Shown piece after piece: positions 1 through 64,000 of a stretch of DNA of 64,000 nt (position 1 is the stretch's first letter; each line of letters opens with the position of its first letter). This DNA comes from Winogradskyella aurantia (GTDB lineage: Bacteria; Bacteroidota; Bacteroidia; Flavobacteriales; Flavobacteriaceae), in assembly GCF_002266855.1 (NCBI RefSeq), contig NZ_NGJN01000003.1:62001-126000 (forward strand), written 5' to 3'. Both the position numbers and the translations under genes were made by a program. The notes under the pieces are model-generated. The model was given only the letters and a program-made list of their open reading frames with translations. It had not been told where the DNA came from and searched no databases.

Positions 1-1019
1 CCTCTGAACAGATTTCAAAAGAGGACAAGGATATCCTTCTTAAAGCTTTAAAAAAGGCAAACACAACGCTCGAGATTTCAGAATTTAAGTTAGAACGGAC
101 CAACAAGGTAAAGCGCACCACGGCCATTCTTTTGGAAGAAACAATTGAAGAGTTGGAACAAAAGCGAGCTGCCATTGAAAAAACTAATGAGGCCCTAAAC
201 AAATCATTAAAAGACTTAAAAATGGCGCAGGCACAATTAGTTCAATCTGAGAAAATGGCGAGTTTGGGTGAGCTTACCGCAGGTATTGCACATGAAATAC
301 AAAACCCACTAAATTTCGTCAACAATTTTAGTGAGGTGAGCAAAGAACTTCTGGAAGAAATGCTTGAAGAACTCAAGAATGGGGACATGGAAGAAGTAAA
401 TGCCATTGCCTCAGATGTGATTGCCAATCTAGAAAAAATATTGCATCACGGTAAGCGTGCCGATGGGATTGTTAAGGGTATGCTACAACATAGTCGGACC
501 AATTCTGGAGAAAAGGAGTTCACCGATTTAAATCAATTGGTAGATGAATATTTACGTTTGGCCTATCATGGTTTAAGGGCAAAAGATAAATCTTTCAATG
601 CGGCTTTGGAAACACATTTTGATACGTCTATTGGTAAACTCAATATAATTCCTCAAGACATTGGACGCGTTGTTCTCAACCTAATCACCAATGCTTTTCA
701 TGCATGTGATGATAAGAAAAAATTACTTTCAGATAAGGGAAATTCAGATTTTCAACCGACAGTTAGCGTCACCACAAAAAAAATAAAGCAACATATAGAG
801 ATCAGTGTTGCGGATAATGGTAATGGTATCCCAGATAAGATTGTAGACAAAATATTTCAACCCTTTTTCACTACAAAACCAACAGGTGAAGGCACTGGCT
901 TGGGACTGAGCTTAAGCTATGACATTATAAAATCTCATGGCGGTGTAATAAAAGTAAACACTAAAGATAAACAAGGAACTACATTTATTATCTCTATTCC
1001 AGTAAAATCCAAGGCATGA
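1..1019 (+). CDS. Sensor histidine kinase, C-terminal part (5' end outside window)
   Basis: The reading frame is open from the first bases of the window, so the TTG at 132 is not the real start and the N-terminal part is missing. A coiled coil leads into a HisKA domain with the phospho-acceptor His at 291-293 (motif [13 protein letters not shown]). A second helix carries [19 protein letters not shown] HATPase_c domain follows, with an N box (NLITNAFHAC), G1 (DNGNGIP), an F box (FQPFFTTKP) and G2 ([12 protein letters not shown]). The kinase should autophosphorylate on His and pass phosphate to a receiver domain. The stop overlaps the next start (ATGA), so the two are translationally coupled. 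The core is nearly the same as that of the next four kinases. The sensory part cannot be seen. Confidence 0.93.
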   Translation, partial: SEQISKEDKDILLKALKKANTTLEISEFKLERTNKVKRTTAILLEETIEELEQKRAAIEKTNEALNKSLKDLKMAQAQLVQSEKMASLGELTAGIAHEIQNPLNFVNNFSEVSKELLEEMLEELKNGDMEEVNAIASDVIANLEKILHHGKRADGIVKGMLQHSRTNSGEKEFTDLNQLVDEYLRLAYHGLRAKDKSFNAALETHFDTSIGKLNIIPQDIGRVVLNLITNAFHACDDKKKLLSDKGNSDFQPTVSVTTKKIKQHIEISVADNGNGIPDKIVDKIFQPFFTTKPTGEGTGLGLSLSYDIIKSHGGVIKVNTKDKQGTTFIISIPVKSKA

Positions 1020-4000
1020 AACCGAACGAAAAAATAGAGAAAGAAGTACTTAAAATCTATGATACTTGGTTGCATAGTTATCTCCATGGTGATGTTAAAG
1101 TTTATGATTCTTTTTTGGATGATGATTACCATTTCATTGGCTCTGCCAAAAATGAAGAATTTTTAAACCGAAAGGACACCACAAAGTTCTTCGCAGATAC
1201 TGGCGACCAATTTGCGGGAAAAACTGAAATAAGAAACGAAACCATGTCCATAGAGCAATTTGGTGAACTTATTTTTATTACACATCTTTTAGATGGTTGG
1301 TTTCTAAATGAAAATGATTGGAATTATTATGCAAGATTTAGATTTACGAGTGTTCTAAAAAACACAAAAACCGGCTGGCGTTTTATCTATCAGCATTTTT
1401 CCATTCCAGATCCAAAAACCGAAGAAGGGGAAACTATCGGTTATGATAAGATAAATGATGAAAATCAGCAACTACGTGAAGCGATTACGCGTCGAACCTT
1501 TGAACTGGAAGCAAAAAATAGAGAGCTGGAAATTGAAGGTGCTTTAGAACGTATTCGAGCACAGGCAACAGCAATGACGGTCTCATCAGACCTTTTAGAT
1601 ATTGTGGTTACCATGCGCAATGAATTCATTAAACTTGGTCACGAAGCACACTATTTCTGGCATATGATGTGGTTGCAAAACACCTATGAAAAAGCGATGA
1701 CATCCGGTGATGGTTCCCGTATTGGTTTTGTAATGGAACTCCCCAGACATATACATGGCGATATTCCTAAGCTGGCAAAATGGGAAAAAAGTCAGAAGCC
1801 TACAGTCGTTTATACCATGAACATTGAAGAAGCCATTGCTTATGTGGACAAGATGATAGACTTAGGAAACTTCCAAAACATCGATCCTCAGGCCCCAAGT
1901 CATGATGACATTCGAGCCATTGGCGGCTTAACCTTTATCATGGCGCGCACGTCACACGGGGAAATTGGTTACAGTTTGCCTGGAGTCGTTGGGAATCCCC
2001 CACAGGAAGATTTGGCGATTTTAGTGCAATTTGCAGGCGCTTTCGATCTAGCGCACAGGCGTTTTTTAGACTTGCAGAAAGCAGAAGAACAAGCACGAGA
2101 AGTTGAAATAGAACTCGCTTTAGAACGCGTACGATCGCGTACCATGGCTATGCAACATAGTGACGAATTGCAAGAAGCCTCATTTTTATTAGATGAACAA
2201 GTGAGAGGGTTAGGCATTAAAACTTGGGGCTGTGCATTTCATATTTATGGAGAAAAAGAATCTACAGAATGGTTTGGTAATGAGAAAGGTGAGTTAAACA
2301 CTTACACTGTGCCGCGAATTGGTGTTTTCAAAGACTATTATGACAAAGGTCAGAATGGAGAAACCCTATTCATTCGAAAATTTGAAGGTGAGGAGTGCGT
2401 GGCGCACTATGAGTTTATGAGTACCCTGCCAGGAATTGGAGATGTTTTAAAACAACTTAAGAAAACCAACAAGGGGTTTCCTACCTTCCAAATTGATCAT
2501 GTGGTATACTTTAAATACGGTTACCTTCTGTTTATAACTCGAGAAGCCGTTCCTGAAGCCTATGACATTTTTAAACGTTTTGCGCATGTATTTGAGCAAA
2601 CATACACGCGATTCCTCGATCTTCAAAAAGTAGAAGAACAAGCACGGGAGGCTCAGATTGAGGCCGCTTTAGAACGTGTGCGTTCAACTTCCATGGCAAT
2701 GCATAAAAGTTCCGATCTAAAAAATGTAATAACTGCCGTTTTTGGGCAAATGGAAATTCTAGAAATTTCAACTGATTCTGCACAGATTATTATTCATGAA
2801 GAAGATAGTAAAGACCTTAATTTGTGGGCTTATTCTCCAGGTGAGGATTTTTCAGAACTGATTAATATCCCTTACCGAAAGAATCCAGTATTCGACGATT
2901 ATTGGAATAATTTAAATCGTGGACCATCTTCCATGAATTATACTAAGGTGCAAAAGGATGAGTTTTTCCAAAATGTATTTATGAGCGAACAGCTTCGCCA
3001 TATGTCAGAGGAACGAAAAAAGATGGTATTTGATGCCGCAGGAATGAATCGTGCTTTTGTGGCAATTGATAAGGTGGGAATATCGATTCATAACTATCGA
3101 GACATATTCTATTCTAAAGAAGTCGGCAATATTATAGTCAGATTGCTCGATGTGTTTAATCAGGCTTACACGCGTTTTTTAGACATTCAAAAAGCGGAAG
3201 CTCAGGCCAGGGAGGCTAAAATTGAGGCTGCATTGGAACGTGTTCGAAGTCGCTCTATGGCGATGCATAATTCGTCTGAACTTTCAGAGGTAGTAGATAC
3301 GCTGCAAAACGAATTCGCAAATTTAGATTTTAACCTGACGTTCTGTATTATTAACTTAATTGATGAGGAAGATAAAAGCAATACGGTGTGGGCAGCCAAT
3401 CCGGAAACCGGCAAAAAGCCGGAATCCTATTACATGAAGTTTGAAGACTATCCGTTTCATCAGGCCATGTGGGACGCCTGGAAAGCGCAAAAAAAACGCT
3501 TTGTCTATGTCATAGAAGGAGAAGAGAAAAAAATCTATGATAAGTATTTATACACGAAAACAGAATTTAGTCGTTTTCCTGAACACATTCAAAAAGCCAA
3601 TACAGACCTGGAAAGGTATGTGACCGGGTTCACTTTTTTCAAACATAGTGGTTTACAAACGGTAAGCGAAAATGATATAAATGATGAGGATTTAGCCATT
3701 CTGGAACGTTTTGGAAGAGTCTTTGAACAGGCCTATACCCGATTTCTGGATTTGGAAAAAGCAGAACAACAAGCCCGCGATGCGCAGATTAATCTAGCGG
3801 TAGAACGTGTAAGGGCAAAAGCACTGGCGATGCACAAATCAGAGGAAATAATGGGGGTTGTGGCTAAACTCAAAGAAGAAGTCATGGGATTAGATATCCC
3901 GGGTGTGGTGGCATCAACCATTTTTCTCGAAGCAGGTAACGGCCACATCAGAATGTGGGACCTCAGTTCACTGGAACAGTCTCATAAAGATTACCAGGCG

Positions 4001-6877
4001 ATTTCGGATATCACGTTTCAGCTCAAAAAGGAAGATCCTCACCTCTACATAAAACGGGTTTGGGAAAATCCAGAAGACTATTTTGTCGAGGTACAAGATG
4101 AAAAAGATTTGGATCGCATCATAGAATTCATGTATGAAAATAACCAGGAGGAAATTGCCAGGGAAGTGGAAGATTACACCCGCACGACAAATCTGAAGGA
4201 ACTCTATCATGCTTCAAAATGCCTCAATAATGGTAAACTTTGTATTGATTTACTCGAGCCGCCACCTGGAGAGATGGAAGGCATACTCAATAAAGTGGGG
4301 GCTGCTTTCGATCTGGCTTATAAACGATTTGAAGACTTACAAAAGGCAGAACGGCAAACACGAGAGGCTCAGATTGAAGCTGCGCTTGAACGTGTTCGGG
4401 CCAAAGCCATGTCTATGCAAAGTTCTGATGAGCTCAATGAAATGCTTTCCGTGTTATGTCAACAGTTTGATATTTTGGGAATTCTTCCTATGTCTACTAA
4501 TTTGACTGTTTTTGATTTTGAAAATAATAGCTTTACCTTCCGAGAAACCGGAAAATTTGGAAATAGGAGTTTTGGAGAACAGACAGTTGAACTGGATGCT
4601 ATGGATAACTGGAAAGAAACTGTTGAAAAATGGAAAGCAGATAAAGCCACGGCCATCAATAAACTACATTACCCAAAAGAGCAATTGCCTGAAGTCTGGC
4701 AAGTGTTTCATGAATCTTTTGCATCTATGCCTGAAGGTTCGCGGATTACACCTGAAGATTATCCGGACGGTATTTATCATACAGCCGGGAAACACCCGTT
4801 TGGGTATATAGGCATGAATCAAATACGACCGGCAACCCGGGAAGAAGAAGAAATTGTTATCAAATTTGCCAGTGAATTCGGAAGAGCTTATCAGCGTTTC
4901 TTAGACCTTCAAAAAGCAGAAGCACAAACAAGAGAAGCCCAGATTGAAACGGCTTTGGAAAAAGTGAGAAGCCGTACAATGGCCATGCAAAAAAGTGAGG
5001 AATTACCAGAAGCCGCCAATACATTATTTCTTGAAGTTCAAGCCTTAGGGATTCCGGCCTGGAGTGCAGGCTACAACATTCTATCAGAAGATAAAACGCA
5101 CTCGAATTGCATCATGAGTAGTCAAGGCGAAATACAATCTCCATTTACACTACCGCTTACAGAGCACAGCAGCTTAAAGCCCTGGTATGAGGCCCTGGTA
5201 AACGAAGAAGATTTTTTTGTGCATGGTCAGAAAGGACAAGACCTGATAGAACATTATAATTATATGACATCATTGCCTGAATTACAAGGTCTTATAAAAC
5301 AATTCGAGGACGCCGGTATAGAATTACCTAAGCAACAGTATAATCACTTGGTCAGGTTTTCTAAAGGCTTCCTACTCTTTATCACCTATGAGGAAGTTCC
5401 CGAGTCCCATGCCATTTTTAAACGTTTTGGAAAGGTCTTCGAGCAAACCTATACCCGCTTTTTAGATTTACAAAATGCAGAGGCCCGCGAAAAAGAAGCC
5501 ATTAAACAAGCTGCACTAGACCGTGTACGAGGTGAAATAGCATCCATGCGCACAACCAAAGATTTGGAGCGCATTACTCCATTGATTTGGAAAGAATTAA
5601 CTACCCTGGGTGTTCCCTTTTTTAGATGCGGAGTCTTTATCATCAGTGAAGATGAGGAAATGGTTCATGCTTACCTTTCTAAACCTGATGGCACTTCGAT
5701 TGCAGCACTTCACATTCCTTTTAGTGATGGGGATAACAAACTGATTAAACCTACAATTGAAAATTGGAGAGTACAGCAGGTATATAAAGAGACCTGGAGT
5801 CAGGATCAATTTGTACAACAAACCCATATGTTTTTGAAAAAAGGACAGATTGAGAATCCTGAGGCTTATGACGTTTCAGAAACACCACCAGAGCAATTAG
5901 TCTTACATTTAATTCCATTCAAGCAAGGCATGGTCTATGTGGGTAACCGTGAAAATTTAACAGAAGATGAAATAAGCCTTGTAGAAAGTTTGTCATCAGC
6001 ATTTTCTGTGGCCTATTCAAGGTATGAGGATTTTAAGGCGCTTGAAACTGCCAAGAACAGTTTGGAGCTTACTATTAACGATTTAAAATCTGCACAAGCG
6101 CAACTTATTCAAGCAGAGAAAATGGCTTCGCTTGGTGAACTTACGGCTGGTATTGCCCATGAGATTCAGAACCCATTGAATTTTGTAAATAACTTCTCTG
6201 AAGTCAGTGAGGAACTCGTTGATGAAATGAACGAGGAATTAGATAATGGAGATTTTGAGGAAGCCAAAGCCATTAGTAAAGATCTCAAGGACAACCTAAG
6301 CAAAATTAATCATCACGGCAAACGCGCAGATGCCATTGTTAAAGGGATGCTTGAGCATAGCAGAATCAATAAAGGAGAGAAAAAACCAACGGATATCAAT
6401 GCCTTATTGGATGAATTTGTAAGACTGTCTTACCACGGACTGCGTGCCAAGGATAAGTCGTTTAATGCCGATTTTAAATTGAAGCTCGACCCTAATGTTC
6501 CAAAGGTAAATGTTGTGTCTTCCGATATTGGGCGCGTAATTCTTAATTTAGTCAATAATGCCTTTTACGCCTGTGCTGAGCGCGGTCGAATTACTTTAGA
6601 TAGAGGAATTAAGACCTACAATCCAGAAGTTATCGTATGCAGTAAACAAACAGAGCAAGGCATAGAGCTCTCGGTAAAAGATAATGGTGGAGGTATCCCA
6701 GACAAGGTTAAGGATAAGATCTTCCAGCCTTTCTTTACGACAAAGCCTACTGGAAAAGGAACTGGATTAGGCTTAAGCCTTAGTTACGATATTATAAAAG
6801 CACACGGAGGCAAATTAACGCTGGAGTCGAGTGAGGGAGACGGAACTCTATTTAGCATACAAATACCCATTCAATAA
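1016..6877 (+). CDS. Giant sensor histidine kinase: SnoaL-like domain, eight GAF-like units, kinase core
   Basis: This 1953-residue protein has no signal peptide or clear membrane segment, so it is probably cytosolic. Residues 1-140 look like a SnoaL/NTF2-fold domain. Eight sensory units follow, each opened by a helix of the type [20 protein letters not shown]; the Ala of ALERVR falls at nucleotides 1541, 2117, 2666, 3230, 3797, 4382, 4952 and 5513, giving a period of 183-195 residues. Each unit ends with a motif like [16 protein letters not shown]. The predicted fold is GAF-like, but divergence between units suggests different ligands or loss of ligand binding in some. The kinase core holds His1715 in GIAHEIQNP and an ATPase with DNGGGIP and [12 protein letters not shown]. 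The start overlaps the upstream stop, and the next gene starts 4 bases after this stop. What it senses is unknown. Confidence 0.92.
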
Positions 6878-6880
6878 CCA

Positions 6881-9800
6881 ATGGAAGCAGCAAAACGAAA
6901 ACTTTTAGAAAAGACGCACCAAACCATCTTGAAAGTAGGGTTTGAGGATAATGATTATGAGCTTGTAGCTGATTTATGCTCACCTAGTTTTGTTGGATTT
7001 GGAACTGCTTTAGATGAAAAGGTTTTTGGGATAAAAGATTTAAAAGCGCTACTAAAGCGACAAAAAGAGCAAAGTAAAGGATTCGATATGAACGTTGCGC
7101 TAAGTACGCTACATATGCATCTTTCTGAAAATGAAAATACTGCGGTATATATAGACGAGGGTGTTTTATCCATTACAACGGGTGAAGAACCCATAGAAAT
7201 GATACTTCGCCTTTCCTTGGTTTTAGAACATATTGAAGATAAATGGTTGATGGTTCACTTCCACTCTTCAAAGCCAGAAGAGGTAGAAAGTGAAAAAGAC
7301 ACCTGGGGTATAGAAAACTGGAAGGAAAAGGCAGAGGCATTAGAAAAGGAAGTCGCAGAGAGAACCGCAGATTTAGTTTTAAAAAATCGAGATTTAGAAA
7401 TAGAAGCAGCTCTGGAACGGGTTAGAGCCCAATCTATGGCTATGCATTCCTCAGATGAACTCAACCAAGTTGTAGCTGTTCTTTTTGAAAATTTAAAAGA
7501 ATTGCAAATTCCCGTTACTGCCGCAGGCATCCAGGTCTATTTAGAAGATTCAGAAGACATGCTTAATTATGTTTGTGGTGAAAATTCTGAAGGTTTAGTA
7601 ATAAGTCATTATCGTATGCCATATTTCGATAATGCCATCATAAATGATTTTAAAGATGCCCGAGATAAGAAAGACGGATTTTTTGTCGGCAACTATTCTA
7701 AGAAAATCAAAGATTCATTTTATACCTATTTATTTGAAAACACTGACATTAAAGATGTTCCTGAGGACATAAAACAGATGATATTTGATAGTCCGGCATA
7801 TACCATTTCAATGGCGCCGGTATCCAATTCATTGATTGCCATTAATGATTTTAAAGGGAATGAGTTATCAGAAAATCATTCTGTAATTATTAAGCGCTTT
7901 GCTAAAGTATTTGAACAAGCCTATATACGTTTCCGTGACCTTCAAAAGGCAGAAGCACAAGCTAGAGAAGCACAGATTGAAGCCGCTTTAGAAAAAGTAC
8001 GGAGTAGAAGCATGGCTATGCACAACTCTCAAGAGTTAAAAGAAGTGGCTTTGGAGTTGAGAAAACAAATGGGATTACTCGGTCAAAAAGACTTAGAAGT
8101 TTGTGCCATCCATTTGTATGGAAATGATGAAGATTCCTTTGAATCTTGGAGCGCTATGAAGGCCATGGGTTCTGAAAATGAAATAGTTCAGACGCAGGCA
8201 CACTTTCCAAAAAGGGGAATTCGCATCGTAGATGAAATGGTGCACCATTATACCATCGGAACCAAAGACTATATCCTGGTAAATGAAGGAGAAAAAATTG
8301 CGGAATGGTTTAAGGTGTTGAAAAAACATGCACCAGAATTACACTCATCCATCTTGGATTCTATTGGTAAAGTGCCTGTAAAACAACTAAAAGCCAACTG
8401 GGCAGTTGCTGATTTTTCTGGAGGATCACTAGTGATGGTAACCTATGGTGAACCAGATGAGGTGTCAAGAAATTTACTTCGTCGCTCAGCCAATGTATTT
8501 GAGCAAGCCCATGTCCGCTTCCTCGATCTTCAAATGGCAGAAGCACAAGCTAGAGAAGCACAGATTCAATTGTGTTTAGAACGCGTGCGTGCTAAGTCTA
8601 TGGCTATGCAATCTAGTAATGAACTTGAGACTATTATCCAAGTGGTGCATGATCAATTTGTCCACTTAGGCATTACCCTAGATCATGCTGGATTTATCAT
8701 TGACTATAAAACGAATGATGATATGATTATCTGGCTGGCAGATGAACATAAAGTTACACCGCAAATACGCCTCTCCTACTTTGATTCACCACACTGGAAT
8801 AGCTTTATTACTGCAAAAGAAAAAGGACATAAGCTGTTTGTAAACCACCTTGATTTTAAAACAAAAAATAAGTTCTACAAACAGATTTTCAAGTATGTTC
8901 CCGAGCTTTCTGAAGATGCGCGGAGCTTTTATCTTAAAATCCCCAGCCTAACTATAGCAACATCTCTTATTGACACTATTGGTCTTTATATTGAAAACTT
9001 TTCAGGGGTACAATATGGTGAGGAAGATCAAAAGATACTCCTCCGATTTGGTGAGGAATTTCAGCAGGCCTATACGCGCTTTCTCGATTTGAAGAAAGCA
9101 GAAGCGCAAACGAGAGAAGCCCAGATTGAAGCGGCTTTAGAAAAGGTAAGGTCGCGCACCATGGCCATGCAAAAAAGTGAGGAATTACCCCTTGCTGCCA
9201 ACAATTTATTCCTTCAGGTGCAAGAATTAGGAATTCCCGCATGGAGCGCAGGCTATTGTATTTGGGAAGATGACAGCAAAACTAGCGCTAGTTGCAACAT
9301 GAGTTCAGAAGGCGAAATACAAAAAGGCTTTGTTCTGCCAAGTATTGGTGAAGGCTATGATTTTTATACCCCACAAGAAAAAGGTGAAAGTTTTTATGTA
9401 AAAGAATTGGGTGGTGAGGCTTTAGTGAAGCATTATGACTTTATGAAAGAACTTCCCAATGTAGGGGAGATTTTAAAAGAGCTTACTGATGCCGGATTAG
9501 AACTTCCTACTTTCCAGATATTTCATATCTGTTATTTTAAGTTTGGCTACGTGATGTTCATTACCTATGAACAGGTGCAAGAAGCGCATTCTATTTTTCA
9601 ACGGTTTGGTAAGGTCTTTGAACAAACCTACACACGTTTTTTAGACCTTAAAAGGGCTGAAGAACAAGCACGGGAATCCAAGATTGAAGCTTCGTTGGAA
9701 CGTGTACGCTCACAATCCATGGGTATGCAGAGCACCAATGATTTTGCCGAGGTCACCACTGAAATGTTTAATCAACTGAGAAGTTTTGGTGAAGATTTAT

Positions 9801-11644
9801 TTGCCACAGGTATTGTCTTTTGCGATAAACATGAAGCCCATGTGGAACAATGGCACAGTATTCCAGGAGGTGGTATGTTAAGCCCAATGATTGTTCCTAT
9901 TGACTTAGATTATATTCATCAATACCGTTATGACCAGTGGAAAGCTGGTAAAGACCTATTTTCTATTGAAATACCTAGCGACTTTATAGAACAGCATTTT
10001 GAAGACATTTTTAAATTACCATCTGCGCAAATTGCATTAAAGGATTTAGAAGCTCGAAATGCACCTATGCCAGCACCCCCGCCATGGGAAATAGATTATG
10101 GTGCGTCATTTAAGAACGGTTATATCCTAATTTCCTCACTCAAGCACCTTGAGAATACCGATATTCTACCACGTTTTGCCAAGGTGTTCGAGCAAGCCTA
10201 TACACGATTTTTAGATTTACAAACTGCAGAGAAAAATGCGTATAAGAGTAAAGTTGAAACAGCTTTAGAACGTGTAAGGGCACGTGCCTTAGCTATGCAA
10301 GAACCCGAGGAATTAAAGGAAGTTGCCAGTGTTTTAAGAACGGAAATGGGACTTTTAGGGATTGAAGAATTAGAGACCTCCAGCATTTATATTTTAGATG
10401 ATGAGGTTAGTAATGCAGAATGTTGGTATGCTCTTAAGGATGCGCGTTCAAAAAAGAAAAAGCTCATTAGTGACCACATTTCAATGGACTTTACAGCAAC
10501 TTGGGTTGGCCAGCAAATGTTAAAATTTCATGACTCCAAGAAACAGACAACATCTATTGTAATGAAGGGTAAGGAGCGTATAGAATGGATACGCTACTGC
10601 GCAGAACAGTCAGAAGTATTACAATCGTACTATGGAGAAGATATACCAGAGCGAACCTATCATCTTCATAAATTTTCTAATGGTGCTATTGGCGCTGCCT
10701 CAGCTGGTGACATTTCCGAGGAGAGTTGGGTATTGTTAAAACGTTGTGCTTCGGTTTTTTCATTGGCCTATTCCCGATTTAAAGATTTAACCCAGGCCAA
10801 GATTGATTTAAAGCGATTAAAAACCGAAAAAAAGCGGGCGGAGGATGCTTTGTCAGAACTACAGACCACACAAAAGCAACTGATACAGTCAGAAAAAATG
10901 GCTTCTTTAGGTGAGCTAACTGCCGGTATTGCGCATGAGATTCAGAATCCTTTAAACTTTGTAAATAATTTTTCTGAAGTCAGTAAGGAACTCTTAGAGG
11001 AAATGAAGGAAGAAATTGAGAATGGTGATTTAGAGGAGGCCAAAGAAATTATGCAAGACATCATCCAAAATCTTGAAAAAATTAACCACCACGGCAAACG
11101 TGCCGATGGTATTGTAAAGGGCATGTTGCAACACAGCCGCGCAAGTGGCGATAAAAAAGAACCAACAGATATTAATGCTTTAGCCGACGAGTATTTGAGA
11201 TTGGCCTATCATGGTCTAAGAGCAAAAGACCAGTCCTTTAATGCTGAATTGGTGACAGATTTTGATGATAACATTGAAACTGTTAAGGTCGTCCCTCAGG
11301 ATGTTGGGCGTGTTATCCTTAATCTTTTAACCAATGCCTTTTATGTGGTTAATGAGAAAAAGAAAACTGGTATTGAAGATTATAAACCTTCTGTATCAAT
11401 TAGCACAAAAAAGAAATCTAAAGGCATACAAATTATAGTTACAGATAACGGTAACGGTATGCCTGAGTCTGTAAAAGAAAAAATATTTCAACCCTTTTTC
11501 ACTACCAAACCTACAGGTGAAGGTACAGGATTAGGACTATCTTTAAGCTATGATATAATCACTAAGGGCCATGGGGGTGATTTAAAAGTGGAGACCAAAG
11601 AAAATGTAGGGACAATATTTACAATTCAATTGCCAGAAGTATAA
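6881..11644 (+). CDS. Giant sensor histidine kinase: SnoaL-like domain, six GAF-like units, kinase core
   Basis: This 1587-residue paralogue of the preceding kinase has the same plan: a SnoaL/NTF2-like domain at about residues 1-130, a coiled coil, six GAF-like units and a kinase core. Unit-opening helices (ALERVRAQSMAM type) start at 7409, 7985, 8573, 9134, 9692 and 10262, a period of 186-196 residues. Unit 4 ([14 protein letters not shown]) is clearly the same subtype as unit 7 of the upstream kinase ([14 protein letters not shown]). Units 2 and 6 form another subtype (LRKQMGLLG / LRTEMGLLG). The catalytic His is His1352 and the ATPase carries DNGNGMP and [12 protein letters not shown]. No signal peptide or membrane helix is evident. 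The gap to the next ORF is 8 bases, consistent with one operon. Confidence 0.92.
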   Translation: MEAAKRKLLEKTHQTILKVGFEDNDYELVADLCSPSFVGFGTALDEKVFGIKDLKALLKRQKEQSKGFDMNVALSTLHMHLSENENTAVYIDEGVLSITTGEEPIEMILRLSLVLEHIEDKWLMVHFHSSKPEEVESEKDTWGIENWKEKAEALEKEVAERTADLVLKNRDLEIEAALERVRAQSMAMHSSDELNQVVAVLFENLKELQIPVTAAGIQVYLEDSEDMLNYVCGENSEGLVISHYRMPYFDNAIINDFKDARDKKDGFFVGNYSKKIKDSFYTYLFENTDIKDVPEDIKQMIFDSPAYTISMAPVSNSLIAINDFKGNELSENHSVIIKRFAKVFEQAYIRFRDLQKAEAQAREAQIEAALEKVRSRSMAMHNSQELKEVALELRKQMGLLGQKDLEVCAIHLYGNDEDSFESWSAMKAMGSENEIVQTQAHFPKRGIRIVDEMVHHYTIGTKDYILVNEGEKIAEWFKVLKKHAPELHSSILDSIGKVPVKQLKANWAVADFSGGSLVMVTYGEPDEVSRNLLRRSANVFEQAHVRFLDLQMAEAQAREAQIQLCLERVRAKSMAMQSSNELETIIQVVHDQFVHLGITLDHAGFIIDYKTNDDMIIWLADEHKVTPQIRLSYFDSPHWNSFITAKEKGHKLFVNHLDFKTKNKFYKQIFKYVPELSEDARSFYLKIPSLTIATSLIDTIGLYIENFSGVQYGEEDQKILLRFGEEFQQAYTRFLDLKKAEAQTREAQIEAALEKVRSRTMAMQKSEELPLAANNLFLQVQELGIPAWSAGYCIWEDDSKTSASCNMSSEGEIQKGFVLPSIGEGYDFYTPQEKGESFYVKELGGEALVKHYDFMKELPNVGEILKELTDAGLELPTFQIFHICYFKFGYVMFITYEQVQEAHSIFQRFGKVFEQTYTRFLDLKRAEEQARESKIEASLERVRSQSMGMQSTNDFAEVTTEMFNQLRSFGEDLFATGIVFCDKHEAHVEQWHSIPGGGMLSPMIVPIDLDYIHQYRYDQWKAGKDLFSIEIPSDFIEQHFEDIFKLPSAQIALKDLEARNAPMPAPPPWEIDYGASFKNGYILISSLKHLENTDILPRFAKVFEQAYTRFLDLQTAEKNAYKSKVETALERVRARALAMQEPEELKEVASVLRTEMGLLGIEELETSSIYILDDEVSNAECWYALKDARSKKKKLISDHISMDFTATWVGQQMLKFHDSKKQTTSIVMKGKERIEWIRYCAEQSEVLQSYYGEDIPERTYHLHKFSNGAIGAASAGDISEESWVLLKRCASVFSLAYSRFKDLTQAKIDLKRLKTEKKRAEDALSELQTTQKQLIQSEKMASLGELTAGIAHEIQNPLNFVNNFSEVSKELLEEMKEEIENGDLEEAKEIMQDIIQNLEKINHHGKRADGIVKGMLQHSRASGDKKEPTDINALADEYLRLAYHGLRAKDQSFNAELVTDFDDNIETVKVVPQDVGRVILNLLTNAFYVVNEKKKTGIEDYKPSVSISTKKKSKGIQIIVTDNGNGMPESVKEKIFQPFFTTKPTGEGTGLGLSLSYDIITKGHGGDLKVETKENVGTIFTIQLPEV

Positions 11645-11652
11645 TAACGTTT

Positions 11653-12954
11653 ATGGAGTACGATAAAATAAAAGAATTAGAAACTGTAGATGCCAAATGG
11701 GTGTCATTATGCTTAGGCGATTTACCGCTTAGTGCATCAAAAGACTTTGTCCTTCCGGATGTAATGGGGTATGGGACTACCATTAATGAATACATCACTA
11801 ATCTTAAAGAGTTCAAACAACTTCTACAAACAGGAATTGACTCGCGAGAGGCTCTAAAAGATTTTAGTTATACTATTACCCCTATTTTTAAAAAATCCCT
11901 TGGTGATGGGAATACGATTCTTACAGTAAATGAAATTACACTTACCTACACCCTAGATGGTAACAAAAAGGTCTTAGGCCTGAGACTCTCTACTATCTAT
12001 GTTTTTAAAGAAGCTAAATGGAAAGTGTTACACTGGCATGGATCATTAGGGATGGACGAAGAAGATGGCACATGGCACCAAGAGGAATGGAAACGTGAAA
12101 ATGAAAAACTACAACAGCAAGTTAACGAACAAACCAAAGAATTAAAAAAGTCATTTGAAGAACTAAAAGCCACCCAAAGTCAGTTGATTCACGCTGAGAA
12201 AATGGCAAGTTTGGGTGAGCTTACCGCTGGTATCGCTCATGAAATACAAAACCCATTAAACTTCGTAAATAATTTTTCTGAGGTGAGTAGCGAATTATTA
12301 GATGAAATGATCGAGGAATTGGACCATAAAGAATATGAAGAGGCCAAAGCTATAGCTAGTGATATAAAGCAGAATTTGTCAAAAATAAATCATCACGGTA
12401 AACGCGCAGATAGTATTGTTAAAGGGATGTTGCAACATAGTAGAGCCAGCAGTGGCAAAAAAGAAGCTGTTGACCTAAATGTGCTAGCCGATGAATATTT
12501 GAGATTGGCTTATCACGGGATGCGTGCTAAGGATAAAAACTTTAATGCACAATTGGTCACTTATTTTGATAAAAGCATAGGTAAAGTAAATATTATACCT
12601 CAAGATGTTGGACGGGTTGTTTTAAATTTATTGACCAACGCCTTTTATGCGGTTGATGAAAAGAAATCAACTACCCTGCATAAAGCATACAAACCAACCG
12701 TATCTTTGAAAACAGAGAGATTGAAAGATTGTATTGAAATTAAGGTTAGCGACAATGGAAACGGTATTCCCGAAACCAATATCAACAAAATTTTCGAACC
12801 ATTTTTCACGACTAAATCTACAGGAAAAGGTACCGGTTTAGGTTTATCTATGAGTTATGATATCATTAAAGCACACCAAGGGGAATTAAAGGTTAAAACC
12901 AAAGAAGGAGAAGGAACCGAATTCATAATTAAAATACCATTAAATAGGAAGTAG
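11653..12954 (+). CDS. Sensor histidine kinase with SnoaL-like domain and no GAF-like units
   Basis: This 433-residue protein is the minimal form of the two preceding kinases. A SnoaL/NTF2-like domain (about residues 1-135) is joined through a coiled coil (about 140-185) directly to HisKA with His196 in GIAHEIQNP, then HATPase_c with DNGNGIP and [12 protein letters not shown]. It may be the ancestral form from which units were added, or a form that lost them. The shared core and N-terminal fold raise the possibility of heterodimers with the larger paralogues. It lies 4 bases upstream of the next kinase gene. It is probably cytosolic. Confidence 0.92.
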
Positions 12955-12958
12955 TGCT

Positions 12959-15139
12959 ATGACGCAGCCAGCACAATATTTTATTCATTCATATAAAACT
13001 AAACTTAAAAAAAGTCTTAGTCTGCTGTTTGCATGTTTTATTATTTCTGGGGTGCTTTCTCAAGAGGTGTCAGATGAAAAGGAAGAGCTTTTAAACCAAA
13101 TGATGTCTGAGCATTCAGAGCAACTCACACGGCCAGTAGTAGATTCCACAAAGTTATATTCAGATTTACAAAGGGCTGTAAAACTTGCTATACGTGGAAA
13201 TTTCAAAATGCAATTAGCACAAGCGTATCGCAATTTAGCACAATGGCACAATGGCAACGTCTCCTTAGATTCGTCCGTATTTTACTATACTCAAGCAGCA
13301 AACATTTATAAAGCTACCAAATCCTTTCTTCTTCAGGCAGAAAACCATCTTCTATTGGAAGATATTTACAAACAAAGAGGTGACTATGTTAATGCCATGA
13401 CACAAGACTTTAAGGCCCTTGAACTTTACGAGCAACAGCAAGATTTAAGTGGTATAGCAAAGAGCTATACACGCATCTGTGACTTATTATATTATCAAGA
13501 AAACTATTCTGAAGGCGCAGACTATTGCCAAAAAGCAATTGACATACAAAAACAACTGGATGTACCGGAAGAACTAGCCATTAGCTTTAGGTATAAGGCT
13601 GATAATCTTTTAATATTAGAGCGCTATGACGAAGCACTATCCGCCATAAACAGCGCAATAACCGTTTTAAAGGATGTCGGTAGCAAGGAAATCAATATTG
13701 CTCCAAACTACAACACGCGAGGAAACATTTATAAGTATTTAGAGCGTTATGACGAGGCTATTGCTGAATATAAAACATGCTACAATTTGGCAAAAGCATA
13801 TAATCAAGAAAGAGGATTAATTCCGGCTCTAGCTAACATAGGTCATGTTTATCGCCTGCAGGAAAACTATGAGGAAGCCCTACCCTATACCTTAGAGGCT
13901 ATTGCACTCATGAAAAAAAGTGGCAATACGCAAAATCTCTTTGAAAATTACATGCATGCTTCGGAGAGCTATACCGCTCTAGGAGACTACAAAAAAGCAT
14001 TGGAATATGAAAAGTTATTTTCAAAGGAACGCTTTAATAATCTTGAAGAAATTATTGAACAGCTCGAAACCGAGCTTCAGATAAAATATGAGACGGCCAA
14101 AAAAGATGAAACTATAGAAGTACAGGATGCCACGATAAATCGTCAACGTCGTATCCAGTTTTTATATATAGGCATTGCCTTGTTATTGGGAGTTATTCTC
14201 TTTGGTATGTTCTTTACAATTAAAAACAATAAAAGAAAAAGAAAGGCCCTTGAGCTGTTAAATGACAAACTTCGAGACAACCAAAAGGCCCTAAAAGATG
14301 CCAACCTAAAACTAAAAAGTTCCCTTTCTGAACTCAAATCGACCCAAGCTCAACTCATTCAGTCCGAAAAAATGGCTTCATTAGGTGAACTTACAGCCGG
14401 TATTGCTCATGAGATTCAAAACCCGTTAAACTTCGTAAATAATTTTTCCGAATTAAATAAAGAACTTATAGAGGAAGCCAATGAAGAGTTGGACAAGGGG
14501 GATATTAAGGAGACCAAGGCTATTTTAAAGGACTTGAGTGAGAACTCGGAAAAAATTAACCATCACGGTAAACGCGCAGATTCAATCGTAAAAGGGATGT
14601 TGCAACATAGTCGTAATACGGGCAACACCAAAGAACCAACAGATATTAATGCGTTGGCTGAAGAATACATGCGTCTCGCCTATCATGGATTAAGAGCAAA
14701 GGATAAATCCTTTAACGCACATTTAGAAACTCATTTTGATGACACTATAAAAACCGTAAATGTCATTCCCCAAGATATCGGTAGAGTCATTCTTAATTTA
14801 TTTACCAATGCTTTTTATGCCGTCAGCGAAAAACAAGCGCGTTTAACAGAAAAAGAAGCCAGATCATATACACCTACAGTATCAGTGACTACCAAAAAAG
14901 TTGAACAATACATTCATATTTCAGTTTGGGACAATGGAGATGGTATTCCAAAAGAAGTACTCAATAAAATTTTTCAGCCCTTTTTTACCACAAAACCTAC
15001 AGGTAAAGGTACAGGTCTAGGATTATCCATGAGCTACGATATTGTTAAAGCGCATGGCGGCACCCTAGAGGTTAAGAGCAAAAACCAAAATTATACAGAA
15101 TTTATCATAACAATACCAATCAAAACTAAAAGAGCATGA
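12959..15139 (+). CDS. Membrane sensor histidine kinase with periplasmic TPR repeats
   Basis: Residues 17-35 form a signal peptide or anchor ending near VLSQ. Residues about 60-365 are tetratricopeptide repeats, seen as recurring A..Y..A pairs with motifs such as YDEAIAEYKTCYNLAKAY and YEEALPYTLEAIALMKK. A membrane helix follows at about 397-421 (LYIGIALLLGVILFGMFF). A cytoplasmic coiled coil leads to HisKA with His484 (GIAHEIQNP) and HATPase_c with DNGDGIP and [12 protein letters not shown]. It is the only kinase in the block with an evident extracytoplasmic sensor and could bring envelope information to the shared response regulators. Its stop overlaps the start of the receiver gene (ATGA). 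Confidence 0.93.
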   Translation: MTQPAQYFIHSYKTKLKKSLSLLFACFIISGVLSQEVSDEKEELLNQMMSEHSEQLTRPVVDSTKLYSDLQRAVKLAIRGNFKMQLAQAYRNLAQWHNGNVSLDSSVFYYTQAANIYKATKSFLLQAENHLLLEDIYKQRGDYVNAMTQDFKALELYEQQQDLSGIAKSYTRICDLLYYQENYSEGADYCQKAIDIQKQLDVPEELAISFRYKADNLLILERYDEALSAINSAITVLKDVGSKEINIAPNYNTRGNIYKYLERYDEAIAEYKTCYNLAKAYNQERGLIPALANIGHVYRLQENYEEALPYTLEAIALMKKSGNTQNLFENYMHASESYTALGDYKKALEYEKLFSKERFNNLEEIIEQLETELQIKYETAKKDETIEVQDATINRQRRIQFLYIGIALLLGVILFGMFFTIKNNKRKRKALELLNDKLRDNQKALKDANLKLKSSLSELKSTQAQLIQSEKMASLGELTAGIAHEIQNPLNFVNNFSELNKELIEEANEELDKGDIKETKAILKDLSENSEKINHHGKRADSIVKGMLQHSRNTGNTKEPTDINALAEEYMRLAYHGLRAKDKSFNAHLETHFDDTIKTVNVIPQDIGRVILNLFTNAFYAVSEKQARLTEKEARSYTPTVSVTTKKVEQYIHISVWDNGDGIPKEVLNKIFQPFFTTKPTGKGTGLGLSMSYDIVKAHGGTLEVKSKNQNYTEFIITIPIKTKRA

Positions 15140-15510
15140 AAATATTAGTAGTAGACGACGAACAAGATGTAAAAACACTTTTTCTACAGCGTTTCAGGAA
15201 AGAAATACGCAAAGGCGAACTCCATTTTATGTTTGCTTTTTCAGGAGAGGAAGCTCTAGATACCCTGCGTAAAATGGAGCAAGAGGCTGTTTTAATACTC
15301 TCAGACATCAACATGCCTGGCATGAGTGGGCTACAGCTCTTAGAAACCATAAAGAAAGACTTTTTAAAACCACCTCCAGTGGTTATGATGGTTACCGCTT
15401 ACGGTGATGAAGACAATTACAATACGGCAAAAAATTTAGGGGCAGATGATTTTTTAACAAAACCTGTTGACTTTAAAGTATTAAAAGAAAAATTAATCCA
15501 AAAATTATAA
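15136..15510 (+). CDS. Single-domain response regulator (CheY-like receiver)
   Basis: This 124-residue protein is a lone receiver domain. The acidic pair is D7/D8 (VVDDEQ), the phospho-acceptor is Asp57 (LSDINMPGMSG), the switch residue is Thr87 (VTAYGD) and the conserved lysine is Lys109 (FLTKP). With no output domain, it probably acts as a phosphate shuttle or sink, or by protein contact. It overlaps the upstream kinase by 4 bases and shares one base with the downstream start (TAATG). That tight coupling suggests it is made in step with kinase and cyclase. Confidence 0.95.
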   Translation: MKILVVDDEQDVKTLFLQRFRKEIRKGELHFMFAFSGEEALDTLRKMEQEAVLILSDINMPGMSGLQLLETIKKDFLKPPPVVMMVTAYGDEDNYNTAKNLGADDFLTKPVDFKVLKEKLIQKL

Positions 15511-16550
15511 TGGCAAAGATACTAGTCGTTGATGACGAAGCCGATTTAGAGGCACTTATCAAACAAAAATTCAGAAAAAAAATTCGACAGAAAGAATACG
15601 AATTTCTATTTGCTGAAAACGGTAAAATAGCTTTAGAGCGTATTCAAGAACATCCAGAAGTTGATATTGTATTAAGTGATATTAATATGCCGGAAATGGA
15701 TGGTCTTACCCTACTTTCCGAACTGCATGAATTGAGCCCTCTTATTAAGTCGGTAATCGTCTCGGCCTACGGTGATATGGATAATATTAGAACAGCCATG
15801 AATCGCGGTGCATTTGATTTCATTACTAAGCCCATCAACTTTGAGGATTTAACCATTACCATGGAAAAAACCCTAGAGCACGCTAGACATTTAAAAGAAA
15901 CACTCCAAGCCATCAAGGAAAACAATATCTTAAAAATGTATGTTGATGAAAACGTTTTGAACTTTATGGGCAATAGGGAGTATGAGTCTACAATTATGGC
16001 TAACGAGACTATTGAGGGTACCGTTATGTTTATCGATATATGTGGTTTCACAGCTATTAGCGAAACTGAAAAAGCCGATACAGTCGTAAAAATGATCAAT
16101 ACCTATTTTGATGAAATGGTAAAAGAAATCATTGAGCATAAAGGCTATATAGATAAATTTATCGGGGATGCTATTATGGCCGTTTTCCGGGGCGAATTTC
16201 ACCTCGACCGTGCTATTGATGCTGCTTTAGCTGTATGCGAGAAAATCAATACCTTAACCGATATCGGTGAGGATTTAAGTTATACCCCTAAAGTATCCAT
16301 TGGTATCAAAAGTGGCGAAATGATATCTGGTAATATTGGTTCCTCAAGTTTAAAACGCTTAGACTACACCGTTATTGGAGATACTGTAAATACAGCGGCA
16401 AGGTTACAGGATGCCGCAAAAGAAAATCAAATTATCATCTGTGAAGAATGCTACAACAAGGTTAAGGAATCTTTTAAATGTAATAAAGTTGGTAGTATCG
16501 CGCTAAAAAATAAATCTCACTCAATTACTATATTTGAGGTGGTAGAATAG
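15510..16550 (+). CDS. Response regulator fused to class III adenylate cyclase
   Basis: Residues 1-125 are a receiver with Asp57 (LSDINMPEMDG), Ser85 in the switch position and Lys107 (FITKP). A helix at about 115-150 connects to a class III cyclase homology domain (about 165-346). Visible active-site residues are metal-binding Asp176 (FIDICGFT) and Asp220 (KFIGDAIMAVF), base-recognition Lys216 and Asp285 (RLDYTVIGDTVN), and transition-state Asn294 and Arg298 (NTAAR). In the family a Lys/Asp pair specifies ATP, so cAMP is the expected product; this is inference. Phosphorylation by the upstream kinases would control dimerisation and activity. The downstream membrane protein, 15 bases away, is a candidate target of the signal. 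Confidence 0.93.
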   Translation: MAKILVVDDEADLEALIKQKFRKKIRQKEYEFLFAENGKIALERIQEHPEVDIVLSDINMPEMDGLTLLSELHELSPLIKSVIVSAYGDMDNIRTAMNRGAFDFITKPINFEDLTITMEKTLEHARHLKETLQAIKENNILKMYVDENVLNFMGNREYESTIMANETIEGTVMFIDICGFTAISETEKADTVVKMINTYFDEMVKEIIEHKGYIDKFIGDAIMAVFRGEFHLDRAIDAALAVCEKINTLTDIGEDLSYTPKVSIGIKSGEMISGNIGSSSLKRLDYTVIGDTVNTAARLQDAAKENQIIICEECYNKVKESFKCNKVGSIALKNKSHSITIFEVVE

Positions 16551-16565
16551 TAAAAACTTAATTGA

Positions 16566-17135
16566 ATGGAACATCCAAAATCAAAATATAAAAGCAGCCC
16601 AGCGAGATTTAAAAATAAACATACGGATGATCTTGTAGATCACTACTGGGGGAGTATTAGTTACTTGACAGGTCTTATAAAAGCCTCAGAATTAAAGGCG
16701 GGTCTCATCCTATCATTTTATGGTATACTTTTAAATTTTATCTATCAAAGCTCAAGTGAAATTTCACAATCATTAGAGAGTGATTACACCTTGTATGTAT
16801 TAATCGCATTATGGGTCATTCTCACTTCAACATCTATATTTTTTTGTGTTAGGTGTTTTATCCCGAAAATCGAGGGTAATTATGAGAAGAATATGTTCTT
16901 TTTCAAGGATATCATTTCAAAATTTGGAACGGTAAATGAATTTACCAAGTCCTTCTTTGAGATGAGTACAGATGAAAATCAATTGTTCAAACAACTAGGT
17001 GAACAGATTTTCATAATTTCCAAAATAGCCGATTGGAAATTTAAAAATGTAAAACGTGCTATAAGCCTTTTGGCAGCAGGTTTAGGTGTTTTATTCCTAA
17101 TTGGAATTTATCAGGTTTTTATGGCTTTTTTTTAA
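16566..17135 (+). CDS. Pycsar-TM-like (DUF5706-like) membrane protein, candidate cyclic-nucleotide effector
   Basis: This 189-residue protein has three predicted membrane helices, at about 45-62, 74-98 and 164-189, and a soluble stretch at about 100-160. Features that recall the Pycsar-TM/DUF5706 family from memory are the segment ASELKAGLILSFYGILL before and in the first helix and the closing segment IADWKFKNVKRAISLLAAGL. In Pycsar systems such proteins are membrane effectors triggered by a cyclic pyrimidine nucleotide from a neighbouring cyclase. Here the neighbour is a receiver-cyclase fusion of predicted ATP type. The gene is last in the run and 15 bases after the cyclase. The assignment is by eye and moderate; a generic small membrane protein is the alternative. 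Confidence 0.6.
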   Translation: MEHPKSKYKSSPARFKNKHTDDLVDHYWGSISYLTGLIKASELKAGLILSFYGILLNFIYQSSSEISQSLESDYTLYVLIALWVILTSTSIFFCVRCFIPKIEGNYEKNMFFFKDIISKFGTVNEFTKSFFEMSTDENQLFKQLGEQIFIISKIADWKFKNVKRAISLLAAGLGVLFLIGIYQVFMAFF

Positions 17136-17309
17136 CTTAATATAGCTTCTTAAAATCTCAAAATTATAGTCTCGTTAGTATCCTCTCCGAAAATTACGGA
17201 AATGGTACTAGATTTACGGCTGTTCTATAATGAAAAAAGAATCGCCAAAACTTGTTTTCAAAGACGCCTTAGAATGCTTATTTTTAGGAATAGTTAAACT
17301 AACATAATC

Positions 17310-19193
17310 ATGAGAAAATTTATAGCCCTTGTCTTAATAGCCATGACACTTTCCAATTGCCAATCAGAAGAAAAGAAAATACAACCCGAAACCATCGGGG
17401 ATTTCACCTTCTCATCTGGAGATATTGTGGCTAATTCGCCTTTTACTATCACATACAACGGTACAAGCGACTTGAGTAATAGTTTTTTTCATCAAGTGAA
17501 ACATACCAAGGCATACCCTTATGATGTAGAATTTACTAATAACGAAGCTGTTGTTACCATACCAGATAGTATTTCTGTTGTAGCCTTTCACTTTTACGAA
17601 AACCAACAACCAGAAAACAACAAAGGAAAAGGCTACGTATTTAAAGTAGTTAATGAAGATGGTAAGTCGGCCGTGGATGCTGAAGCAGCATATCAGTTCT
17701 ATTTAATAAATGACGGTGCTTTCTACGATTTAACTACAGGAGATGCTACTTTGACGCTTAACGCCATTGAAACAGCACTCGCTAAGAATCCACAACTTGA
17801 AGACCAATGGATGCCTTCCCACATTTATGTTGCGCAGCAAGCAGATGGTGATAAGGCCAAGGCAGTAGCAGAAAAATATATTACTGAGGTGACTTCAAAA
17901 TCTGAATTAGATTTAGAGGATTACAAGCAATTATCTACCGTGTATGGAAGAACTCAAGACACCAGACGCTACGACAGCATAAAAGCAATAATAAGCGAAA
18001 AGTTTCCCGAGAGTAAAATGGCACAACAGCATAAGGTTTCGCCTTTTTTTAACCTGGAATCTCTTGAAGCAAAGGAACAATTTTTTGTGGATAATAATAA
18101 TGCCATCATGCAATCTCCAAATGCAGATTATATTTTACAGAATTTAGCCGTAGGAAATTTTAATATCAAAAATGATTCAGCTTTTAAGGGTTATTTTGAA
18201 ATGATAAAAAGCGCGACCTCAAAAGCCTCTTTATTAAATTCTATTGCATGGGCACGAGCAGAAAAAGGCAAGGACTTGGAGAAGGCGGCAGAGATGTCCA
18301 AATTATCACTAGACCTCATAGAAAAAGAACAAGGTGAACTCAATGAGCAACCTCAGTATTACAGTCCAAATCAATATAAGCGAAACCTTGATTTCAACTA
18401 TAACATGTATGCAGACACATACGCCCTTTTACTTTTTAAACTTGGTAAGACAGAAGAGGCTATAACCTATCAGGCTAAGGCTATTGGTAAAGGAATGTCA
18501 CCTGACAACAATGAGCGTTATATAGAATATCTCATAGCGGACGGTCAGTACGACAAAGCAGTAGACAAAGCTAAAACCTTTATAAGTGAAGGGTATGCCA
18601 CACCAACGCTAAATGACTATTTTAAAGATGCTTTTACACAGGCTAATAAAAAAGGTGATGCTAATACGGTCTTGTCTGAATTAAAAGAGAGCGCCAAAAT
18701 TAAACAACTCGAAAAGCTTGAAAAAACGATGCTAGATGAGAAAGCGCCAGATTTCGTAGCAAAAAACCTTAACAACGAGGAGGTTAAACTATCCGCATTA
18801 AAAGGTAAAACGGTTATTCTAGATTTTTGGGCAACTTGGTGTGGCCCTTGTATTTCGTCTTTCCCAGGTATGCAAAAGGCTGTTACCAAATATAAAAATG
18901 ACGAGAACGTAGTATTTTTATTTGTTGACACCTTTGAAAGTGGTGAAAACCGCATTACTGAAGTTCAAGATTTTATAAATGAAAATAAGTACGATTTTGA
19001 AGTTCTCATTGATCCAAAGGAAGAAAATGGCAGTAGTCACGATATTGCCAAGAAATATAATATCTCAGGTATCCCTACTAAAGTCATAATTGGACCAAAT
19101 GGCCGCATAAAATTTAAAGATGTTGGTTACAGCGGCTCTAATGATAAGCTTTTAAACAAAATTGATGGGATGATATCATTACTGAACTTTTAA
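17310..19193 (+). CDS. Lipoprotein with C-terminal TlpA-type thioredoxin domain
   Basis: This 627-residue protein has a lipoprotein signal peptide with lipobox LSNC (Cys18). Residues about 25-460 form a helical region with TPR-like character (for example TYALLLFKLGKTEEAITYQAKAI). Residues about 475-627 are a TlpA/ResA-like thioredoxin domain with the active site WCGPC (Cys511, Cys514) and a cis-Pro loop (GIPTKVI). It probably reduces or exchanges disulfides in the periplasm, attached to a membrane. The last 212 bases are almost duplicated at 22060-22271, after the next gene. No partner gene nearby indicates the substrate. Confidence 0.88.
   Translation: MRKFIALVLIAMTLSNCQSEEKKIQPETIGDFTFSSGDIVANSPFTITYNGTSDLSNSFFHQVKHTKAYPYDVEFTNNEAVVTIPDSISVVAFHFYENQQPENNKGKGYVFKVVNEDGKSAVDAEAAYQFYLINDGAFYDLTTGDATLTLNAIETALAKNPQLEDQWMPSHIYVAQQADGDKAKAVAEKYITEVTSKSELDLEDYKQLSTVYGRTQDTRRYDSIKAIISEKFPESKMAQQHKVSPFFNLESLEAKEQFFVDNNNAIMQSPNADYILQNLAVGNFNIKNDSAFKGYFEMIKSATSKASLLNSIAWARAEKGKDLEKAAEMSKLSLDLIEKEQGELNEQPQYYSPNQYKRNLDFNYNMYADTYALLLFKLGKTEEAITYQAKAIGKGMSPDNNERYIEYLIADGQYDKAVDKAKTFISEGYATPTLNDYFKDAFTQANKKGDANTVLSELKESAKIKQLEKLEKTMLDEKAPDFVAKNLNNEEVKLSALKGKTVILDFWATWCGPCISSFPGMQKAVTKYKNDENVVFLFVDTFESGENRITEVQDFINENKYDFEVLIDPKEENGSSHDIAKKYNISGIPTKVIIGPNGRIKFKDVGYSGSNDKLLNKIDGMISLLNF
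18963..19174 (+). repeat. Copy 1 of a 212-base direct repeat (3' end of the thioredoxin lipoprotein gene)
   Basis: This stretch is matched by 22060-22271 in the same orientation, with about eight substitutions counted by eye over 212 bases, including two long identical tracts. Similarity drops sharply on both sides: upstream the proteins still align as NRITEVQDF versus NRISSVQDF, and downstream they diverge after GMI. Confidence 0.9.
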
Positions 19194-19659
19194 TATTCAC
19201 GACATAACATCGACATAATCCTTCAGATAACGAAATCATTAAGCTAATTTAGCATTTTGGATTATTTTAGTATTTTAAGAGTCTCGGAACCTCACTATAA
19301 TAAAATACCGTAAAAGTTTGTTTTTATAAGTAGGATTAAATTGTCTTGCTGAATTCTTAACCTTTGAAGCTATAGATATGATGGTCAGCCAGAGAAATTA
19401 AACCTAAGTACTGGACTATGAATTAAAATATTTCTAGTTCCATTTAACGGTAAGGTATAACACACAGACTTGCACAAAAGCCAGGAAGTCTAATACAATC
19501 AAATACCATTTTAAAATTGGTGTGGAGTAAAATAACTTCGAAAAGAGGGATAAAAAAATTAATTTTTGCTAACGCAAGCTAAAAGGTTTAGAATAAAACC
19601 TTATACCCAATTAAAAAAATTATTAAGTCTGTCTTTTTAAGCTATGAAAAGAAAGTAAA
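19194..19659. other. 466-base intergenic region without a supported gene
   Basis: No ORF with coding character was found. The sequence is AT-rich. A weak hairpin pairs 19583-19589 with 19596-19602 (AAGGTTT / AAACCTT) about 60 bases before the next start codon. No TAnnTTTG promoter box was found. The region lies between the two copies of the thioredoxin-gene fragment, so it may be debris from the same rearrangement. Confidence 0.5.
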
Positions 19660-21999
19660 ATGAAAATAAAATCAATACCTAGTTTTGTTTTTTTGATTTT
19701 TATTATGATTCCCTTGCAGTTAATAAATGCTCAAAGGGAAAGAAATCAGTGGTATTTTGGTATGTTGGCAGGTATGAGATACAATGAAAATACCAACAGC
19801 TACAATAGCTTGACCAACAATAGTATAGAAAGACAAATAGTGCTAGGTCAAATTGAAGGACCTGACAATATTATCTGTGTTAGTGATGAGGAAGGTGAAC
19901 TTTTGTTTTATTCCGATGGAAGGATTTTTAAAAATTCACAGCACGAAAATATGGTCAACTCTCCAACAAATGAATACGCTGTGTGGGAATCTCAAGCGGC
20001 TGTAGCGAGAGATCCTGGAAATTCTAACCGATTTTATGTTTTCGTAAATATCCAAGATGGGTTATCAAGTAAGCTGACTTATACTATCGTTGACATGACA
20101 CTAGATAATGGTTTAGGCGGATTAGATCCAAACAACACCCATGTGGTAATGACTTCTCATGTAGGTCAGCATATGGTAACTGCTAGACATGCAAATGGAA
20201 AAGACATTTGGTTAATTTCCATACGTAGAGGAACTTATGTGTCTTATTTAATAACTGAAAACGGTATCTCCAGTACACCTGTAACTTCAAATGAAGGTGT
20301 AAGTTTTTTCGATGGTAATCTTGCAAATTTTGGAGTTATGGAAATATCGCCAGATAATAACTTAGTGGCAGCAGGATTTCCAGTACTTAGAAAATTATTC
20401 ATACTGGAGTTTGATGATTTAACTGGAAAACTAAAATTAGCATACGAAGAAGAGGATGAAACAGAAGCCACTGAACCATTTGTTGCGGTAGAGTTCTCGC
20501 CAAATAGCAAGGTTTTATATACCACTTATTTAAACTCTGGCATACAACAATATGATATATCGGATTTAGATAATATACCTCCTCGTATTGATATTACAAC
20601 AACAAGTTCAATCTATCCTTATCTTAAGCGTGGGCCAGATGGACAAATTTTCAGTATTGAAAGTTGGACGTCTTATATTGGTGCCATTCAAAATCCAGAT
20701 GTCATAGGACTTGGATGCGATTATAATAATAATGTATTAAGTGTTGGAGGTACCAATTTACTTGATTTACCAACCTTTTTACTACCTAAATTTCCAGAAG
20801 GCATTTCCTATATTAATATTTGTGAGGGCGAGACGACAGAATTGAATTATAGCACGTCACTTAGAGATGCCACATATCTATGGGATTTAGGTGATGGAAA
20901 TACTGCAAATGGGGAAAATATAAGCCATACATATGCCTCGCCAGGTACATACACGACTTCTGTAGAAGTCTATGACATTTCAAATACATTGATATATACA
21001 GACACTAAAGACATTACAATATATGCAACTCCGACTATTCCCAATTTAGACAATATATACCTTTGCTCAGAGGATACCAATATTTTCCTTGTTGATTACA
21101 ACTCCGAAATCTTGAGTGGTTTAGATTCTCAAATTTTTAGAGTTTCCTATTATTTGTCGGAGTTAGATGCCTTATTACAAAACAATAACGTTTTGGAATA
21201 TATTCCAGAAATTGGAACACAAACTATTTGGGTACGAGTAGAAAATGCGCTCAGTCCATCTTGCTTCGATATTTCTAATTTTGATATAATTACGCCTGAA
21301 TATATTACAATTGATATTCCCACCGAGCAATTTATTTGTGATGAACGTTCAGGACTTACCCTAGAGGCACCAGATGGTTTTATTAGTTATGAGTGGTCAA
21401 CAGGAGAAAATACCCAAAGTATTACGGTAACTTCAATAGGCTTTTATACGTTGACGGTTGTAAAAGATTTTGGAGAATTTACCTGTGAAGCCCAAACTAC
21501 AGTTTATGTAAATTTAGGTGATGCTGAACCTATTATTGAAGATATTAATGTATTAGATTGGAGCTTGGAACATAATTCCATAGAAATAATTTTAAGCGAG
21601 CCGGGTAATTATGAATACTCCATTGACGGAACTAATTATCAAAGTTCTCCTGTGTTTCTGAACTTACCACTACAAGATTATACAGTATACGTAAGAGATG
21701 CCAATTGTTTAAGGGAAGTTACAAGTGATACCCTTTATCTACTCTATTATAACAAGTTCTTCACCCCTAACGGGGATGGAAATAACGATTATTGGCAAGT
21801 TATCAATTCTAAACGAGAAGAAAATATAGAAATTAGTATTTACAACCGATATGGTAAGTTAATAGCCAAACTCAACCATTACGATATTGGATGGGACGGT
21901 ACATTTAACGGAGCTCCACTGCCATCATCAGATTACTGGTTTAAGGTTGTACGTTCTAACGGAAAAGTTCACTCCGGCAATTTTACTTTAAAGAGATAA
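19660..21999 (+). CDS. Secreted type IX cargo protein with PKD domain and gliding-motility-type C-terminal domain
   Basis: This 779-residue protein begins with a signal peptide (residues 1-25, ending INAQ). Residues about 30-380 contain repeated short motifs suggesting a beta-propeller (for example EFSPNSKVLYTTYLNSGIQQ). A PKD domain lies near 390-455 (YLWDLGDGNTANG...HTYASPGTYT). Ig-like beta segments follow to about 690. The C-terminus (about 700-779) is the type IX sorting/gliding-motility domain, with FFTPNGDGNNDYW, ISIYNRYGKLI, GWDGTFNG and GNFTLKR. It should be exported by Sec, moved across the outer membrane by the type IX system, and be surface-attached or released. The gene sits between the two copies of the thioredoxin fragment. 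Its ligand is unknown. Confidence 0.9.
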   Translation: MKIKSIPSFVFLIFIMIPLQLINAQRERNQWYFGMLAGMRYNENTNSYNSLTNNSIERQIVLGQIEGPDNIICVSDEEGELLFYSDGRIFKNSQHENMVNSPTNEYAVWESQAAVARDPGNSNRFYVFVNIQDGLSSKLTYTIVDMTLDNGLGGLDPNNTHVVMTSHVGQHMVTARHANGKDIWLISIRRGTYVSYLITENGISSTPVTSNEGVSFFDGNLANFGVMEISPDNNLVAAGFPVLRKLFILEFDDLTGKLKLAYEEEDETEATEPFVAVEFSPNSKVLYTTYLNSGIQQYDISDLDNIPPRIDITTTSSIYPYLKRGPDGQIFSIESWTSYIGAIQNPDVIGLGCDYNNNVLSVGGTNLLDLPTFLLPKFPEGISYINICEGETTELNYSTSLRDATYLWDLGDGNTANGENISHTYASPGTYTTSVEVYDISNTLIYTDTKDITIYATPTIPNLDNIYLCSEDTNIFLVDYNSEILSGLDSQIFRVSYYLSELDALLQNNNVLEYIPEIGTQTIWVRVENALSPSCFDISNFDIITPEYITIDIPTEQFICDERSGLTLEAPDGFISYEWSTGENTQSITVTSIGFYTLTVVKDFGEFTCEAQTTVYVNLGDAEPIIEDINVLDWSLEHNSIEIILSEPGNYEYSIDGTNYQSSPVFLNLPLQDYTVYVRDANCLREVTSDTLYLLYYNKFFTPNGDGNNDYWQVINSKREENIEISIYNRYGKLIAKLNHYDIGWDGTFNGAPLPSSDYWFKVVRSNGKVHSGNFTLKR

Positions 22000-22017
22000 T
22001 ACACTGGAGCAACCATT

Positions 22018-22296
22018 TTGTTGCAGAGTATTACGCATTACAAAAATCGTATTTCTTCAGTTCAAGATTTTATTAATGAAAACAAGTACGATTTTGAAGT
22101 TCTCATTGATCCAAAGGAAGAAAATGGCAGTAGTCACGAAATTGCCAAGAAATATAATATCTCAGGTATCCCTACTAAAGTAATTATTGGGCCGAGTGGC
22201 CGCATAAAATTTAAAGATGTTGGTTACAGCGGCTCTAATGATAAGCTTTTAAACAAAATTGATGGGATGATTCAAATGTTGAAATCAGCGCCATAA
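22018..22296 (+). pseudogene. Remnant 3' end of a TlpA-type thioredoxin lipoprotein gene
   Basis: The frame starts at an unconvincing TTG only 18 bases after the preceding stop and encodes 92 residues. From about residue 8 it matches the last 85 residues of the 627-residue lipoprotein (NRISSVQDFINENKYDFEV...). It lacks the signal peptide, the helical region and the WCGPC active site, so it cannot be a working thioredoxin. The middle is nearly identical to the intact gene, while both ends differ. That fits a former tandem paralogue that lost its 5' part and was partly homogenised by gene conversion. Confidence 0.85.
22060..22271 (+). repeat. Copy 2 of the 212-base direct repeat
   Basis: This is the partner of 18963-19174. 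The few substitutions are mostly synonymous or conservative (for example Asp to Glu, Asn to Ser), which points to a recent common origin or recent gene conversion. Confidence 0.9.
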
Positions 22297-22310
22297 TAGT
22301 TACCATTAAT

Positions 22311-22354
22311 AATAACAAAAAAGGAAAGCAAATTTGCTTTCCTTTTTTGTTATT
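22311..22354. terminator. Bidirectional terminator, perfect 44-base palindrome
   Basis: The two 22-base arms are exact reverse complements with no spacer. GC-containing GGAAAGCAAA / TTTGCTTTCC cores are flanked by A runs on the left and T runs on the right, so a U-tailed hairpin forms on either strand. It separates the plus-strand remnant gene from the converging minus-strand SPFH gene. Confidence 0.9.
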
Positions 22355-22375
22355 ATATCTGTGAGATTACTCAAT

Positions 22376-23110
22376 TTAATTTTTATTTCTAGGCAACACC
22401 TCTTCAGGAAATGGGAACAAGATTGTAGAATTTTTCTCTGCAGCGATATTAGATAACGTTTGATACAAGCGCAATTTTATTGCAGATGGCGACTGGTCTA
22501 TCTTTTTACCTGCTTGTAACAAGGCATCAGCTGCCTGTTCTTCCGCCTGGGCTAAAATAATACGTGCTCTTCGTGAACGTTCTGCCTCGGCCTGATTGGC
22601 CATCATACGCTTCATGTTTTCAGGAAGCTGAATATCCTTAATCTTAACATCAATAATGTCTATACCCCATTCTTTTGTTTCGATTTCGACAATAGATTTT
22701 ATGTTTTTACCCATTTCTTCGCGCTTGGATAAAATAGTGTCTAATTCTACCTTACCACACACATCACGCAGTGCTGCCTGGGATAATTGTGAGATGGCAA
22801 ATTGAAATTCCTCAACTTCCAATACCGCCATCTCAGGATCCACAACCTTAAAAAAGACTACACCGTCAATGCTACATGGCACGTTATCCTCGGTCATGAC
22901 CTCTTGAGACACAATATTTATGGTAATCACCCTCACATCTACAATTTGAATGGTTTCTACAAGCGGTATAATCCATCTAAAACCAGGTTTAAGTGTTCCT
23001 ACATACTTACCAAATCTAAATTTTAAGGCGCGTTTGTACTCAAAAATAATGCGTATTCCAGCTAATAGAAATAGGATGACAAGTATCGAAATAAAATATA
23101 AGGTGCTCAT
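22376..23110 (-). CDS. SPFH-domain slipin/stomatin-like membrane protein
   Basis: This 244-residue protein has one N-terminal membrane helix (about residues 1-22) followed by an SPFH/band 7 domain. Typical stomatin features are the segment RFGKYVGTLKPGFRWIIPLVE, the stretch DVRVITINIVSQEVMTEDNV and the helix MKRMMANQAEAERSRRARII. These proteins oligomerise on the inner membrane, scaffold membrane domains and often regulate partner proteases or channels. No NfeD-type partner is adjacent, so it appears to be a stand-alone slipin. It is divergently oriented from the lipoprotein gene at 23270. Confidence 0.88.
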   Translation of the reverse strand: MSTLYFISILVILFLLAGIRIIFEYKRALKFRFGKYVGTLKPGFRWIIPLVETIQIVDVRVITINIVSQEVMTEDNVPCSIDGVVFFKVVDPEMAVLEVEEFQFAISQLSQAALRDVCGKVELDTILSKREEMGKNIKSIVEIETKEWGIDIIDVKIKDIQLPENMKRMMANQAEAERSRRARIILAQAEEQAADALLQAGKKIDQSPSAIKLRLYQTLSNIAAEKNSTILFPFPEEVLPRNKN

Positions 23111-23210
23111 AAGACTATGGATTTGTAAATTATAGTCTTACAAGATGGCACTAAAACGGCATTTAAAAAATGACTTTCATCATAGGTCTAAGTATTAGTT
23201 AAGTCTTCTT

Positions 23211-23241
23211 TTGAATAAGACACTCTTTATCTTTATGTTTA
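23211..23241 (+). promoter_or_regulatory. Candidate promoter for the 23270 lipoprotein gene
   Basis: TTG at 23211-23213 is followed after 20 bases by TATGTTTA at 23234-23241, one base from the Bacteroidota -7 consensus TAnnTTTG. The start codon is 28 bases downstream. Confidence 0.4.
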
Positions 23242-23269
23242 TTACGTCATTAAATCCAAATAAAATCGA

Positions 23270-23740
23270 ATGAAAAAACGTATTTACACCGTCCTTATTA
23301 GCACCATAATGGTAGTTTTACTCCAATCATGTAATAATGATGATGATACGGTATCCTTACCAGATTTAAATAATGAAATTTCCATAGACGGAACAATTTA
23401 TTCTATAGCTGGGCCTGGAATTTTGCAGTCATACGGAGAAAATTCGGACGGAAGCTTTGATAGAGATATTGAAATTTTTGCTGAGGATTTATTTGTGGAA
23501 TTTGACTTAAACACGCCTTCTGTAACAGGTGTGTCTGAAGGTACGTATACCTTTTCAGCAACAAGGGAAGCCGTAACATTTTTCAGCGTAGAAATCGATA
23601 ATAATTCTGATATATTTTATAGTCCGCAACTGGGAACGGTTGTAGTTAGTGTTAATGGCGACACTACTACGGTTACATTTAATCTAACGGCACAAGATGG
23701 AACGGCCATTAGAGGGCAATGGAATGGCACCCTACAATAA
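23270..23740 (+). CDS. Small lipoprotein of unknown function
   Basis: This 156-residue protein has a lipoprotein signal peptide with Cys21 (LLQSC), followed by an acidic stretch NNDDD typical of flavobacterial surface lipoproteins. The rest is beta-rich and low in charge, ending with QDGTAIRGQWNGTLQ. I do not recognise the family. It stands alone between a divergent SPFH gene and a convergent dehydrogenase gene. Confidence 0.75.
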   Translation: MKKRIYTVLISTIMVVLLQSCNNDDDTVSLPDLNNEISIDGTIYSIAGPGILQSYGENSDGSFDRDIEIFAEDLFVEFDLNTPSVTGVSEGTYTFSATREAVTFFSVEIDNNSDIFYSPQLGTVVVSVNGDTTTVTFNLTAQDGTAIRGQWNGTLQ

Positions 23741-23744
23741 AGAC

Positions 23745-23788
23745 ATGACGTTTTAAATACTGAGATTGGCTTAAGTAATAAACGTCAT
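23745..23788. terminator. Terminator-like hairpin between convergent genes
   Basis: ATGACGTTT at 23745-23753 pairs perfectly with AAACGTCAT at 23780-23788 across a 26-base loop. The T tract is weak on both sides. It lies between converging stop codons at 23740 and 23795. Confidence 0.5.
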
Positions 23789-23794
23789 AATTCC

Positions 23795-24997
23795 TTATTT
23801 AACTTCAACATAATCCTGCAGATATTTAAAACGGTCTGTAAGCTTGCCGTTTTCCGTGATTTTAGAACGCTGCAAAATACCATTGGCATCACCATTAAAA
23901 AAGGCAGGGATAACCTGGGTCAAAAACGTTTCGCCAAAGCCTTCACTAGCATCTTTTGGCAATTCACACGGTAAATTATCTACGGCCATCACCGTTATGG
24001 CTCCCTCCTCATCAAAAGCCACTTCTGATTCTGTTTGTGGGTCATATCCATAAAATGGTTGCTCAATAGTTGAGGGCCTAATAGTACTGGCAACAGGTCC
24101 ATCGATATCACAAGAAATATCAGCGACTAAATTAATATTGAAATCGGGATGCCTTGCATCTTCTCTGGTAAACAGATAGGGTGCCTTATTTCCGTAGAAA
24201 TGTCCGGCAATAAACATGTCGGTAACTTTTGCATAAGGCATGAAATTACTCTCATAATCAGTTGGATCCTTGTAAAACTCTAAACGGTCCCCGACTTTAC
24301 CATCTTTACGCTTGGCATATTCCATGACATCTACCCTACAATATACGGGCTCTGTAAATTGAGACGTTAAATAAAGTGCATCACTCACTTCCTTAACTCC
24401 GAGGTGGTCTAAAATCTCAGCCGCACCATTGGCCACCTTCCCTGTTCCTGAAAGTAATATTTTTATGTTAGGAAGGGTGATTTTATCAAGTTCTGTCTTT
24501 ACCGCATATAAATCTGCCAAAGCTTCCACTTTTGGTAATTTAAATAAGCCATCACGCAGTCCTAAGGCCCTAAACCCATTATAAGCTCCAACCAATCCGG
24601 CATAACGGCCAAAACCAATTAGTCTATAACCGTTAACGTCGACAATAGTCTCGTGGTCATAGAGGTCAATGTTTTTGTCTAGTATAGCTTTTAATAAATT
24701 CCTATTGTAAGGCTGCTTTTTTATAGTATGGGAAAAGAAAAAATATGTTTTATTTGGCACTAGGGCTTCAATCGGAACCTCTTTTACACCAATCATAACG
24801 TCAGCACCTGACACATCATCTGACACCGCGAATCCATATTTTTCGTAGGCCTCATCTGGAAAAATTCGAATATCAGATGACTCAACGACAAACTCTGCCT
24901 GGGGAAATCTGGTTCTAACTTCAGCTAAGGTTTTTGGTGAAAACACGACACGTCTATCGGGTGGGTTCTTGCGTTCTTTAATTATTGCAAACTTCAT
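23795..24997 (-). CDS. NAD(P)-dependent oxidoreductase, alanine dehydrogenase / saccharopine dehydrogenase-like
   Basis: This 400-residue protein has the N-terminal fold of the alanine dehydrogenase/transhydrogenase family (MKFAIIKERKNPPDRRVVFSP) and a Rossmann segment ILLSGTGKVANGAAEIL near the middle. Other conserved-looking stretches are LIGFGRYAGLVGAYNG and VADISCDIDGP. It resembles the lysine-oxoglutarate reductase/saccharopine dehydrogenase type, which makes or cleaves a secondary amine with NAD(P)H. The substrate cannot be told from sequence. It is a single gene, divergent from ssrA. Confidence 0.8.
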   Translation of the reverse strand: MKFAIIKERKNPPDRRVVFSPKTLAEVRTRFPQAEFVVESSDIRIFPDEAYEKYGFAVSDDVSGADVMIGVKEVPIEALVPNKTYFFFSHTIKKQPYNRNLLKAILDKNIDLYDHETIVDVNGYRLIGFGRYAGLVGAYNGFRALGLRDGLFKLPKVEALADLYAVKTELDKITLPNIKILLSGTGKVANGAAEILDHLGVKEVSDALYLTSQFTEPVYCRVDVMEYAKRKDGKVGDRLEFYKDPTDYESNFMPYAKVTDMFIAGHFYGNKAPYLFTREDARHPDFNINLVADISCDIDGPVASTIRPSTIEQPFYGYDPQTESEVAFDEEGAITVMAVDNLPCELPKDASEGFGETFLTQVIPAFFNGDANGILQRSKITENGKLTDRFKYLQDYVEVK

Positions 24998-25095
24998 AGG
25001 GCTTTATCTAAGTACTGACATAACTGCCAATTTGTATAATGGAACAATTTTTGCACGAAAATAATAGGATTTATGAGGTTGCACAACTTTTTTCG

Positions 25096-25103
25096 TAACT
25101 TCG
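25096..25103 (+). promoter_or_regulatory. Candidate -7 box for ssrA
   Basis: TAACTTCG resembles TAnnTTTG with one change and lies 35 bases before the mature tmRNA 5' end, leaving room for a processed leader. The same TAACTTCGC string occurs upstream of rhlE on the other strand (54496-54503). Confidence 0.35.
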
Positions 25104-25137
25104 CAATCCTTTTAAATAAAAGGAATTTATCATTTAT

Positions 25138-25531
25138 GGGGTCGACTGGTTTTGACAGCGAGATTAATTAAATGGTAAGCACGTCGTGTAATGGTATTGA
25201 GACACGTAAAAGGCTAGACCAAACTTTAAACGGCGAGAATAACTACGCTTTAGCTGCGTAATCTGAATTATAGTAAGATTGTGCTAGTTCCTACTAGGTA
25301 GGAAGGCTAAATGTCTCCAGAAAGCCTTGGTTGGTGGCGTTCTATTTTGAGGCATCGTAAAAATTAACCAAGATTGGACAGTGCTTCGATGTCCTTTCGA
25401 GATTTAGAAGCTAAGCTGTAAGTAGGCTGTTTTTTGTCAGCTTACAGTCTAAAACCAAGAAAAAACTAAACGTGTAGAAAGCTCTTTGGTTACTTGTTTG
25501 GACGAGGGTTCGAATCCCTCCGACTCCACCA
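25138..25531 (+). ncRNA. ssrA: Transfer-messenger RNA (tmRNA)
   Basis: The 5' end GGGGTCGACTGG and 3' end CGACTCCACCA form the alanyl acceptor stem (GGGGUCG pairs with CGACUCC, CCA encoded). A T-arm GGTTCGAATCC lies at 25508-25518. The tag frame runs from GGC at 25232 to the TAA at 25259-25261 and encodes GENNYALAA after the tRNA-borne alanine. It rescues stalled ribosomes and marks the nascent chain for proteolysis. Length (394 bases) and one-piece form are normal. Confidence 0.97.
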
Positions 25532-25533
25532 AC

Positions 25534-25582
25534 GCCCTACAAAGCTTTAAGATAATTAAAAGCGAGGTAGGGCTTTTTATTT
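25534..25582 (+). terminator. Terminator of ssrA
   Basis: GCCCTAC at 25534-25540 pairs with GTAGGGC at 25567-25573, followed by a T-rich run. Confidence 0.8.
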
Positions 25583-25607
25583 TTTAGGGGACTTATTCAA
25601 CACTTTT

Positions 25608-26396
25608 ATGACCAACAAAATTTATCAAGTCGACGCTTTTACCAAAAGTCTTTTTGGTGGAAATCCTGCTGCGGTTTGCCCTTTAGACAAATGGCTTAGT
25701 GATGATTTATTACAAAACATAGCTCTGGAGAATAACCTTTCTGAAACAGCCTTTTATGTTAAGGATGGAGCTAAATACCACATTAGGTGGTTTACACCTG
25801 AGGTTGAAGTAGATCTATGTGGTCATGCAACACTAGCAACAGCGTACGTGCTTTTTAATGAAGAGGACCATATTGGAGACACCATTCAATTATATTCCAA
25901 AAGAAGTGGTGAGTTAACCGTTACAAAACATGGTGATTGGTTGACTTTAAATTTTCCCACAGACCAATTAAAGGAAATTGTACTAACTGATGCTTTATGG
26001 AGTGGATTTAATATTAGACCTAAGGCTGTATTAAAAGGAAAGACGGATTATCTATTTGTATTTGAAGATGAAAATGAGATAAAAAATCTTAACCCAGACT
26101 TTATTGAAATTGGAAAATTAGATTGCAGAGGTATCATAGTAACAGCCAAGGGAAGTGAAGTCGATTTTGTTTCTCGTTTCTTTACTCCTCAATGTGGCAT
26201 AAATGAAGACCCGGTTACAGGGTCAGCACACACTACACTAACACCCTATTGGGCTAAGGAACTTAACAAACTAGAATTAACTGCGAAACAAATTTCCGCA
26301 CGTGAAGGCTATTTAAAATGTAAACTCGTTAATACTCGTGTTGAAATTAGCGGACACGCTAGACTCTACATGGTTGGCAAAATTACCTTAAGCTAA
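25608..26396 (+). CDS. PhzF-family isomerase/epimerase
   Basis: This 262-residue protein matches the PhzF fold, two related halves with the active site between them. Landmarks are the N-terminal QVDAFTKSLFGGNPAAVC, catalytic Glu46 in NNLSETAF, WFTPEVEVDLCGHATLA, and in the second half RFFTPQCGINEDPVTGSAH. Family members isomerise small metabolites; without a phenazine locus nearby the substrate here is unknown. It starts 25 bases after the ssrA terminator T run. Confidence 0.93.
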   Translation: MTNKIYQVDAFTKSLFGGNPAAVCPLDKWLSDDLLQNIALENNLSETAFYVKDGAKYHIRWFTPEVEVDLCGHATLATAYVLFNEEDHIGDTIQLYSKRSGELTVTKHGDWLTLNFPTDQLKEIVLTDALWSGFNIRPKAVLKGKTDYLFVFEDENEIKNLNPDFIEIGKLDCRGIIVTAKGSEVDFVSRFFTPQCGINEDPVTGSAHTTLTPYWAKELNKLELTAKQISAREGYLKCKLVNTRVEISGHARLYMVGKITLS

Positions 26397-26557
26397 TCTA
26401 GGGTTGTATCACTTTCAGAATATTGTATTTGGTTATAAAAAGATTCATCCAAAATATTAATCTTGATATTCTATTGTTCTTAATCCAGGAATGATCAATA
26501 TCATTTTAAACCTAAACTCTGTATTGTATTTTTAGGAATAACTTAAATACCAAACAG

Positions 26558-27160
26558 ATGAAAACGGCAGAAAACACCAAAATTATTGACAAGGCTGTTG
26601 ACTTTCTAAGAAAGGCAGCCGTTGAATTAGAAGAGTTCCAAGTACAAGCATCTTTAGGAAAAGCAGAATTAGAGGATACGTATGAGGATACAAAGAAGAA
26701 ATTCAACCAATTCATTCACGATTCTAAATTCAAAATGAAACAAGGCAAAGATAAGTATGACGATATGAGGACATTATTTGATGAGCTCATAGTACAACTT
26801 AATCTTGGAAAAGCTGAAACTGTTGATGCCTTTAAGGAACAAAAGCGCAAAATACTTGCAAAGCTTCATGATATTGAAGTAAAGGTAAAGACGAATGAAA
26901 CCTTAAATAATTTTTACAAGCAATTGCTTTTAGATATTGAAATGTTCAAAGTAAAATTAGAAATTCTAGAGAGCAACCTTGAAAAAGGCAAAGACAATTT
27001 CAAAGCCAACTACGATAAAGGAAAACAGGAGTTTTTAGAATTCGTTGAAAAATTTAAAAATAAATATGAGAAGAAAAAAGAGGAAACTCCCTGGGAAAAT
27101 TTCCAAGGGGAGATGACTGAGGCACTACGCCATTTTAAACAAGCCTTTACCAAGTCGTAA
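26558..27160 (+). CDS. Coiled-coil protein with three internal repeats, unknown function
   Basis: This 200-residue, highly charged protein is almost entirely helical. It has three related segments of about 60-70 residues marked by EFQVQASLGKAELEDTYED, ELIVQLNLGKAETVDAFKE and ILESNLEKGKDNFKANYDK. There is no signal peptide or membrane helix. The amphipathic repeat resembles apolipoprotein- or phasin-like surface-binding helices; this is inference from pattern only. The next genes on the opposite strand are a UbiB-like kinase and another helical protein. Confidence 0.75.
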   Translation: MKTAENTKIIDKAVDFLRKAAVELEEFQVQASLGKAELEDTYEDTKKKFNQFIHDSKFKMKQGKDKYDDMRTLFDELIVQLNLGKAETVDAFKEQKRKILAKLHDIEVKVKTNETLNNFYKQLLLDIEMFKVKLEILESNLEKGKDNFKANYDKGKQEFLEFVEKFKNKYEKKKEETPWENFQGEMTEALRHFKQAFTKS

Positions 27161-27183
27161 GACTGTTGTGGGCAATTTTAATT

Positions 27184-27237
27184 ATGGTCTGTAAAACAAT
27201 CTAGCATAACTAAACTATTTTACAGACCATGTTTTTT
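27184..27237 (+). terminator. Terminator of the coiled-coil gene
   Basis: A 13-base perfect stem (27184-27196 with 27218-27230, ATGGTCTGTAAAA type) with a 21-base loop is followed by TTTTTT at 27232-27237. It lies between converging genes. Confidence 0.88.
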
Positions 27238-27241
27238 ATAA

Positions 27242-28948
27242 CTACCACTTGTAATAATCTTTTTTCCTTATATCCCTTAGCATACCGAGCCCAACGATTA
27301 CTGCTAAAAAAATACCAACGATACCAACAATTGAAATTTCGTTCCATAGCGGAGGTACATTAGAAATTACGAATAAAGATGACCCAATGATTAATGCCAC
27401 CATAATAAAAGCTGAGACGAGCTGGGTTGTGAGTCGCTTAAAGGTGTGAATGATTGGGTCTATACCCCTATGGGTAAGGTCTACCTCTACTTTTCCTCTA
27501 TTGATTTTTCTAATGGCATTTTTAAGGTCTCTAGGGAAATCTTCCATGTAATCAACAAGCTCATAAACAGAGTTAAAGACTTTTTTACCCATTACAACTG
27601 GACTATAGTTTTTAGTGATACTTTTTGAAAGGAAAGGTGTAACCATTTCAAATTGATCAAATTCTGGATCTAGTTTTTCAAGAACTCCCTCCAATGTCAC
27701 TAAAGCCCTAGCAAAGAGATAAAAATAGGTTGGAACTTTTAAACCATGAGCCACTATAATATCCTTCAAGTCAAGCAAGACTTTACTCATTTCACTATCG
27801 TGAACATCCCTGACATAATATTTCTCAACAAATTCATTGACGTCAAACTCTAAAGATCTCATGTCTTTTATGATTGTAACATCCGATAATTGCTGAATGG
27901 CCTGGATAATATGTTTTACATCCCTATTGGTAAGGGATGAAAAAAGTTTACCAAATATTTTAATATCCCGCGGTAAGATGGTTCCCATCATACCAAAGTC
28001 TAAATAACATATATGCCTATTAGGAAGAACTAATAAGTTGCCGGGGTGAGGATCGGCATGGAAAAAGCCATATTCAAATATTTGTTTAAAAAAACTAATA
28101 CTTAAGCGTCTTGCGATAATTTTGGTATCGATATCCTTTTCTGCAAGTTGTTGCAAACGATCTATCTTAATACCAGAAATAAACTCCATAGCCAGTACTT
28201 TTTCCGTAGTATAATCTTGATATACCTTTGGAGATTGAGCGTATTGGTCTGTGCCGGTATCGCTAACAAGGTTGTTATAAAAACGCTGGATATTTATAGA
28301 TTCATTGATGAAATCCAACTCCTTTAAAATTGAAGTTTCAAAATTCTCAACAAGACCGACTGGATCAAAACTCTTTAAGGACGGAATGCGGTTTTCGAGG
28401 ATTTCGGCAATGGTATACATAACTTTTATGTCCTCTAATATTTTATCTTTTATTCCTGGTCTTTGAACTTTTAAGGCTACTCTTTTTCCCGAATGTAAAA
28501 TGACTTTATGCACCTGTGCCATTGATGCCGAAGCGAATGGCTGGGGGTCGAACCAAGCAAACAAATCGTCAATGTCCCTTTTAAGTTCAGAAACGACCAC
28601 CTCTTTAACTTGCTCTTCCGATATTGGGGGTACATTATCCTGTAGTTTCTCGAATTCCAAAACAAGTTCAAATGGAATTAAATCTGGCCTATTACTCAAA
28701 ATCTGACCAAATTTGATAAACGTTGGTCCAAGTTCTTCACAAACCAACCTCATTTTTTCCCATTTTGTAAATTTTAAGGCTTCAACTATGGAACTTCGTG
28801 GAATGAACCTTCTAAGAAAATCGTACTTCTTTTTTTCCTCAAGATGCTGTACCAAGTCGTCAAATCCGTATTTTACCAGAACCTTCAATATTTCATTATA
28901 TCTGGAAACAGATTTATACTTGCGTTTTATGCTTTTGACCAAGCCCAT
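27242..28948 (-). CDS. ubiB: UbiB/ABC1-family atypical kinase (AarF-like)
   Basis: This 568-residue protein carries the hallmarks of the UbiB/COQ8 family: the KxGQ motif in GPTFIKFGQILSNRPD, the altered nucleotide loop ASMAQVHKV, the lysine in VALKVQRPG, the catalytic region FFHADPHPGNLLV and the metal-binding YLDFGMMG. Two C-terminal membrane helices (about 500-525 and 533-555) anchor it. Family members support isoprenoid quinone or other lipid metabolism, probably as ATPases. Bacteroidota use menaquinone, so a ubiquinone-specific role is doubtful. It lies 1 base downstream of the helical protein gene, and the two are almost certainly co-transcribed. Confidence 0.9.
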   Translation of the reverse strand: MGLVKSIKRKYKSVSRYNEILKVLVKYGFDDLVQHLEEKKKYDFLRRFIPRSSIVEALKFTKWEKMRLVCEELGPTFIKFGQILSNRPDLIPFELVLEFEKLQDNVPPISEEQVKEVVVSELKRDIDDLFAWFDPQPFASASMAQVHKVILHSGKRVALKVQRPGIKDKILEDIKVMYTIAEILENRIPSLKSFDPVGLVENFETSILKELDFINESINIQRFYNNLVSDTGTDQYAQSPKVYQDYTTEKVLAMEFISGIKIDRLQQLAEKDIDTKIIARRLSISFFKQIFEYGFFHADPHPGNLLVLPNRHICYLDFGMMGTILPRDIKIFGKLFSSLTNRDVKHIIQAIQQLSDVTIIKDMRSLEFDVNEFVEKYYVRDVHDSEMSKVLLDLKDIIVAHGLKVPTYFYLFARALVTLEGVLEKLDPEFDQFEMVTPFLSKSITKNYSPVVMGKKVFNSVYELVDYMEDFPRDLKNAIRKINRGKVEVDLTHRGIDPIIHTFKRLTTQLVSAFIMVALIIGSSLFVISNVPPLWNEISIVGIVGIFLAVIVGLGMLRDIRKKDYYKW

Positions 28949-28949
28949 C

Positions 28950-29321
28950 TTATTTTGCTTCTAAATGATTTAATCGCGCCTCCAATAACGCAATTTTGTC
29001 TTCAGATTTTTCAAGTTTCAAATGCAATGCCTTTATTTCATCTAAGTGCGCTACATTTATCTTTTTATAAAATTTTGCGATTAGCTCTTCTATTTTTTCT
29101 TCCAGTTCTTGCCTAGCTTGGTTTACTTTAAGTATGAGTTTGTCTACAAATTCAATTTCATTCCCATTTTCGTCTAACAAATCCTCATCAGCAAGATGAT
29201 TAAAATGTTCCTTGCTCTTTTCGGACATTTCATTAATCCTTTCAAACAAATTGTGCTCCTTGGCTAAGACGTATAGACTAGATGATAAAGTCAATAATTC
29301 AATAATTGTTTTTGTTTTCAT
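28950..29321 (-). CDS. Small helical phasin-like protein, unknown function
   Basis: This 123-residue protein is charged and helical with a C-terminal leucine-zipper-like coil (ALHLKLEKSEDKIALLEARL). The N-terminus MKTKTIIELLTLSSSLYVL is weakly amphipathic and does not look like a clear signal peptide. It resembles phasin/granule-associated helical proteins, but no polyester synthesis gene is present, so function is open. Its coupling to the UbiB-like gene suggests a shared membrane-surface task. Confidence 0.72.
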   Translation of the reverse strand: MKTKTIIELLTLSSSLYVLAKEHNLFERINEMSEKSKEHFNHLADEDLLDENGNEIEFVDKLILKVNQARQELEEKIEELIAKFYKKINVAHLDEIKALHLKLEKSEDKIALLEARLNHLEAK

Positions 29322-29442
29322 GACGTTAAATGATTAGCGCAATATTTAGTTAAATGTATTATATATTAAAGAGAATAAATATGACTAAGGTCATTTATTA
29401 ATTGGGCTCTCTCAACTAAATTTAGACTATAAAATCAGAGAG

Positions 29443-29850
29443 ATGAAAACAGATGTAATCGCCAGTATTATGACAAAAAATGTCATTTGCGTGTCTCCAA
29501 AACAAAAGTTATTGGACGTAAAGCATATTTATGAAAAAAAGAATTTCCATCATCACATCCCTGTTACTGAAAACGACAAATTGGTTGGCATGATCAGCCT
29601 AGCGGACTTTATGTATGGAGTTAATGGAGCTGGCCCTGCCGACGACAACGAAATTTATACTAAAAAAGCTGTTGAGGATATTATGATGCCACATCCAAAA
29701 TATGTAGGTCCTAATGAGACCATTGACGATATAGCCGAGAAACTCACCAAAGGCAGATATAGGGCTTTACCTGTTGTAGAAGACAACAAAATGATTGGTA
29801 TAGTAACGACTGCAGATGTCATTAGATACTACCTCAACAAACACAAATAG
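29443..29850 (+). CDS. Tandem CBS-domain protein
   Basis: This 135-residue protein consists of two CBS domains (about 8-60 and 77-133). Typical features are IMTKNVICVSPKQ, HIPVTENDKLVGMISLADF, IMMPHPKYVGPNE and ALPVVEDNKMIGIVTTADV. Such pairs bind adenosine nucleotides and act as energy-state sensors. It lies upstream of, and in line with, the MCE lipid transporter genes but 94 bases away, so co-regulation is possible but unproven. Confidence 0.92.
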   Translation: MKTDVIASIMTKNVICVSPKQKLLDVKHIYEKKNFHHHIPVTENDKLVGMISLADFMYGVNGAGPADDNEIYTKKAVEDIMMPHPKYVGPNETIDDIAEKLTKGRYRALPVVEDNKMIGIVTTADVIRYYLNKHK

Positions 29851-29953
29851 ACAATCATAGCTACCGTAGTCTAGCACACTATTCTACCTGACTAATATCA
29901 TTTTAAGATCGACTTAACCGAACTATATTTAATATAACTAAATATTGAAATCT

Positions 29954-30724
29954 ATGTTTGGTTCTAGTAGTATTGAGCGACTCTTAATAGAAATAGGTGA
30001 TATTACCTATTTTGCAAAACGCTTTTTTAAAGAGGTATTCACAAAACCATTTGAATTTAAGGAGTTTTTAAGGCAATGCTATAATATTGGTAACCGTTCT
30101 TTGTTTCTTGTGGGTATTACAGCCTTTATTATTGGATTGGTCATCACACTACAAACAAGACCCACATTACAGGAATTTGGTGCTGTATCCTGGATGCCCT
30201 CAATGGTGAGCATTTCAATCGTCAGGGAAATAGGACCTGTAATTATTGCATTAACATTTGCCGGACGTATCGCCTCAGGTATTGGAGCTGAGCTAGGATC
30301 TATGCGCGTAACAGAACAGATAGATGCCATGGAAGTATCTGGGACCAATCCTTTTAAATACTTGGTAATTACCCGGATATTGGCCGCTACATTGATGTTG
30401 CCCATACTAGTGATTTTGGGTGATGCCATTGCCCTATATGGTTCGTATATTATAGAGAACATAAAAGGCGATGTATCCTTTAGATTGTATTTTAATAAAG
30501 CCTTAAATGCACTCGCTTTTGGTGATATAGTCCCAGCAACCATTAAGACGTTTTTCTTTGGTTTCGCGATAGGTCTTGTAGGATGCTACAAAGGATTCAA
30601 TTGTAAAAAGGGAACAGTTGGTGTAGGATTAGCCGCAAACTCAGCGGTGGTATTTGCTTCCATGCTATTATTCATTCTGGATTTTATCGCCGTATTTATT
30701 ACTGATATATTTTTTGAAATTTAA
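29954..30724 (+). CDS. mlaE: MlaE-family permease of an MCE lipid ABC transporter
   Basis: The ATG at 29954 was preferred (256 residues); a TTG at 29945 in frame would add three residues. The protein has about five membrane helices and the MlaE signature EIGPVIIALTFAGRIASGIGAELGSMRVTEQIDAM. With the ATPase 4 bases downstream and the MCE protein after it, it forms an inner-membrane complex that moves phospholipids or other lipids between membranes. No MlaB or MlaC homologue is adjacent, as is common in this phylum. Confidence 0.92.
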   Translation: MFGSSSIERLLIEIGDITYFAKRFFKEVFTKPFEFKEFLRQCYNIGNRSLFLVGITAFIIGLVITLQTRPTLQEFGAVSWMPSMVSISIVREIGPVIIALTFAGRIASGIGAELGSMRVTEQIDAMEVSGTNPFKYLVITRILAATLMLPILVILGDAIALYGSYIIENIKGDVSFRLYFNKALNALAFGDIVPATIKTFFFGFAIGLVGCYKGFNCKKGTVGVGLAANSAVVFASMLLFILDFIAVFITDIFFEI

Positions 30725-30727
30725 ATC

Positions 30728-31510
30728 ATGATAACAAAAGCACACATCGATGTAAAACAAGATGCTAAAAGCAACAACCAACCTATCATAAAAATAAGAA
30801 ATTTAAGAAAGGCTTTTGGTGATAATGTGGTTTTAAATGGCTTCAATTTAGAGCTTTATGAAGGTGAAAATTTAGTTATTATGGGCAAATCGGGTAGCGG
30901 CAAGTCGGTTATGATTAAATGTTTAATCGGACTTATGCAAGCAGATTCTGGTTATATTGAAATTATGGGAAAGGATTTGTTATCCTTAAACCAAGTAGAA
31001 TTAGATAAATTAAGAACTGAAATTGGTTTTCTTTTCCAAGGAAGCGCCTTGTATGACTCAATGACCGTAAGGGAAAACTTAGAGTTTCCATTGCGCCGGC
31101 ATAAGCACAAATTTGGACCTATAGAAGATACAACACCTTTGGTTGAAGAAGCTCTAAAAAATGTTGGATTGTTAGATGCCATTGATTTAATGCCAGCGGA
31201 ACTTTCTGGAGGTATGAAACGTAGAATAGCCTTAGCCAGAACATTAATTCTAAAACCAAAGATTATTCTATATGATGAACCTACGAGTGGATTGGATCCA
31301 ATTACTTCTAAGGAAATTATAGAATTGATGCGAAATATTCAAAGAGAATATAGAACATCATCTCTCATTATAACCCATGATGTAGATTGTGCTCGTGTTG
31401 TTGCCGAGCGCATGATTTTATTAGTAGATGGTATTAATTACGCCGAGGGTACCTATAATGAATTAGCTTCATCAGAGGATGAAAAAATAAAAGCCTTCTT
31501 TAAGCAATAA
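30728..31510 (+). CDS. mlaF: MlaF-like ABC transporter ATP-binding protein
   Basis: This 260-residue ABC ATPase shows Walker A (MGKSGSGKSVM), a Q-loop (IGFLFQGSALYDSM), the signature LSGGMKRRIALA, Walker B (IILYDEPTSGLDP) and a switch His (LIITHDVD). The variant signature SGGM and FQGSALYDS are typical of MlaF/MkI ATPases for MCE transporters. It sits between the permease and MCE genes. Confidence 0.94.
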   Translation: MITKAHIDVKQDAKSNNQPIIKIRNLRKAFGDNVVLNGFNLELYEGENLVIMGKSGSGKSVMIKCLIGLMQADSGYIEIMGKDLLSLNQVELDKLRTEIGFLFQGSALYDSMTVRENLEFPLRRHKHKFGPIEDTTPLVEEALKNVGLLDAIDLMPAELSGGMKRRIALARTLILKPKIILYDEPTSGLDPITSKEIIELMRNIQREYRTSSLIITHDVDCARVVAERMILLVDGINYAEGTYNELASSEDEKIKAFFKQ

Positions 31511-31521
31511 CACTTTGTATC

Positions 31522-32511
31522 ATGAAAAAAACAACCAGTGAAAAACTAAAATTAGGAGCCTTTGTAACCATTGGATTACTCATCTTTGTAGTTGCTATCT
31601 ATTTTATTGGTCAACGCCAAAACCTATTTGCTAAAACGTTTACCATCAGTTCTAATTTCAACAACGTTAATGGTTTAATTCCTGGTAATAATGTGCGTTA
31701 TTCAGGTATCAATGTAGGTACCGTAAAGCGTATTGACATGATAAACGACTCTGTCATAAATGTTGAAATGGTCATAGAAGAAAACATGCTAAATCACATT
31801 AAGAAAGATGCAATTGCTACTATAGGTACGGATGGTTTGGTGGGCAATATGATAGTTAATATTATTCCGGGCGAAAGGGGTGCTGGACAAATTAAGCAGG
31901 GTGATGTCATTAATTCGTACACTAAAATAGGCACCAACGAAATGCTGAATACATTAAACACCACCAATGAAAATGCAGCACTACTCACTTCAAAGTTATT
32001 AGATATCGCTAACGAAATAACAGATGGTAAAGGTACCTTGGGTATGCTTATCACAGATACCCTAATGTCCCATAACCTAAAAGAAACGGTTAATTACCTT
32101 AGGCTAACCAGTATAGCAGCTAATCGTTCCATAACGGAGTTAAATAGCATAATAAAGTCCATAGACGTTAACGAAAGTGTCGCCGGTGTACTTTTAAATG
32201 ACAGCATTGAAGGTAAAAAGGTTAAACATATCATATCTAACCTCGATCGATCAAGTCAAGACATCAAAATTGTTCTAGATAATTTAAACGCCACGCTCAA
32301 TCAACTCAAAGATGGTAATGGTGCCTTTAATTATTTATCTACTGACGAAGAATTAGTGAACCAACTACAAGACATAATGACCAATATAAACGAAGGCACT
32401 AGCAAATTCAACGAAAATATGGAAGCCTTGAAACATAATTTCTTAACCCGAGGGTATTTTAGAAAACTAGAACGTGAACAGAGAAAGGCAGAAAAGAAAA
32501 GTAATCAATAA
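31522..32511 (+). CDS. mlaD: MCE/MlaD-family lipid-binding protein
   Basis: This 329-residue protein has an N-terminal membrane anchor (about 12-28) and one MCE domain (about 37-118, with NNVNGLIPGNNVRYSGINVG and the segment GTDGLVGNMIVNI). A long helical C-terminal region follows (about 140-329), ending in a basic tail. In the family, hexameric MCE rings with helical extensions form a channel for lipids across the periplasm. It begins 11 bases after the ATPase stop. Confidence 0.92.
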   Translation: MKKTTSEKLKLGAFVTIGLLIFVVAIYFIGQRQNLFAKTFTISSNFNNVNGLIPGNNVRYSGINVGTVKRIDMINDSVINVEMVIEENMLNHIKKDAIATIGTDGLVGNMIVNIIPGERGAGQIKQGDVINSYTKIGTNEMLNTLNTTNENAALLTSKLLDIANEITDGKGTLGMLITDTLMSHNLKETVNYLRLTSIAANRSITELNSIIKSIDVNESVAGVLLNDSIEGKKVKHIISNLDRSSQDIKIVLDNLNATLNQLKDGNGAFNYLSTDEELVNQLQDIMTNINEGTSKFNENMEALKHNFLTRGYFRKLEREQRKAEKKSNQ

Positions 32512-32756
32512 AAGTTTAGGCCCACTACACTGCACTAGAGATACCATCTCAACCCAGTCACATATTTTTATTTTCCAATAAAAACTGAATTACTGCAAAG
32601 AATATGGATTATTGCTATAATCCTTAGAACAAATGACAGCATTTAACATCCATTAATAACTTCTGCTATTCTTTTGTTAAACCCAATCCTAGACTTTCTA
32701 AAACGTTTTATTTCAGTATATTAAAAATATAAGAGTAGAATAGAAATTTTATAGAT

Positions 32757-32900
32757 ATGAAATTAATAAAAGAGAAAACTGAAAAAAGACGCGATTATAT
32801 ATTTCAAAAAGATAAAAAAACAATCTTTGGGGCCCGATTTGTATCAGGCGTACTGATAATATTAATCGCGGCTGTAACCGTAACTTACTTTACCCTATAA
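32757..32900 (+). CDS. 47-residue single-helix membrane protein
   Basis: ATG at 32757 opens a 47-residue frame with a basic N-terminal half (KEKTEKRRDYIFQKDKK) and one membrane helix (about 27-47, FVSGVLIILIAAVTVTYF). The frame ends at TAA 32898-32900 and is followed by a clear terminator, which supports an expressed unit. The function is unknown. Confidence 0.6.
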   Translation: MKLIKEKTEKRRDYIFQKDKKTIFGARFVSGVLIILIAAVTVTYFTL

Positions 32901-32937
32901 TTAAAAACATTAATAGCAATTCAGCCAAAAAACACAT

Positions 32938-32960
32938 AAAGCCAGCACTCGCTGGCTTTT
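32938..32960 (+). terminator. Terminator after the 47-residue ORF
   Basis: AAGCCAGC and GCTGGCTT arms close on a 4-base loop and are followed by a short T run. Confidence 0.8.
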
Positions 32961-33256
32961 ATCTATACCAGTATTATTAGATAGCCAAGCATCATGTAAA
33001 AAGTTTATGAGATGATTAGTAGGTAAAAGATAAGATTATAGATTTTAGTCTGATTTCTCTTAATAGAGTATGGCATTTTAATTCCTCTTATGGTTGCTCT
33101 TTCTAAAAGTCACACATAAAAAAAATGAAGAAGAAAAAAGCTCCTATAAATTTTACACCCTTTACCTTTACCCCAATATTTAATTTATGATTTCCTTAGT
33201 AAGGATATAGCTGACAATTCGACTATTTTTACATAAAAAAGAAAGAAAAAGAGATT
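32961..33256. other. Intergenic region before msrB
   Basis: No gene is supported. A 21-codon frame at 33125 begins with MKKKK and looks like chance. TATTTTTA just upstream of msrB is a weak -7 candidate. Confidence 0.4.
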
Positions 33257-33718
33257 ATGCTTAATTGGAAAGATATTATTAGTTTTTCAGTAAATGGAAA
33301 CCCCGAACCAGACAAGCGCGTTGAAAAAACAGAAGCTGATTGGAAATCGCAACTTACGCCCGAACAATACAGAATAACCAGACAAAAAGGAACCGAACGC
33401 CCGCACTCCGGAGCCTTATGTAGTGTTTATGATGAAGGCAAATATAATTGTATTTGCTGTGGTACACCCTTATTCGATTCTAGAATTAAATTTAGTTCGG
33501 GAACAGGTTGGCCCAGTTTTACCCAACCCATTAAACCAAATGCCATAAAATACGAACGAGACGACTCCCATGGTATGGTAAGAGTTGAAGTAATGTGTAA
33601 TACCTGTGATGCTCACTTGGGACATGTTTTCCCGGACGGTCCAGAACCTAGTGGGTTGAGATATTGTATTAATTCTGAATCCATGACCCTAGACAAAGAA
33701 GCCACAAATGACAACTAA
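33257..33718 (+). CDS. msrB: Peptide-methionine (R)-S-oxide reductase
   Basis: This 153-residue protein carries the MsrB zinc cysteines (NCICCGTPLF and VMCNTCDAHLGHVF), the substrate loop SSGTGWPSF and the catalytic Cys in LRYCINSESM. It repairs the R-epimer of methionine sulfoxide. There is no signal peptide, so it is cytosolic. It overlaps msrA by 11 bases, so the two stereospecific repair enzymes are translationally coupled. Confidence 0.96.
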   Translation: MLNWKDIISFSVNGNPEPDKRVEKTEADWKSQLTPEQYRITRQKGTERPHSGALCSVYDEGKYNCICCGTPLFDSRIKFSSGTGWPSFTQPIKPNAIKYERDDSHGMVRVEVMCNTCDAHLGHVFPDGPEPSGLRYCINSESMTLDKEATNDN

Positions 33719-34256
33719 GAATTTAGAAGTAGCAACCCTTGGTGGTGGCTGTTTTTGGTGTACGGAAGCTGTTTTTCAAGAGGTTAAAGGTGTGGAGCAG
33801 GTGGTTTCTGGATATTCTGGAGGCACCGTACCTGGACGCCCTACCTACAGGGAAATTTGTTCCGGTTTGACCGGCCATGCGGAAGTTATTCAAATAACGT
33901 TTGATGCAGATATTATAAGTTATAAGGATATTCTAATTATTTTTATGACAACCCACGACCCAACAACATTAAACAGACAAGGTGCTGATCGTGGCACACA
34001 ATATCGATCTGTGATTTTTTATCATAATGAAAGGCAAAAAGAAATAGCTGAAATGGTCTGTAAAGAATTAGCACCTTACTTTGAGAATCCTATTGTCACT
34101 GAAATTTCGGCACTAGACACATTTTTTGAGGCTGAGAAGGAACACCAAGATTTTTATAGAAGCAATCCCAACCAAGGTTATTGTAATTATGTAATTATTC
34201 CAAAACTGATGAAGCTGCGAAAACTGCATGCCGATAAGCTTAAAACGGTGGTTTAA
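33708..34256 (+). CDS. msrA: Peptide-methionine (S)-S-oxide reductase
   Basis: This 182-residue protein has the MsrA active-site motif GGGCFWCTEAVF with catalytic Cys15, followed by GVEQVVSGYSGG, GHAEVIQITFD, HDPTTLNRQGADRGTQYRS and EKEHQDFY. It repairs the S-epimer of methionine sulfoxide and complements the MsrB encoded just upstream. It is cytosolic by lack of a signal peptide. Confidence 0.96.
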   Translation: MTTKNLEVATLGGGCFWCTEAVFQEVKGVEQVVSGYSGGTVPGRPTYREICSGLTGHAEVIQITFDADIISYKDILIIFMTTHDPTTLNRQGADRGTQYRSVIFYHNERQKEIAEMVCKELAPYFENPIVTEISALDTFFEAEKEHQDFYRSNPNQGYCNYVIIPKLMKLRKLHADKLKTVV

Positions 34257-34361
34257 ATATTGATTGAATTGTGGCCGACATGAATCCAGCATTAAAGGAA
34301 TATTTGAATTAATAGAGTTATTAGCTGGAAAGAAGTAAATTAGCTCTACGATAACTATTGT

Positions 34362-34604
34362 ATGATTAGACTTTACCTTATTGGCTTGGCCATTTTAATC
34401 ATCGCGATTGTTGCAAACGCCATGGTGATTAAATTAGGCATCAAATCTTGGTATGATTTTATAGAAATGCTTACCCAGCAAGGCATGACTGCCTTTAAAA
34501 ATCTTTCAATTATTGATTATATATGGCTTTTTATAGGATATCCAATGGTACTAGGTTTTGGCTATTGGTTAGGAGACAAAATACATAATGTTATGTTCTT
34601 ATAA
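34362..34604 (+). CDS. Small two-helix membrane protein, unknown function
   Basis: This 80-residue protein has an N-terminal membrane helix (about 2-26, LYLIGLAILIIAIVANAMVI) and a second helix (about 51-72, YIWLFIGYPMVLGFGYWLG). Its 3' end overlaps the converging aldehyde dehydrogenase gene by 14 bases. I do not recognise the family. Confidence 0.65.
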   Translation: MIRLYLIGLAILIIAIVANAMVIKLGIKSWYDFIEMLTQQGMTAFKNLSIIDYIWLFIGYPMVLGFGYWLGDKIHNVMFL

Positions 34605-35952
34605 AGACGGTCTTCTTGTTGACAAATTCCATAATACCTTCTTTAGATAGTTCTCTGCCGTATCCAGATGATTTGGTACCTCCAAACGGTAATCGCGGGT
34701 CAGATTTCACCATCTCATTTACAAAAAAAGCACCATCCGGGACACTACCGATTCTATGTCTTGCCTCTTTAATATCCTCTGTGAAGACCATACAACCCAA
34801 ACCGAATTTTGACATTTGTGCTAAGCTATAAGCTTTTTGTTTATTTTTAGCTTTTATTACTGCTGCCACTGGACCAAATACTTCTTGATCAAAAAGTGGC
34901 ATACCCGGTGCAACACCTCCCACCAATGTAGGTTCATAATATGCTTTGTCTCTTTTATTACCAAGAAGAATTTCGGCACCACCCTTTAAAGACGATAATA
35001 CTTGATTTTCAACCTGATCTGCTAAGTCTATTCTTGCCATTGGACCTATTTTGGTTGACTCATTTAGAGGATTACCTGACGGATAGTCCTTTAAAATACT
35101 CATAAAGCGCTTTACAAATTCATCATGAATGGATTCTTCAACAATAAAGCGTTTTGCTGCAATACAACTTTGACCTGCATTTTGCATTCGAGCCCAAGCC
35201 ATAGTCTCTATAAAGCGGTCTAGATTGGCATCTTTAAGAATAATACAAGCATTGTTACCTCCAAGTTCTAAAACAGACTTTTTAAGGTACTTTCCTGCCA
35301 ATTGCGCGATTGTTTTCCCAGCTTTTTCGCTACCAGTTAAACTCACAGCCTTAATAGCATCGTTGGCAATTACCTGTTCAATTTGCTCATGTGATACTAA
35401 AAGAGTTTGAAAACAGCCTTCGGGAAACCCAGCATCATTTAATAATTTTTCTATCTCCAATCCGCACTGTGTTGTATTTGCAGCGTGTTTTAAGAGCACA
35501 GTATTACCCGCCATAAGTGTTGGGGCAGCAAAGCGCAGAACTTGCCAAAACGGATAATTCCAAGGCATTATGGCGAGTATCACACCTAAGGGGTCGTAAC
35601 TAATAAAACTTTCGTTGGCGTCAGTTTCTATTAATTGATCGGCTAAAAAATCTGAAGCGTTTTTTGCATAAAAATCACAGACCCATGCACATTTTTCAAT
35701 CTCCGCAATACCCTGTGCTATGGGTTTACCCATTTCTTCTGCCATAAGTTTAGCATATTCCTTTTTTCGATCTAGGAGTAATTCCGCAAGTTGTCTAAGG
35801 TGCTCAGTACGACTTTCCAAAGAGGTTTGCCTCCAATTTTGAAAGCCAACATCAGCCTTCTCTATTTTTTCTATTAACTCGTTATCTGATAAAACATCAT
35901 AAGTCTTAAGTGGTTCTTGCGTATATGGATTAATCGTTTTTATAGTTTGCAT
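34591..35952 (-). CDS. NAD(P)-dependent succinate-semialdehyde dehydrogenase-type aldehyde dehydrogenase
   Basis: This 453-residue protein belongs to the aldehyde dehydrogenase superfamily. Visible motifs are MPWNYPFWQVLRFAAP, SLTGSEKAGKTIAQLAGKYL, the catalytic Glu in VLELGGNNACIIL, the catalytic Cys in NAGQSCIAAKRF and the C-terminal PFGGTKSSGYGREL. Length and motifs are closest to bacterial succinate-semialdehyde dehydrogenases (GabD/Sad type), which make succinate from its semialdehyde. No GABA genes adjoin it, so substrate is inferred. Confidence 0.88.
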   Translation of the reverse strand: MQTIKTINPYTQEPLKTYDVLSDNELIEKIEKADVGFQNWRQTSLESRTEHLRQLAELLLDRKKEYAKLMAEEMGKPIAQGIAEIEKCAWVCDFYAKNASDFLADQLIETDANESFISYDPLGVILAIMPWNYPFWQVLRFAAPTLMAGNTVLLKHAANTTQCGLEIEKLLNDAGFPEGCFQTLLVSHEQIEQVIANDAIKAVSLTGSEKAGKTIAQLAGKYLKKSVLELGGNNACIILKDANLDRFIETMAWARMQNAGQSCIAAKRFIVEESIHDEFVKRFMSILKDYPSGNPLNESTKIGPMARIDLADQVENQVLSSLKGGAEILLGNKRDKAYYEPTLVGGVAPGMPLFDQEVFGPVAAVIKAKNKQKAYSLAQMSKFGLGCMVFTEDIKEARHRIGSVPDGAFFVNEMVKSDPRLPFGGTKSSGYGRELSKEGIMEFVNKKTVFIRT

Positions 35953-36052
35953 AGTGCTTATTTTTTTTGTGTCTTTATAAGATAAGAGATTTAATAGTTT
36001 TAAAAGAAGAGTTTTAAGGTTTTAGTATAATTTTAAGGTTCAAATAATTTAT

Positions 36053-36790
36053 ATGAAGGACATGGAAAAAACAGTATCGGAAGCTATAGCGTATAGACGC
36101 TCCACACGTGTATATAAGAGCGAACCTATTGATTCTGAAAAAGTAAAACAGTGCTTGGTCAATGCCTCGTTGGCGCCAACGAGTAGCAACCTCCAACTTT
36201 GGGAGTTTTACCACATTACATCCAAGGACAAACTTTTAAAAATGGCCGAAGCTTGTTTTAATCAAAACGCGGCGAAAACAGCACAGCAGCTCGTTGTTGT
36301 TGTAGCTAGAAAAGATTTATGGCGTAAACGTGCTAAAGCCAATATTGACTTTTTGAACAAAGCTTTTGATAAACCAGATTTAGAGCCCCGTCTTTTAAAA
36401 CGGAAAAAGCAAGCGACGGACTACTATCAAAAGTTAATCCCCACTATCTATTCAGACTTTTTTGGCATATTGGGATTCATAAAATATTGGATATTTCAAA
36501 TAGTTGGGCTGTTTCGACCTATATATAGACAAACAAGATTAAGCGATATGCGTATCGTAGCCCATAAAAGTGCCGGCTTAGCTGCCCAAAACTTTATGAT
36601 TTCCATGGCCGCTATTGGTTATGATACCTGTCCTATGGAAGGCAGTGATACCCTGCGCGTCAAAAAAATACTAAATCTACCTAGAGGTGCCGAAATCAAT
36701 ATGGTTATTGGGTGTGGAATACGAGACGAGTCTGGTATTTATGGACCGAGATTTAGAGTACCTTTTAAAGATGTTTACCACAACATTTAA
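36053..36790 (+). CDS. Nitroreductase-family FMN protein
   Basis: This 245-residue protein shows the nitroreductase N-terminus (AIAYRRSTRVYKSEPID, then SLAPTSSNLQLWEFYHI) and the C-terminal PMEGSDTLRVKKILNLP and VIGCGIRDESGIYGPRFR. Such enzymes form FMN-bound dimers and reduce nitro compounds, quinones or flavins with NAD(P)H. A mid-protein insertion near residues 125-165 includes a hydrophobic stretch (GILGFIKYWIFQIVGLF). The gene is divergent from the aldehyde dehydrogenase. Confidence 0.87.
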   Translation: MKDMEKTVSEAIAYRRSTRVYKSEPIDSEKVKQCLVNASLAPTSSNLQLWEFYHITSKDKLLKMAEACFNQNAAKTAQQLVVVVARKDLWRKRAKANIDFLNKAFDKPDLEPRLLKRKKQATDYYQKLIPTIYSDFFGILGFIKYWIFQIVGLFRPIYRQTRLSDMRIVAHKSAGLAAQNFMISMAAIGYDTCPMEGSDTLRVKKILNLPRGAEINMVIGCGIRDESGIYGPRFRVPFKDVYHNI

Positions 36791-36809
36791 GGTGATAAAA
36801 AGTAAAAAA

Positions 36810-36848
36810 ACCTCCCTCCATAGTAATCTTGGATGAGAGGTATTTTTA
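36810..36848 (+). terminator. Terminator of the nitroreductase gene
   Basis: ACCTC...TCCA pairs with TGGA...GAGGT (36810-36841) with a small internal loop, followed by TTTTT. Confidence 0.65.
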
Positions 36849-36894
36849 AAATACTGGATAAGGTTTTTCGTATTTAATAGCTATACGGCAGAAT

Positions 36895-37662
36895 TTAGTC
36901 TCCACTCATATTCTTGTTGTAGACCCATATTTCATCCCACGAGTTCTTAAAATTTGCCTGATACAACTGTTGTTGATTTTGAAACGAACCTTCTCCATTT
37001 ACCTTTTCAAAGGTTTCAACCCAGTTGACATCTCTATCAAAATCAGACCAATTAGGACTAAAACTAAATGTAGCAATATGACGTCCTAAATTGCCTTGTC
37101 TAAACTCATTGTAATAGACTCCCCAAGGATTAATACCATCTAGAGCTTTAATGGTTTTACTAACTCTTTCAAAAAACATCTCTACGCCCGGTGACGGACC
37201 ATCAACTACCTCAAAATATCTTATAAACAAGATGGGGTATTTTGAGTTATCACCATCCAACATATCGGTGTTGTTTAACGCTTTGTTCGATTTCCAATAC
37301 TCTACTGTGTTAGTTTTTTTAATGTAAGGGTCAATATTGTCTCTCCAATCCTCATCATGACCTCCGACAGCTGGCCTCTTATCTAAGTCCGCATAGGTTA
37401 ATTTTCCCATTTCCCAAATAATCTTACCTGCATTTGGTCCAGTTGTAATATTATAAACGGTCGCTTTATAAGGTCCCTCTTTATGGTACTTTTGATTGTG
37501 TTTTCTAATGTTTTCTCCTAAAATTTTTAGCTTAGTGTTATCAGGTGTAATCATAATATCTTCCCACATTTCGTAGGACTCGTCGTTTTGCGCTGTCATA
37601 GTAAACATAGATCCAAAGACTATGGCAACCATTGAAATAAGTAAAATTGATTTTTTAAACAT
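36895..37662 (-). CDS. Secreted protein of unknown function
   Basis: This 255-residue protein has a signal peptide (about 1-25, ending FTMTAQ). The mature part has no motif I recognise. It is rich in Trp, Tyr and Asn and has two similar-sized halves that might be dimeric alpha/beta barrel-like (YKATVYNI...GKIIWEMG and HIATFSFSPNWSDF). Upstream there are two copies of a palindrome (TCCATAARTGGA), suggesting specific regulation. Confidence 0.72.
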   Translation of the reverse strand: MFKKSILLISMVAIVFGSMFTMTAQNDESYEMWEDIMITPDNTKLKILGENIRKHNQKYHKEGPYKATVYNITTGPNAGKIIWEMGKLTYADLDKRPAVGGHDEDWRDNIDPYIKKTNTVEYWKSNKALNNTDMLDGDNSKYPILFIRYFEVVDGPSPGVEMFFERVSKTIKALDGINPWGVYYNEFRQGNLGRHIATFSFSPNWSDFDRDVNWVETFEKVNGEGSFQNQQQLYQANFKNSWDEIWVYNKNMSGD

Positions 37663-37741
37663 GATAAGTTGGTTTTAATTGTTAGTATATGTTATTACCG
37701 TGCAAGTATTCCCAAATGTTCAAGGGTTAAAAATAACTTAG

Positions 37742-37753
37742 TCCATAAGTGGA
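37742..37753. promoter_or_regulatory. Candidate operator, copy 1
   Basis: TCCATAAGTGGA is an imperfect palindrome with TCCA/TGGA arms, about 80 bases upstream of the secreted protein start. It shares 11 of 12 bases with copy 2 at 37898. Confidence 0.35.
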
Positions 37754-37897
37754 TAAATTAGACCTTCAACATCAAGAATTAGCTTTGCCGTCTTATTGAA
37801 GGTACGAACTTAATATCCTGTAATTTTAGAACTAGGACGAATAGGGTCATTTACTTTCCGAAGATAGGTTTATGCATATCCAGACTTAGAGCTTTAA

Positions 37898-37909
37898 TCC
37901 ATAAATGGA
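37898..37909. promoter_or_regulatory. Candidate operator, copy 2
   Basis: TCCATAAATGGA repeats the palindrome at 37742 with a one-base difference. The spacing of 156 bases could allow looping, but no experiment supports this. Confidence 0.35.
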
Positions 37910-38008
37910 CAACATATATAAACACAGCCCCCTATATTTACTCTTTAAAGTAGAATCTATTGAACCCCTTTATGGGTTATAAGATGAAATCAACAAACCG
38001 ATATGGCC

Positions 38009-39979
38009 CTATTCATTAAAATTATCAAGCCCTATTTTCAACCAATCATAAAAGGCATCGGCATCTGGCTCATAAGCGTTAGTGGTATTGAGTAATTCCA
38101 AATCGTGGTTAAGAAGTACGTAATAAGGTTGCGAATTGTTCTGGAAATTAATGGTTTGAAGGGTAGCCCATTTATCACCTACAGTTTCAATAGCCTTGAC
38201 TGTACCATTTTGTCGTAGATACTGAAATTGTTTATCTTTTGGAAGCTTCTTTTTATCGTCAACATAAAGTGAGATAATCACATAGTCTTCACTTAAAATC
38301 TCATAGACATCAGAGGTACTCCATACCTGTTCTTCCATCTTTCTACAATTGACACAGGCCCAACCCGTAAAATCTAAAAGAATAGGTTTGTCTTGTTGCT
38401 TAGCCTGGGCCAAACCGACTTCCAAATCTTTATAGCAATTTAAGTCCAAAGGACATTCTGAGGTCTTATCGTACAAACTATAAAATAGTGGTGGTGGAAA
38501 TCCACTCAACAATTTTAAATTAGCATATTTTGTATTGGTTAAACCCGGTATAAGATATATGGCAAAAGCCAAACATAAAATAGCCGTTGTAATCCTTATT
38601 TTACTCAATTTTGCAATTGGCCCATCATGTGGAAATTTAATTTTTCCGAATAAATAAAGTACTAAGCCTAAGGCAATAAGTATCCATAGCCCTATAAAGA
38701 CCTCACGTTTCAATAAGCCCCAATGTTCTACTAGGTCTGCGTTCGATAAAAATTTTAGGGCAAGTCCTAATTCAATAAAGCCTAAAACTACTTTCACCGT
38801 ATTAAGCCACCCACCAGACTTAGGCAGTGAATTAAGCCACTTTGGAAACATAGCAAACAATGTAAAAGGCAGAGCCAAAGCCAAACCAAATCCACTCATT
38901 CCCATGGTTAATTGCCTTGCGCCACCATCTGCAGTTAAGGAACTTCCCAATAATGTACCAAGGATGGGACCTGTACATGAGAAGGAAACTATTGCCAAAG
39001 TTAAGGCCATAAAAAATATGCCTATAAAACCACCTATTCTATTGGCTTTACTGTCCATTGCCGCACTCCAAGATTGAGGTAAGGTCAATTCATAATACCC
39101 GAAAAATGAAAAGGCAAAACCAATAAAAATGATAAAGAAAATAATATTCAAGGTCACATTTGTGGAAATATTATTCAATATACCAGGGTCAAGAGAATCT
39201 AAGAGATGAAATGGAATACTTAATAAAGCATAAATCAAGAAAATAAAAACGCCATATAGGATGGAATTAAACATCCCCTTTTTTGAATCTCCAGAGCTTT
39301 TGGTAAAAAATGAAACCGTTAGGGGAATCATAGGAAAGACACATGGGGTTAACAGTGCTATAAGGCCTCCTAAAAACCCTAAAATAAAAATCGAAAAATC
39401 ACTTTGTTCTTCTACAGTTTGTGCTTTGTATTTATCCCATCCCTTAATATTGAGGTCTAATTCTGCTGAAAGTTGCTGACTGCGTTGGTCTACGGTAGCC
39501 TCTTCTATTTGAATTTCAGAACCATCTAGGGTAACGTTGAACGTATAGTCTCCCGGAATACATTTTTCATCGTTGCAAGTTTGATACTCTACGTATACCT
39601 CGATGAGATTTAAATCGGGATTTAATAGTTTAACCCGCTGTTTAAATTCAACTAAAACATCGAATTTGATAACATCTTCTTCAAAAATCTTATCATATTT
39701 TGGTGGCACAATAGGTTCTATTGTTTCACCAACAGTTTCGTAATTTCCTTCTTTGTTCTTAAATTCAAATATGGTAGTTGGCGCGAATCCGCCCGAAGAT
39801 TTCTGTGAATAGATGTACCAACCCTTATCAATTGAGGCTTTCAATATTACATCGTACTCAGTTTCAGAAACTTTTTCGATTTTAGAATCCCACTCAACGG
39901 GTTGTAAAATCTGTCCAAAAGTACAAAGTGAAATACCGATGGCCAAAAAACTAAAAAGAAGTTTTATTCTGTTCGTCAT
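38009..39979 (-). CDS. dsbD: DsbD-type transmembrane thiol:disulfide interchange protein
   Basis: The start is set at the Met of MTNRIKLLFSFLAIGISLC (656 residues). An upstream in-frame start at 40000 lies inside the promoter box and is rejected. The order is a signal peptide, an N-terminal DsbD domain (redox pair CNDEKC), a CcdA-like membrane region of eight helices with Cys in LLTPCVFPMIP and VSFSCTGPIL, then a thioredoxin domain with WACVNC near the C-terminus. It carries electrons from cytosolic thioredoxin to periplasmic proteins. The nearby thioredoxin-fold lipoprotein and thioredoxin-family protein are plausible partners. Confidence 0.93.
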   Translation of the reverse strand: MTNRIKLLFSFLAIGISLCTFGQILQPVEWDSKIEKVSETEYDVILKASIDKGWYIYSQKSSGGFAPTTIFEFKNKEGNYETVGETIEPIVPPKYDKIFEEDVIKFDVLVEFKQRVKLLNPDLNLIEVYVEYQTCNDEKCIPGDYTFNVTLDGSEIQIEEATVDQRSQQLSAELDLNIKGWDKYKAQTVEEQSDFSIFILGFLGGLIALLTPCVFPMIPLTVSFFTKSSGDSKKGMFNSILYGVFIFLIYALLSIPFHLLDSLDPGILNNISTNVTLNIIFFIIFIGFAFSFFGYYELTLPQSWSAAMDSKANRIGGFIGIFFMALTLAIVSFSCTGPILGTLLGSSLTADGGARQLTMGMSGFGLALALPFTLFAMFPKWLNSLPKSGGWLNTVKVVLGFIELGLALKFLSNADLVEHWGLLKREVFIGLWILIALGLVLYLFGKIKFPHDGPIAKLSKIRITTAILCLAFAIYLIPGLTNTKYANLKLLSGFPPPLFYSLYDKTSECPLDLNCYKDLEVGLAQAKQQDKPILLDFTGWACVNCRKMEEQVWSTSDVYEILSEDYVIISLYVDDKKKLPKDKQFQYLRQNGTVKAIETVGDKWATLQTINFQNNSQPYYVLLNHDLELLNTTNAYEPDADAFYDWLKIGLDNFNE

Positions 39980-39997
39980 ATCCTTAACGTAATAACA

Positions 39998-40005
39998 CAA
40001 ATGTA
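39998..40005 (-). promoter_or_regulatory. Promoter -7 box of dsbD-like gene
   Basis: On the minus strand TACATTTG matches TAnnTTTG, 18 bases before the ATG at 39979. A TTA sits where TTG would be expected, 19 bases further upstream. Confidence 0.55.
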
Positions 40006-40085
40006 ATTGATGTAGATAAACTTTTAACTTACATGGCCCTAATTTATAAAAAGCTTAAGACATTCAATTAGGGTATTCTGAGTAT

Positions 40086-40110
40086 AAAAAAAACCGAGTA
40101 ATCACTCGGT
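40086..40110 (-). terminator. Terminator of the rhodanese operon
   Basis: On the minus strand ACCGAGT and ACTCGGT form a 7-base stem with a 4-base loop, followed by eight T residues. Confidence 0.88.
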
Positions 40111-40117
40111 CTTAATC

Positions 40118-40534
40118 CTAGGACTTGGCCTCTATCCTAATTTTATCAGAGTGCTGCCATTTTGAAATACCACCTTCAAGATCATAAATCTTTTTGAAGC
40201 CTGCTTCTTTCATTTTTTCAGCACACTTTGCACTTCGTCCACCTGATCTACAATACAATATAACTGGTCTTGACTTATCTAATTTATTAACTTCCTCATC
40301 GAATGTCGGTGATGAAAAATCAATGTTCTGAGCATTTAAGATATGTCCTTCCTCGAATTCTTCTGGAGTGCGTACATCAATTAACTGTGCATCCTCTACA
40401 TCTAATATAGTCTGCATTTCTTCCGCCGTAACTAATTTTATTTCAGAAGTGGTTTCTGCCTGATTGTTCTTGCAGTTTGTTATTAAGCTCAATGTAACAA
40501 ACAGAGCGCTTATAAGTGAAATTCTTTTAATCAT
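40118..40534 (-). CDS. Rhodanese-domain lipoprotein
   Basis: The start is set at the Met of MIKRISLISALF (138 residues), because it begins a lipoprotein signal peptide with Cys21 (LITNC); the longer frame would overlap the upstream gene. One rhodanese domain follows, with LIDVRTPEEFEEGH and the active-site loop YCRSGGRSAKCA, whose catalytic Cys is present. It should handle sulfane sulfur or thiol chemistry at the periplasmic face of a membrane. It follows a cytosolic rhodanese by 11 bases. Confidence 0.88.
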   Translation of the reverse strand: MIKRISLISALFVTLSLITNCKNNQAETTSEIKLVTAEEMQTILDVEDAQLIDVRTPEEFEEGHILNAQNIDFSSPTFDEEVNKLDKSRPVILYCRSGGRSAKCAEKMKEAGFKKIYDLEGGISKWQHSDKIRIEAKS

Positions 40535-40545
40535 TGAAATAGTTA

Positions 40546-40860
40546 TTATGAGTAGACAACATCGCCTTGCCATTTAGTGAAGCCGCCCACGAGATTATAC
40601 GTTCGTTCAAAACCCAATTGGTTCATTATAGCGCACGCTTGTGCACTTCTTCCTCCTGATCTACAGTACACATAGTAGCTTTTAGATTTATCAAGTTTCT
40701 TTATTTCATCAAGAAATCCTTGGCCTTGGTATATATCCATATGCACGGCATTGGGAATAATACCAAATTCTACTTCTTGTTGTGTTCTAACATCTAAAAT
40801 GACCGAATTATTGTCTTCCTCGAGTTGTTTTGTCCAATCATTTTGTGATAAATCAGCCAT
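40546..40860 (-). CDS. Single-domain rhodanese, cytosolic
   Basis: This 104-residue protein is one rhodanese domain with ILDVRTQQEVEFG and active-site loop YCRSGGRSAQACA; the catalytic Cys is present. It has no signal peptide. It transfers sulfane sulfur to a thiol acceptor that cannot be identified here. It is first in a two-gene operon with the rhodanese lipoprotein, giving one copy on each side of the membrane. Confidence 0.9.
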   Translation of the reverse strand: MADLSQNDWTKQLEEDNNSVILDVRTQQEVEFGIIPNAVHMDIYQGQGFLDEIKKLDKSKSYYVYCRSGGRSAQACAIMNQLGFERTYNLVGGFTKWQGDVVYS

Positions 40861-40879
40861 TGAGCACGTTTTAATTGAA

Positions 40880-40887
40880 CAAAATTA
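40880..40887 (-). promoter_or_regulatory. Candidate -7 box of the rhodanese operon
   Basis: On the minus strand TAATTTTG matches TAnnTTTG, 19 bases before the ATG at 40860. No exact TTG lies at the usual upstream spacing. Confidence 0.45.
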
Positions 40888-40992
40888 AGATTTCTTTGGC
40901 ATATAGACGAAAAAAATCCGAAGTGAAATACTGCGGATAGATAATTTTAAAATGCGCTCAAAAAATTGAAAACCTAAATTTGTCCTTAGGGT

Positions 40993-41610
40993 TTAGCTTT
41001 TTACTTTTATGGTGCACCCTATAGCGCGAGTTTCAGTCACCTTTATGGATTCATTATTCAATAAGGCGTCTACGGCATTCTCCACATATCGTTCAGTAAC
41101 TGCTTTGGCATCCTTGTAATTATTGTCAATAGCACCAATGTATTTTACTTCATTGCCCTTTGTAGTCTTCTGGAGCAAATAAACGTGTGGCGTCTTAGTA
41201 GCACCGTATTGTGGGTATATTTTTTGGCCCTTATCGATTACATATGGAAATGTAAAGCCTTTGGCCTTAGCCCTTGCTCTCATAGCCTCCAAACTATCGC
41301 CAGGTTGAACATCGGTATCATTTGGCATAATGGCGATTACCGGATAGCCCTTCTCAGCATATTTTTTATCTAGTTCCACAATTCTATCCTCATATGCCAC
41401 AGCGTATGGACATGTATTACAGGTAAAAATCACAATAAAGCCCTTGGCATCTTTGTAATCTGATAATGATACCATTTTACCGTCAATATTCTCTAGGCTA
41501 AAATCTGTTGCAATATCACCAACCTTGTAACCGTTGTTAGCAGGCTGAGAGGAAAATGCCATAAAAATAAGCATGAGTCCTAATGCTGAAAGTAACTTTA
41601 TTGTTTTCAT
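40993..41610 (-). CDS. Secreted thioredoxin-family protein (AhpC/TSA-like)
   Basis: This 205-residue protein has a signal peptide (about 1-23, ending FSSQP). The thioredoxin/peroxiredoxin-like fold has a CxxC site in FTCNTCPYAVAYEDR, then AIMPNDTDVQPGDS and TPHVYLLQK. This type is common in Bacteroidota as a redoxin or thioredoxin-family protein; its substrate is not known. It follows the TlpA-type lipoprotein gene by 6 bases, so the two form an operon. Confidence 0.87.
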   Translation of the reverse strand: MKTIKLLSALGLMLIFMAFSSQPANNGYKVGDIATDFSLENIDGKMVSLSDYKDAKGFIVIFTCNTCPYAVAYEDRIVELDKKYAEKGYPVIAIMPNDTDVQPGDSLEAMRARAKAKGFTFPYVIDKGQKIYPQYGATKTPHVYLLQKTTKGNEVKYIGAIDNNYKDAKAVTERYVENAVDALLNNESIKVTETRAIGCTIKVKS

Positions 41611-41616
41611 AATGTT

Positions 41617-42138
41617 TTAATTTAAAAATTGTTCTATTTCGGTTTTTAATTCGTTTTGGGTGAAAGACCGCTCATAAAATTTTCGTTTTTGGCCTTTATA
41701 TATTAAGGTGGCTGGTATAGCTCCCGACCAACTTTCATTTATTGCTGGAATCCACCTGTTCTGATCAGTATCATCTAAAGCAATAACCTTTGATTTTAAT
41801 TCATACTTTTCAATAAAGGGTATTAATTTGGTCTCATATTTATTAGGAAAATCAAGGCTCACCAAGAGTACCTCAATATTATCATAAGAACTTGCCAAAG
41901 CCTCAAAGTACGGAAGTTCCTTAACACAAGGTGCGCACCATGTAGCCCAAAAATTAACCACGTGCAAGGTATTGTCGTCTTGGTTAAGATAGGGCTCCAA
42001 ACCATCGTAATCCACAACCTGCAATTCCTGTAGATGCAGTTCTGGGACTTGCATCTCTTGAGCTTCTGTATTCTTACTGCCTGACGTATCCTTACACGAC
42101 ACACAAACCAATAAGAGTACGACTAAAATCCTTTTCAT
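41617..42138 (-). CDS. TlpA-family disulfide reductase lipoprotein
   Basis: This 173-residue protein has a short lipoprotein signal (Cys15 in LVCVSC) and a thioredoxin domain with active site WATWCAPCVKELPYF. A cis-Pro loop appears as GAIPATLIY. It should reduce disulfides in the periplasm and take electrons from a DsbD-type protein such as the one at 38009. It is divergent from the marR gene. Confidence 0.9.
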   Translation of the reverse strand: MKRILVVLLLVCVSCKDTSGSKNTEAQEMQVPELHLQELQVVDYDGLEPYLNQDDNTLHVVNFWATWCAPCVKELPYFEALASSYDNIEVLLVSLDFPNKYETKLIPFIEKYELKSKVIALDDTDQNRWIPAINESWSGAIPATLIYKGQKRKFYERSFTQNELKTEIEQFLN

Positions 42139-42214
42139 TTCCTAAAGTTATCAATCGTATATTCTCCCATTTTAAATTTAACAAAATATTAATTAATTAA
42201 TTAAATATTCAATT

Positions 42215-42222
42215 TACATTTG
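42215..42222 (+). promoter_or_regulatory. Promoter -7 box of marR-yceI
   Basis: TACATTTG matches TAnnTTTG. The expected transcription start is only about 10-15 bases before the ATG at 42241, so the mRNA would be nearly leaderless. Confidence 0.55.
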
Positions 42223-42223
42223 T

Positions 42224-42242
42224 ATATACAATTATTGTATAT
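42224..42242. promoter_or_regulatory. Candidate MarR operator overlapping the marR start codon
   Basis: ATATACAA and TTGTATAT are perfect 8-base inverted repeats around TTA. The site runs from just after the -7 box into the start codon, the position expected for autorepression by a dimeric winged-helix regulator. Confidence 0.65.
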
Positions 42243-42696
42243 GAAAGAGTTAGAGCAGCTTTTAAAAACCTCATCCAAATTACCTTTGTCTAGAGCAGCG
42301 GTAATTAACGTGTTTTACACCAATAATTGGATAAAGGATGAGCTATTGGAAAACCTTAAACCATTTGAATTATCATTAGAGCAGTTTAACGTCCTACGAA
42401 TATTACGAGGGCAAAACAATAAAGCGATTAACCTTCAAGACATCCAAGAGCGTATGGTGACTAAAATGAGTAATACCACCCGCCTAGTTGATAAACTTAT
42501 TAAAAAGGGTTATGTCAATCGAGTCATTTGTAAGGCTAACAGAAGAAAGGTTGAAATTAGTATAACAAAAAATGGTTTGGACGTCCTTAAAAAAATTGAT
42601 CCTATAATGGATGCGTCTGAAGCTAAAGTGACCAAAAATTTATCTAAACAAGACTTGGAACAATTAAATAAACTTTTAATAAAACTTAGAAATTGA
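42241..42696 (+). CDS. MarR-family transcriptional regulator
   Basis: The start is the ATG at 42241 (151 residues); an upstream TTG at 42220 falls inside the promoter. The protein has the MarR winged-helix arrangement: a dimerisation helix, LSLEQFNVLRILRGQ, recognition region MVTKMSNTTRLVDKLIKKG and wing RKVEISITKNGLDVL. A palindrome over its own start codon suggests autoregulation. The stop is 3 bases from the yceI start, so the two are an operon and YceI is the likely main target. The inducing ligand is unknown. Confidence 0.92.
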   Translation: MKELEQLLKTSSKLPLSRAAVINVFYTNNWIKDELLENLKPFELSLEQFNVLRILRGQNNKAINLQDIQERMVTKMSNTTRLVDKLIKKGYVNRVICKANRRKVEISITKNGLDVLKKIDPIMDASEAKVTKNLSKQDLEQLNKLLIKLRN

Positions 42697-42699
42697 ATT

Positions 42700-43269
42700 A
42701 TGAAAACTAAAAATTTAAAAATTGCTGCAGTATTAGTAATGGCTGTAACCTTCATGTCGTTTACAGCATTGATTGAAAAGAATGTTGATGTCACCGAGAG
42801 CACGGTGAATTGGAAGGGCTATAAAGTCACTGGAGAGCACGAAGGGACTATAAAGCTAAAAGAAGGTACATTAATGTTTGATGGCGAATCACTAGTTGGA
42901 GGAAACTTTGTAATGGATATGACTTCTATTAATACCACTGACTTAGAGGGAGAATACAAAGGTAAACTTGACGGCCATTTAAAATCAGCTGACTTTTTTG
43001 GTGTAGAGAAGCACCCAACAGCAAATTTAAAAATAACAAATGTTGAAGGTAACAATGGAAAATATAACGTGAAAGCAGATTTAACCATTAAAAACATCAC
43101 ACAGCCTGTAGAATTTACCATGTACACCAAGGAAAACTCTGCTTCAGCCTTTGTGAAAATAGATCGTACAAAATTTGATATTAAATATGGCTCTTCAAGC
43201 TTCTTTGATGATTTAAAGGACAAGGCTATCTATGACGAATTTGATCTAAATGTAAATCTCAAGTTTTAA
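42700..43269 (+). CDS. YceI-family periplasmic lipid-binding protein
   Basis: This 189-residue protein has a signal peptide (about 1-22) and a YceI lipocalin-like barrel (STVNWKGYKVTGEHEGTIKLK, MTSINTTDLEG, LDGHLKSADFFGVEKHPTA, TIKNITQPVEF). Family members bind polyisoprenoid or other long lipids. It is co-transcribed with the MarR regulator, and a terminator follows. Confidence 0.93.
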   Translation: MKTKNLKIAAVLVMAVTFMSFTALIEKNVDVTESTVNWKGYKVTGEHEGTIKLKEGTLMFDGESLVGGNFVMDMTSINTTDLEGEYKGKLDGHLKSADFFGVEKHPTANLKITNVEGNNGKYNVKADLTIKNITQPVEFTMYTKENSASAFVKIDRTKFDIKYGSSSFFDDLKDKAIYDEFDLNVNLKF

Positions 43270-43308
43270 TGCCCAAAGAATAGATTAATAGCAACATTTA
43301 GATTTAGG

Positions 43309-43339
43309 TTCCTGCTTTTTTTAAAGCAGGAATCTTTTT
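43309..43339 (+). terminator. Terminator of marR-yceI
   Basis: TTCCTGCTTT (43309-43318) pairs with AAAGCAGGAA (43323-43332) over a 4-base loop, followed by TCTTTTT. Confidence 0.88.
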
Positions 43340-43350
43340 CTTAAAATAGT

Positions 43351-43380
43351 TTGAAATAACTATTTTGCTTTCTATCTTTG
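43351..43380 (+). promoter_or_regulatory. Promoter of the trp operon
   Basis: TTG at 43351-43353 and TATCTTTG at 43373-43380 are separated by 19 bases, an exact match to the flavobacterial promoter consensus. The leader peptide ATG is 7 bases after the -7 box. Confidence 0.8.
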
Positions 43381-43387
43381 AAGCTCA

Positions 43388-43444
43388 ATGAAAACAAAAT
43401 TAAATCATACTTGGTGGTGGAACTTTACAGAACAATTCTCGTGA
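43388..43444 (+). CDS. trpL: Tryptophan leader peptide with three consecutive Trp codons
   Basis: An 18-residue frame, MKTKLNHTWWWNFTEQFS, runs from 43388 to a TGA at 43442-43444, with TGG TGG TGG at 43412-43420. It lies between an exact promoter match and a transcription terminator placed before trpE. Ribosome stalling at the Trp codons under tryptophan shortage would change RNA folding downstream. Such tiny Trp-rich frames are the hallmark of translation-coupled attenuation. Confidence 0.87.
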   Translation: MKTKLNHTWWWNFTEQFS

Positions 43445-43503
43445 AGTAACCCTAAGTATACTAAAATAAAATTAGGCTTGTCATTCACGACAAGCCTTTT
43501 TTA
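43439..43503 (+). promoter_or_regulatory. trp attenuator: terminator and competing antiterminator
   Basis: AGGCTTGTC (43474-43482) and GACAAGCCT (43489-43497) form a 9-base stem with a 6-base loop and a T tract, an intrinsic terminator. TCGTGAA at 43439-43445, which overlaps the leader stop codon, can pair with TTCACGA at 43484-43490, the terminator loop and first bases of its right arm. A ribosome at the stop codon would mask this segment and allow termination; one stalled on the Trp codons would leave it free. This pairing is inferred from complementarity. Confidence 0.75.
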
Positions 43504-43514
43504 ATTGATGATAA

Positions 43515-44915
43515 ATGAACATATTTAGCCTTCAGACACATTATAAAAAAATCCTGGCAGATACCATTACTCCTGTAAGCATCTATTTAAAGATTAGGGA
43601 TAAATATCCAAATAGTATATTGCTAGAGAGTAGCGATTATCACGCTAATGATAACAGTTTTTCATACATCTGTTGCAATGCTATTGCGTCGATTAAAGTA
43701 GAAAATGATTCCATTTACCAAAGCTATCCAGACGGGAGCTTTGATATAAGTCACACCAAAAATATCAATGTTACAGAGGAAATTCACAAGTTTAGCAAGC
43801 GCTTTAAGGTTAATACAAATACTGATTTTAAATTTATTCACAATGGGATATTTGGTTATACCGCTTATGATGCTGTAAAGTATTTTGAAGACATTTCTAT
43901 TTCTAAAAAGGAAGATTCTGTTGAAATTCCAGATATTTATTATGCTGTATACCAAAATATTATTGCAATTAATCATTTTAAAAACGAAGCCTACATTTTT
44001 GCGCATTGCTACGATACTGAAAATAATATTGATAGTATTCTACAGCTTATACAAACCAAGCAATATGCGACGTATAATTTTGATACCTCAACAGAAATTT
44101 CGTCCAACTTAAGCGATAAGGCCTACAAGGAACATGTGGAGTTAGCTAAAAAACATTGTGGTCGCGGTGATGTGTTCCAATTGGTTCTTTCAAAACGATT
44201 CTCACAAGGTTTCAGTGGTGACGAATTCAATGTATATAGAGCGCTCAGAAGTATAAATCCGTCGCCATACCTCTTCTACTTTGATTACGGAAATTTTAAG
44301 ATATTTGGAAGTTCGCCAGAAGCACAATTGGTTGTCACGGAAGGAAAAGCTGAAATTCATCCCATTGCAGGCACATTTAAACGCACAGGGAACGATTTAA
44401 AAGATGCACAATTAGCAGAAGCCTTAATTAAGGATGATAAGGAAAATAGCGAACATGTCATGTTGGTCGATCTCGCCAGAAACGATTTAAGCCGACATGG
44501 TAGCAAAGTTACCGTTGAAAATTATCGTGAAGTCCAATTTTTTTCCCATGTCATTCACTTGGTAAGTAAAGTCACGGGGGAAATTCATCCAAGTACCGAA
44601 ACCATGCAGGTTGTGGCAGATACCTTTCCCGCTGGAACTTTAAGTGGCGCTCCAAAACATAGGGCTATGCAATTGATAGAACAATATGAAAAAACAAGCC
44701 GTGGCTATTATGGCGGTGCTATTGGATTCATGGACTTCGATGGTAACTTTAACCATGCTATAATGATCCGTACGTTTTTAAGTAAGAACCATAAATTATT
44801 TTGGCAAGCTGGTGCGGGCTTGGTTGCAAAATCAAATCCAGAAGACGAGCTCCAAGAAGTCTATAATAAACTAGGGGCATTAACCAAGGCTATTGAACAA
44901 GCAAAAGATATTTGA
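43515..44915 (+). CDS. trpE: Anthranilate synthase component I
   Basis: This 466-residue protein has the chorismate-binding fold. The tryptophan feedback motif LLES is at residues 36-39. Catalytic-region motifs include LVLSKRFSQGF, PSPYLFYFDYGNFKIFGSSPE, HPIAGTFKRTG, DLARNDLSRHG and FPAGTLSGAPKHRAMQLI. It makes anthranilate from chorismate with ammonia supplied by TrpG. It is the first structural gene of the operon, 12 bases after the attenuator T tract. Confidence 0.96.
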   Translation: MNIFSLQTHYKKILADTITPVSIYLKIRDKYPNSILLESSDYHANDNSFSYICCNAIASIKVENDSIYQSYPDGSFDISHTKNINVTEEIHKFSKRFKVNTNTDFKFIHNGIFGYTAYDAVKYFEDISISKKEDSVEIPDIYYAVYQNIIAINHFKNEAYIFAHCYDTENNIDSILQLIQTKQYATYNFDTSTEISSNLSDKAYKEHVELAKKHCGRGDVFQLVLSKRFSQGFSGDEFNVYRALRSINPSPYLFYFDYGNFKIFGSSPEAQLVVTEGKAEIHPIAGTFKRTGNDLKDAQLAEALIKDDKENSEHVMLVDLARNDLSRHGSKVTVENYREVQFFSHVIHLVSKVTGEIHPSTETMQVVADTFPAGTLSGAPKHRAMQLIEQYEKTSRGYYGGAIGFMDFDGNFNHAIMIRTFLSKNHKLFWQAGAGLVAKSNPEDELQEVYNKLGALTKAIEQAKDI

Positions 44916-44980
44916 TGAAATTGAAGTTGAAATCGTAGATTAAGATGAAATGTAGGTGCAAAATTTAAAACTTTGGAATT

Positions 44981-45048
44981 GTCCCCTTGAGGGGACTTTA
45001 GGGGTGTTAAAAAAGTTTAATTAAAAAAGATTCCCACTTACGTGGGAA
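44981..45048 (+). repeat. Pair of hairpins before trpG (REP-like)
   Basis: GTCCCC TTGA GGGGAC (44981-44996) and TTCCCAC TTAC GTGGGAA (45031-45048) are perfect stems. The second ends 6 bases before the trpG ATG. Its context, AATTAAAAAAGATTCCCAC, recurs before trpA at 49300-49315. Confidence 0.7.
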
Positions 45049-45054
45049 GTTATT

Positions 45055-45621
45055 ATGAAAAAAGTATTAGTTATAGATAATTATGATAGCTTCACCTATA
45101 ATCTGGTGCACTATTTAGAAGATTTAAATTGTGAGGTTACCGTTAAGCGCAATGACAAACTTACACTTGACGAGGTTGAAGCCTTTGAGAAGATTGTTTT
45201 GTCTCCAGGTCCTGGTATACCAGACGAAGCGGGTCTGTTAAAGTCAATCATTTCAAAATACGCCCCCACAAAAAGCATCCTCGGTGTTTGTTTAGGACAA
45301 CAAGCCATTGGTGAGGTTTTTGGCGGGACTTTAGAAAATCTTGAAACTGTATACCATGGCGTTTCAACAGAAATAACTGTCACTGCAGAGGATGAGACCT
45401 TGTTCAATGGATTGAATAAAACTTTTGAAGTAGGGCGTTACCACTCCTGGGTAGTAAACACCAATTTACCCCATTGTCTGGAAGCAACCTCTTTTGACTC
45501 TAACGGACAAATTATGTCCTTGAGGCATAAAACATATGATGTTAAAGGCGTACAATATCATCCCGAGTCGGTCTTAACGCCAAATGGAAAACAAATTTTA
45601 GCAAATTGGATTAAATATTAA
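45055..45621 (+). CDS. trpG: Anthranilate synthase component II (glutamine amidotransferase)
   Basis: This 188-residue class I amidotransferase has the nucleophile Cys79 (GVCLGQQAIGE) and the His169/Glu171 pair (VQYHPESVLTPNG), plus the oxyanion segment LSPGPGIPDEAG. It supplies ammonia to TrpE. In many bacteria the same subunit also serves PabB. A REP-like hairpin ends 6 bases before its start. Confidence 0.95.
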   Translation: MKKVLVIDNYDSFTYNLVHYLEDLNCEVTVKRNDKLTLDEVEAFEKIVLSPGPGIPDEAGLLKSIISKYAPTKSILGVCLGQQAIGEVFGGTLENLETVYHGVSTEITVTAEDETLFNGLNKTFEVGRYHSWVVNTNLPHCLEATSFDSNGQIMSLRHKTYDVKGVQYHPESVLTPNGKQILANWIKY

Positions 45622-45623
45622 GC

Positions 45624-46616
45624 ATGAAGGAGATTCTCAATAGACTCATCAATCAGGAAAGTATTTCTAGTGAAGAAGCTAAAAATGTTTTGGTCAATAT
45701 CTCAAAGGGCGAATACAACGAAAGTCAGATTGCATCGTTCCTAACAGTTTATATGATGCGAAGCATAACCATAGAAGAACTTCGTGGGTTTAGGGATGCC
45801 TTATTGGAATTATGTATCCCAGTTGAACTAGACGGGTATAATACTATAGATTTATGTGGAACAGGTGGTGATGGAAAAGATACGTTCAATATTTCGACCC
45901 TTTCTGCTTTTGTTGCTGCCGGTGCAGGCATCCAAGTGACCAAACATGGTAATTATGGGGTTTCCTCAGCATGTGGGTCTTCAAATGTTATGGAATACCT
46001 CGGTATAAAATTCACTAACAATATTGAATTCTTAAAACGCAGTTTGGATGAAACGGGAATTTGTGTACTTCATGCGCCATTATTTCATCCCGCTATGAAG
46101 AATGTAGCCCCTATCAGAAGAGCACTTGGTGTTAAGACCTTTTTTAATATGTTAGGACCCATGGTAAATCCCGCATTTCCCAAAAATCAGATGGTGGGCG
46201 TGTTTAACTTAGAGTTGCTAAGGCTTTATGGTTATTTATATCAAGAAACAGATAAAAACTATGCCGTAGTTCATGCTTTAGATGGCTACGATGAAATTTC
46301 TTTAACAGGAAAAACAAAAGTTATCTCCAATAATGCCGAAACTTTAATTGACCCTAGCGATTTAGGGGTACCACAAATAGAACAATCAGCCATCTTCGGA
46401 GGGCATACAGTAAAACAAGCTGCCGATTTATTTATGGAAATTATAAATGGTAAGGGTACAGAAGCACAAAACAATGTAGTATGTGCCAATGCCGGATTAG
46501 CCATTTCTACCACAAAACAAATAGCTCATAAGGATGGATTTGAAATGGCCAAAGCGTCTCTCTTGAGCGGAAACGCAAAAAAGAGTTTAGATAAACTAAT
46601 TGAATTAAGTAGATGA
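45624..46616 (+). CDS. trpD: Anthranilate phosphoribosyltransferase
   Basis: This 330-residue protein has the PRPP-binding loop LCGTGGDGKDTFNIST, then KHGNYGVSSACGSSNVME, FFNMLGPMVNP and the nucleoside-binding region GYDEISLTG. It joins anthranilate and PRPP. It starts 2 bases after trpG and overlaps trpC by 4 bases. Confidence 0.96.
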   Translation: MKEILNRLINQESISSEEAKNVLVNISKGEYNESQIASFLTVYMMRSITIEELRGFRDALLELCIPVELDGYNTIDLCGTGGDGKDTFNISTLSAFVAAGAGIQVTKHGNYGVSSACGSSNVMEYLGIKFTNNIEFLKRSLDETGICVLHAPLFHPAMKNVAPIRRALGVKTFFNMLGPMVNPAFPKNQMVGVFNLELLRLYGYLYQETDKNYAVVHALDGYDEISLTGKTKVISNNAETLIDPSDLGVPQIEQSAIFGGHTVKQAADLFMEIINGKGTEAQNNVVCANAGLAISTTKQIAHKDGFEMAKASLLSGNAKKSLDKLIELSR

Positions 46617-47398
46617 ATATCCTAGATAAAATAGTAATTGACAAACGTAAGGAAGTGAATCTAAAAAAAGAATTAATTCCTATTGAAACCTATGAGCAAT
46701 TACCCTATTTTGAAGCAAGCACAACCTCATTATCAAAACGCCTACAAGCCAGCACAACCGGAATTATAGCAGAGTTTAAACGAAAGTCGCCTTCAAAATC
46801 AATTATAAATGATAAGGCCTTAGTAGAAGACGTGGCCATTGGTTATGAAAAGGCTGGGGTTTGTGGTATGTCTATCTTAACGGACGAAGTTTATTTCGGC
46901 GGCAGTATGGACGATTTAATTACCGCCAAAGAACATTGCCGTTTACCATTATTGCGTAAAGAATTTATTATCGATGAATATCAAATCATAGAAGCAAAAG
47001 CCATTGGTGCAGATGCAATCCTGCTTATCGCAGCAATTTTAACCAAAACTCAGATTAAGCAATTTTCTGAATTGGCGAAAAGTTTAAATCTGGATGTCCT
47101 CTTGGAAGTTCACAACGCGGAAGAATTACACAAATCCATAATGCCATCATTAGATATGCTCGGAGTTAACAATAGGGATCTTAAAACCTTTGACGTGAGT
47201 TTAGAAACCTCTAAAACTCTAAGTCAATTAATTCCTGACGACTTTGTAAAAATTTCAGAAAGTGGGATTAGTTCTATCGACGCCATTAAATCGTTGCAAC
47301 CCTATGGCTATAAAGGTTTTCTTATAGGTGAGAACTTTATGAAGACGGATAATCCCGGAAAGGCGGCCACAACATTTATAAAAGAATTAAAAGAATGA
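46613..47398 (+). CDS. trpC: Indole-3-glycerol-phosphate synthase
   Basis: This 261-residue TIM barrel shows IIAEFKRKSPSKSII, LTDEVYFGGSMDDL, LLRKEFIIDEYQI, LLEVHNAEEL, GVNNRDLKTF and SESGISS, the ordered catalytic and phosphate-binding segments of TrpC. It closes the indole ring of carboxyphenylaminodeoxyribulose phosphate. It overlaps trpD and trpF by 4 bases each (ATGA). Confidence 0.96.
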   Translation: MNILDKIVIDKRKEVNLKKELIPIETYEQLPYFEASTTSLSKRLQASTTGIIAEFKRKSPSKSIINDKALVEDVAIGYEKAGVCGMSILTDEVYFGGSMDDLITAKEHCRLPLLRKEFIIDEYQIIEAKAIGADAILLIAAILTKTQIKQFSELAKSLNLDVLLEVHNAEELHKSIMPSLDMLGVNNRDLKTFDVSLETSKTLSQLIPDDFVKISESGISSIDAIKSLQPYGYKGFLIGENFMKTDNPGKAATTFIKELKE

Positions 47399-48084
47399 AA
47401 CTAAAGGTGTGCGGTCTAAAATATAATAATAACATAGAAGCTGTTGCCAAACTGCAACCAGATTATATGGGCTTTATATTTTATGAGAAATCATCGCGAT
47501 ACTTCGTTGGGGAAATGCCAAAAGAAATCCTTTTTTACAACAAAGTAGGTGTTTTTGTAGATGCCGACATATCATATATCTTAAATAAGGTAAAACAACA
47601 CAATTTCAAAACGATACAGTTGCATGGTAGTGAATCGGCCAACTACTGTGCTGAGTTGAGATTCGAGCTACATTTAAAGGATGAGCAAGACCGCTGGCAA
47701 TCCGATCAGTGGCGTAAAGGTGAATGGGAAGCTCCAAATTGGGAAGTAATAAAGGCCTTTAGTATTAAGGATCGTTTTGATTTCTCGGTACTACAACCTT
47801 ATGAAGCCCTTGTGGATTATTTTTTATTTGACACAAAAGGAAAACTTCCAGGTGGTAATGGCTATACATTTAATTGGGGCGTTTTAAATCAATACCCCTC
47901 CACTAAACCCTATTTTTTAAGTGGTGGCATTGGTCTTAGCGAATTGGACAAAATCAAGGAATTTAAAAACAATCCTGCTTCAAAACACTGTTATGCCATT
48001 GACGTAAATAGTAAATTCGAAATCAAGCCTGGATTAAAAGATATTAATGCATTAGAAAAATTTAAAGATGAGTTACAACATTAA
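47395..48084 (+). CDS. trpF: Phosphoribosylanthranilate isomerase with a small insertion
   Basis: This 229-residue TIM barrel has the catalytic Cys6 (KVCGLKY), [21 protein letters not shown], the catalytic Asp in [12 protein letters not shown] and LSGGIGL. It is longer than usual for TrpF because of a hydrophilic stretch at about residues 89-115, between the strand holding HGSES and the one holding VIKAFSI. That stretch is rich in Asp, Glu, Trp and Lys. The active-site motifs are intact, so function is expected. It overlaps trpB by 17 bases. Confidence 0.93.
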
Positions 48085-49249
48085 TGACAACGGTTATTAT
48101 GGAGAATTTGGCGGAGCCTACATTCCGGAGATGCTTTATCCTAATATTGAGGAGTTACGCCAAAATTATTTAAAAATAACAGCAGAATCTGATTTTAAAG
48201 AAGAATTTCATCAGTTATTAAGGGACTATGTTGGGAGACCTTCACCACTGTATTTAGCGAAACGGCTTTCCGAAAAATACAACACTAAAATTTATCTCAA
48301 ACGCGAGGACCTTAACCATACAGGAGCGCATAAGATCAATAACACCATAGGACAAATTTTATTAGCCAAACGATTGGGTAAAACACGTATAATAGCTGAA
48401 ACCGGTGCAGGACAGCATGGTGTTGCAACGGCCACAGTCTGCGCCTTAATGGGCATCGAGTGTGTAGTCTATATGGGGGAAATAGACATTGCCAGACAGG
48501 CACCCAATGTAGCCCGTATGAAAATGCTGGGTGCTAAGGTTGTTCCTGCATTATCTGGTAGTCGTACCCTAAAAGATGCCACTAATGAAGCCATGCGCGA
48601 TTGGATTAACAATCCTGTAGATACGCATTACATCGTTGGTAGTGTAGTTGGACCACATCCATTTCCAGACATGGTGGCACGTTTTCAAGCGGTGGTTTCT
48701 GAAGAAATCAAAACCCAATTATTGGAAAAAGAAGGCACTGAAAATCCTGATTATTTAATTGCCTGTGTTGGCGGAGGAAGCAATGCTGCCGGAACCTATT
48801 ACCATTATCTAGACAATGAAGCTGTTAAGATTATTGCTGTTGAAGCAGCTGGAAAAGGCATAGATTCTGGTGAAAGTGCAGCAACTTCAGTGTTAGGAAA
48901 AGAGGGTATCATTCACGGAAGTAAAACCTTGCTAATGCAAACTAATGATGGTCAAATTACGGAACCCTATTCCATTTCGGCCGGACTTGATTACCCAGGT
49001 GTGGGGCCTATGCACGCTAATTTATACAGGACAGGAAGAGCAGAATTTATTGCCATAACCGATGATGAAGCTATGACGGCCGGATTAGAATTATCACAGC
49101 TTGAAGGTATTATTCCAGCCATAGAAACCTCTCACGCCCTTGCGGTTTTTGAGTATAAAACGTTTAAACCAAACGATATCATTGTAGTGAACCTGTCTGG
49201 ACGCGGGGATAAAGATTTACAGAACTATATTGATTATTTCGGTCTTTAG
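48068..49249 (+). CDS. trpB: Tryptophan synthase beta chain
   Basis: This 393-residue PLP enzyme shows [24 protein letters not shown], the PLP lysine in [26 protein letters not shown], the phosphate-binding [10 protein letters not shown] and C-terminal [10 protein letters not shown]. It condenses indole with serine. The first codons overlap the end of trpF. The stop lies in the loop of a small hairpin (49238-49255). Confidence 0.97.
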
Positions 49250-49324
49250 ACCGAATGCTGAACTCGTTTCAGTATATCATAATTAAAAAGGAAGTTGAAT
49301 TAAAAAGATTCCCACCCTTGTGGG
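49238..49324 (+). repeat. Hairpin cluster between trpB and trpA (REP-like)
   Basis: Three hairpins lie in a row. TTCGGTC / GACCGAA is at 49238-49255. ATGCTGAA / TTTCAGTAT is at 49255-49275. CCCAC CCTT GTGGG is at 49311-49324. The last, with its AATTAAAAAGATT context, repeats the element before trpG. The stretch makes this the only wide gap among the junctions from trpG to trpA. Confidence 0.65.
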
Positions 49325-49332
49325 CAGTGAAC

Positions 49333-50103
49333 ATGAACCGAATAAACCAAAAACTAGAGGAAGACAAAAAACTTCTATCCATATATTTTACTGCAGGCTA
49401 TCCCAATATTGATGATACTGTTTCAATTATTCATAACCTAGAAAACAGTGGTGTAGATATGATAGAGATTGGGTTGCCATTTAGTGACCCTTTAGCCGAT
49501 GGCCCAACCATACAAGACAGCTCAACAAAAGCCTTGCGCAATGGAATGACCAGCGAAGTACTTTTTCAGCAACTAAAGGATATCCGATCTTCCGTTTCAA
49601 TACCACTTATCATCATGGGCTACTTTAACCCTATTCTTCAATATGGAGTTGAAGCATTTTGTAAAAAATGCCAGGACGTTGGAATTGATGGTTTAATCAT
49701 TCCAGATTTGCCCGTAGATGTATACCATTTAAAATACAAGAGCATATTTGACTCTTATGGACTAATTAATGTATTTTTAATAACTCCACAGACCTCAGAG
49801 GAACGCATACGATACATTGATTCTGTTTCTAATGGATTCATTTACATGGTGAGTTCTGCAAGTACCACAGGCGCTACATCTGGCTTTGGAGATGTACAGA
49901 CCAACTATTTTAAACGTATTGAAGACATGCATCTAAAGAATCCTCAAATTGTAGGCTTTGGGATTTCAAATCACGACACCTTTAAACAAGCAACTCAATA
50001 TGCAAAAGGTGCCATTATAGGATCTGCATTTATTAAATACCTTACCCATAAGGGAGTCGATAATCTTGAAAGGTTTATAGCCCCAATACTGGCTGAAAAT
50101 TAA
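49333..50103 (+). CDS. trpA: Tryptophan synthase alpha chain
   Basis: The start is the ATG at 49333 (256 residues), which matches the family N-terminus MNRINQKLEEDKKLLSIYF; the frame is open upstream to 49255 only because it runs through the REP-like repeat. Motifs are TAGYPNIDDT, the catalytic Glu in DMIEIGLPFSDPLADGPTI, GLIIPDLPVD, MVSSASTTG and GFGISNHDTF. It cleaves indoleglycerol phosphate to indole, which is channelled to TrpB. Confidence 0.96.
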   Translation: MNRINQKLEEDKKLLSIYFTAGYPNIDDTVSIIHNLENSGVDMIEIGLPFSDPLADGPTIQDSSTKALRNGMTSEVLFQQLKDIRSSVSIPLIIMGYFNPILQYGVEAFCKKCQDVGIDGLIIPDLPVDVYHLKYKSIFDSYGLINVFLITPQTSEERIRYIDSVSNGFIYMVSSASTTGATSGFGDVQTNYFKRIEDMHLKNPQIVGFGISNHDTFKQATQYAKGAIIGSAFIKYLTHKGVDNLERFIAPILAEN

Positions 50104-50173
50104 TACTATTTAACACAGTATTCCAAGGTTTTAATAAGCCTTTGTGACAAAAAAATCAAGTAAATCCTTATAT

Positions 50174-50181
50174 TAAATTTG
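50174..50181 (+). promoter_or_regulatory. Candidate -7 box for the 48-residue ORF
   Basis: TAAATTTG matches TAnnTTTG, 18 bases before the ATG at 50200. No TTG is found at the usual spacing. Confidence 0.45.
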
Positions 50182-50199
50182 AACAAAAAATAAAAAAAT

Positions 50200-50346
50200 A
50201 TGGGAATTATTAAAGATAAAAGAAAGTTTAAAAGAAAGTCTGAGCAAACAGATCCAACGCGTCCTGAAGGTATTGCAAAAAAGACAAACATCAATGACTT
50301 TGATATTGACGACGATACCATAAAGGACCAGCAGAACAAAAAATAA
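50200..50346 (+). CDS. 48-residue charged protein, unknown function
   Basis: ATG at 50200 opens a 48-residue frame, basic at the start (MGIIKDKRKFKRKSEQ) and acidic near the end (INDFDIDDDTIKDQQNKK). It has no membrane helix. A promoter box upstream and a terminator downstream support expression. The basic-then-acidic layout could suit a nucleic-acid- or ribosome-binding protein, but that is speculation. Confidence 0.6.
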   Translation: MGIIKDKRKFKRKSEQTDPTRPEGIAKKTNINDFDIDDDTIKDQQNKK

Positions 50347-50369
50347 TAGCTAGAAATTAATATTAAATG

Positions 50370-50405
50370 ATAGTCTATTCATAAATTTGGATAGACTATT
50401 TTTTT
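50370..50405 (+). terminator. Terminator whose loop contains a promoter box
   Basis: ATAGTCTAT (50370-50378) pairs with ATAGACTAT (50391-50399), followed by a T run that ends directly at the next ATG (50406). The loop includes TAAATTTG at 50382-50389. Confidence 0.75.
50382..50389 (+). promoter_or_regulatory. Candidate -7 box inside the terminator loop
   Basis: TAAATTTG matches TAnnTTTG and would start transcription within the right arm or T run, about 5-12 bases before the ATG at 50406. No TTG is seen at the standard distance. Confidence 0.45.
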
Positions 50406-50645
50406 ATGCAGAAATTTATAAATGATTGGCGATTGGTTATTCTACTGTGCTTAACTCTGGGGCTAGCACCTTTTTTGCCTGAGCCACATATTGTTGGTAA
50501 GCTAAGATGGATAGGAGGCGGTGGAAGTGGCATGGGACTTATGGATTATTTTGATTTGGTTCTTCATGGGTTTCCCTTTATACTTTTACTGCGCTTATTG
50601 GTTAAATCTTTATTAAAAAAACCAAAACCTCCACATACTGGTTAA
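50406..50645 (+). CDS. Small membrane protein, unknown function
   Basis: This 79-residue protein has an N-terminal membrane helix (about 8-25, LVILLCLTLGLAPFLP), a Gly-rich segment (KLRWIGGGGSGMG) and a second helix (about 48-68). The C-terminus is basic (KKPKPPHTG). The ATG directly follows the upstream terminator's T run, so any transcript reading it must start in or just before it. I do not recognise the family with certainty. Confidence 0.62.
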   Translation: MQKFINDWRLVILLCLTLGLAPFLPEPHIVGKLRWIGGGGSGMGLMDYFDLVLHGFPFILLLRLLVKSLLKKPKPPHTG

Positions 50646-50699
50646 ACCCATTATTCATTTTTGAGTCCTACTGTTGTTCATTAATTAAAAAACAGAATT

Positions 50700-51023
50700 A
50701 TGATTTCAAAAACAGTAAGAGTTAGTTTTATCATTGTTGTAATGTTTGGATATTTTACGTCACAGGCTCAACAAGAACGAAAGAGAGAATTACATCCAGA
50801 AACCATTTTGTCTAAAATGGATACTGATGAAAACGGTACAGTTTCGCTAGACGAATTTAAAGCTACACGCAGGAATAAAAATTTGAAGGTCGAGGTTGTT
50901 GAAAAACGATTTAAACTAATGGATGAAGACGCAAGCGGTGAGGTGGACTTGGACGAGCTTAAAAAAGCAATGAAACACATGAAACGTCATAGAGGACCAC
51001 ATTCCAACTCTAGAGCCCATTAA
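50700..51023 (+). CDS. Secreted EF-hand protein
   Basis: This 107-residue protein has a signal peptide (about 1-24, ending TSQAQ) and two EF-hand calcium loops, DTDENGTVSLDEF and DEDASGEVDLDEL, both with the Asp/Glu ligands at the expected positions. A His/Arg-rich tail follows (MKHMKRHRGPHSNSRAH). It probably binds calcium in the periplasm or outside the cell. It has its own terminator. Confidence 0.87.
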   Translation: MISKTVRVSFIIVVMFGYFTSQAQQERKRELHPETILSKMDTDENGTVSLDEFKATRRNKNLKVEVVEKRFKLMDEDASGEVDLDELKKAMKHMKRHRGPHSNSRAH

Positions 51024-51028
51024 TCTTA

Positions 51029-51058
51029 AAATCCTTCAGTAAATCTGAGGGATTTTTT
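51029..51058 (+). terminator. Terminator of the EF-hand gene
   Basis: AAATCCTTCAG pairs with CTGAGGGATTT (one G-U) over a short loop, then a T run. Confidence 0.8.
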
Positions 51059-51095
51059 ATTTATAAATCGTTCTAAATTTCCTTAATTAATTCGA

Positions 51096-51103
51096 TATAT
51101 TTG
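51096..51103 (+). promoter_or_regulatory. Candidate -7 box of the esterase gene
   Basis: TATATTTG matches TAnnTTTG. Transcription would begin near 51109, which favours the TTG at 51150 over the TTG at 51114 as start codon. Confidence 0.5.
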
Positions 51104-51149
51104 ATAATCTGCATTGCAGATTAAAGTGCCAATAATTAATCCAAATATT

Positions 51150-52028
51150 TTGAAATACACACTAGCTCTTCTCAGTTCAATACTTCTAATGTCTATTTGC
51201 CTTTCACAAAGCAAAGTCATTGAAAGCCTTGAAATGGACAGCCAACTCCTAAATACCAAAGTTCGGTATTCTGTGTATTTACCAGAAGGTTTTGACGAAT
51301 CAAAAACGAAATATCCCGTGGTTTATTTACTTAATGGTTACACCGGTAACGAAACCGATTGGGTAAGAATAGGCCTAGTTAAAAACATTGCGGATGAACT
51401 CATAAAAGGCAATGACATTGAACCTTTGGTTATTATAATGCCAGATGGTGATGACCGTTTGTACATGAATAAAGAAGATGGCACTTACCCTTATGAAGAT
51501 ATGTTCATTAAAGAGTTAATGCCTTATGTGGAGCGCAAATACAATATTAAATCAGAAAAAAAATTTAGAGGCATTAGCGGATTATCCATGGGAGGTGCTG
51601 GGAGCTTAAGACTTGCTTTAAAATATCACAATCTTTTTGGTGCTTGTGCCGCTTTTAGTGCTGGTATATCCACCAAAGAAGAGATTATTAATGAGGGAGA
51701 TAGAAGTTTTAATGATTATTTTGGACGGATTTCACCTTCCGCGATAGGAGCCAAAGGTGAAGCACGACTTACTGATATTATAAACGAATACAATGTTTTT
51801 GAGCTGATAGCAAGTAAAGATGTAGAGCAGCTGAAAACTGTCGCTATTTATTTTGATTGTGGTGATGATGATTTTTTGGCTGTAGGAAATTCTATGTTAC
51901 ATATTGAGTTACTTAAAAAACGTATTCCTCATGAATATAGAGTAAGAAATGGCGGCCATACTTGGAATTTTTGGATAGACTCCTTGCCGGTTGGACTTGA
52001 GTTTATAAGTGATACCTTTAGAAACTGA
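51150..52028 (+). CDS. Secreted alpha/beta-hydrolase esterase (esterase D / feruloyl esterase-like)
   Basis: The TTG at 51150 is preferred because it opens a signal peptide (KYTLALLSSILLMSICLSQ) and leaves a leader after the promoter; a TTG at 51114 is possible. The fold has the nucleophile elbow GLSMGGAGS, oxyanion region VVYLLNGYTGNETDW, acid in YFDCGDDDFL and catalytic His in NGGHTWNFW. The family hydrolyses small esters such as feruloyl or acyl glycoside esters. It is followed by a YitT-type gene 14 bases on. Confidence 0.87.
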   Translation: MKYTLALLSSILLMSICLSQSKVIESLEMDSQLLNTKVRYSVYLPEGFDESKTKYPVVYLLNGYTGNETDWVRIGLVKNIADELIKGNDIEPLVIIMPDGDDRLYMNKEDGTYPYEDMFIKELMPYVERKYNIKSEKKFRGISGLSMGGAGSLRLALKYHNLFGACAAFSAGISTKEEIINEGDRSFNDYFGRISPSAIGAKGEARLTDIINEYNVFELIASKDVEQLKTVAIYFDCGDDDFLAVGNSMLHIELLKKRIPHEYRVRNGGHTWNFWIDSLPVGLEFISDTFRN

Positions 52029-52042
52029 AGAAGCACCAATCC

Positions 52043-52936
52043 GTGAGACATTCCAAAACATATAATTTCTTTTCCGAATACGGGCAGATTGCCCTTGGTG
52101 TATTACTCGCGAGTATTGGCCTAAAAGCCTTCTTATTGCCCAATGGTTTTTTAGATGGTGGCGTTACAGGTATTGCGATTCTCATTAAAACACAATTTAA
52201 TATTAAGGTTTCCTATTCATTGGTTATATTGAGCATTCCCTTTCTTATTCTTGGCTATTATACGGTTTCCAAACGTATTGTCATCAAATCTATAATAAGT
52301 ATCCTGGCACTTGGATTATTTATCCATTTTGAAAACTTTGACACTATTACAGATGATAAGCTATTGATATCGATTTTTGGTGGCTTATTTGTGGGCTCCG
52401 GCATAGGTATAGCTATTCGTAATGGTTCAGTTTTAGACGGTTCCGAAATTTTGGGTGTCTACCTTAACGATAGATTTGGAATTAGCATAGGCAAGGTGAT
52501 ACTTCTATTCAACGTTATCTTATTTAGCATAACGGCTTGGGTCATTTCTACTGAGGTTGCTCTCTATTCCATTTTAACATATATTGTCACTGCCAAGGTA
52601 ACTGATTTAACTATTGAAGGCTTCGAGGATTTTATAGGCGTTACCATTGTGTCCAAGGAATATCTGGCAATCAAAAAGGCCATAATGGAAGAATTAGGTG
52701 CAGGACTCACCACGTATAAAGGTTCAAAAGGTTACGGAAGCACAGGGCAACAGGAAGATTTTGATATTATCCATACCATCATCAACCGAATAGACTTAAA
52801 AAAAATGCACCGACTGATTGAAGACATTGATGACCGTGCCTTCATCATTGAATTTGATGTTAACAATGTAAAAGGAGGTGTGTTGCGCCACTACCTAGAT
52901 AAGAAGAAAAGCAAGGTACTTCCGACCAAACCTTAG
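52043..52936 (+). CDS. YitT-family membrane protein (DUF2179)
   Basis: This 297-residue protein starts at GTG. It has about five membrane helices in the first 190 residues (for example [25 protein letters not shown] and [20 protein letters not shown]) and a C-terminal DUF2179 domain ([27 protein letters not shown]). The transport substrate is not established for the family. Its end abuts a minus-strand DNA-binding gene by 4 shared bases. Confidence 0.9.
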
Positions 52937-53157
52937 TGTCTTTTTTCAAGCATGCTTAAATACAGGGCTTCCACTTTAGAACGTGCCCAAGGTGTCCGTC
53001 TTAAAAATTTTAAACTAGATTTTATGGAAGGGTCATGGGTAAAACAACGAATATTAATTTCATAGCCCATATATTCCCAGCCATAATGGGCTTGTAGCTC
53101 AGTAACAATCTGTTCTAAGGTAATTCCATGAAGCGGATTATTGAGCTGTGATGGCAT
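52933..53157 (-). CDS. VF530-family DNA-binding protein (DUF2132)
   Basis: This 74-residue protein matches the VF530 family almost throughout: [42 protein letters not shown] and [16 protein letters not shown]. Members are small helical DNA-binding proteins of unclear role. The start shares one base with the stop of the upstream RhlE gene, so the two are co-transcribed. Confidence 0.92.
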
Positions 53158-54440
53158 TATCTTCTATTAGTGTTTCGTCTTCGATTACGATTTCGATTAT
53201 CATTTCTATGGCTACCTGAATTACTTTTTCTGGAACTAGAATTAGAATTTCTTGGCTGCCTTTTACTTCTATTTTGACCTTGTTTTATTGGCTCTGTAGA
53301 CGCATTTGGGTCAGGTTCAAAACCTTCAACAATTTCAACAGGAATCTGCAGGCCTGTGAGCTTTTCAATGCTTTGAAGGTACGTAGTCTCATCAGCACTA
53401 ACTAGGGATATGGCCTCACCACTAGCTCCAGCCCTACCTGTTCTACCGATTCTATGAACGTAATCTTCAGAAATATTCGGTAATTCAAAATTAATAACAT
53501 GTGGCAAGAGCGGTATATCTAAACCTCGTGCCGCTATATCCGTAGCCACCAAAACACGGGTTGTACCTCTTTTAAAATCAGCCAAAGCTTTTGTACGGGC
53601 ACCTTGGCTTTTATTTCCATGTATAGCTGATGCCGTAATTCCCGCATTGACCATCTTTTTACAGAGCTTGTTAGCGCCGTGCTTTGTTCTGGTAAAGACA
53701 AGTACTTGTTTCCAATTCCCTTCAGAAATTAATTTAATGATTAATTCTGTCTTTTTATTTTTAGCAACCCTATAAACGCGCTGTTCTATTATTTCAACTG
53801 CCGTGTTTTCAGGGGTGGCGTCCACTTGCACCGGATTTTTCAATATAGAGTAGGCGAGCTTTTTTATGTCTTTAGAAAATGTTGCTGAAAACATTAGATT
53901 TTGACGCTTGCTTGGCATCAGATTCATAACACGCTCAATATCCCGTAAAAACCCCATATCTAACATCCGGTCTGCTTCATCGAGGACAAATATCTCAACA
54001 CGCTTAAGTGATAGAGCGCCTTGATTTTCCAAATCAAGCAGTCTTCCCGGTGTTGCGACCAAGATATCAATGCCTTGACGTATCGCTGCTACTTGGGGAT
54101 TTTGATTTACACCACCAAATATTACAGCGCTGCGTAAATTTAAAAATTCTCCGTACTCTTTAACGTTGGCATAAACCTGAGCGGCTAACTCTCTTGTCGG
54201 TGTGAGTATTAATGCTCTAATTGGTCGGTATTTTTCCTTTGGATGTTCGGAAAGTAAATATAATAGCGGTAAAGTAAAACCAGCAGTTTTTCCGGTACCA
54301 GTTTGTGCCGATGCCAATACATCCTTACCTTCTAATATTGGCGGAATAGCTTTGGTTTGTATTGGTGATGGCGTTTCATAGCCTTTTTTGGCAATAGCCT
54401 TGAGTAAAGGCTCAGATAAGCCTAATGATTTAAATGACAT
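53157..54440 (-). CDS. rhlE: DEAD-box RNA helicase, RhlE type
   Basis: This 427-residue protein has the helicase core in order: Q motif ([14 protein letters not shown]), motif I ([13 protein letters not shown]), Ia ([10 protein letters not shown]), motif II ([13 protein letters not shown]), motif III (MFSATF), IV-VI ([33 protein letters not shown]). The last about 50 residues are a basic Asn/Arg/Ser tail that should bind RNA. Such helicases assist ribosome assembly and RNA decay, notably in the cold. It is co-transcribed with the VF530 gene. Confidence 0.94.
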
Positions 54441-54495
54441 ACATAGTGTTTACGAAGCAAACTCATAGTATTTAGTCACTCCCTTTATTTTAACG

Positions 54496-54503
54496 CGAAG
54501 TTA
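54496..54503 (-). promoter_or_regulatory. Candidate -7 box of rhlE
   Basis: On the minus strand TAACTTCG, the same string as the ssrA candidate, lies about 56 bases before the rhlE start. Confidence 0.35.
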
Positions 54504-54549
54504 CAGCTATTTTTTCGATGATAAAGCTAATGAGTGGTTATTATCTACC

Positions 54550-55350
54550 CTAACCCTTTTTCCATTGTTTATACTTTTTTACTAAAGGATTGGTTGCTTT
54601 GTTTTTATAACCGTGCACTATACAACTAATTAATAAGACAACCGCGCCCGCATAAGCTATAAATACAACTACGTTATCTATTGTTTTATTTGCATTGGCT
54701 ATTCCAATCAAAGCCCAAGCACCGACCAAACCAAACTCACGCATATTGCGTTTCCATATCATATATTGGTTAAGTCTTATGGCTACAGCAATAAGAATAA
54801 CGGCCCATGTGGTATCTGCAAGTCCAAAACCATTCCATTCTATCTTCGTTAAATAGGTTGAAACATTGGCGATACTGGCTACGGTTACCCAGCCACTATA
54901 CACCGCAAAAGGCCACCAAACAAAAGCAATTATGGAAAAACGTTCATCTTCTAATTCCATACGATTATTCAAGACAATCTTAAACAATGAGATAAGCAGC
55001 AAAAAGATAAGCACACACGAAAGACCCGTATATTCATAAATCCATGCAAAAACCCAAAGGGAGTTAAATAAACAAGACAGTATAAACCACCAACCAATTT
55101 TGAGCCCAAAATCATCGTCTTTAACTCTTACAAAAAGACTTCTACCTTGGTAGATGGCGAAACCAAATAACAACAAATAAATTAGTCCCCAAATGGCGAA
55201 GGTATAACCAGCAGGGGTAAAAAGCGATTTGTAAGAATCAGATACTTCACCAATCGTCGTATTATTAAGAATTCCTGTATTGGATAAATAATTGATAAAA
55301 ATTGTTGAAATAAAGGCAATTCCATTTCCAATTTGCAGTACTTTTTTCAT
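54550..55350 (-). CDS. TspO/MBR-related multi-helix membrane protein
   Basis: This 266-residue protein has seven or so membrane helices. Segments such as LFTPAGYTFAIWGLIYLLLF, WWFILSCLFNSLWVFAW and VWWPFAVYSGWVTVASIAN place it in the tryptophan-rich TspO/MBR-related group, though it is longer than classic five-helix TspO. The ligand is unknown; TspO relatives bind porphyrins or sterols. It is divergent from the outer-membrane protein gene at 55400. Confidence 0.78.
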   Translation of the reverse strand: MKKVLQIGNGIAFISTIFINYLSNTGILNNTTIGEVSDSYKSLFTPAGYTFAIWGLIYLLLFGFAIYQGRSLFVRVKDDDFGLKIGWWFILSCLFNSLWVFAWIYEYTGLSCVLIFLLLISLFKIVLNNRMELEDERFSIIAFVWWPFAVYSGWVTVASIANVSTYLTKIEWNGFGLADTTWAVILIAVAIRLNQYMIWKRNMREFGLVGAWALIGIANANKTIDNVVVFIAYAGAVVLLISCIVHGYKNKATNPLVKKYKQWKKG

Positions 55351-55399
55351 ACCTTTTTAATCTAATTTTTGTTAGATTTAATTGTAATTTACAAGTTTT

Positions 55400-56200
55400 A
55401 TGAAGAATCTTACTATAGCTTTAGTCCTTTTATTTTCATCAATAAGTTTCTCACAAGATAACGATGCGGCGGCAACAGCAGATGCCTTGGCCAAAAAACT
55501 GCAAAATCCAGTGGCCAATTTAATCAGTGTTCCTCTTCAGAATAATTTTGATTTTAGAATAGGAGAAGCTAATGGTGATAGATATACGCTCAATATCCAA
55601 CCTGTAGTACCCATAAGTATCAGTGAAAAGTGGAACCTCATTGGTCGTGCTATTATTCCTGTTATCTCCCAGAATGATGTTTTTGGTTTTAGTGGTGCTC
55701 AAACTGGCTTAGGCGATATTGTTCTCAGCGGATTCTTTTCACCAAAAACCCCAACAGCTGGAGGTTTTATCTGGGGAGCTGGCCCTGCAATTCTGGCACC
55801 AACTGCAACAGACGATTTTTTAGGCACAGGTAAATTAGGGCTGGGGCCTACTGCAGTAGTTTTAAAACAAGCTGGTTCATTCACCTATGGTGCATTAGCC
55901 AATCATATTTGGTCTGTAGCAGGAAACAGCGAGCGAAACGATTTGAGCCTTACTTTCATTCAACCTTTTATTGCTAAGAATTTTACTGGAGGTTATGCCT
56001 TAACCTTAAATACAGAATTTACTCAGAATTGGGACTTTGATACGTCATCAGGCTTTTTACACCTTATAGGATCCAAAGTTGTGACAGTAGGTAAGCAGAT
56101 GAGTCAAATTTTTATAGGCCCTAGGGTACCCTATGGTAATGGGAATACTGCTGAATGGGGAATCCGAGGTGGCATAACACTTCTCTTCCCCACAAAATAA
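55400..56200 (+). CDS. Predicted outer-membrane beta-barrel protein
   Basis: This 266-residue protein has a signal peptide (about 1-19, ending ISFSQ) and alternating beta segments with an aromatic end (RGGITLLFPTK). Segments such as LNIQPVVPISISEKWNLIGRA and GLGDIVLSGFFSPK resemble the MetA-pathway phenol-degradation type barrel family. The barrel may be a pore for small hydrophobic substrates, but this is inferred from general resemblance. Confidence 0.75.
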   Translation: MKNLTIALVLLFSSISFSQDNDAAATADALAKKLQNPVANLISVPLQNNFDFRIGEANGDRYTLNIQPVVPISISEKWNLIGRAIIPVISQNDVFGFSGAQTGLGDIVLSGFFSPKTPTAGGFIWGAGPAILAPTATDDFLGTGKLGLGPTAVVLKQAGSFTYGALANHIWSVAGNSERNDLSLTFIQPFIAKNFTGGYALTLNTEFTQNWDFDTSSGFLHLIGSKVVTVGKQMSQIFIGPRVPYGNGNTAEWGIRGGITLLFPTK

Positions 56201-56346
56201 AAACCTGTCTTGAATATTTAGAAGGACCCGAGCAAGCACAACAACTCAGTATTTGTTGCTCCATAGTGTCGCTAGTTTGTTTCGTTCATATGTTCAGATT
56301 CGAAATAAATCTCATCAACACGGTTAAATCCTGCTGTAGTTCTATT

Positions 56347-56748
56347 CTATGATGCAAGTTTAGTCGTCACTGGTTTTACTAAACGGTCATAAACATTATA
56401 GGAATAACGGAAAAAAAAGAAAATCCCCCAAAGTTTAAACAAATCCTCAAAAGACAAACGCAAATTGGCATCACGAGGTGCAAATCCATCAATAATTATC
56501 ATAATCACAAAACATATGGACCCTAAAACCAGTGGAGAATTCCAATAAATTAATGTTTTGATAAAATCTTTATAATACATAAAAACTACTAACTGAACAA
56601 AGGCTATCAATAACAAAATAAGGGCATCATTAAAACCGATGAAGCCACCAATGCTCTCATGCAGCATAAAGCGTTCATCAATAGCTAAATAAAAGAAAAC
56701 TATTGCTTGAGACCAAAAGAAGAAGCGTAAACTCCTATCGGATTCCAT
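56347..56748 (-). CDS. Small membrane protein, unknown function
   Basis: This 133-residue protein has about four membrane helices, with FFFWSQAIVFFYLAIDERFMLHE near the start and LGSICFVIMIIIDGF in the middle. The charged motif DERFMLHE followed by IGFNDALILL could be a functional site. It follows another small membrane gene by 9 bases. I do not recognise the family. Confidence 0.6.
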   Translation of the reverse strand: MESDRSLRFFFWSQAIVFFYLAIDERFMLHESIGGFIGFNDALILLLIAFVQLVVFMYYKDFIKTLIYWNSPLVLGSICFVIMIIIDGFAPRDANLRLSFEDLFKLWGIFFFFRYSYNVYDRLVKPVTTKLAS

Positions 56749-56757
56749 TGTTATCTG

Positions 56758-56955
56758 TTAGGATAAGATAAAATTATAGCTCGTTATAGACAACAGTACC
56801 GTTGTCACGGTTGTTTGGATACCATAAAAGAATACTGGCCCCTTAATATCTGTTAAATAATATCTGATATAATCTGCTCCAAAGCTATATTCTAGAGATA
56901 TGATAACAATACTATAAATAATTAATATTGGAAAATACCACTTAAATCCCATCAC
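56758..56955 (-). CDS. Very small two-helix membrane protein, unknown function
   Basis: This 65-residue frame has two membrane helices (about 5-22 and 43-64). It is 9 bases upstream of the 133-residue membrane gene on the same strand, so both may be one operon or remains of one longer gene; no overlap or repeat proves a frameshift. Confidence 0.45.
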   Translation of the reverse strand: MMGFKWYFPILIIYSIVIISLEYSFGADYIRYYLTDIKGPVFFYGIQTTVTTVLLSITSYNFILS

Positions 56956-57144
56956 ATTCAGTTAATTAGTACGAGCAAATATAATTCTTGAAACCGTACA
57001 ACAGTACTTCAACCAAAAATAATTAAATAAATTCGATGTTTTATTATTGTGATGGAGGGAGGAGGTTTTCAGCCATAATTAAAGGCATACTTTAGCTTAT
57101 TCAAATGGAAAAAATTGAAAGAATCTGGTATCGATAGACTCTAA

Positions 57145-57903
57145 TTACCGCGTAAACACTAGCTTTTTATTATCAGATAAGGCTTCAGTAAATCTATAGT
57201 TTTCTAAATTAAATTCTTTGAGTTCATCAATGGTATTGATGTCATTATCAATAATATATCTAACCATGAGGCCACGAGCGTATTTGGCATAGAAACCAAT
57301 AGTTTTGTATTTGCCGTCTTTTAATTCCTTAAAATCAACATCAATCACAGGAACTTTTAAAGCCCTCTTATCAATGGCCTTAAAATATTCATTACTTGCT
57401 AAATTTAGGAACAACTCATCATCCTCTAATTCTTCATTTAGCGACTGTGTTACTTTTGTCTTCCAGAATTCGTAAAGGTTTTTGTTTTTTCCAACAGGCA
57501 TCTTAGTTCCCATTTCCAAACGATAGGGTTGCATTAAATCCAATGGTTTTAAAATGCCGTATAAACCAGAAATAATTCTAACGGTATCTTGTACTTTATT
57601 GAGCTTTTTGGTATCTATGGTATAGGCATCGAGGCCACGATATACATCACCATTAAAAGCATATAAGGCCTGTCTTGCGTTGTCTTGCGTAAATGGTAAA
57701 CTCCACTCTTGGTTTCTCTCGTAGTTCAATTGACCTAAACTATCTGAAATATGCATTAACTCAGATAATTTTTTAGCTGATTTTTTTTTCAAAAGCTTGT
57801 TCAAACGTTCTGCTTCAGCTAAAAAACAGCTTTCAGTGGATTTAGTAGTTGGTATGTTACTTTCAAAATCGAGAGATTTTGCTGGTGATAATACAAGTTT
57901 CAT
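57145..57903 (-). CDS. yaaA: Peroxide-stress protein YaaA (UPF0246)
   Basis: The start is the Met of MKLVLSPAKSLDF (252 residues); a longer frame to 57936 passes through the promoter box and is rejected. The YaaA family motifs are SPAKSLDFES, AFNGDVYRGLDAY, ILSGLYGILKPLD-like IISGLYGILKPLDLMQ, PYRLEMGTKMP and NLASNEYFKAID. In E. coli the protein limits free iron during peroxide stress. It is a single-gene unit. Confidence 0.94.
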   Translation of the reverse strand: MKLVLSPAKSLDFESNIPTTKSTESCFLAEAERLNKLLKKKSAKKLSELMHISDSLGQLNYERNQEWSLPFTQDNARQALYAFNGDVYRGLDAYTIDTKKLNKVQDTVRIISGLYGILKPLDLMQPYRLEMGTKMPVGKNKNLYEFWKTKVTQSLNEELEDDELFLNLASNEYFKAIDKRALKVPVIDVDFKELKDGKYKTIGFYAKYARGLMVRYIIDNDINTIDELKEFNLENYRFTEALSDNKKLVFTR

Positions 57904-57925
57904 AGCTTTACTTTTACGTTTATGC

Positions 57926-57933
57926 CAAAGGTA
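57926..57933 (-). promoter_or_regulatory. Promoter -7 box of yaaA
   Basis: On the minus strand TACCTTTG matches TAnnTTTG, 22 bases before the ATG at 57903. No exact TTG is seen 19 bases upstream. Confidence 0.5.
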
Positions 57934-57984
57934 CAAAGCTGCTCATAATACTGAAATCACTTTAAAGAAATTATAACAATAGTA

Positions 57985-59013
57985 CTATTCATTATCTTGA
58001 TGCTTAGCATAATTCCGCCATTTTTCAATACATTGAGTCATATCTTTTGGCACTTCAACCTCAAACCTTAGAAATTCTTTAGATGTTGGGTGTTCAAACC
58101 CTAAAGTTTTGGCGTGTAAGGCTTGTCGAGGCAATACTTTAAAGCAATTGTCTACAAACTGTTTATATTTTGTAAAGGTGGTTCCCTTAAGAATGGCATC
58201 GCCACCATAACGCTCATCATTAAATAAGGTGTGGCCAATATGCTTCATGTGTACTCTTATTTGATGTGTTCGGCCAGTCTCGAGTTTACAGCTTACTAGG
58301 GTGACATAACCAAATCGTTCAAGCACCTTGTAATGGGTTACTGCTGGTTTGCCTTTAAAAATCTCCTCTTCTTCAAAAACGGTATTCTGCAGTCTATTTT
58401 TGGGATGTCTACCAATATGGCCTTCAATCACACCTTCATCCTCTTCCACATTGCCCCACACCAGTGCCACATATTCCCGCTCGGATGTTTTTTCAGCAAA
58501 TTGATTGGAAAGGTAGTTCATGGCGTGTTCTGTCTTTGCAACAACTAATAATCCGGAAGTATCCTTATCTATGCGATGTACCAAGCCAGGTCTATTGCTA
58601 GAATTGTTAGGCAGATTCTCAAAATGATAAATTAAGGCGTTGATAAGCGTACCAGAATAGTTGCCGTGTCCCGGATGTACAACCATCCCGGCAGGTTTGT
58701 TCACCACCACTAAATCATCATCCTCATAGACAATAGCTAATGGTATGTCTTCAGCAACCAACAATTGCTGATACGACGGATGCTCAAAAGTTACCGAAAT
58801 AACATCATTCGGCTTTACCTTATAATTGGCTTTAACCGCCTCGCCATTAACTAAAACACCATTGTCCTTTGCAGCTGTTTGCAGCTTACTTCGTGTTATA
58901 TTCTCAATGTGATTAAGAAGGTATTTATCAATGCGCAAGGGCTTTTGTCCTTTATCTACTTTAAAGGAAAAATGTTCATAACGATCATCATTATCTTCAG
59001 AAATTATGGCCAT
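57985..59013 (-). CDS. rluD: Ribosomal large-subunit pseudouridine synthase, RluD type
   Basis: This 342-residue protein has an N-terminal S4 RNA-binding domain (about 25-85, LRIDKYLLNHIENITRSKLQ) and an RluA/RluD catalytic domain with the catalytic Asp149 in VHRIDKDTSGLLVVAK, preceded by NKPAGMVVHPG. It should convert uridines in 23S rRNA to pseudouridine. It is co-transcribed with the PASTA gene, whose stop lies 17 bases upstream. Confidence 0.94.
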   Translation of the reverse strand: MAIISEDNDDRYEHFSFKVDKGQKPLRIDKYLLNHIENITRSKLQTAAKDNGVLVNGEAVKANYKVKPNDVISVTFEHPSYQQLLVAEDIPLAIVYEDDDLVVVNKPAGMVVHPGHGNYSGTLINALIYHFENLPNNSSNRPGLVHRIDKDTSGLLVVAKTEHAMNYLSNQFAEKTSEREYVALVWGNVEEDEGVIEGHIGRHPKNRLQNTVFEEEEIFKGKPAVTHYKVLERFGYVTLVSCKLETGRTHQIRVHMKHIGHTLFNDERYGGDAILKGTTFTKYKQFVDNCFKVLPRQALHAKTLGFEHPTSKEFLRFEVEVPKDMTQCIEKWRNYAKHQDNE

Positions 59014-59030
59014 ATAGCGTAACGCACTTT

Positions 59031-59579
59031 TTATAATTTGCCATTACCGATGACCAAATCAATTTTTGACGTCAAAGGCAATAGGGTCCCGGGCTCTAGA
59101 GGTTTTCCTTTGTATGACATTGATATCACACCTTCACCTATGGCGTCTCTGTAGCTTATAGTACCTATTTTAAACTCCAGCGCCTCCAATTGAGGCTTTG
59201 CTTGTCTAAACGTGCGTTTTAACACATCAGGGACGGCTACTTTGCGATAGCCAGACGGGTTTAGAATAAGATATATTTTCCTATCCTCCTTTACTTTAGA
59301 ACCCGCTCGTGGCGTTTGCTCTATCACACTATATTTTGGATAATTAGGATTGTAATTAGCAGAATCTTGAATCTGCATCGTTAAATCATGGTCATTTAAC
59401 TCAATTTCAACCGTTTCTATAGACTTACCTTTTAAATCTGGCACAATAACAAACTCATTGTGGTTTGTTGTGGAATCTAACCATTTTAAAATAAAAAAGC
59501 ACAATACCCCAAGAGCAACAAGGGCTATTCCGAGATGTTTAAAAAAAACTTTACTGGTGAGAAACTTAATTAGACTCAT
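59031..59579 (-). CDS. PASTA-domain membrane protein
   Basis: This 182-residue protein has one N-terminal membrane helix (about 14-32) and two PASTA domains (about 42-108 and 112-180; VPDLKGKSIETVEIEL and VPDVLKRTFRQAKPQL). It has no kinase or transpeptidase part. PASTA domains bind peptidoglycan fragments, and the divergent neighbour is D-Ala-D-Ala ligase, so a cell-wall role is plausible. It is first in an operon with rluD. Confidence 0.93.
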   Translation of the reverse strand: MSLIKFLTSKVFFKHLGIALVALGVLCFFILKWLDSTTNHNEFVIVPDLKGKSIETVEIELNDHDLTMQIQDSANYNPNYPKYSVIEQTPRAGSKVKEDRKIYLILNPSGYRKVAVPDVLKRTFRQAKPQLEALEFKIGTISYRDAIGEGVISMSYKGKPLEPGTLLPLTSKIDLVIGNGKL

Positions 59580-59596
59580 ATAGCTAAAATCACAGA

Positions 59597-59604
59597 CAAA
59601 ACTA
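59597..59604 (-). promoter_or_regulatory. Promoter -7 box of PASTA-rluD
   Basis: On the minus strand TAGTTTTG matches TAnnTTTG, 17 bases before the ATG at 59579. A TTG lies upstream at 15-base spacing, shorter than usual. Confidence 0.5.
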
Positions 59605-59672
59605 ATAAAATATATAACGCAATAAAATTTATATACGTATGGCTACACGATTTAGTTTATGAAAATAAATGA

Positions 59673-59680
59673 TACTTTTA
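59673..59680 (+). promoter_or_regulatory. Candidate -7 box of ddl
   Basis: TACTTTTA is one base from TAnnTTTG and is 24 bases before the ATG at 59705. It makes the in-frame start at 59669 unlikely. Confidence 0.35.
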
Positions 59681-59704
59681 CATTACAGCTATTTAACTAT
59701 TAGA

Positions 59705-60682
59705 ATGAAAAAAAATATAGCCATTATAATGGGTGGATATTCAAGTGAATATAAAATTTCCCTCAAGAGCGGCAATGTGGTCTATGAGTCTTTAGATAAG
59801 AAAAAGTACAATGCCTATCGTATCCTTATTTTTAAGGACAAATGGACTTATGTAAATGAAATGGAAGAAGAATTTCCTATTGACAAAAATGATTTTTCTG
59901 CTCTTGTAAATGACCAGAGGATTCATTTTGACTGCGTTTTTAACGCTATTCATGGATCGCCGGGAGAAGATGGTTTTATGCAGGGCTATTTTGAATTAAT
60001 TGGACTGCCTCAAACGAGTTGCGCAATGTATCAAGCTGCCTTAACTTTTAATAAGCGCGACTTACTTGCTACCTTAAAACCCTTTGGCATCAAATCAGCA
60101 GAGAGCTTTTACCTTAACCTAAACGATACTATTGACGAAGATGCAATTATTGGAAAAGTAGGTCTACCTTGTTTCGTCAAAGCCAATAAGGCCGGCAGTA
60201 GTTTTGGAATTTCCAAAGTATATAAAAAAGAAGATCTAAAGACGGCAATTGAAAAGTCCTTTAAGGAAGATGACCAAATTATTATAGAGGAATTCCTTGA
60301 TGGTGTGGAAGTTTCTGTCGGAGTTATTAGCTATAAAGGTAAAACTACCGTTCTTCCAATTACTGAAATCGTTTCTGAAAATGATTTTTTTGATTACGAA
60401 GCGAAATACAATGGTCAATCCCAAGAAATTACTCCGGCCCGAATTCCCAAAGACTATGAAGACAAAGTGAGACACGAAGCCGCAAAAATTTACGATGCAC
60501 TTCAAATGACAGGATTTAGTAGAAGTGAATTTATATTTAAAAATGATGAACCATATCTTTTAGAACTAAATACCGTACCAGGACTTACCACAGAAAGTAT
60601 TTTGCCCCAACAGGCGGCTAAAGCTGGTATTTCCTTAGAGGAATTATTTGATAACGCCATCGAGGAAGCTATGAAAAATTAA
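59705..60682 (+). CDS. ddl: D-alanine--D-alanine ligase
   Basis: The start is the ATG at 59705 (325 residues; MKKNIAIIMGGYSSEYKIS), chosen for the conserved N-terminus and the promoter position. The protein is an ATP-grasp ligase with the serine in SSEYKISLKSG, the loop VFNAIHGSPGEDGFMQGYFE, KANKAGSSFGISKV, EEFLDGVEVSVGV and ELNTVPGLTTESILP. It makes the D-Ala-D-Ala dipeptide for peptidoglycan. coaD follows in the same direction. Confidence 0.95.
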   Translation: MKKNIAIIMGGYSSEYKISLKSGNVVYESLDKKKYNAYRILIFKDKWTYVNEMEEEFPIDKNDFSALVNDQRIHFDCVFNAIHGSPGEDGFMQGYFELIGLPQTSCAMYQAALTFNKRDLLATLKPFGIKSAESFYLNLNDTIDEDAIIGKVGLPCFVKANKAGSSFGISKVYKKEDLKTAIEKSFKEDDQIIIEEFLDGVEVSVGVISYKGKTTVLPITEIVSENDFFDYEAKYNGQSQEITPARIPKDYEDKVRHEAAKIYDALQMTGFSRSEFIFKNDEPYLLELNTVPGLTTESILPQQAAKAGISLEELFDNAIEEAMKN

Positions 60683-60686
60683 TAGT

Positions 60687-60694
60687 TATCTTTG
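60687..60694 (+). promoter_or_regulatory. Candidate -7 box of coaD
   Basis: TATCTTTG matches TAnnTTTG exactly and begins 5 bases after the ddl stop. The expected TTG at 19-base spacing is missing. Confidence 0.45.
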
Positions 60695-60743
60695 ATAATC
60701 AAAACATATTCTACAACTGAGATTACATCAAAGCTTATTTTAA

Positions 60744-61202
60744 ATGAAACGCGCACTATTTCCGGGGTCTTTTGATCCAATAACGCTTGGCCATTACGAT
60801 ATCATTAAACGCGGTATAAAATTATTTGATGAAGTGGTAGTCGCTGTCGGCATCAATGCAGACAAAAACTATATGTTCTCCTTAGAGAAACGTATGCATT
60901 TTATTGAAGAGGCCTTTAAAAATGAGCCTAAAGTTAAGGTAACAACTTATGAAGGACTAACTGTTGATTATTGCGAAGAAATTAATGCAGAATTTATTTT
61001 AAGAGGGTTGCGAAATCCTGCTGATTTTGAATTTGAAAAAGCCATTGCCCATACGAACAGGAAATTATCAAAAATCGAAACTGTTTTTCTTTTAACTGCT
61101 GCCAGAACCTCTTATATCTCTTCATCCATTGTGCGAGATGTCATTAGAAATAACGGCGACTATACGGTTTTGGTACCCAAAAGTGTCGTTGCTAATTTCT
61201 AA
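60744..61202 (+). CDS. coaD: Phosphopantetheine adenylyltransferase
   Basis: This 152-residue nucleotidyltransferase shows LFPGSFDPITLGHYDII (with the TxGH motif), EGLTVDYCEE, ILRGLRNPADFEFE and ISSSIVRDVI. It transfers an adenylyl group to 4'-phosphopantetheine in coenzyme A synthesis. Length is normal. It converges with the GSCFA gene. Confidence 0.96.
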   Translation: MKRALFPGSFDPITLGHYDIIKRGIKLFDEVVVAVGINADKNYMFSLEKRMHFIEEAFKNEPKVKVTTYEGLTVDYCEEINAEFILRGLRNPADFEFEKAIAHTNRKLSKIETVFLLTAARTSYISSSIVRDVIRNNGDYTVLVPKSVVANF

Positions 61203-61264
61203 TATACTTAACCTCAACCCTGCTGTTGATTCCCTTAATTTTGCAATACCTAAATTTTGACTAT

Positions 61265-62239
61265 TTAAATTTGTGGGTCTTTAGCCCTTTCAAATTCAAC
61301 AGATGGCAATACATCCCGGAACTGCTCAATATCAGCATTTAGCTTACTCAGAAAAGTTTTATACGAGTGTGAGTTTGGATTAAAAGGGATGTGACTCAAC
61401 CTTTTTTGGATAGAGTCGACGGTTTCCATGTCATCCATGGTTTTTTCAACAATCCATAAGTCTCTAAAACGTTCCCAAATTATTTGAACAGCAAGGGGAT
61501 TGGGGTGTATCATATCCGCTTCATAGAATCGATAATCACGTAACTCATCCATCATGAGCTCATAAGATGGAAAATAAAACAGTCCCTTTCTGGGCGAAAT
61601 AACATTATGCACAGCAGAAATTAAATGGGCCTTACTGCGATTATTCTCAACAAAACCGTCTTTCAAATGTCTCACTGGGGAGACTGTTAAAATAAATGTC
61701 GCTTTAGGGTTAACATCTCTAATGAGGCTTATTATAGCTTCCAAAGACTCCTCTATTTGTTCTAAAGAAAGTAATTCCTTTATAAATTCTTTTTGAGAAA
61801 ATTTATGGCAATTTGCAACAATCGTATCAGTCGCGATATGCCTATAAACCCAGGCAGTGCCTAATGTCAGCACAACATGAGAACAAGACTTTAAGTACTT
61901 TTCGGTCGTTTTGAGCTGAAGGTTAAGTCGACTGACTAACTTACCTTCACTTTGATCCCTTAATTTTGAGTGTACTTCAAAACAATACCATATACCATCT
62001 TTTTGACGTAACTCCTTTTCAGTGTAATATTCCTTATTTATAGCCCTGGTAATAAGGTTCTCAATAGCCAAGGGGTGGAAGAGAATCCCGAAAGGATTGA
62101 TCAGGGTGTTGAATTTAAAATAATCAAACTTATGACCAATATTATCGGAAAAACAAGATCCTAAAAGGAGCAATTTAGACTCATAGTCTATAAGATGATG
62201 TGGTTGCCTTTTTATGGATATCTTGGTTTGAAGCTTCAT
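61265..62239 (-). CDS. GSCFA-domain protein
   Basis: The start is the ATG of MKLQTKISIKRQ (324 residues); a TTG four codons earlier is less likely. The family signature is visible as LLLGSCFSDNIGHKF, then NPFGILFHP, VLTLGTAWVYRH, LTVSPVRHLKDGF and a C-terminal MIHPNPLAVQIIWERF with a DxxH-like DMIHP. GSCFA proteins belong to the SGNH hydrolase/lyase superfamily; substrate unknown. It starts 22 bases after the alaS stop and is probably co-transcribed. Confidence 0.9.
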   Translation of the reverse strand: MKLQTKISIKRQPHHLIDYESKLLLLGSCFSDNIGHKFDYFKFNTLINPFGILFHPLAIENLITRAINKEYYTEKELRQKDGIWYCFEVHSKLRDQSEGKLVSRLNLQLKTTEKYLKSCSHVVLTLGTAWVYRHIATDTIVANCHKFSQKEFIKELLSLEQIEESLEAIISLIRDVNPKATFILTVSPVRHLKDGFVENNRSKAHLISAVHNVISPRKGLFYFPSYELMMDELRDYRFYEADMIHPNPLAVQIIWERFRDLWIVEKTMDDMETVDSIQKRLSHIPFNPNSHSYKTFLSKLNADIEQFRDVLPSVEFERAKDPQI

Positions 62240-62261
62240 TTCTAATGGCAAAATAATGAAC

Positions 62262-64000
62262 TTATGATAAATAGTCTTTCACTGCGTTCAATGCCTTAGC
62301 AATACCATCGCTATTTTTTCCACCTGCAGTAGCAAAGAAAGGCTGACCTCCACCTCCTCCTTCAATATATTTTCCAAGCTCTCTAACAATTGTACCAGCA
62401 TTTAAGTCTCTTTCGTTGACCAACTCCTTTGAAATATAGCAGGTCAGTATGGCCTTACCTCCATTATTAGTTCCAAACAATAGAAATAAATTATTGTACT
62501 GACTTCCAAGTTCAAAACACAAATCCTTAATTCCTGTAGGATCCAAATCGATTTTTTTAGCTAAGAATTGAATACCATTCACCTCCGTTAACTCTGTTTT
62601 CAATTCTGATTTTAAATTCTTGGCCTTATCCTTTAGCAAAGCTTCTACCTGCTTTTTTAAACTCGTATTTTCATCTTGCAGATTCATTATTGCTTTAACG
62701 GGTTCTACAGGATTTTTAAGGGAATTCTTAACTGCTTCAAATTCTTTATCAATACGCTCAAAATAATTACCAACCGCCATATTGGTAATCGCTTCAATTC
62801 GCCTTATTCCAGCTGCAATAGCGCTCTCTGATTTAATTTTAAAATACCATATATCTCCGGTATTCTTCACATGCGTACCACCACATAACTCTATAGACTG
62901 ACCGAACCGTATGGCCCTAACACTATCGCCATATTTTTCTCCAAACAAAGCAATAGCGCCTTCATCCAAAGCTTTTTGCATAGGAATATTGCGCTGTTCC
63001 TCTAAGGGTAGATTCTCCCTAATTCTTGAGTTGACAAAATCTTCTATTTCCTGTAACTGATCAGCATTTACCTTTGAAAAATGTGAAAAATCAAAGCGTA
63101 AATATTTTGGCTTAACCAAAGATCCCTTTTGCTCTACATGAGGACCCAAAATGGTTCGCAAAGCTTGATGCAAGAGATGGGTAGCCGTGTGATTACTTGC
63201 GGACAGACGCCTGTGTTCCCTATTCACAACAGCTTTAAAGGAATCTTCAATATGATTTGGCAAATGCTTAGTAAAATGTATTATAACATTATTCTCCTTT
63301 TTTGTGTCAGTTATATAAACCACGTCACCATTAGGTGCTTCTATATAGCCTTTGTCCCCTATTTGTCCTCCTCCTTCCGGATAAAAGGGGGTTAAATTGA
63401 ACACAAGTTGATATTGGTCACCCTCCTTTTTAGTCACCACCTTGCGGTAGCGTGTTATTTTAACATCTGCAGATAGAACGTCATAACCAACAAACTCTTC
63501 ATGATCATCATCCTTGATAATTACCCAGTCAGATGTTTCAGATGCTGAAGCAGAACGAGAACGCTCCTTTTGTTTTTGCATTTCTTTTGAGAAGCCCTCT
63601 TCATCTACGGTATATCCTCTTTCTCTGGCTATTAACTGGGTTAAGTCCAGCGGAAAACCGTAAGTGTCATAAAGCTCAAATACCTTGTTACCTTCTATTG
63701 TTCTGGTCTTGGTATTTTCAATAACCTTATCTAAAAGAAGTAATCCTTGGTCTAAGGTTCTCAAAAAAGACTGCTCTTCTTCTTTTATGACGTTCTCAAT
63801 GAGACGCTCTTGGGCCCTAAGCTCAGGGAATGCCTCACCCATTTGCCTGCTTAAGGTTGCCACAAGTTTGTAAATAAAGGCTTGCTTTTGATTCAAAAAT
63901 GTAAATCCATAACGAATGGCACGTCTTAAAATTCGCCTTATCACATATCCTGCACCTGTATTGCTGGGTAACTGACCATCTGCAATAGAAAAAGCTACAG
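62262..64000 (-). CDS. alaS: Alanyl-tRNA synthetase, N-terminal part outside window
   Basis: The frame remains open to the window edge (reverse-strand translation continues as [20 protein letters not shown]), so the 5' part of the gene is missing. The visible part has the tRNA-recognition helical region, the editing domain with [12 protein letters not shown] and [12 protein letters not shown], and the C-terminal coiled coil and DHHA1 domain ([15 protein letters not shown]). It charges tRNA-Ala and clears mischarged Ser or Gly. The same tRNA charging serves tmRNA, whose tag begins with alanine. Confidence 0.96.

Follow-up and report, generated by a model that had tools for sequence, protein, structure and literature searches.

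What controls the tryptophan operon of Winogradskyella aurantia? The question is raised by an unannotated leader just before trpE in the window, that is, the whole 64,000-nucleotide stretch of DNA analysed here. On the forward strand, trpE (43515-44915), the first gene that the leader would regulate, is followed at 45055-50103 by trpG (45055), trpD (45624), trpC (46613), trpF (47395), trpB (48068) and trpA (49255), giving the order trpEGDCFBA. The trpE product matches NCBIfam TIGR00564 (E 4.8e-129, 431 bits, with the model cut-off at 517.7), an assignment that its neighbours support, while trpF was assigned by best matches that lie below their cut-offs. Nine Winogradskyella at 83-86% identity top the list of relatives of this trpE, a list that may omit records very near the window. 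Elsewhere in the window there is a tmRNA gene at 25138-25531 (Rfam RF00023, 149 bits).

Upstream of trpE, all the parts of an attenuator appear in order on the forward strand. The first is a predicted promoter of the Bacteroidota sigma-A type (43350-43380), with TTTG at 43350-43353, a 19-nt spacer and the box TATCTTTG at 43373-43380. An account of Flavobacterium psychrophilum places the TAnnTTTG box at -12 to -5 (PMC9723704), so transcription would start near 43385, about 3 nt 5' of the leader ATG, and with a predicted 5' UTR of only about 3 nt the leader would be nearly leaderless. The leader ORF itself (43388-43444) has 18 codons followed by TGA at 43442-43444 and encodes MKTKLNHTWWWNFTEQFS, in which a run of three Trp codons (WWW, 43412-43420) is the putative sensor. 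An intrinsic terminator follows at 43474-43502, made of the hairpin AGGCTTGTCATTCACGACAAGCCT (43474-43497) and a run of six T (43497-43502) that begins at the last base of the hairpin; it was also detected by an independent terminator search. In addition, TCGTGAA at 43439-43445 is perfectly complementary over 7 bp to TTCACGA at 43484-43490. The initial annotation had listed the promoter, the 18-codon leader with its three Trp codons, the terminator before trpE and the seven-base pairing, and each of these was found where it had been placed. The pattern CGTGA-N25-55-TCACGNCNAG has a single match in the whole genome, at the trp leader, and 0 control matches. A second strong hairpin resembling an intrinsic terminator lies at 43306-43335, just 5' of the promoter and after the preceding gene.

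Taken with the folding and comparisons below, these parts make it very probable (we would put it at about 0.92) that the element is a classic ribosome-mediated trp transcription attenuator, of the Rfam type Bacteroid-trp (RF01692). Folding of 43388-43503, a check suggested in the initial annotation, gave a strongly structured RNA at -35.9 kcal/mol, compared with -15.5 +/- 2.7 for shuffled sequences (z -7.65; 0 of 200 shuffles as low). In the fold, segment 1 (43407-43432) engages in a two-part hairpin with segment 2: the Trp-codon segment forms the outer stem (43407-43418 with 43449-43459), and the inner stem (43422-43432 with 43436-43447) sequesters the seven-base core. Segment 2 (43439-43455), the 5' strand of the predicted antiterminator, overlaps the stop codon. 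Its 3' partner, segment 3 (43472-43490), comprises the left arm of the terminator, the loop and the first bases of the right arm. The antiterminator of the window would thus span about 16 bp (43439-43455 with 43472-43490), extending past the 7 bp, which form its outer end; the inner block CCUAA/UUAGG emerges first. Judged by these folds, the leader can form the mutually exclusive structures 1:2, 2:3 and 3:4 from its four segments, which is the E. coli scheme. The element had been described earlier as a switch with two structures, simpler than the four-segment leader of enteric bacteria. What stands of that description is the trp attenuator, its Trp-codon leader and the stop codon lying on the antiterminator strand; the simplicity does not, because the 1:2 hairpin is present and the antiterminator has about 16 bp, not 7.

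How would such a leader sense tryptophan? We folded it stage by stage, assuming that the ribosome hides 13 nt past the start of the A-site codon. Without a ribosome, 1:2 and 3:4 form together; with the ribosome stalled at the Trp codons and segment 3 just emerged, the antiterminator is the best structure (-11.5 kcal/mol); with the ribosome at the stop codon, the terminator forms alone. Once the ribosome has stalled at the Trp codons, the equilibrium still favours the terminator over the antiterminator (-16.8 versus -12.1 kcal/mol), so that the choice of read-through must be kinetic. We envision that RNA polymerase, with a ribosome close behind, begins transcription some 3 nt 5' of the leader AUG. 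When charged tRNA-Trp is present, the ribosome would pass the three UGG codons and reach the UGA on the antiterminator strand, where it would cover segment 2, letting the terminator form and transcription stop before trpE. When tryptophan is short, the ribosome would stall on the UGG codons and break the 1:2 hairpin; the freed segment 2 would then pair with the emerging segment 3 before the right arm of the terminator is complete, allowing read-through. If no ribosome is engaged, 1:2 and 3:4 would both form and transcription would stop. In all this, the parts, their spacing, their conservation and their complementarity between families come from sequence, folding and comparison; the start site, the stalling, the timing and the response to tryptophan we infer.

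The same arrangement recurs throughout the relatives examined. We found trpE in 181 of 199 genomes of the Flavobacteriaceae (E 1e-120 or less); for the 70 most similar of these 181 loci, window included, we inspected the DNA 5' of the gene. A Trp-codon run is present in 70 of 70, as WWW (TGGTGGTGG) in 67 and as WWC (TGGTGGTGT/C) in 3. In a separate named set, which shares species with the first, the run was found at 76 of 80 loci, and one of the four exceptions had only 162 upstream bases. Measurements were made on 69 leaders of the set of 70, L006 being cut by a contig end. They start with ATG in 66 cases and TTG in 3 (L007, L040, L047), and their peptides mostly read M-x-T-x-L-N-N/H-T-W-W-W, becoming variable after WWW. 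A TAnnTTTG box lies 5' of the leader in 69 of 69, preceded at 17-21 nt by TTG in 66 of 69; L067 is one that lacks this -33 element. Counted from the nearest TAnnTTTG box, predicted 5' UTRs range from 0 to 36 nt (median 13 nt). Up to 15 of the 69 leaders have one no longer than 5 nt; L065 is doubtful among these, being better fitted by a second box further up.

Spacing is equally constrained. The start of the core lies 27, 28 or 29 nt downstream of the first Trp codon (in 3, 40 and 26 of the 69 leaders, respectively). The core occurs in all three reading frames across these leaders, and whatever the frame, the leader stop falls between -12 and +7 nt relative to the core start in 69 of 69, most commonly at +2 (26 leaders, window included), +7 (24) and -7 (12). 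A stop codon kept beside the core despite changes of frame is what a ribosome-masking mechanism would need. The window leader, its spacing and its conservation, as read from these comparisons, are beyond chance.

Does the core pairing itself covary? The alignment used here holds 67 sequences, since it additionally omits L014 and L061, whose terminators escaped the search expression even though they are visible by eye. For the 7-bp core, 97.4% of cells are paired and 0 of 7 pairs are altered on both sides, because the core hardly varies: across 67 genomes from 66 genera, TCGTGA and TCACGA show almost no change. This invariance neither supports nor refutes the pairing. The covariation by which the initial annotation proposed to judge it is thus absent within the family, and it was found between families, as set out below. 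In the terminator stem, compensated changes affect 2 of 9 pairs among the 67 relatives.

So strict a core could also be explained if the leader acted in trans as well, through its terminated RNA or through the peptide, as has been reported for peTrpL of Sinorhizobium meliloti (PMC7298713, where action of the leader RNA or peptide is described). We regard this as improbable: pairing alone would permit covariation where TCGTGA and TCACGA are near-constant, but the core is already constrained by its own alternative pairings, and the peptide is variable after WWW.

Compensation between segments was sought by swapping them, since segment 2 is not well aligned in the MAFFT family alignment, on which RNAalifold found the terminator alone. 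In these tests, the pairing energies of own segments are compared with those of segments swapped between leaders. Within the family they gave no signal: of 5000 permutations per pairing, 608 reached the observed value for 1:2 and 3437 did so for 2:3. A second set drew on 15 families of the phylum and comprised 19 leaders, several sharing a family, of which the 18 other than the window were hand-picked from loci already known to carry a Trp leader. Here the mean 2:3 energy is -19.05 kcal/mol for own segments versus -12.5 for swapped ones, and for 1:2 it is -13.2 versus -10.45; neither was reached in 10,000 permutations. Controls with a reversed segment were not flat (143 of 10,000 for 2:3 and 125 of 10,000 for 1:2), so that part of the signal, above all for 1:2, is likely due to composition. 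Among the nine order-level leaders (seven families), 2:3 and 1:2 each gave 0 of 10,000, with reversed controls at 3986 and 47. We take the cross-family complementarity of 2:3 to be firm and that of 1:2 to be partly helped by composition; by this comparison both sequences have turned over with compensation across families of the phylum. In leaders retrieved around the model matches described below, the antiterminator strands differ from one another and still match, as CCGTGA/TCACGG, GTCGTAG/CTGCGAC, GAGAAGC/GCTTCTC and TGATTCGTCGG/CTGATGAATCA (G-U allowed).

These results bear on the original idea of a two-structure switch, in which the stop-codon segment merely competes with the terminator and the protector hairpin 1:2 is irrelevant. 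That the 7-bp core is nearly invariant fits such a switch, as does the weakness of 1:2 in the ten family members where it is weakest, at only -1.7 to -2.9 kcal/mol. In the window, however, the 1:2 duplex is strong (-7.9 kcal/mol), RF01692 has a hairpin of this region as its consensus structure, and 1:2 covaries across the 19 leaders to the extent given above, so we consider a switch without the protector very unlikely. As for a plain constitutive terminator behind a chance short ORF, a terminator is indeed present at the locus, but with a Trp-codon run at fixed spacing in 70 of 70 relatives and complementarity that holds across families, this is hardly credible. The four-segment attenuator remains our reading of the locus.

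How far does the device extend beyond this family? Among the 30 best-scoring PF04715 (trpE-type) matches of the phylum, a non-random sample that may pool trpE and paralogues, 23 genes are preceded by WWW leaders, 21 of them outside the Flavobacteriaceae and two inside. We also built a model, R1, with the window's own leader among the aligned sequences. It matched 105 of 246 genomes of the order at E 0.01 or less. This figure does not count leaders, since L199 and L200, 2 of the 18 inspected places outside the window's genome, are ordinary sequence. A match to the core pattern occurs in 63 of the same 246 genomes, in many by chance, and its backward control also matches many genomes. Twenty stretches around R1 matches (18 from the order and 2 from the window's genome) comprise 12 trp leaders, 4 aspartokinase leaders and 4 non-leaders; judged by eye from the translation, 11 of the 12 trp leaders precede trpE-like genes and one a trpB-like gene. 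In the last case (L191:1467-1618, reverse strand), a WWR leader and attenuator matching RF01692 at 58.3 bits lie directly before the trpB-like gene, not trpE. At L202 and L206, the partner of segment 2 is apparently the left arm of the terminator (CAAAGTCTT/AAGACTTTG), in the manner of E. coli, whereas in the window the pairing extends past the loop to the right arm.

The window's own genome was also searched for further attenuators built on this core. R1 gave seven matches there at E up to 10, led by the trp leader (8.3e-20). The match at 0.064 comes from the opposite strand of the trp leader itself, two others (L207 and L208, at 0.01 and 0.08) are ordinary terminators, and the remaining three are weaker (E 0.8 to 6).

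Such an aspartokinase leader stands in a different family of the order, where 9 of 59 genomes of one genus (that of the query included) match the core, terminator and start of the aspartokinase gene near full-length. Eight of these nine loci are readable; they encode MI(L/V)SNLKKxKKQ(N/Y)LRxxS and share the core TCGTGAG. Their terminators are of the CTTGTCATCACGACAAG type, a string from which two of them deviate by one base. The example at L197:1328-1464 (forward strand) carries four Lys codons before the aspartokinase gene, others being L193, L196, L203, L274-L276 and L278-L282; L197 shares AACTTACGnnnAACGTCGTGAG with L069, a trp leader of the window's family. At the one locus folded, a downstream GGUUAGA is paired with UCUAACC, which lies just 5' of the Lys codons. 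The nearest NCBIfam model to the aspartokinase, at one locus, is "lysine-sensitive aspartokinase 3", below its cut-off. The other 50 genomes of the genus have no full-length match, so the Lys leader is either not general there or has diverged. Rfam gave no match at E up to 0.05 in three of the loci (L193, L196, L203), and in the literature searched on lysine leader-peptide attenuation and aspartokinase, titles and opening lines of abstracts name no Bacteroidota case. A Lys leader before aspartokinase may be new, a lead and not proof. We tentatively suggest, at somewhat less than even odds, that in Flavobacteriales the core, TCGTGA with a TCACGACAAG-type terminator behind it, serves as a module re-aimed by changing codons, as in this Lys/aspartokinase pair. 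If so, lysine shortage would turn on lysine synthesis through the same device.

The trp leader itself has been catalogued. Bacteroid-trp (RF01692) is listed as "Bacteroidete tryptophan peptide leader RNA", a probable cis-regulatory RNA, in Table 1 of Weinberg et al. 2010 (PMC2864571). The window matches it over model positions 1-131 of 131 at 47.6 bits (E 6.2e-5), 1.4 bits short of the cut-off of 49, and because of this a default Rfam scan is silent on the leader; no other trp leader family was found by scanning the window with Rfam. By all comparisons made, this unannotated leader is a standard trp attenuator that the default scan misses by those 1.4 bits. In the family, 62 of 100 genomes (the window's included) have a match above the cut-off and 93 of 100 one at E 10 or less, chance matches included; for the seven best, the distance to the trpE downstream is 33-86 nt. 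Nine WWW leaders before trpE in other families of the order (L189, L190, L192, L194, L195, L198, L201, L204, L205) score below the cut-off (L189, 44.3 bits) or are unmatched at E 0.05 (the other eight), so RF01692 covers only part of the trp leaders.

In the literature, Bacteroid-trp is reported as conserved 5' of the trp operon of F. psychrophilum (PMC6414381), whose amino-acid operons are said to give "strong clues" for leader-peptide attenuation (PMC9723704). This is another genus of the window's own family, Flavobacteriaceae, and the report speaks of clues rather than of a test of mechanism. A transcript map of Bacteroides thetaiotaomicron notes short ORFs resembling leader peptides in long 5' UTRs (PMC7366714). 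The main text of Naville and Gautheret 2010 contains no words beginning with Bacteroid, Flavobacteri or Cytophag. Attenuators were reportedly predicted in Bacteroidetes/Chlorobi too (Vitreschak et al. 2004). To call attenuation little studied in this phylum, as the initial annotation did, is fair for experiments and less so otherwise, given the RF01692 entry and the clues reported for F. psychrophilum (PMC9723704). No direct test of ribosome-polymerase coupling in Bacteroidota was found in the literature searched. Flavobacteria are described as lacking Shine-Dalgarno sequences (PMC9723704), and with some leaders predicted to be nearly leaderless, they would offer a compact test bed for this coupling.

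How does the element compare with known systems? Like RF01692, it stands before trp genes of Bacteroidota, has its leader Trp codons within the 1:2 hairpin, starts its terminator in the same way (AGGCUUGUC) and folds the same region that forms the consensus structure. The RF01692 model, unlike the element, stops at the left arm of the terminator, so it lacks the antiterminator pairing and a complete terminator. The trp attenuators of Corynebacterium and Streptomyces, as described in PMC1262725, are similar in having two or three Trp codons and complementary triples conserved in antiterminator and terminator, and their terminators differ in being GC-rich with other conserved letters (gGCC-rGCy-GGCC). 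The window element thus represents a kind already catalogued as RF01692 and reported before the F. psychrophilum trp operon. The present analysis adds the antiterminator, which has turned over across the phylum and is still complementary, the stop codon kept beside it in any frame, and the spread of WWW leaders. In E. coli, the trpL leader has Trp codons, 1:2, 2:3 and 3:4 structures and a terminator before trpE. The window shares each element of this logic, and it differs in its run of three Trp codons, its Bacteroidota promoter, its nearly leaderless start and an antiterminator strand that overlaps the stop codon and extends through the terminator loop.
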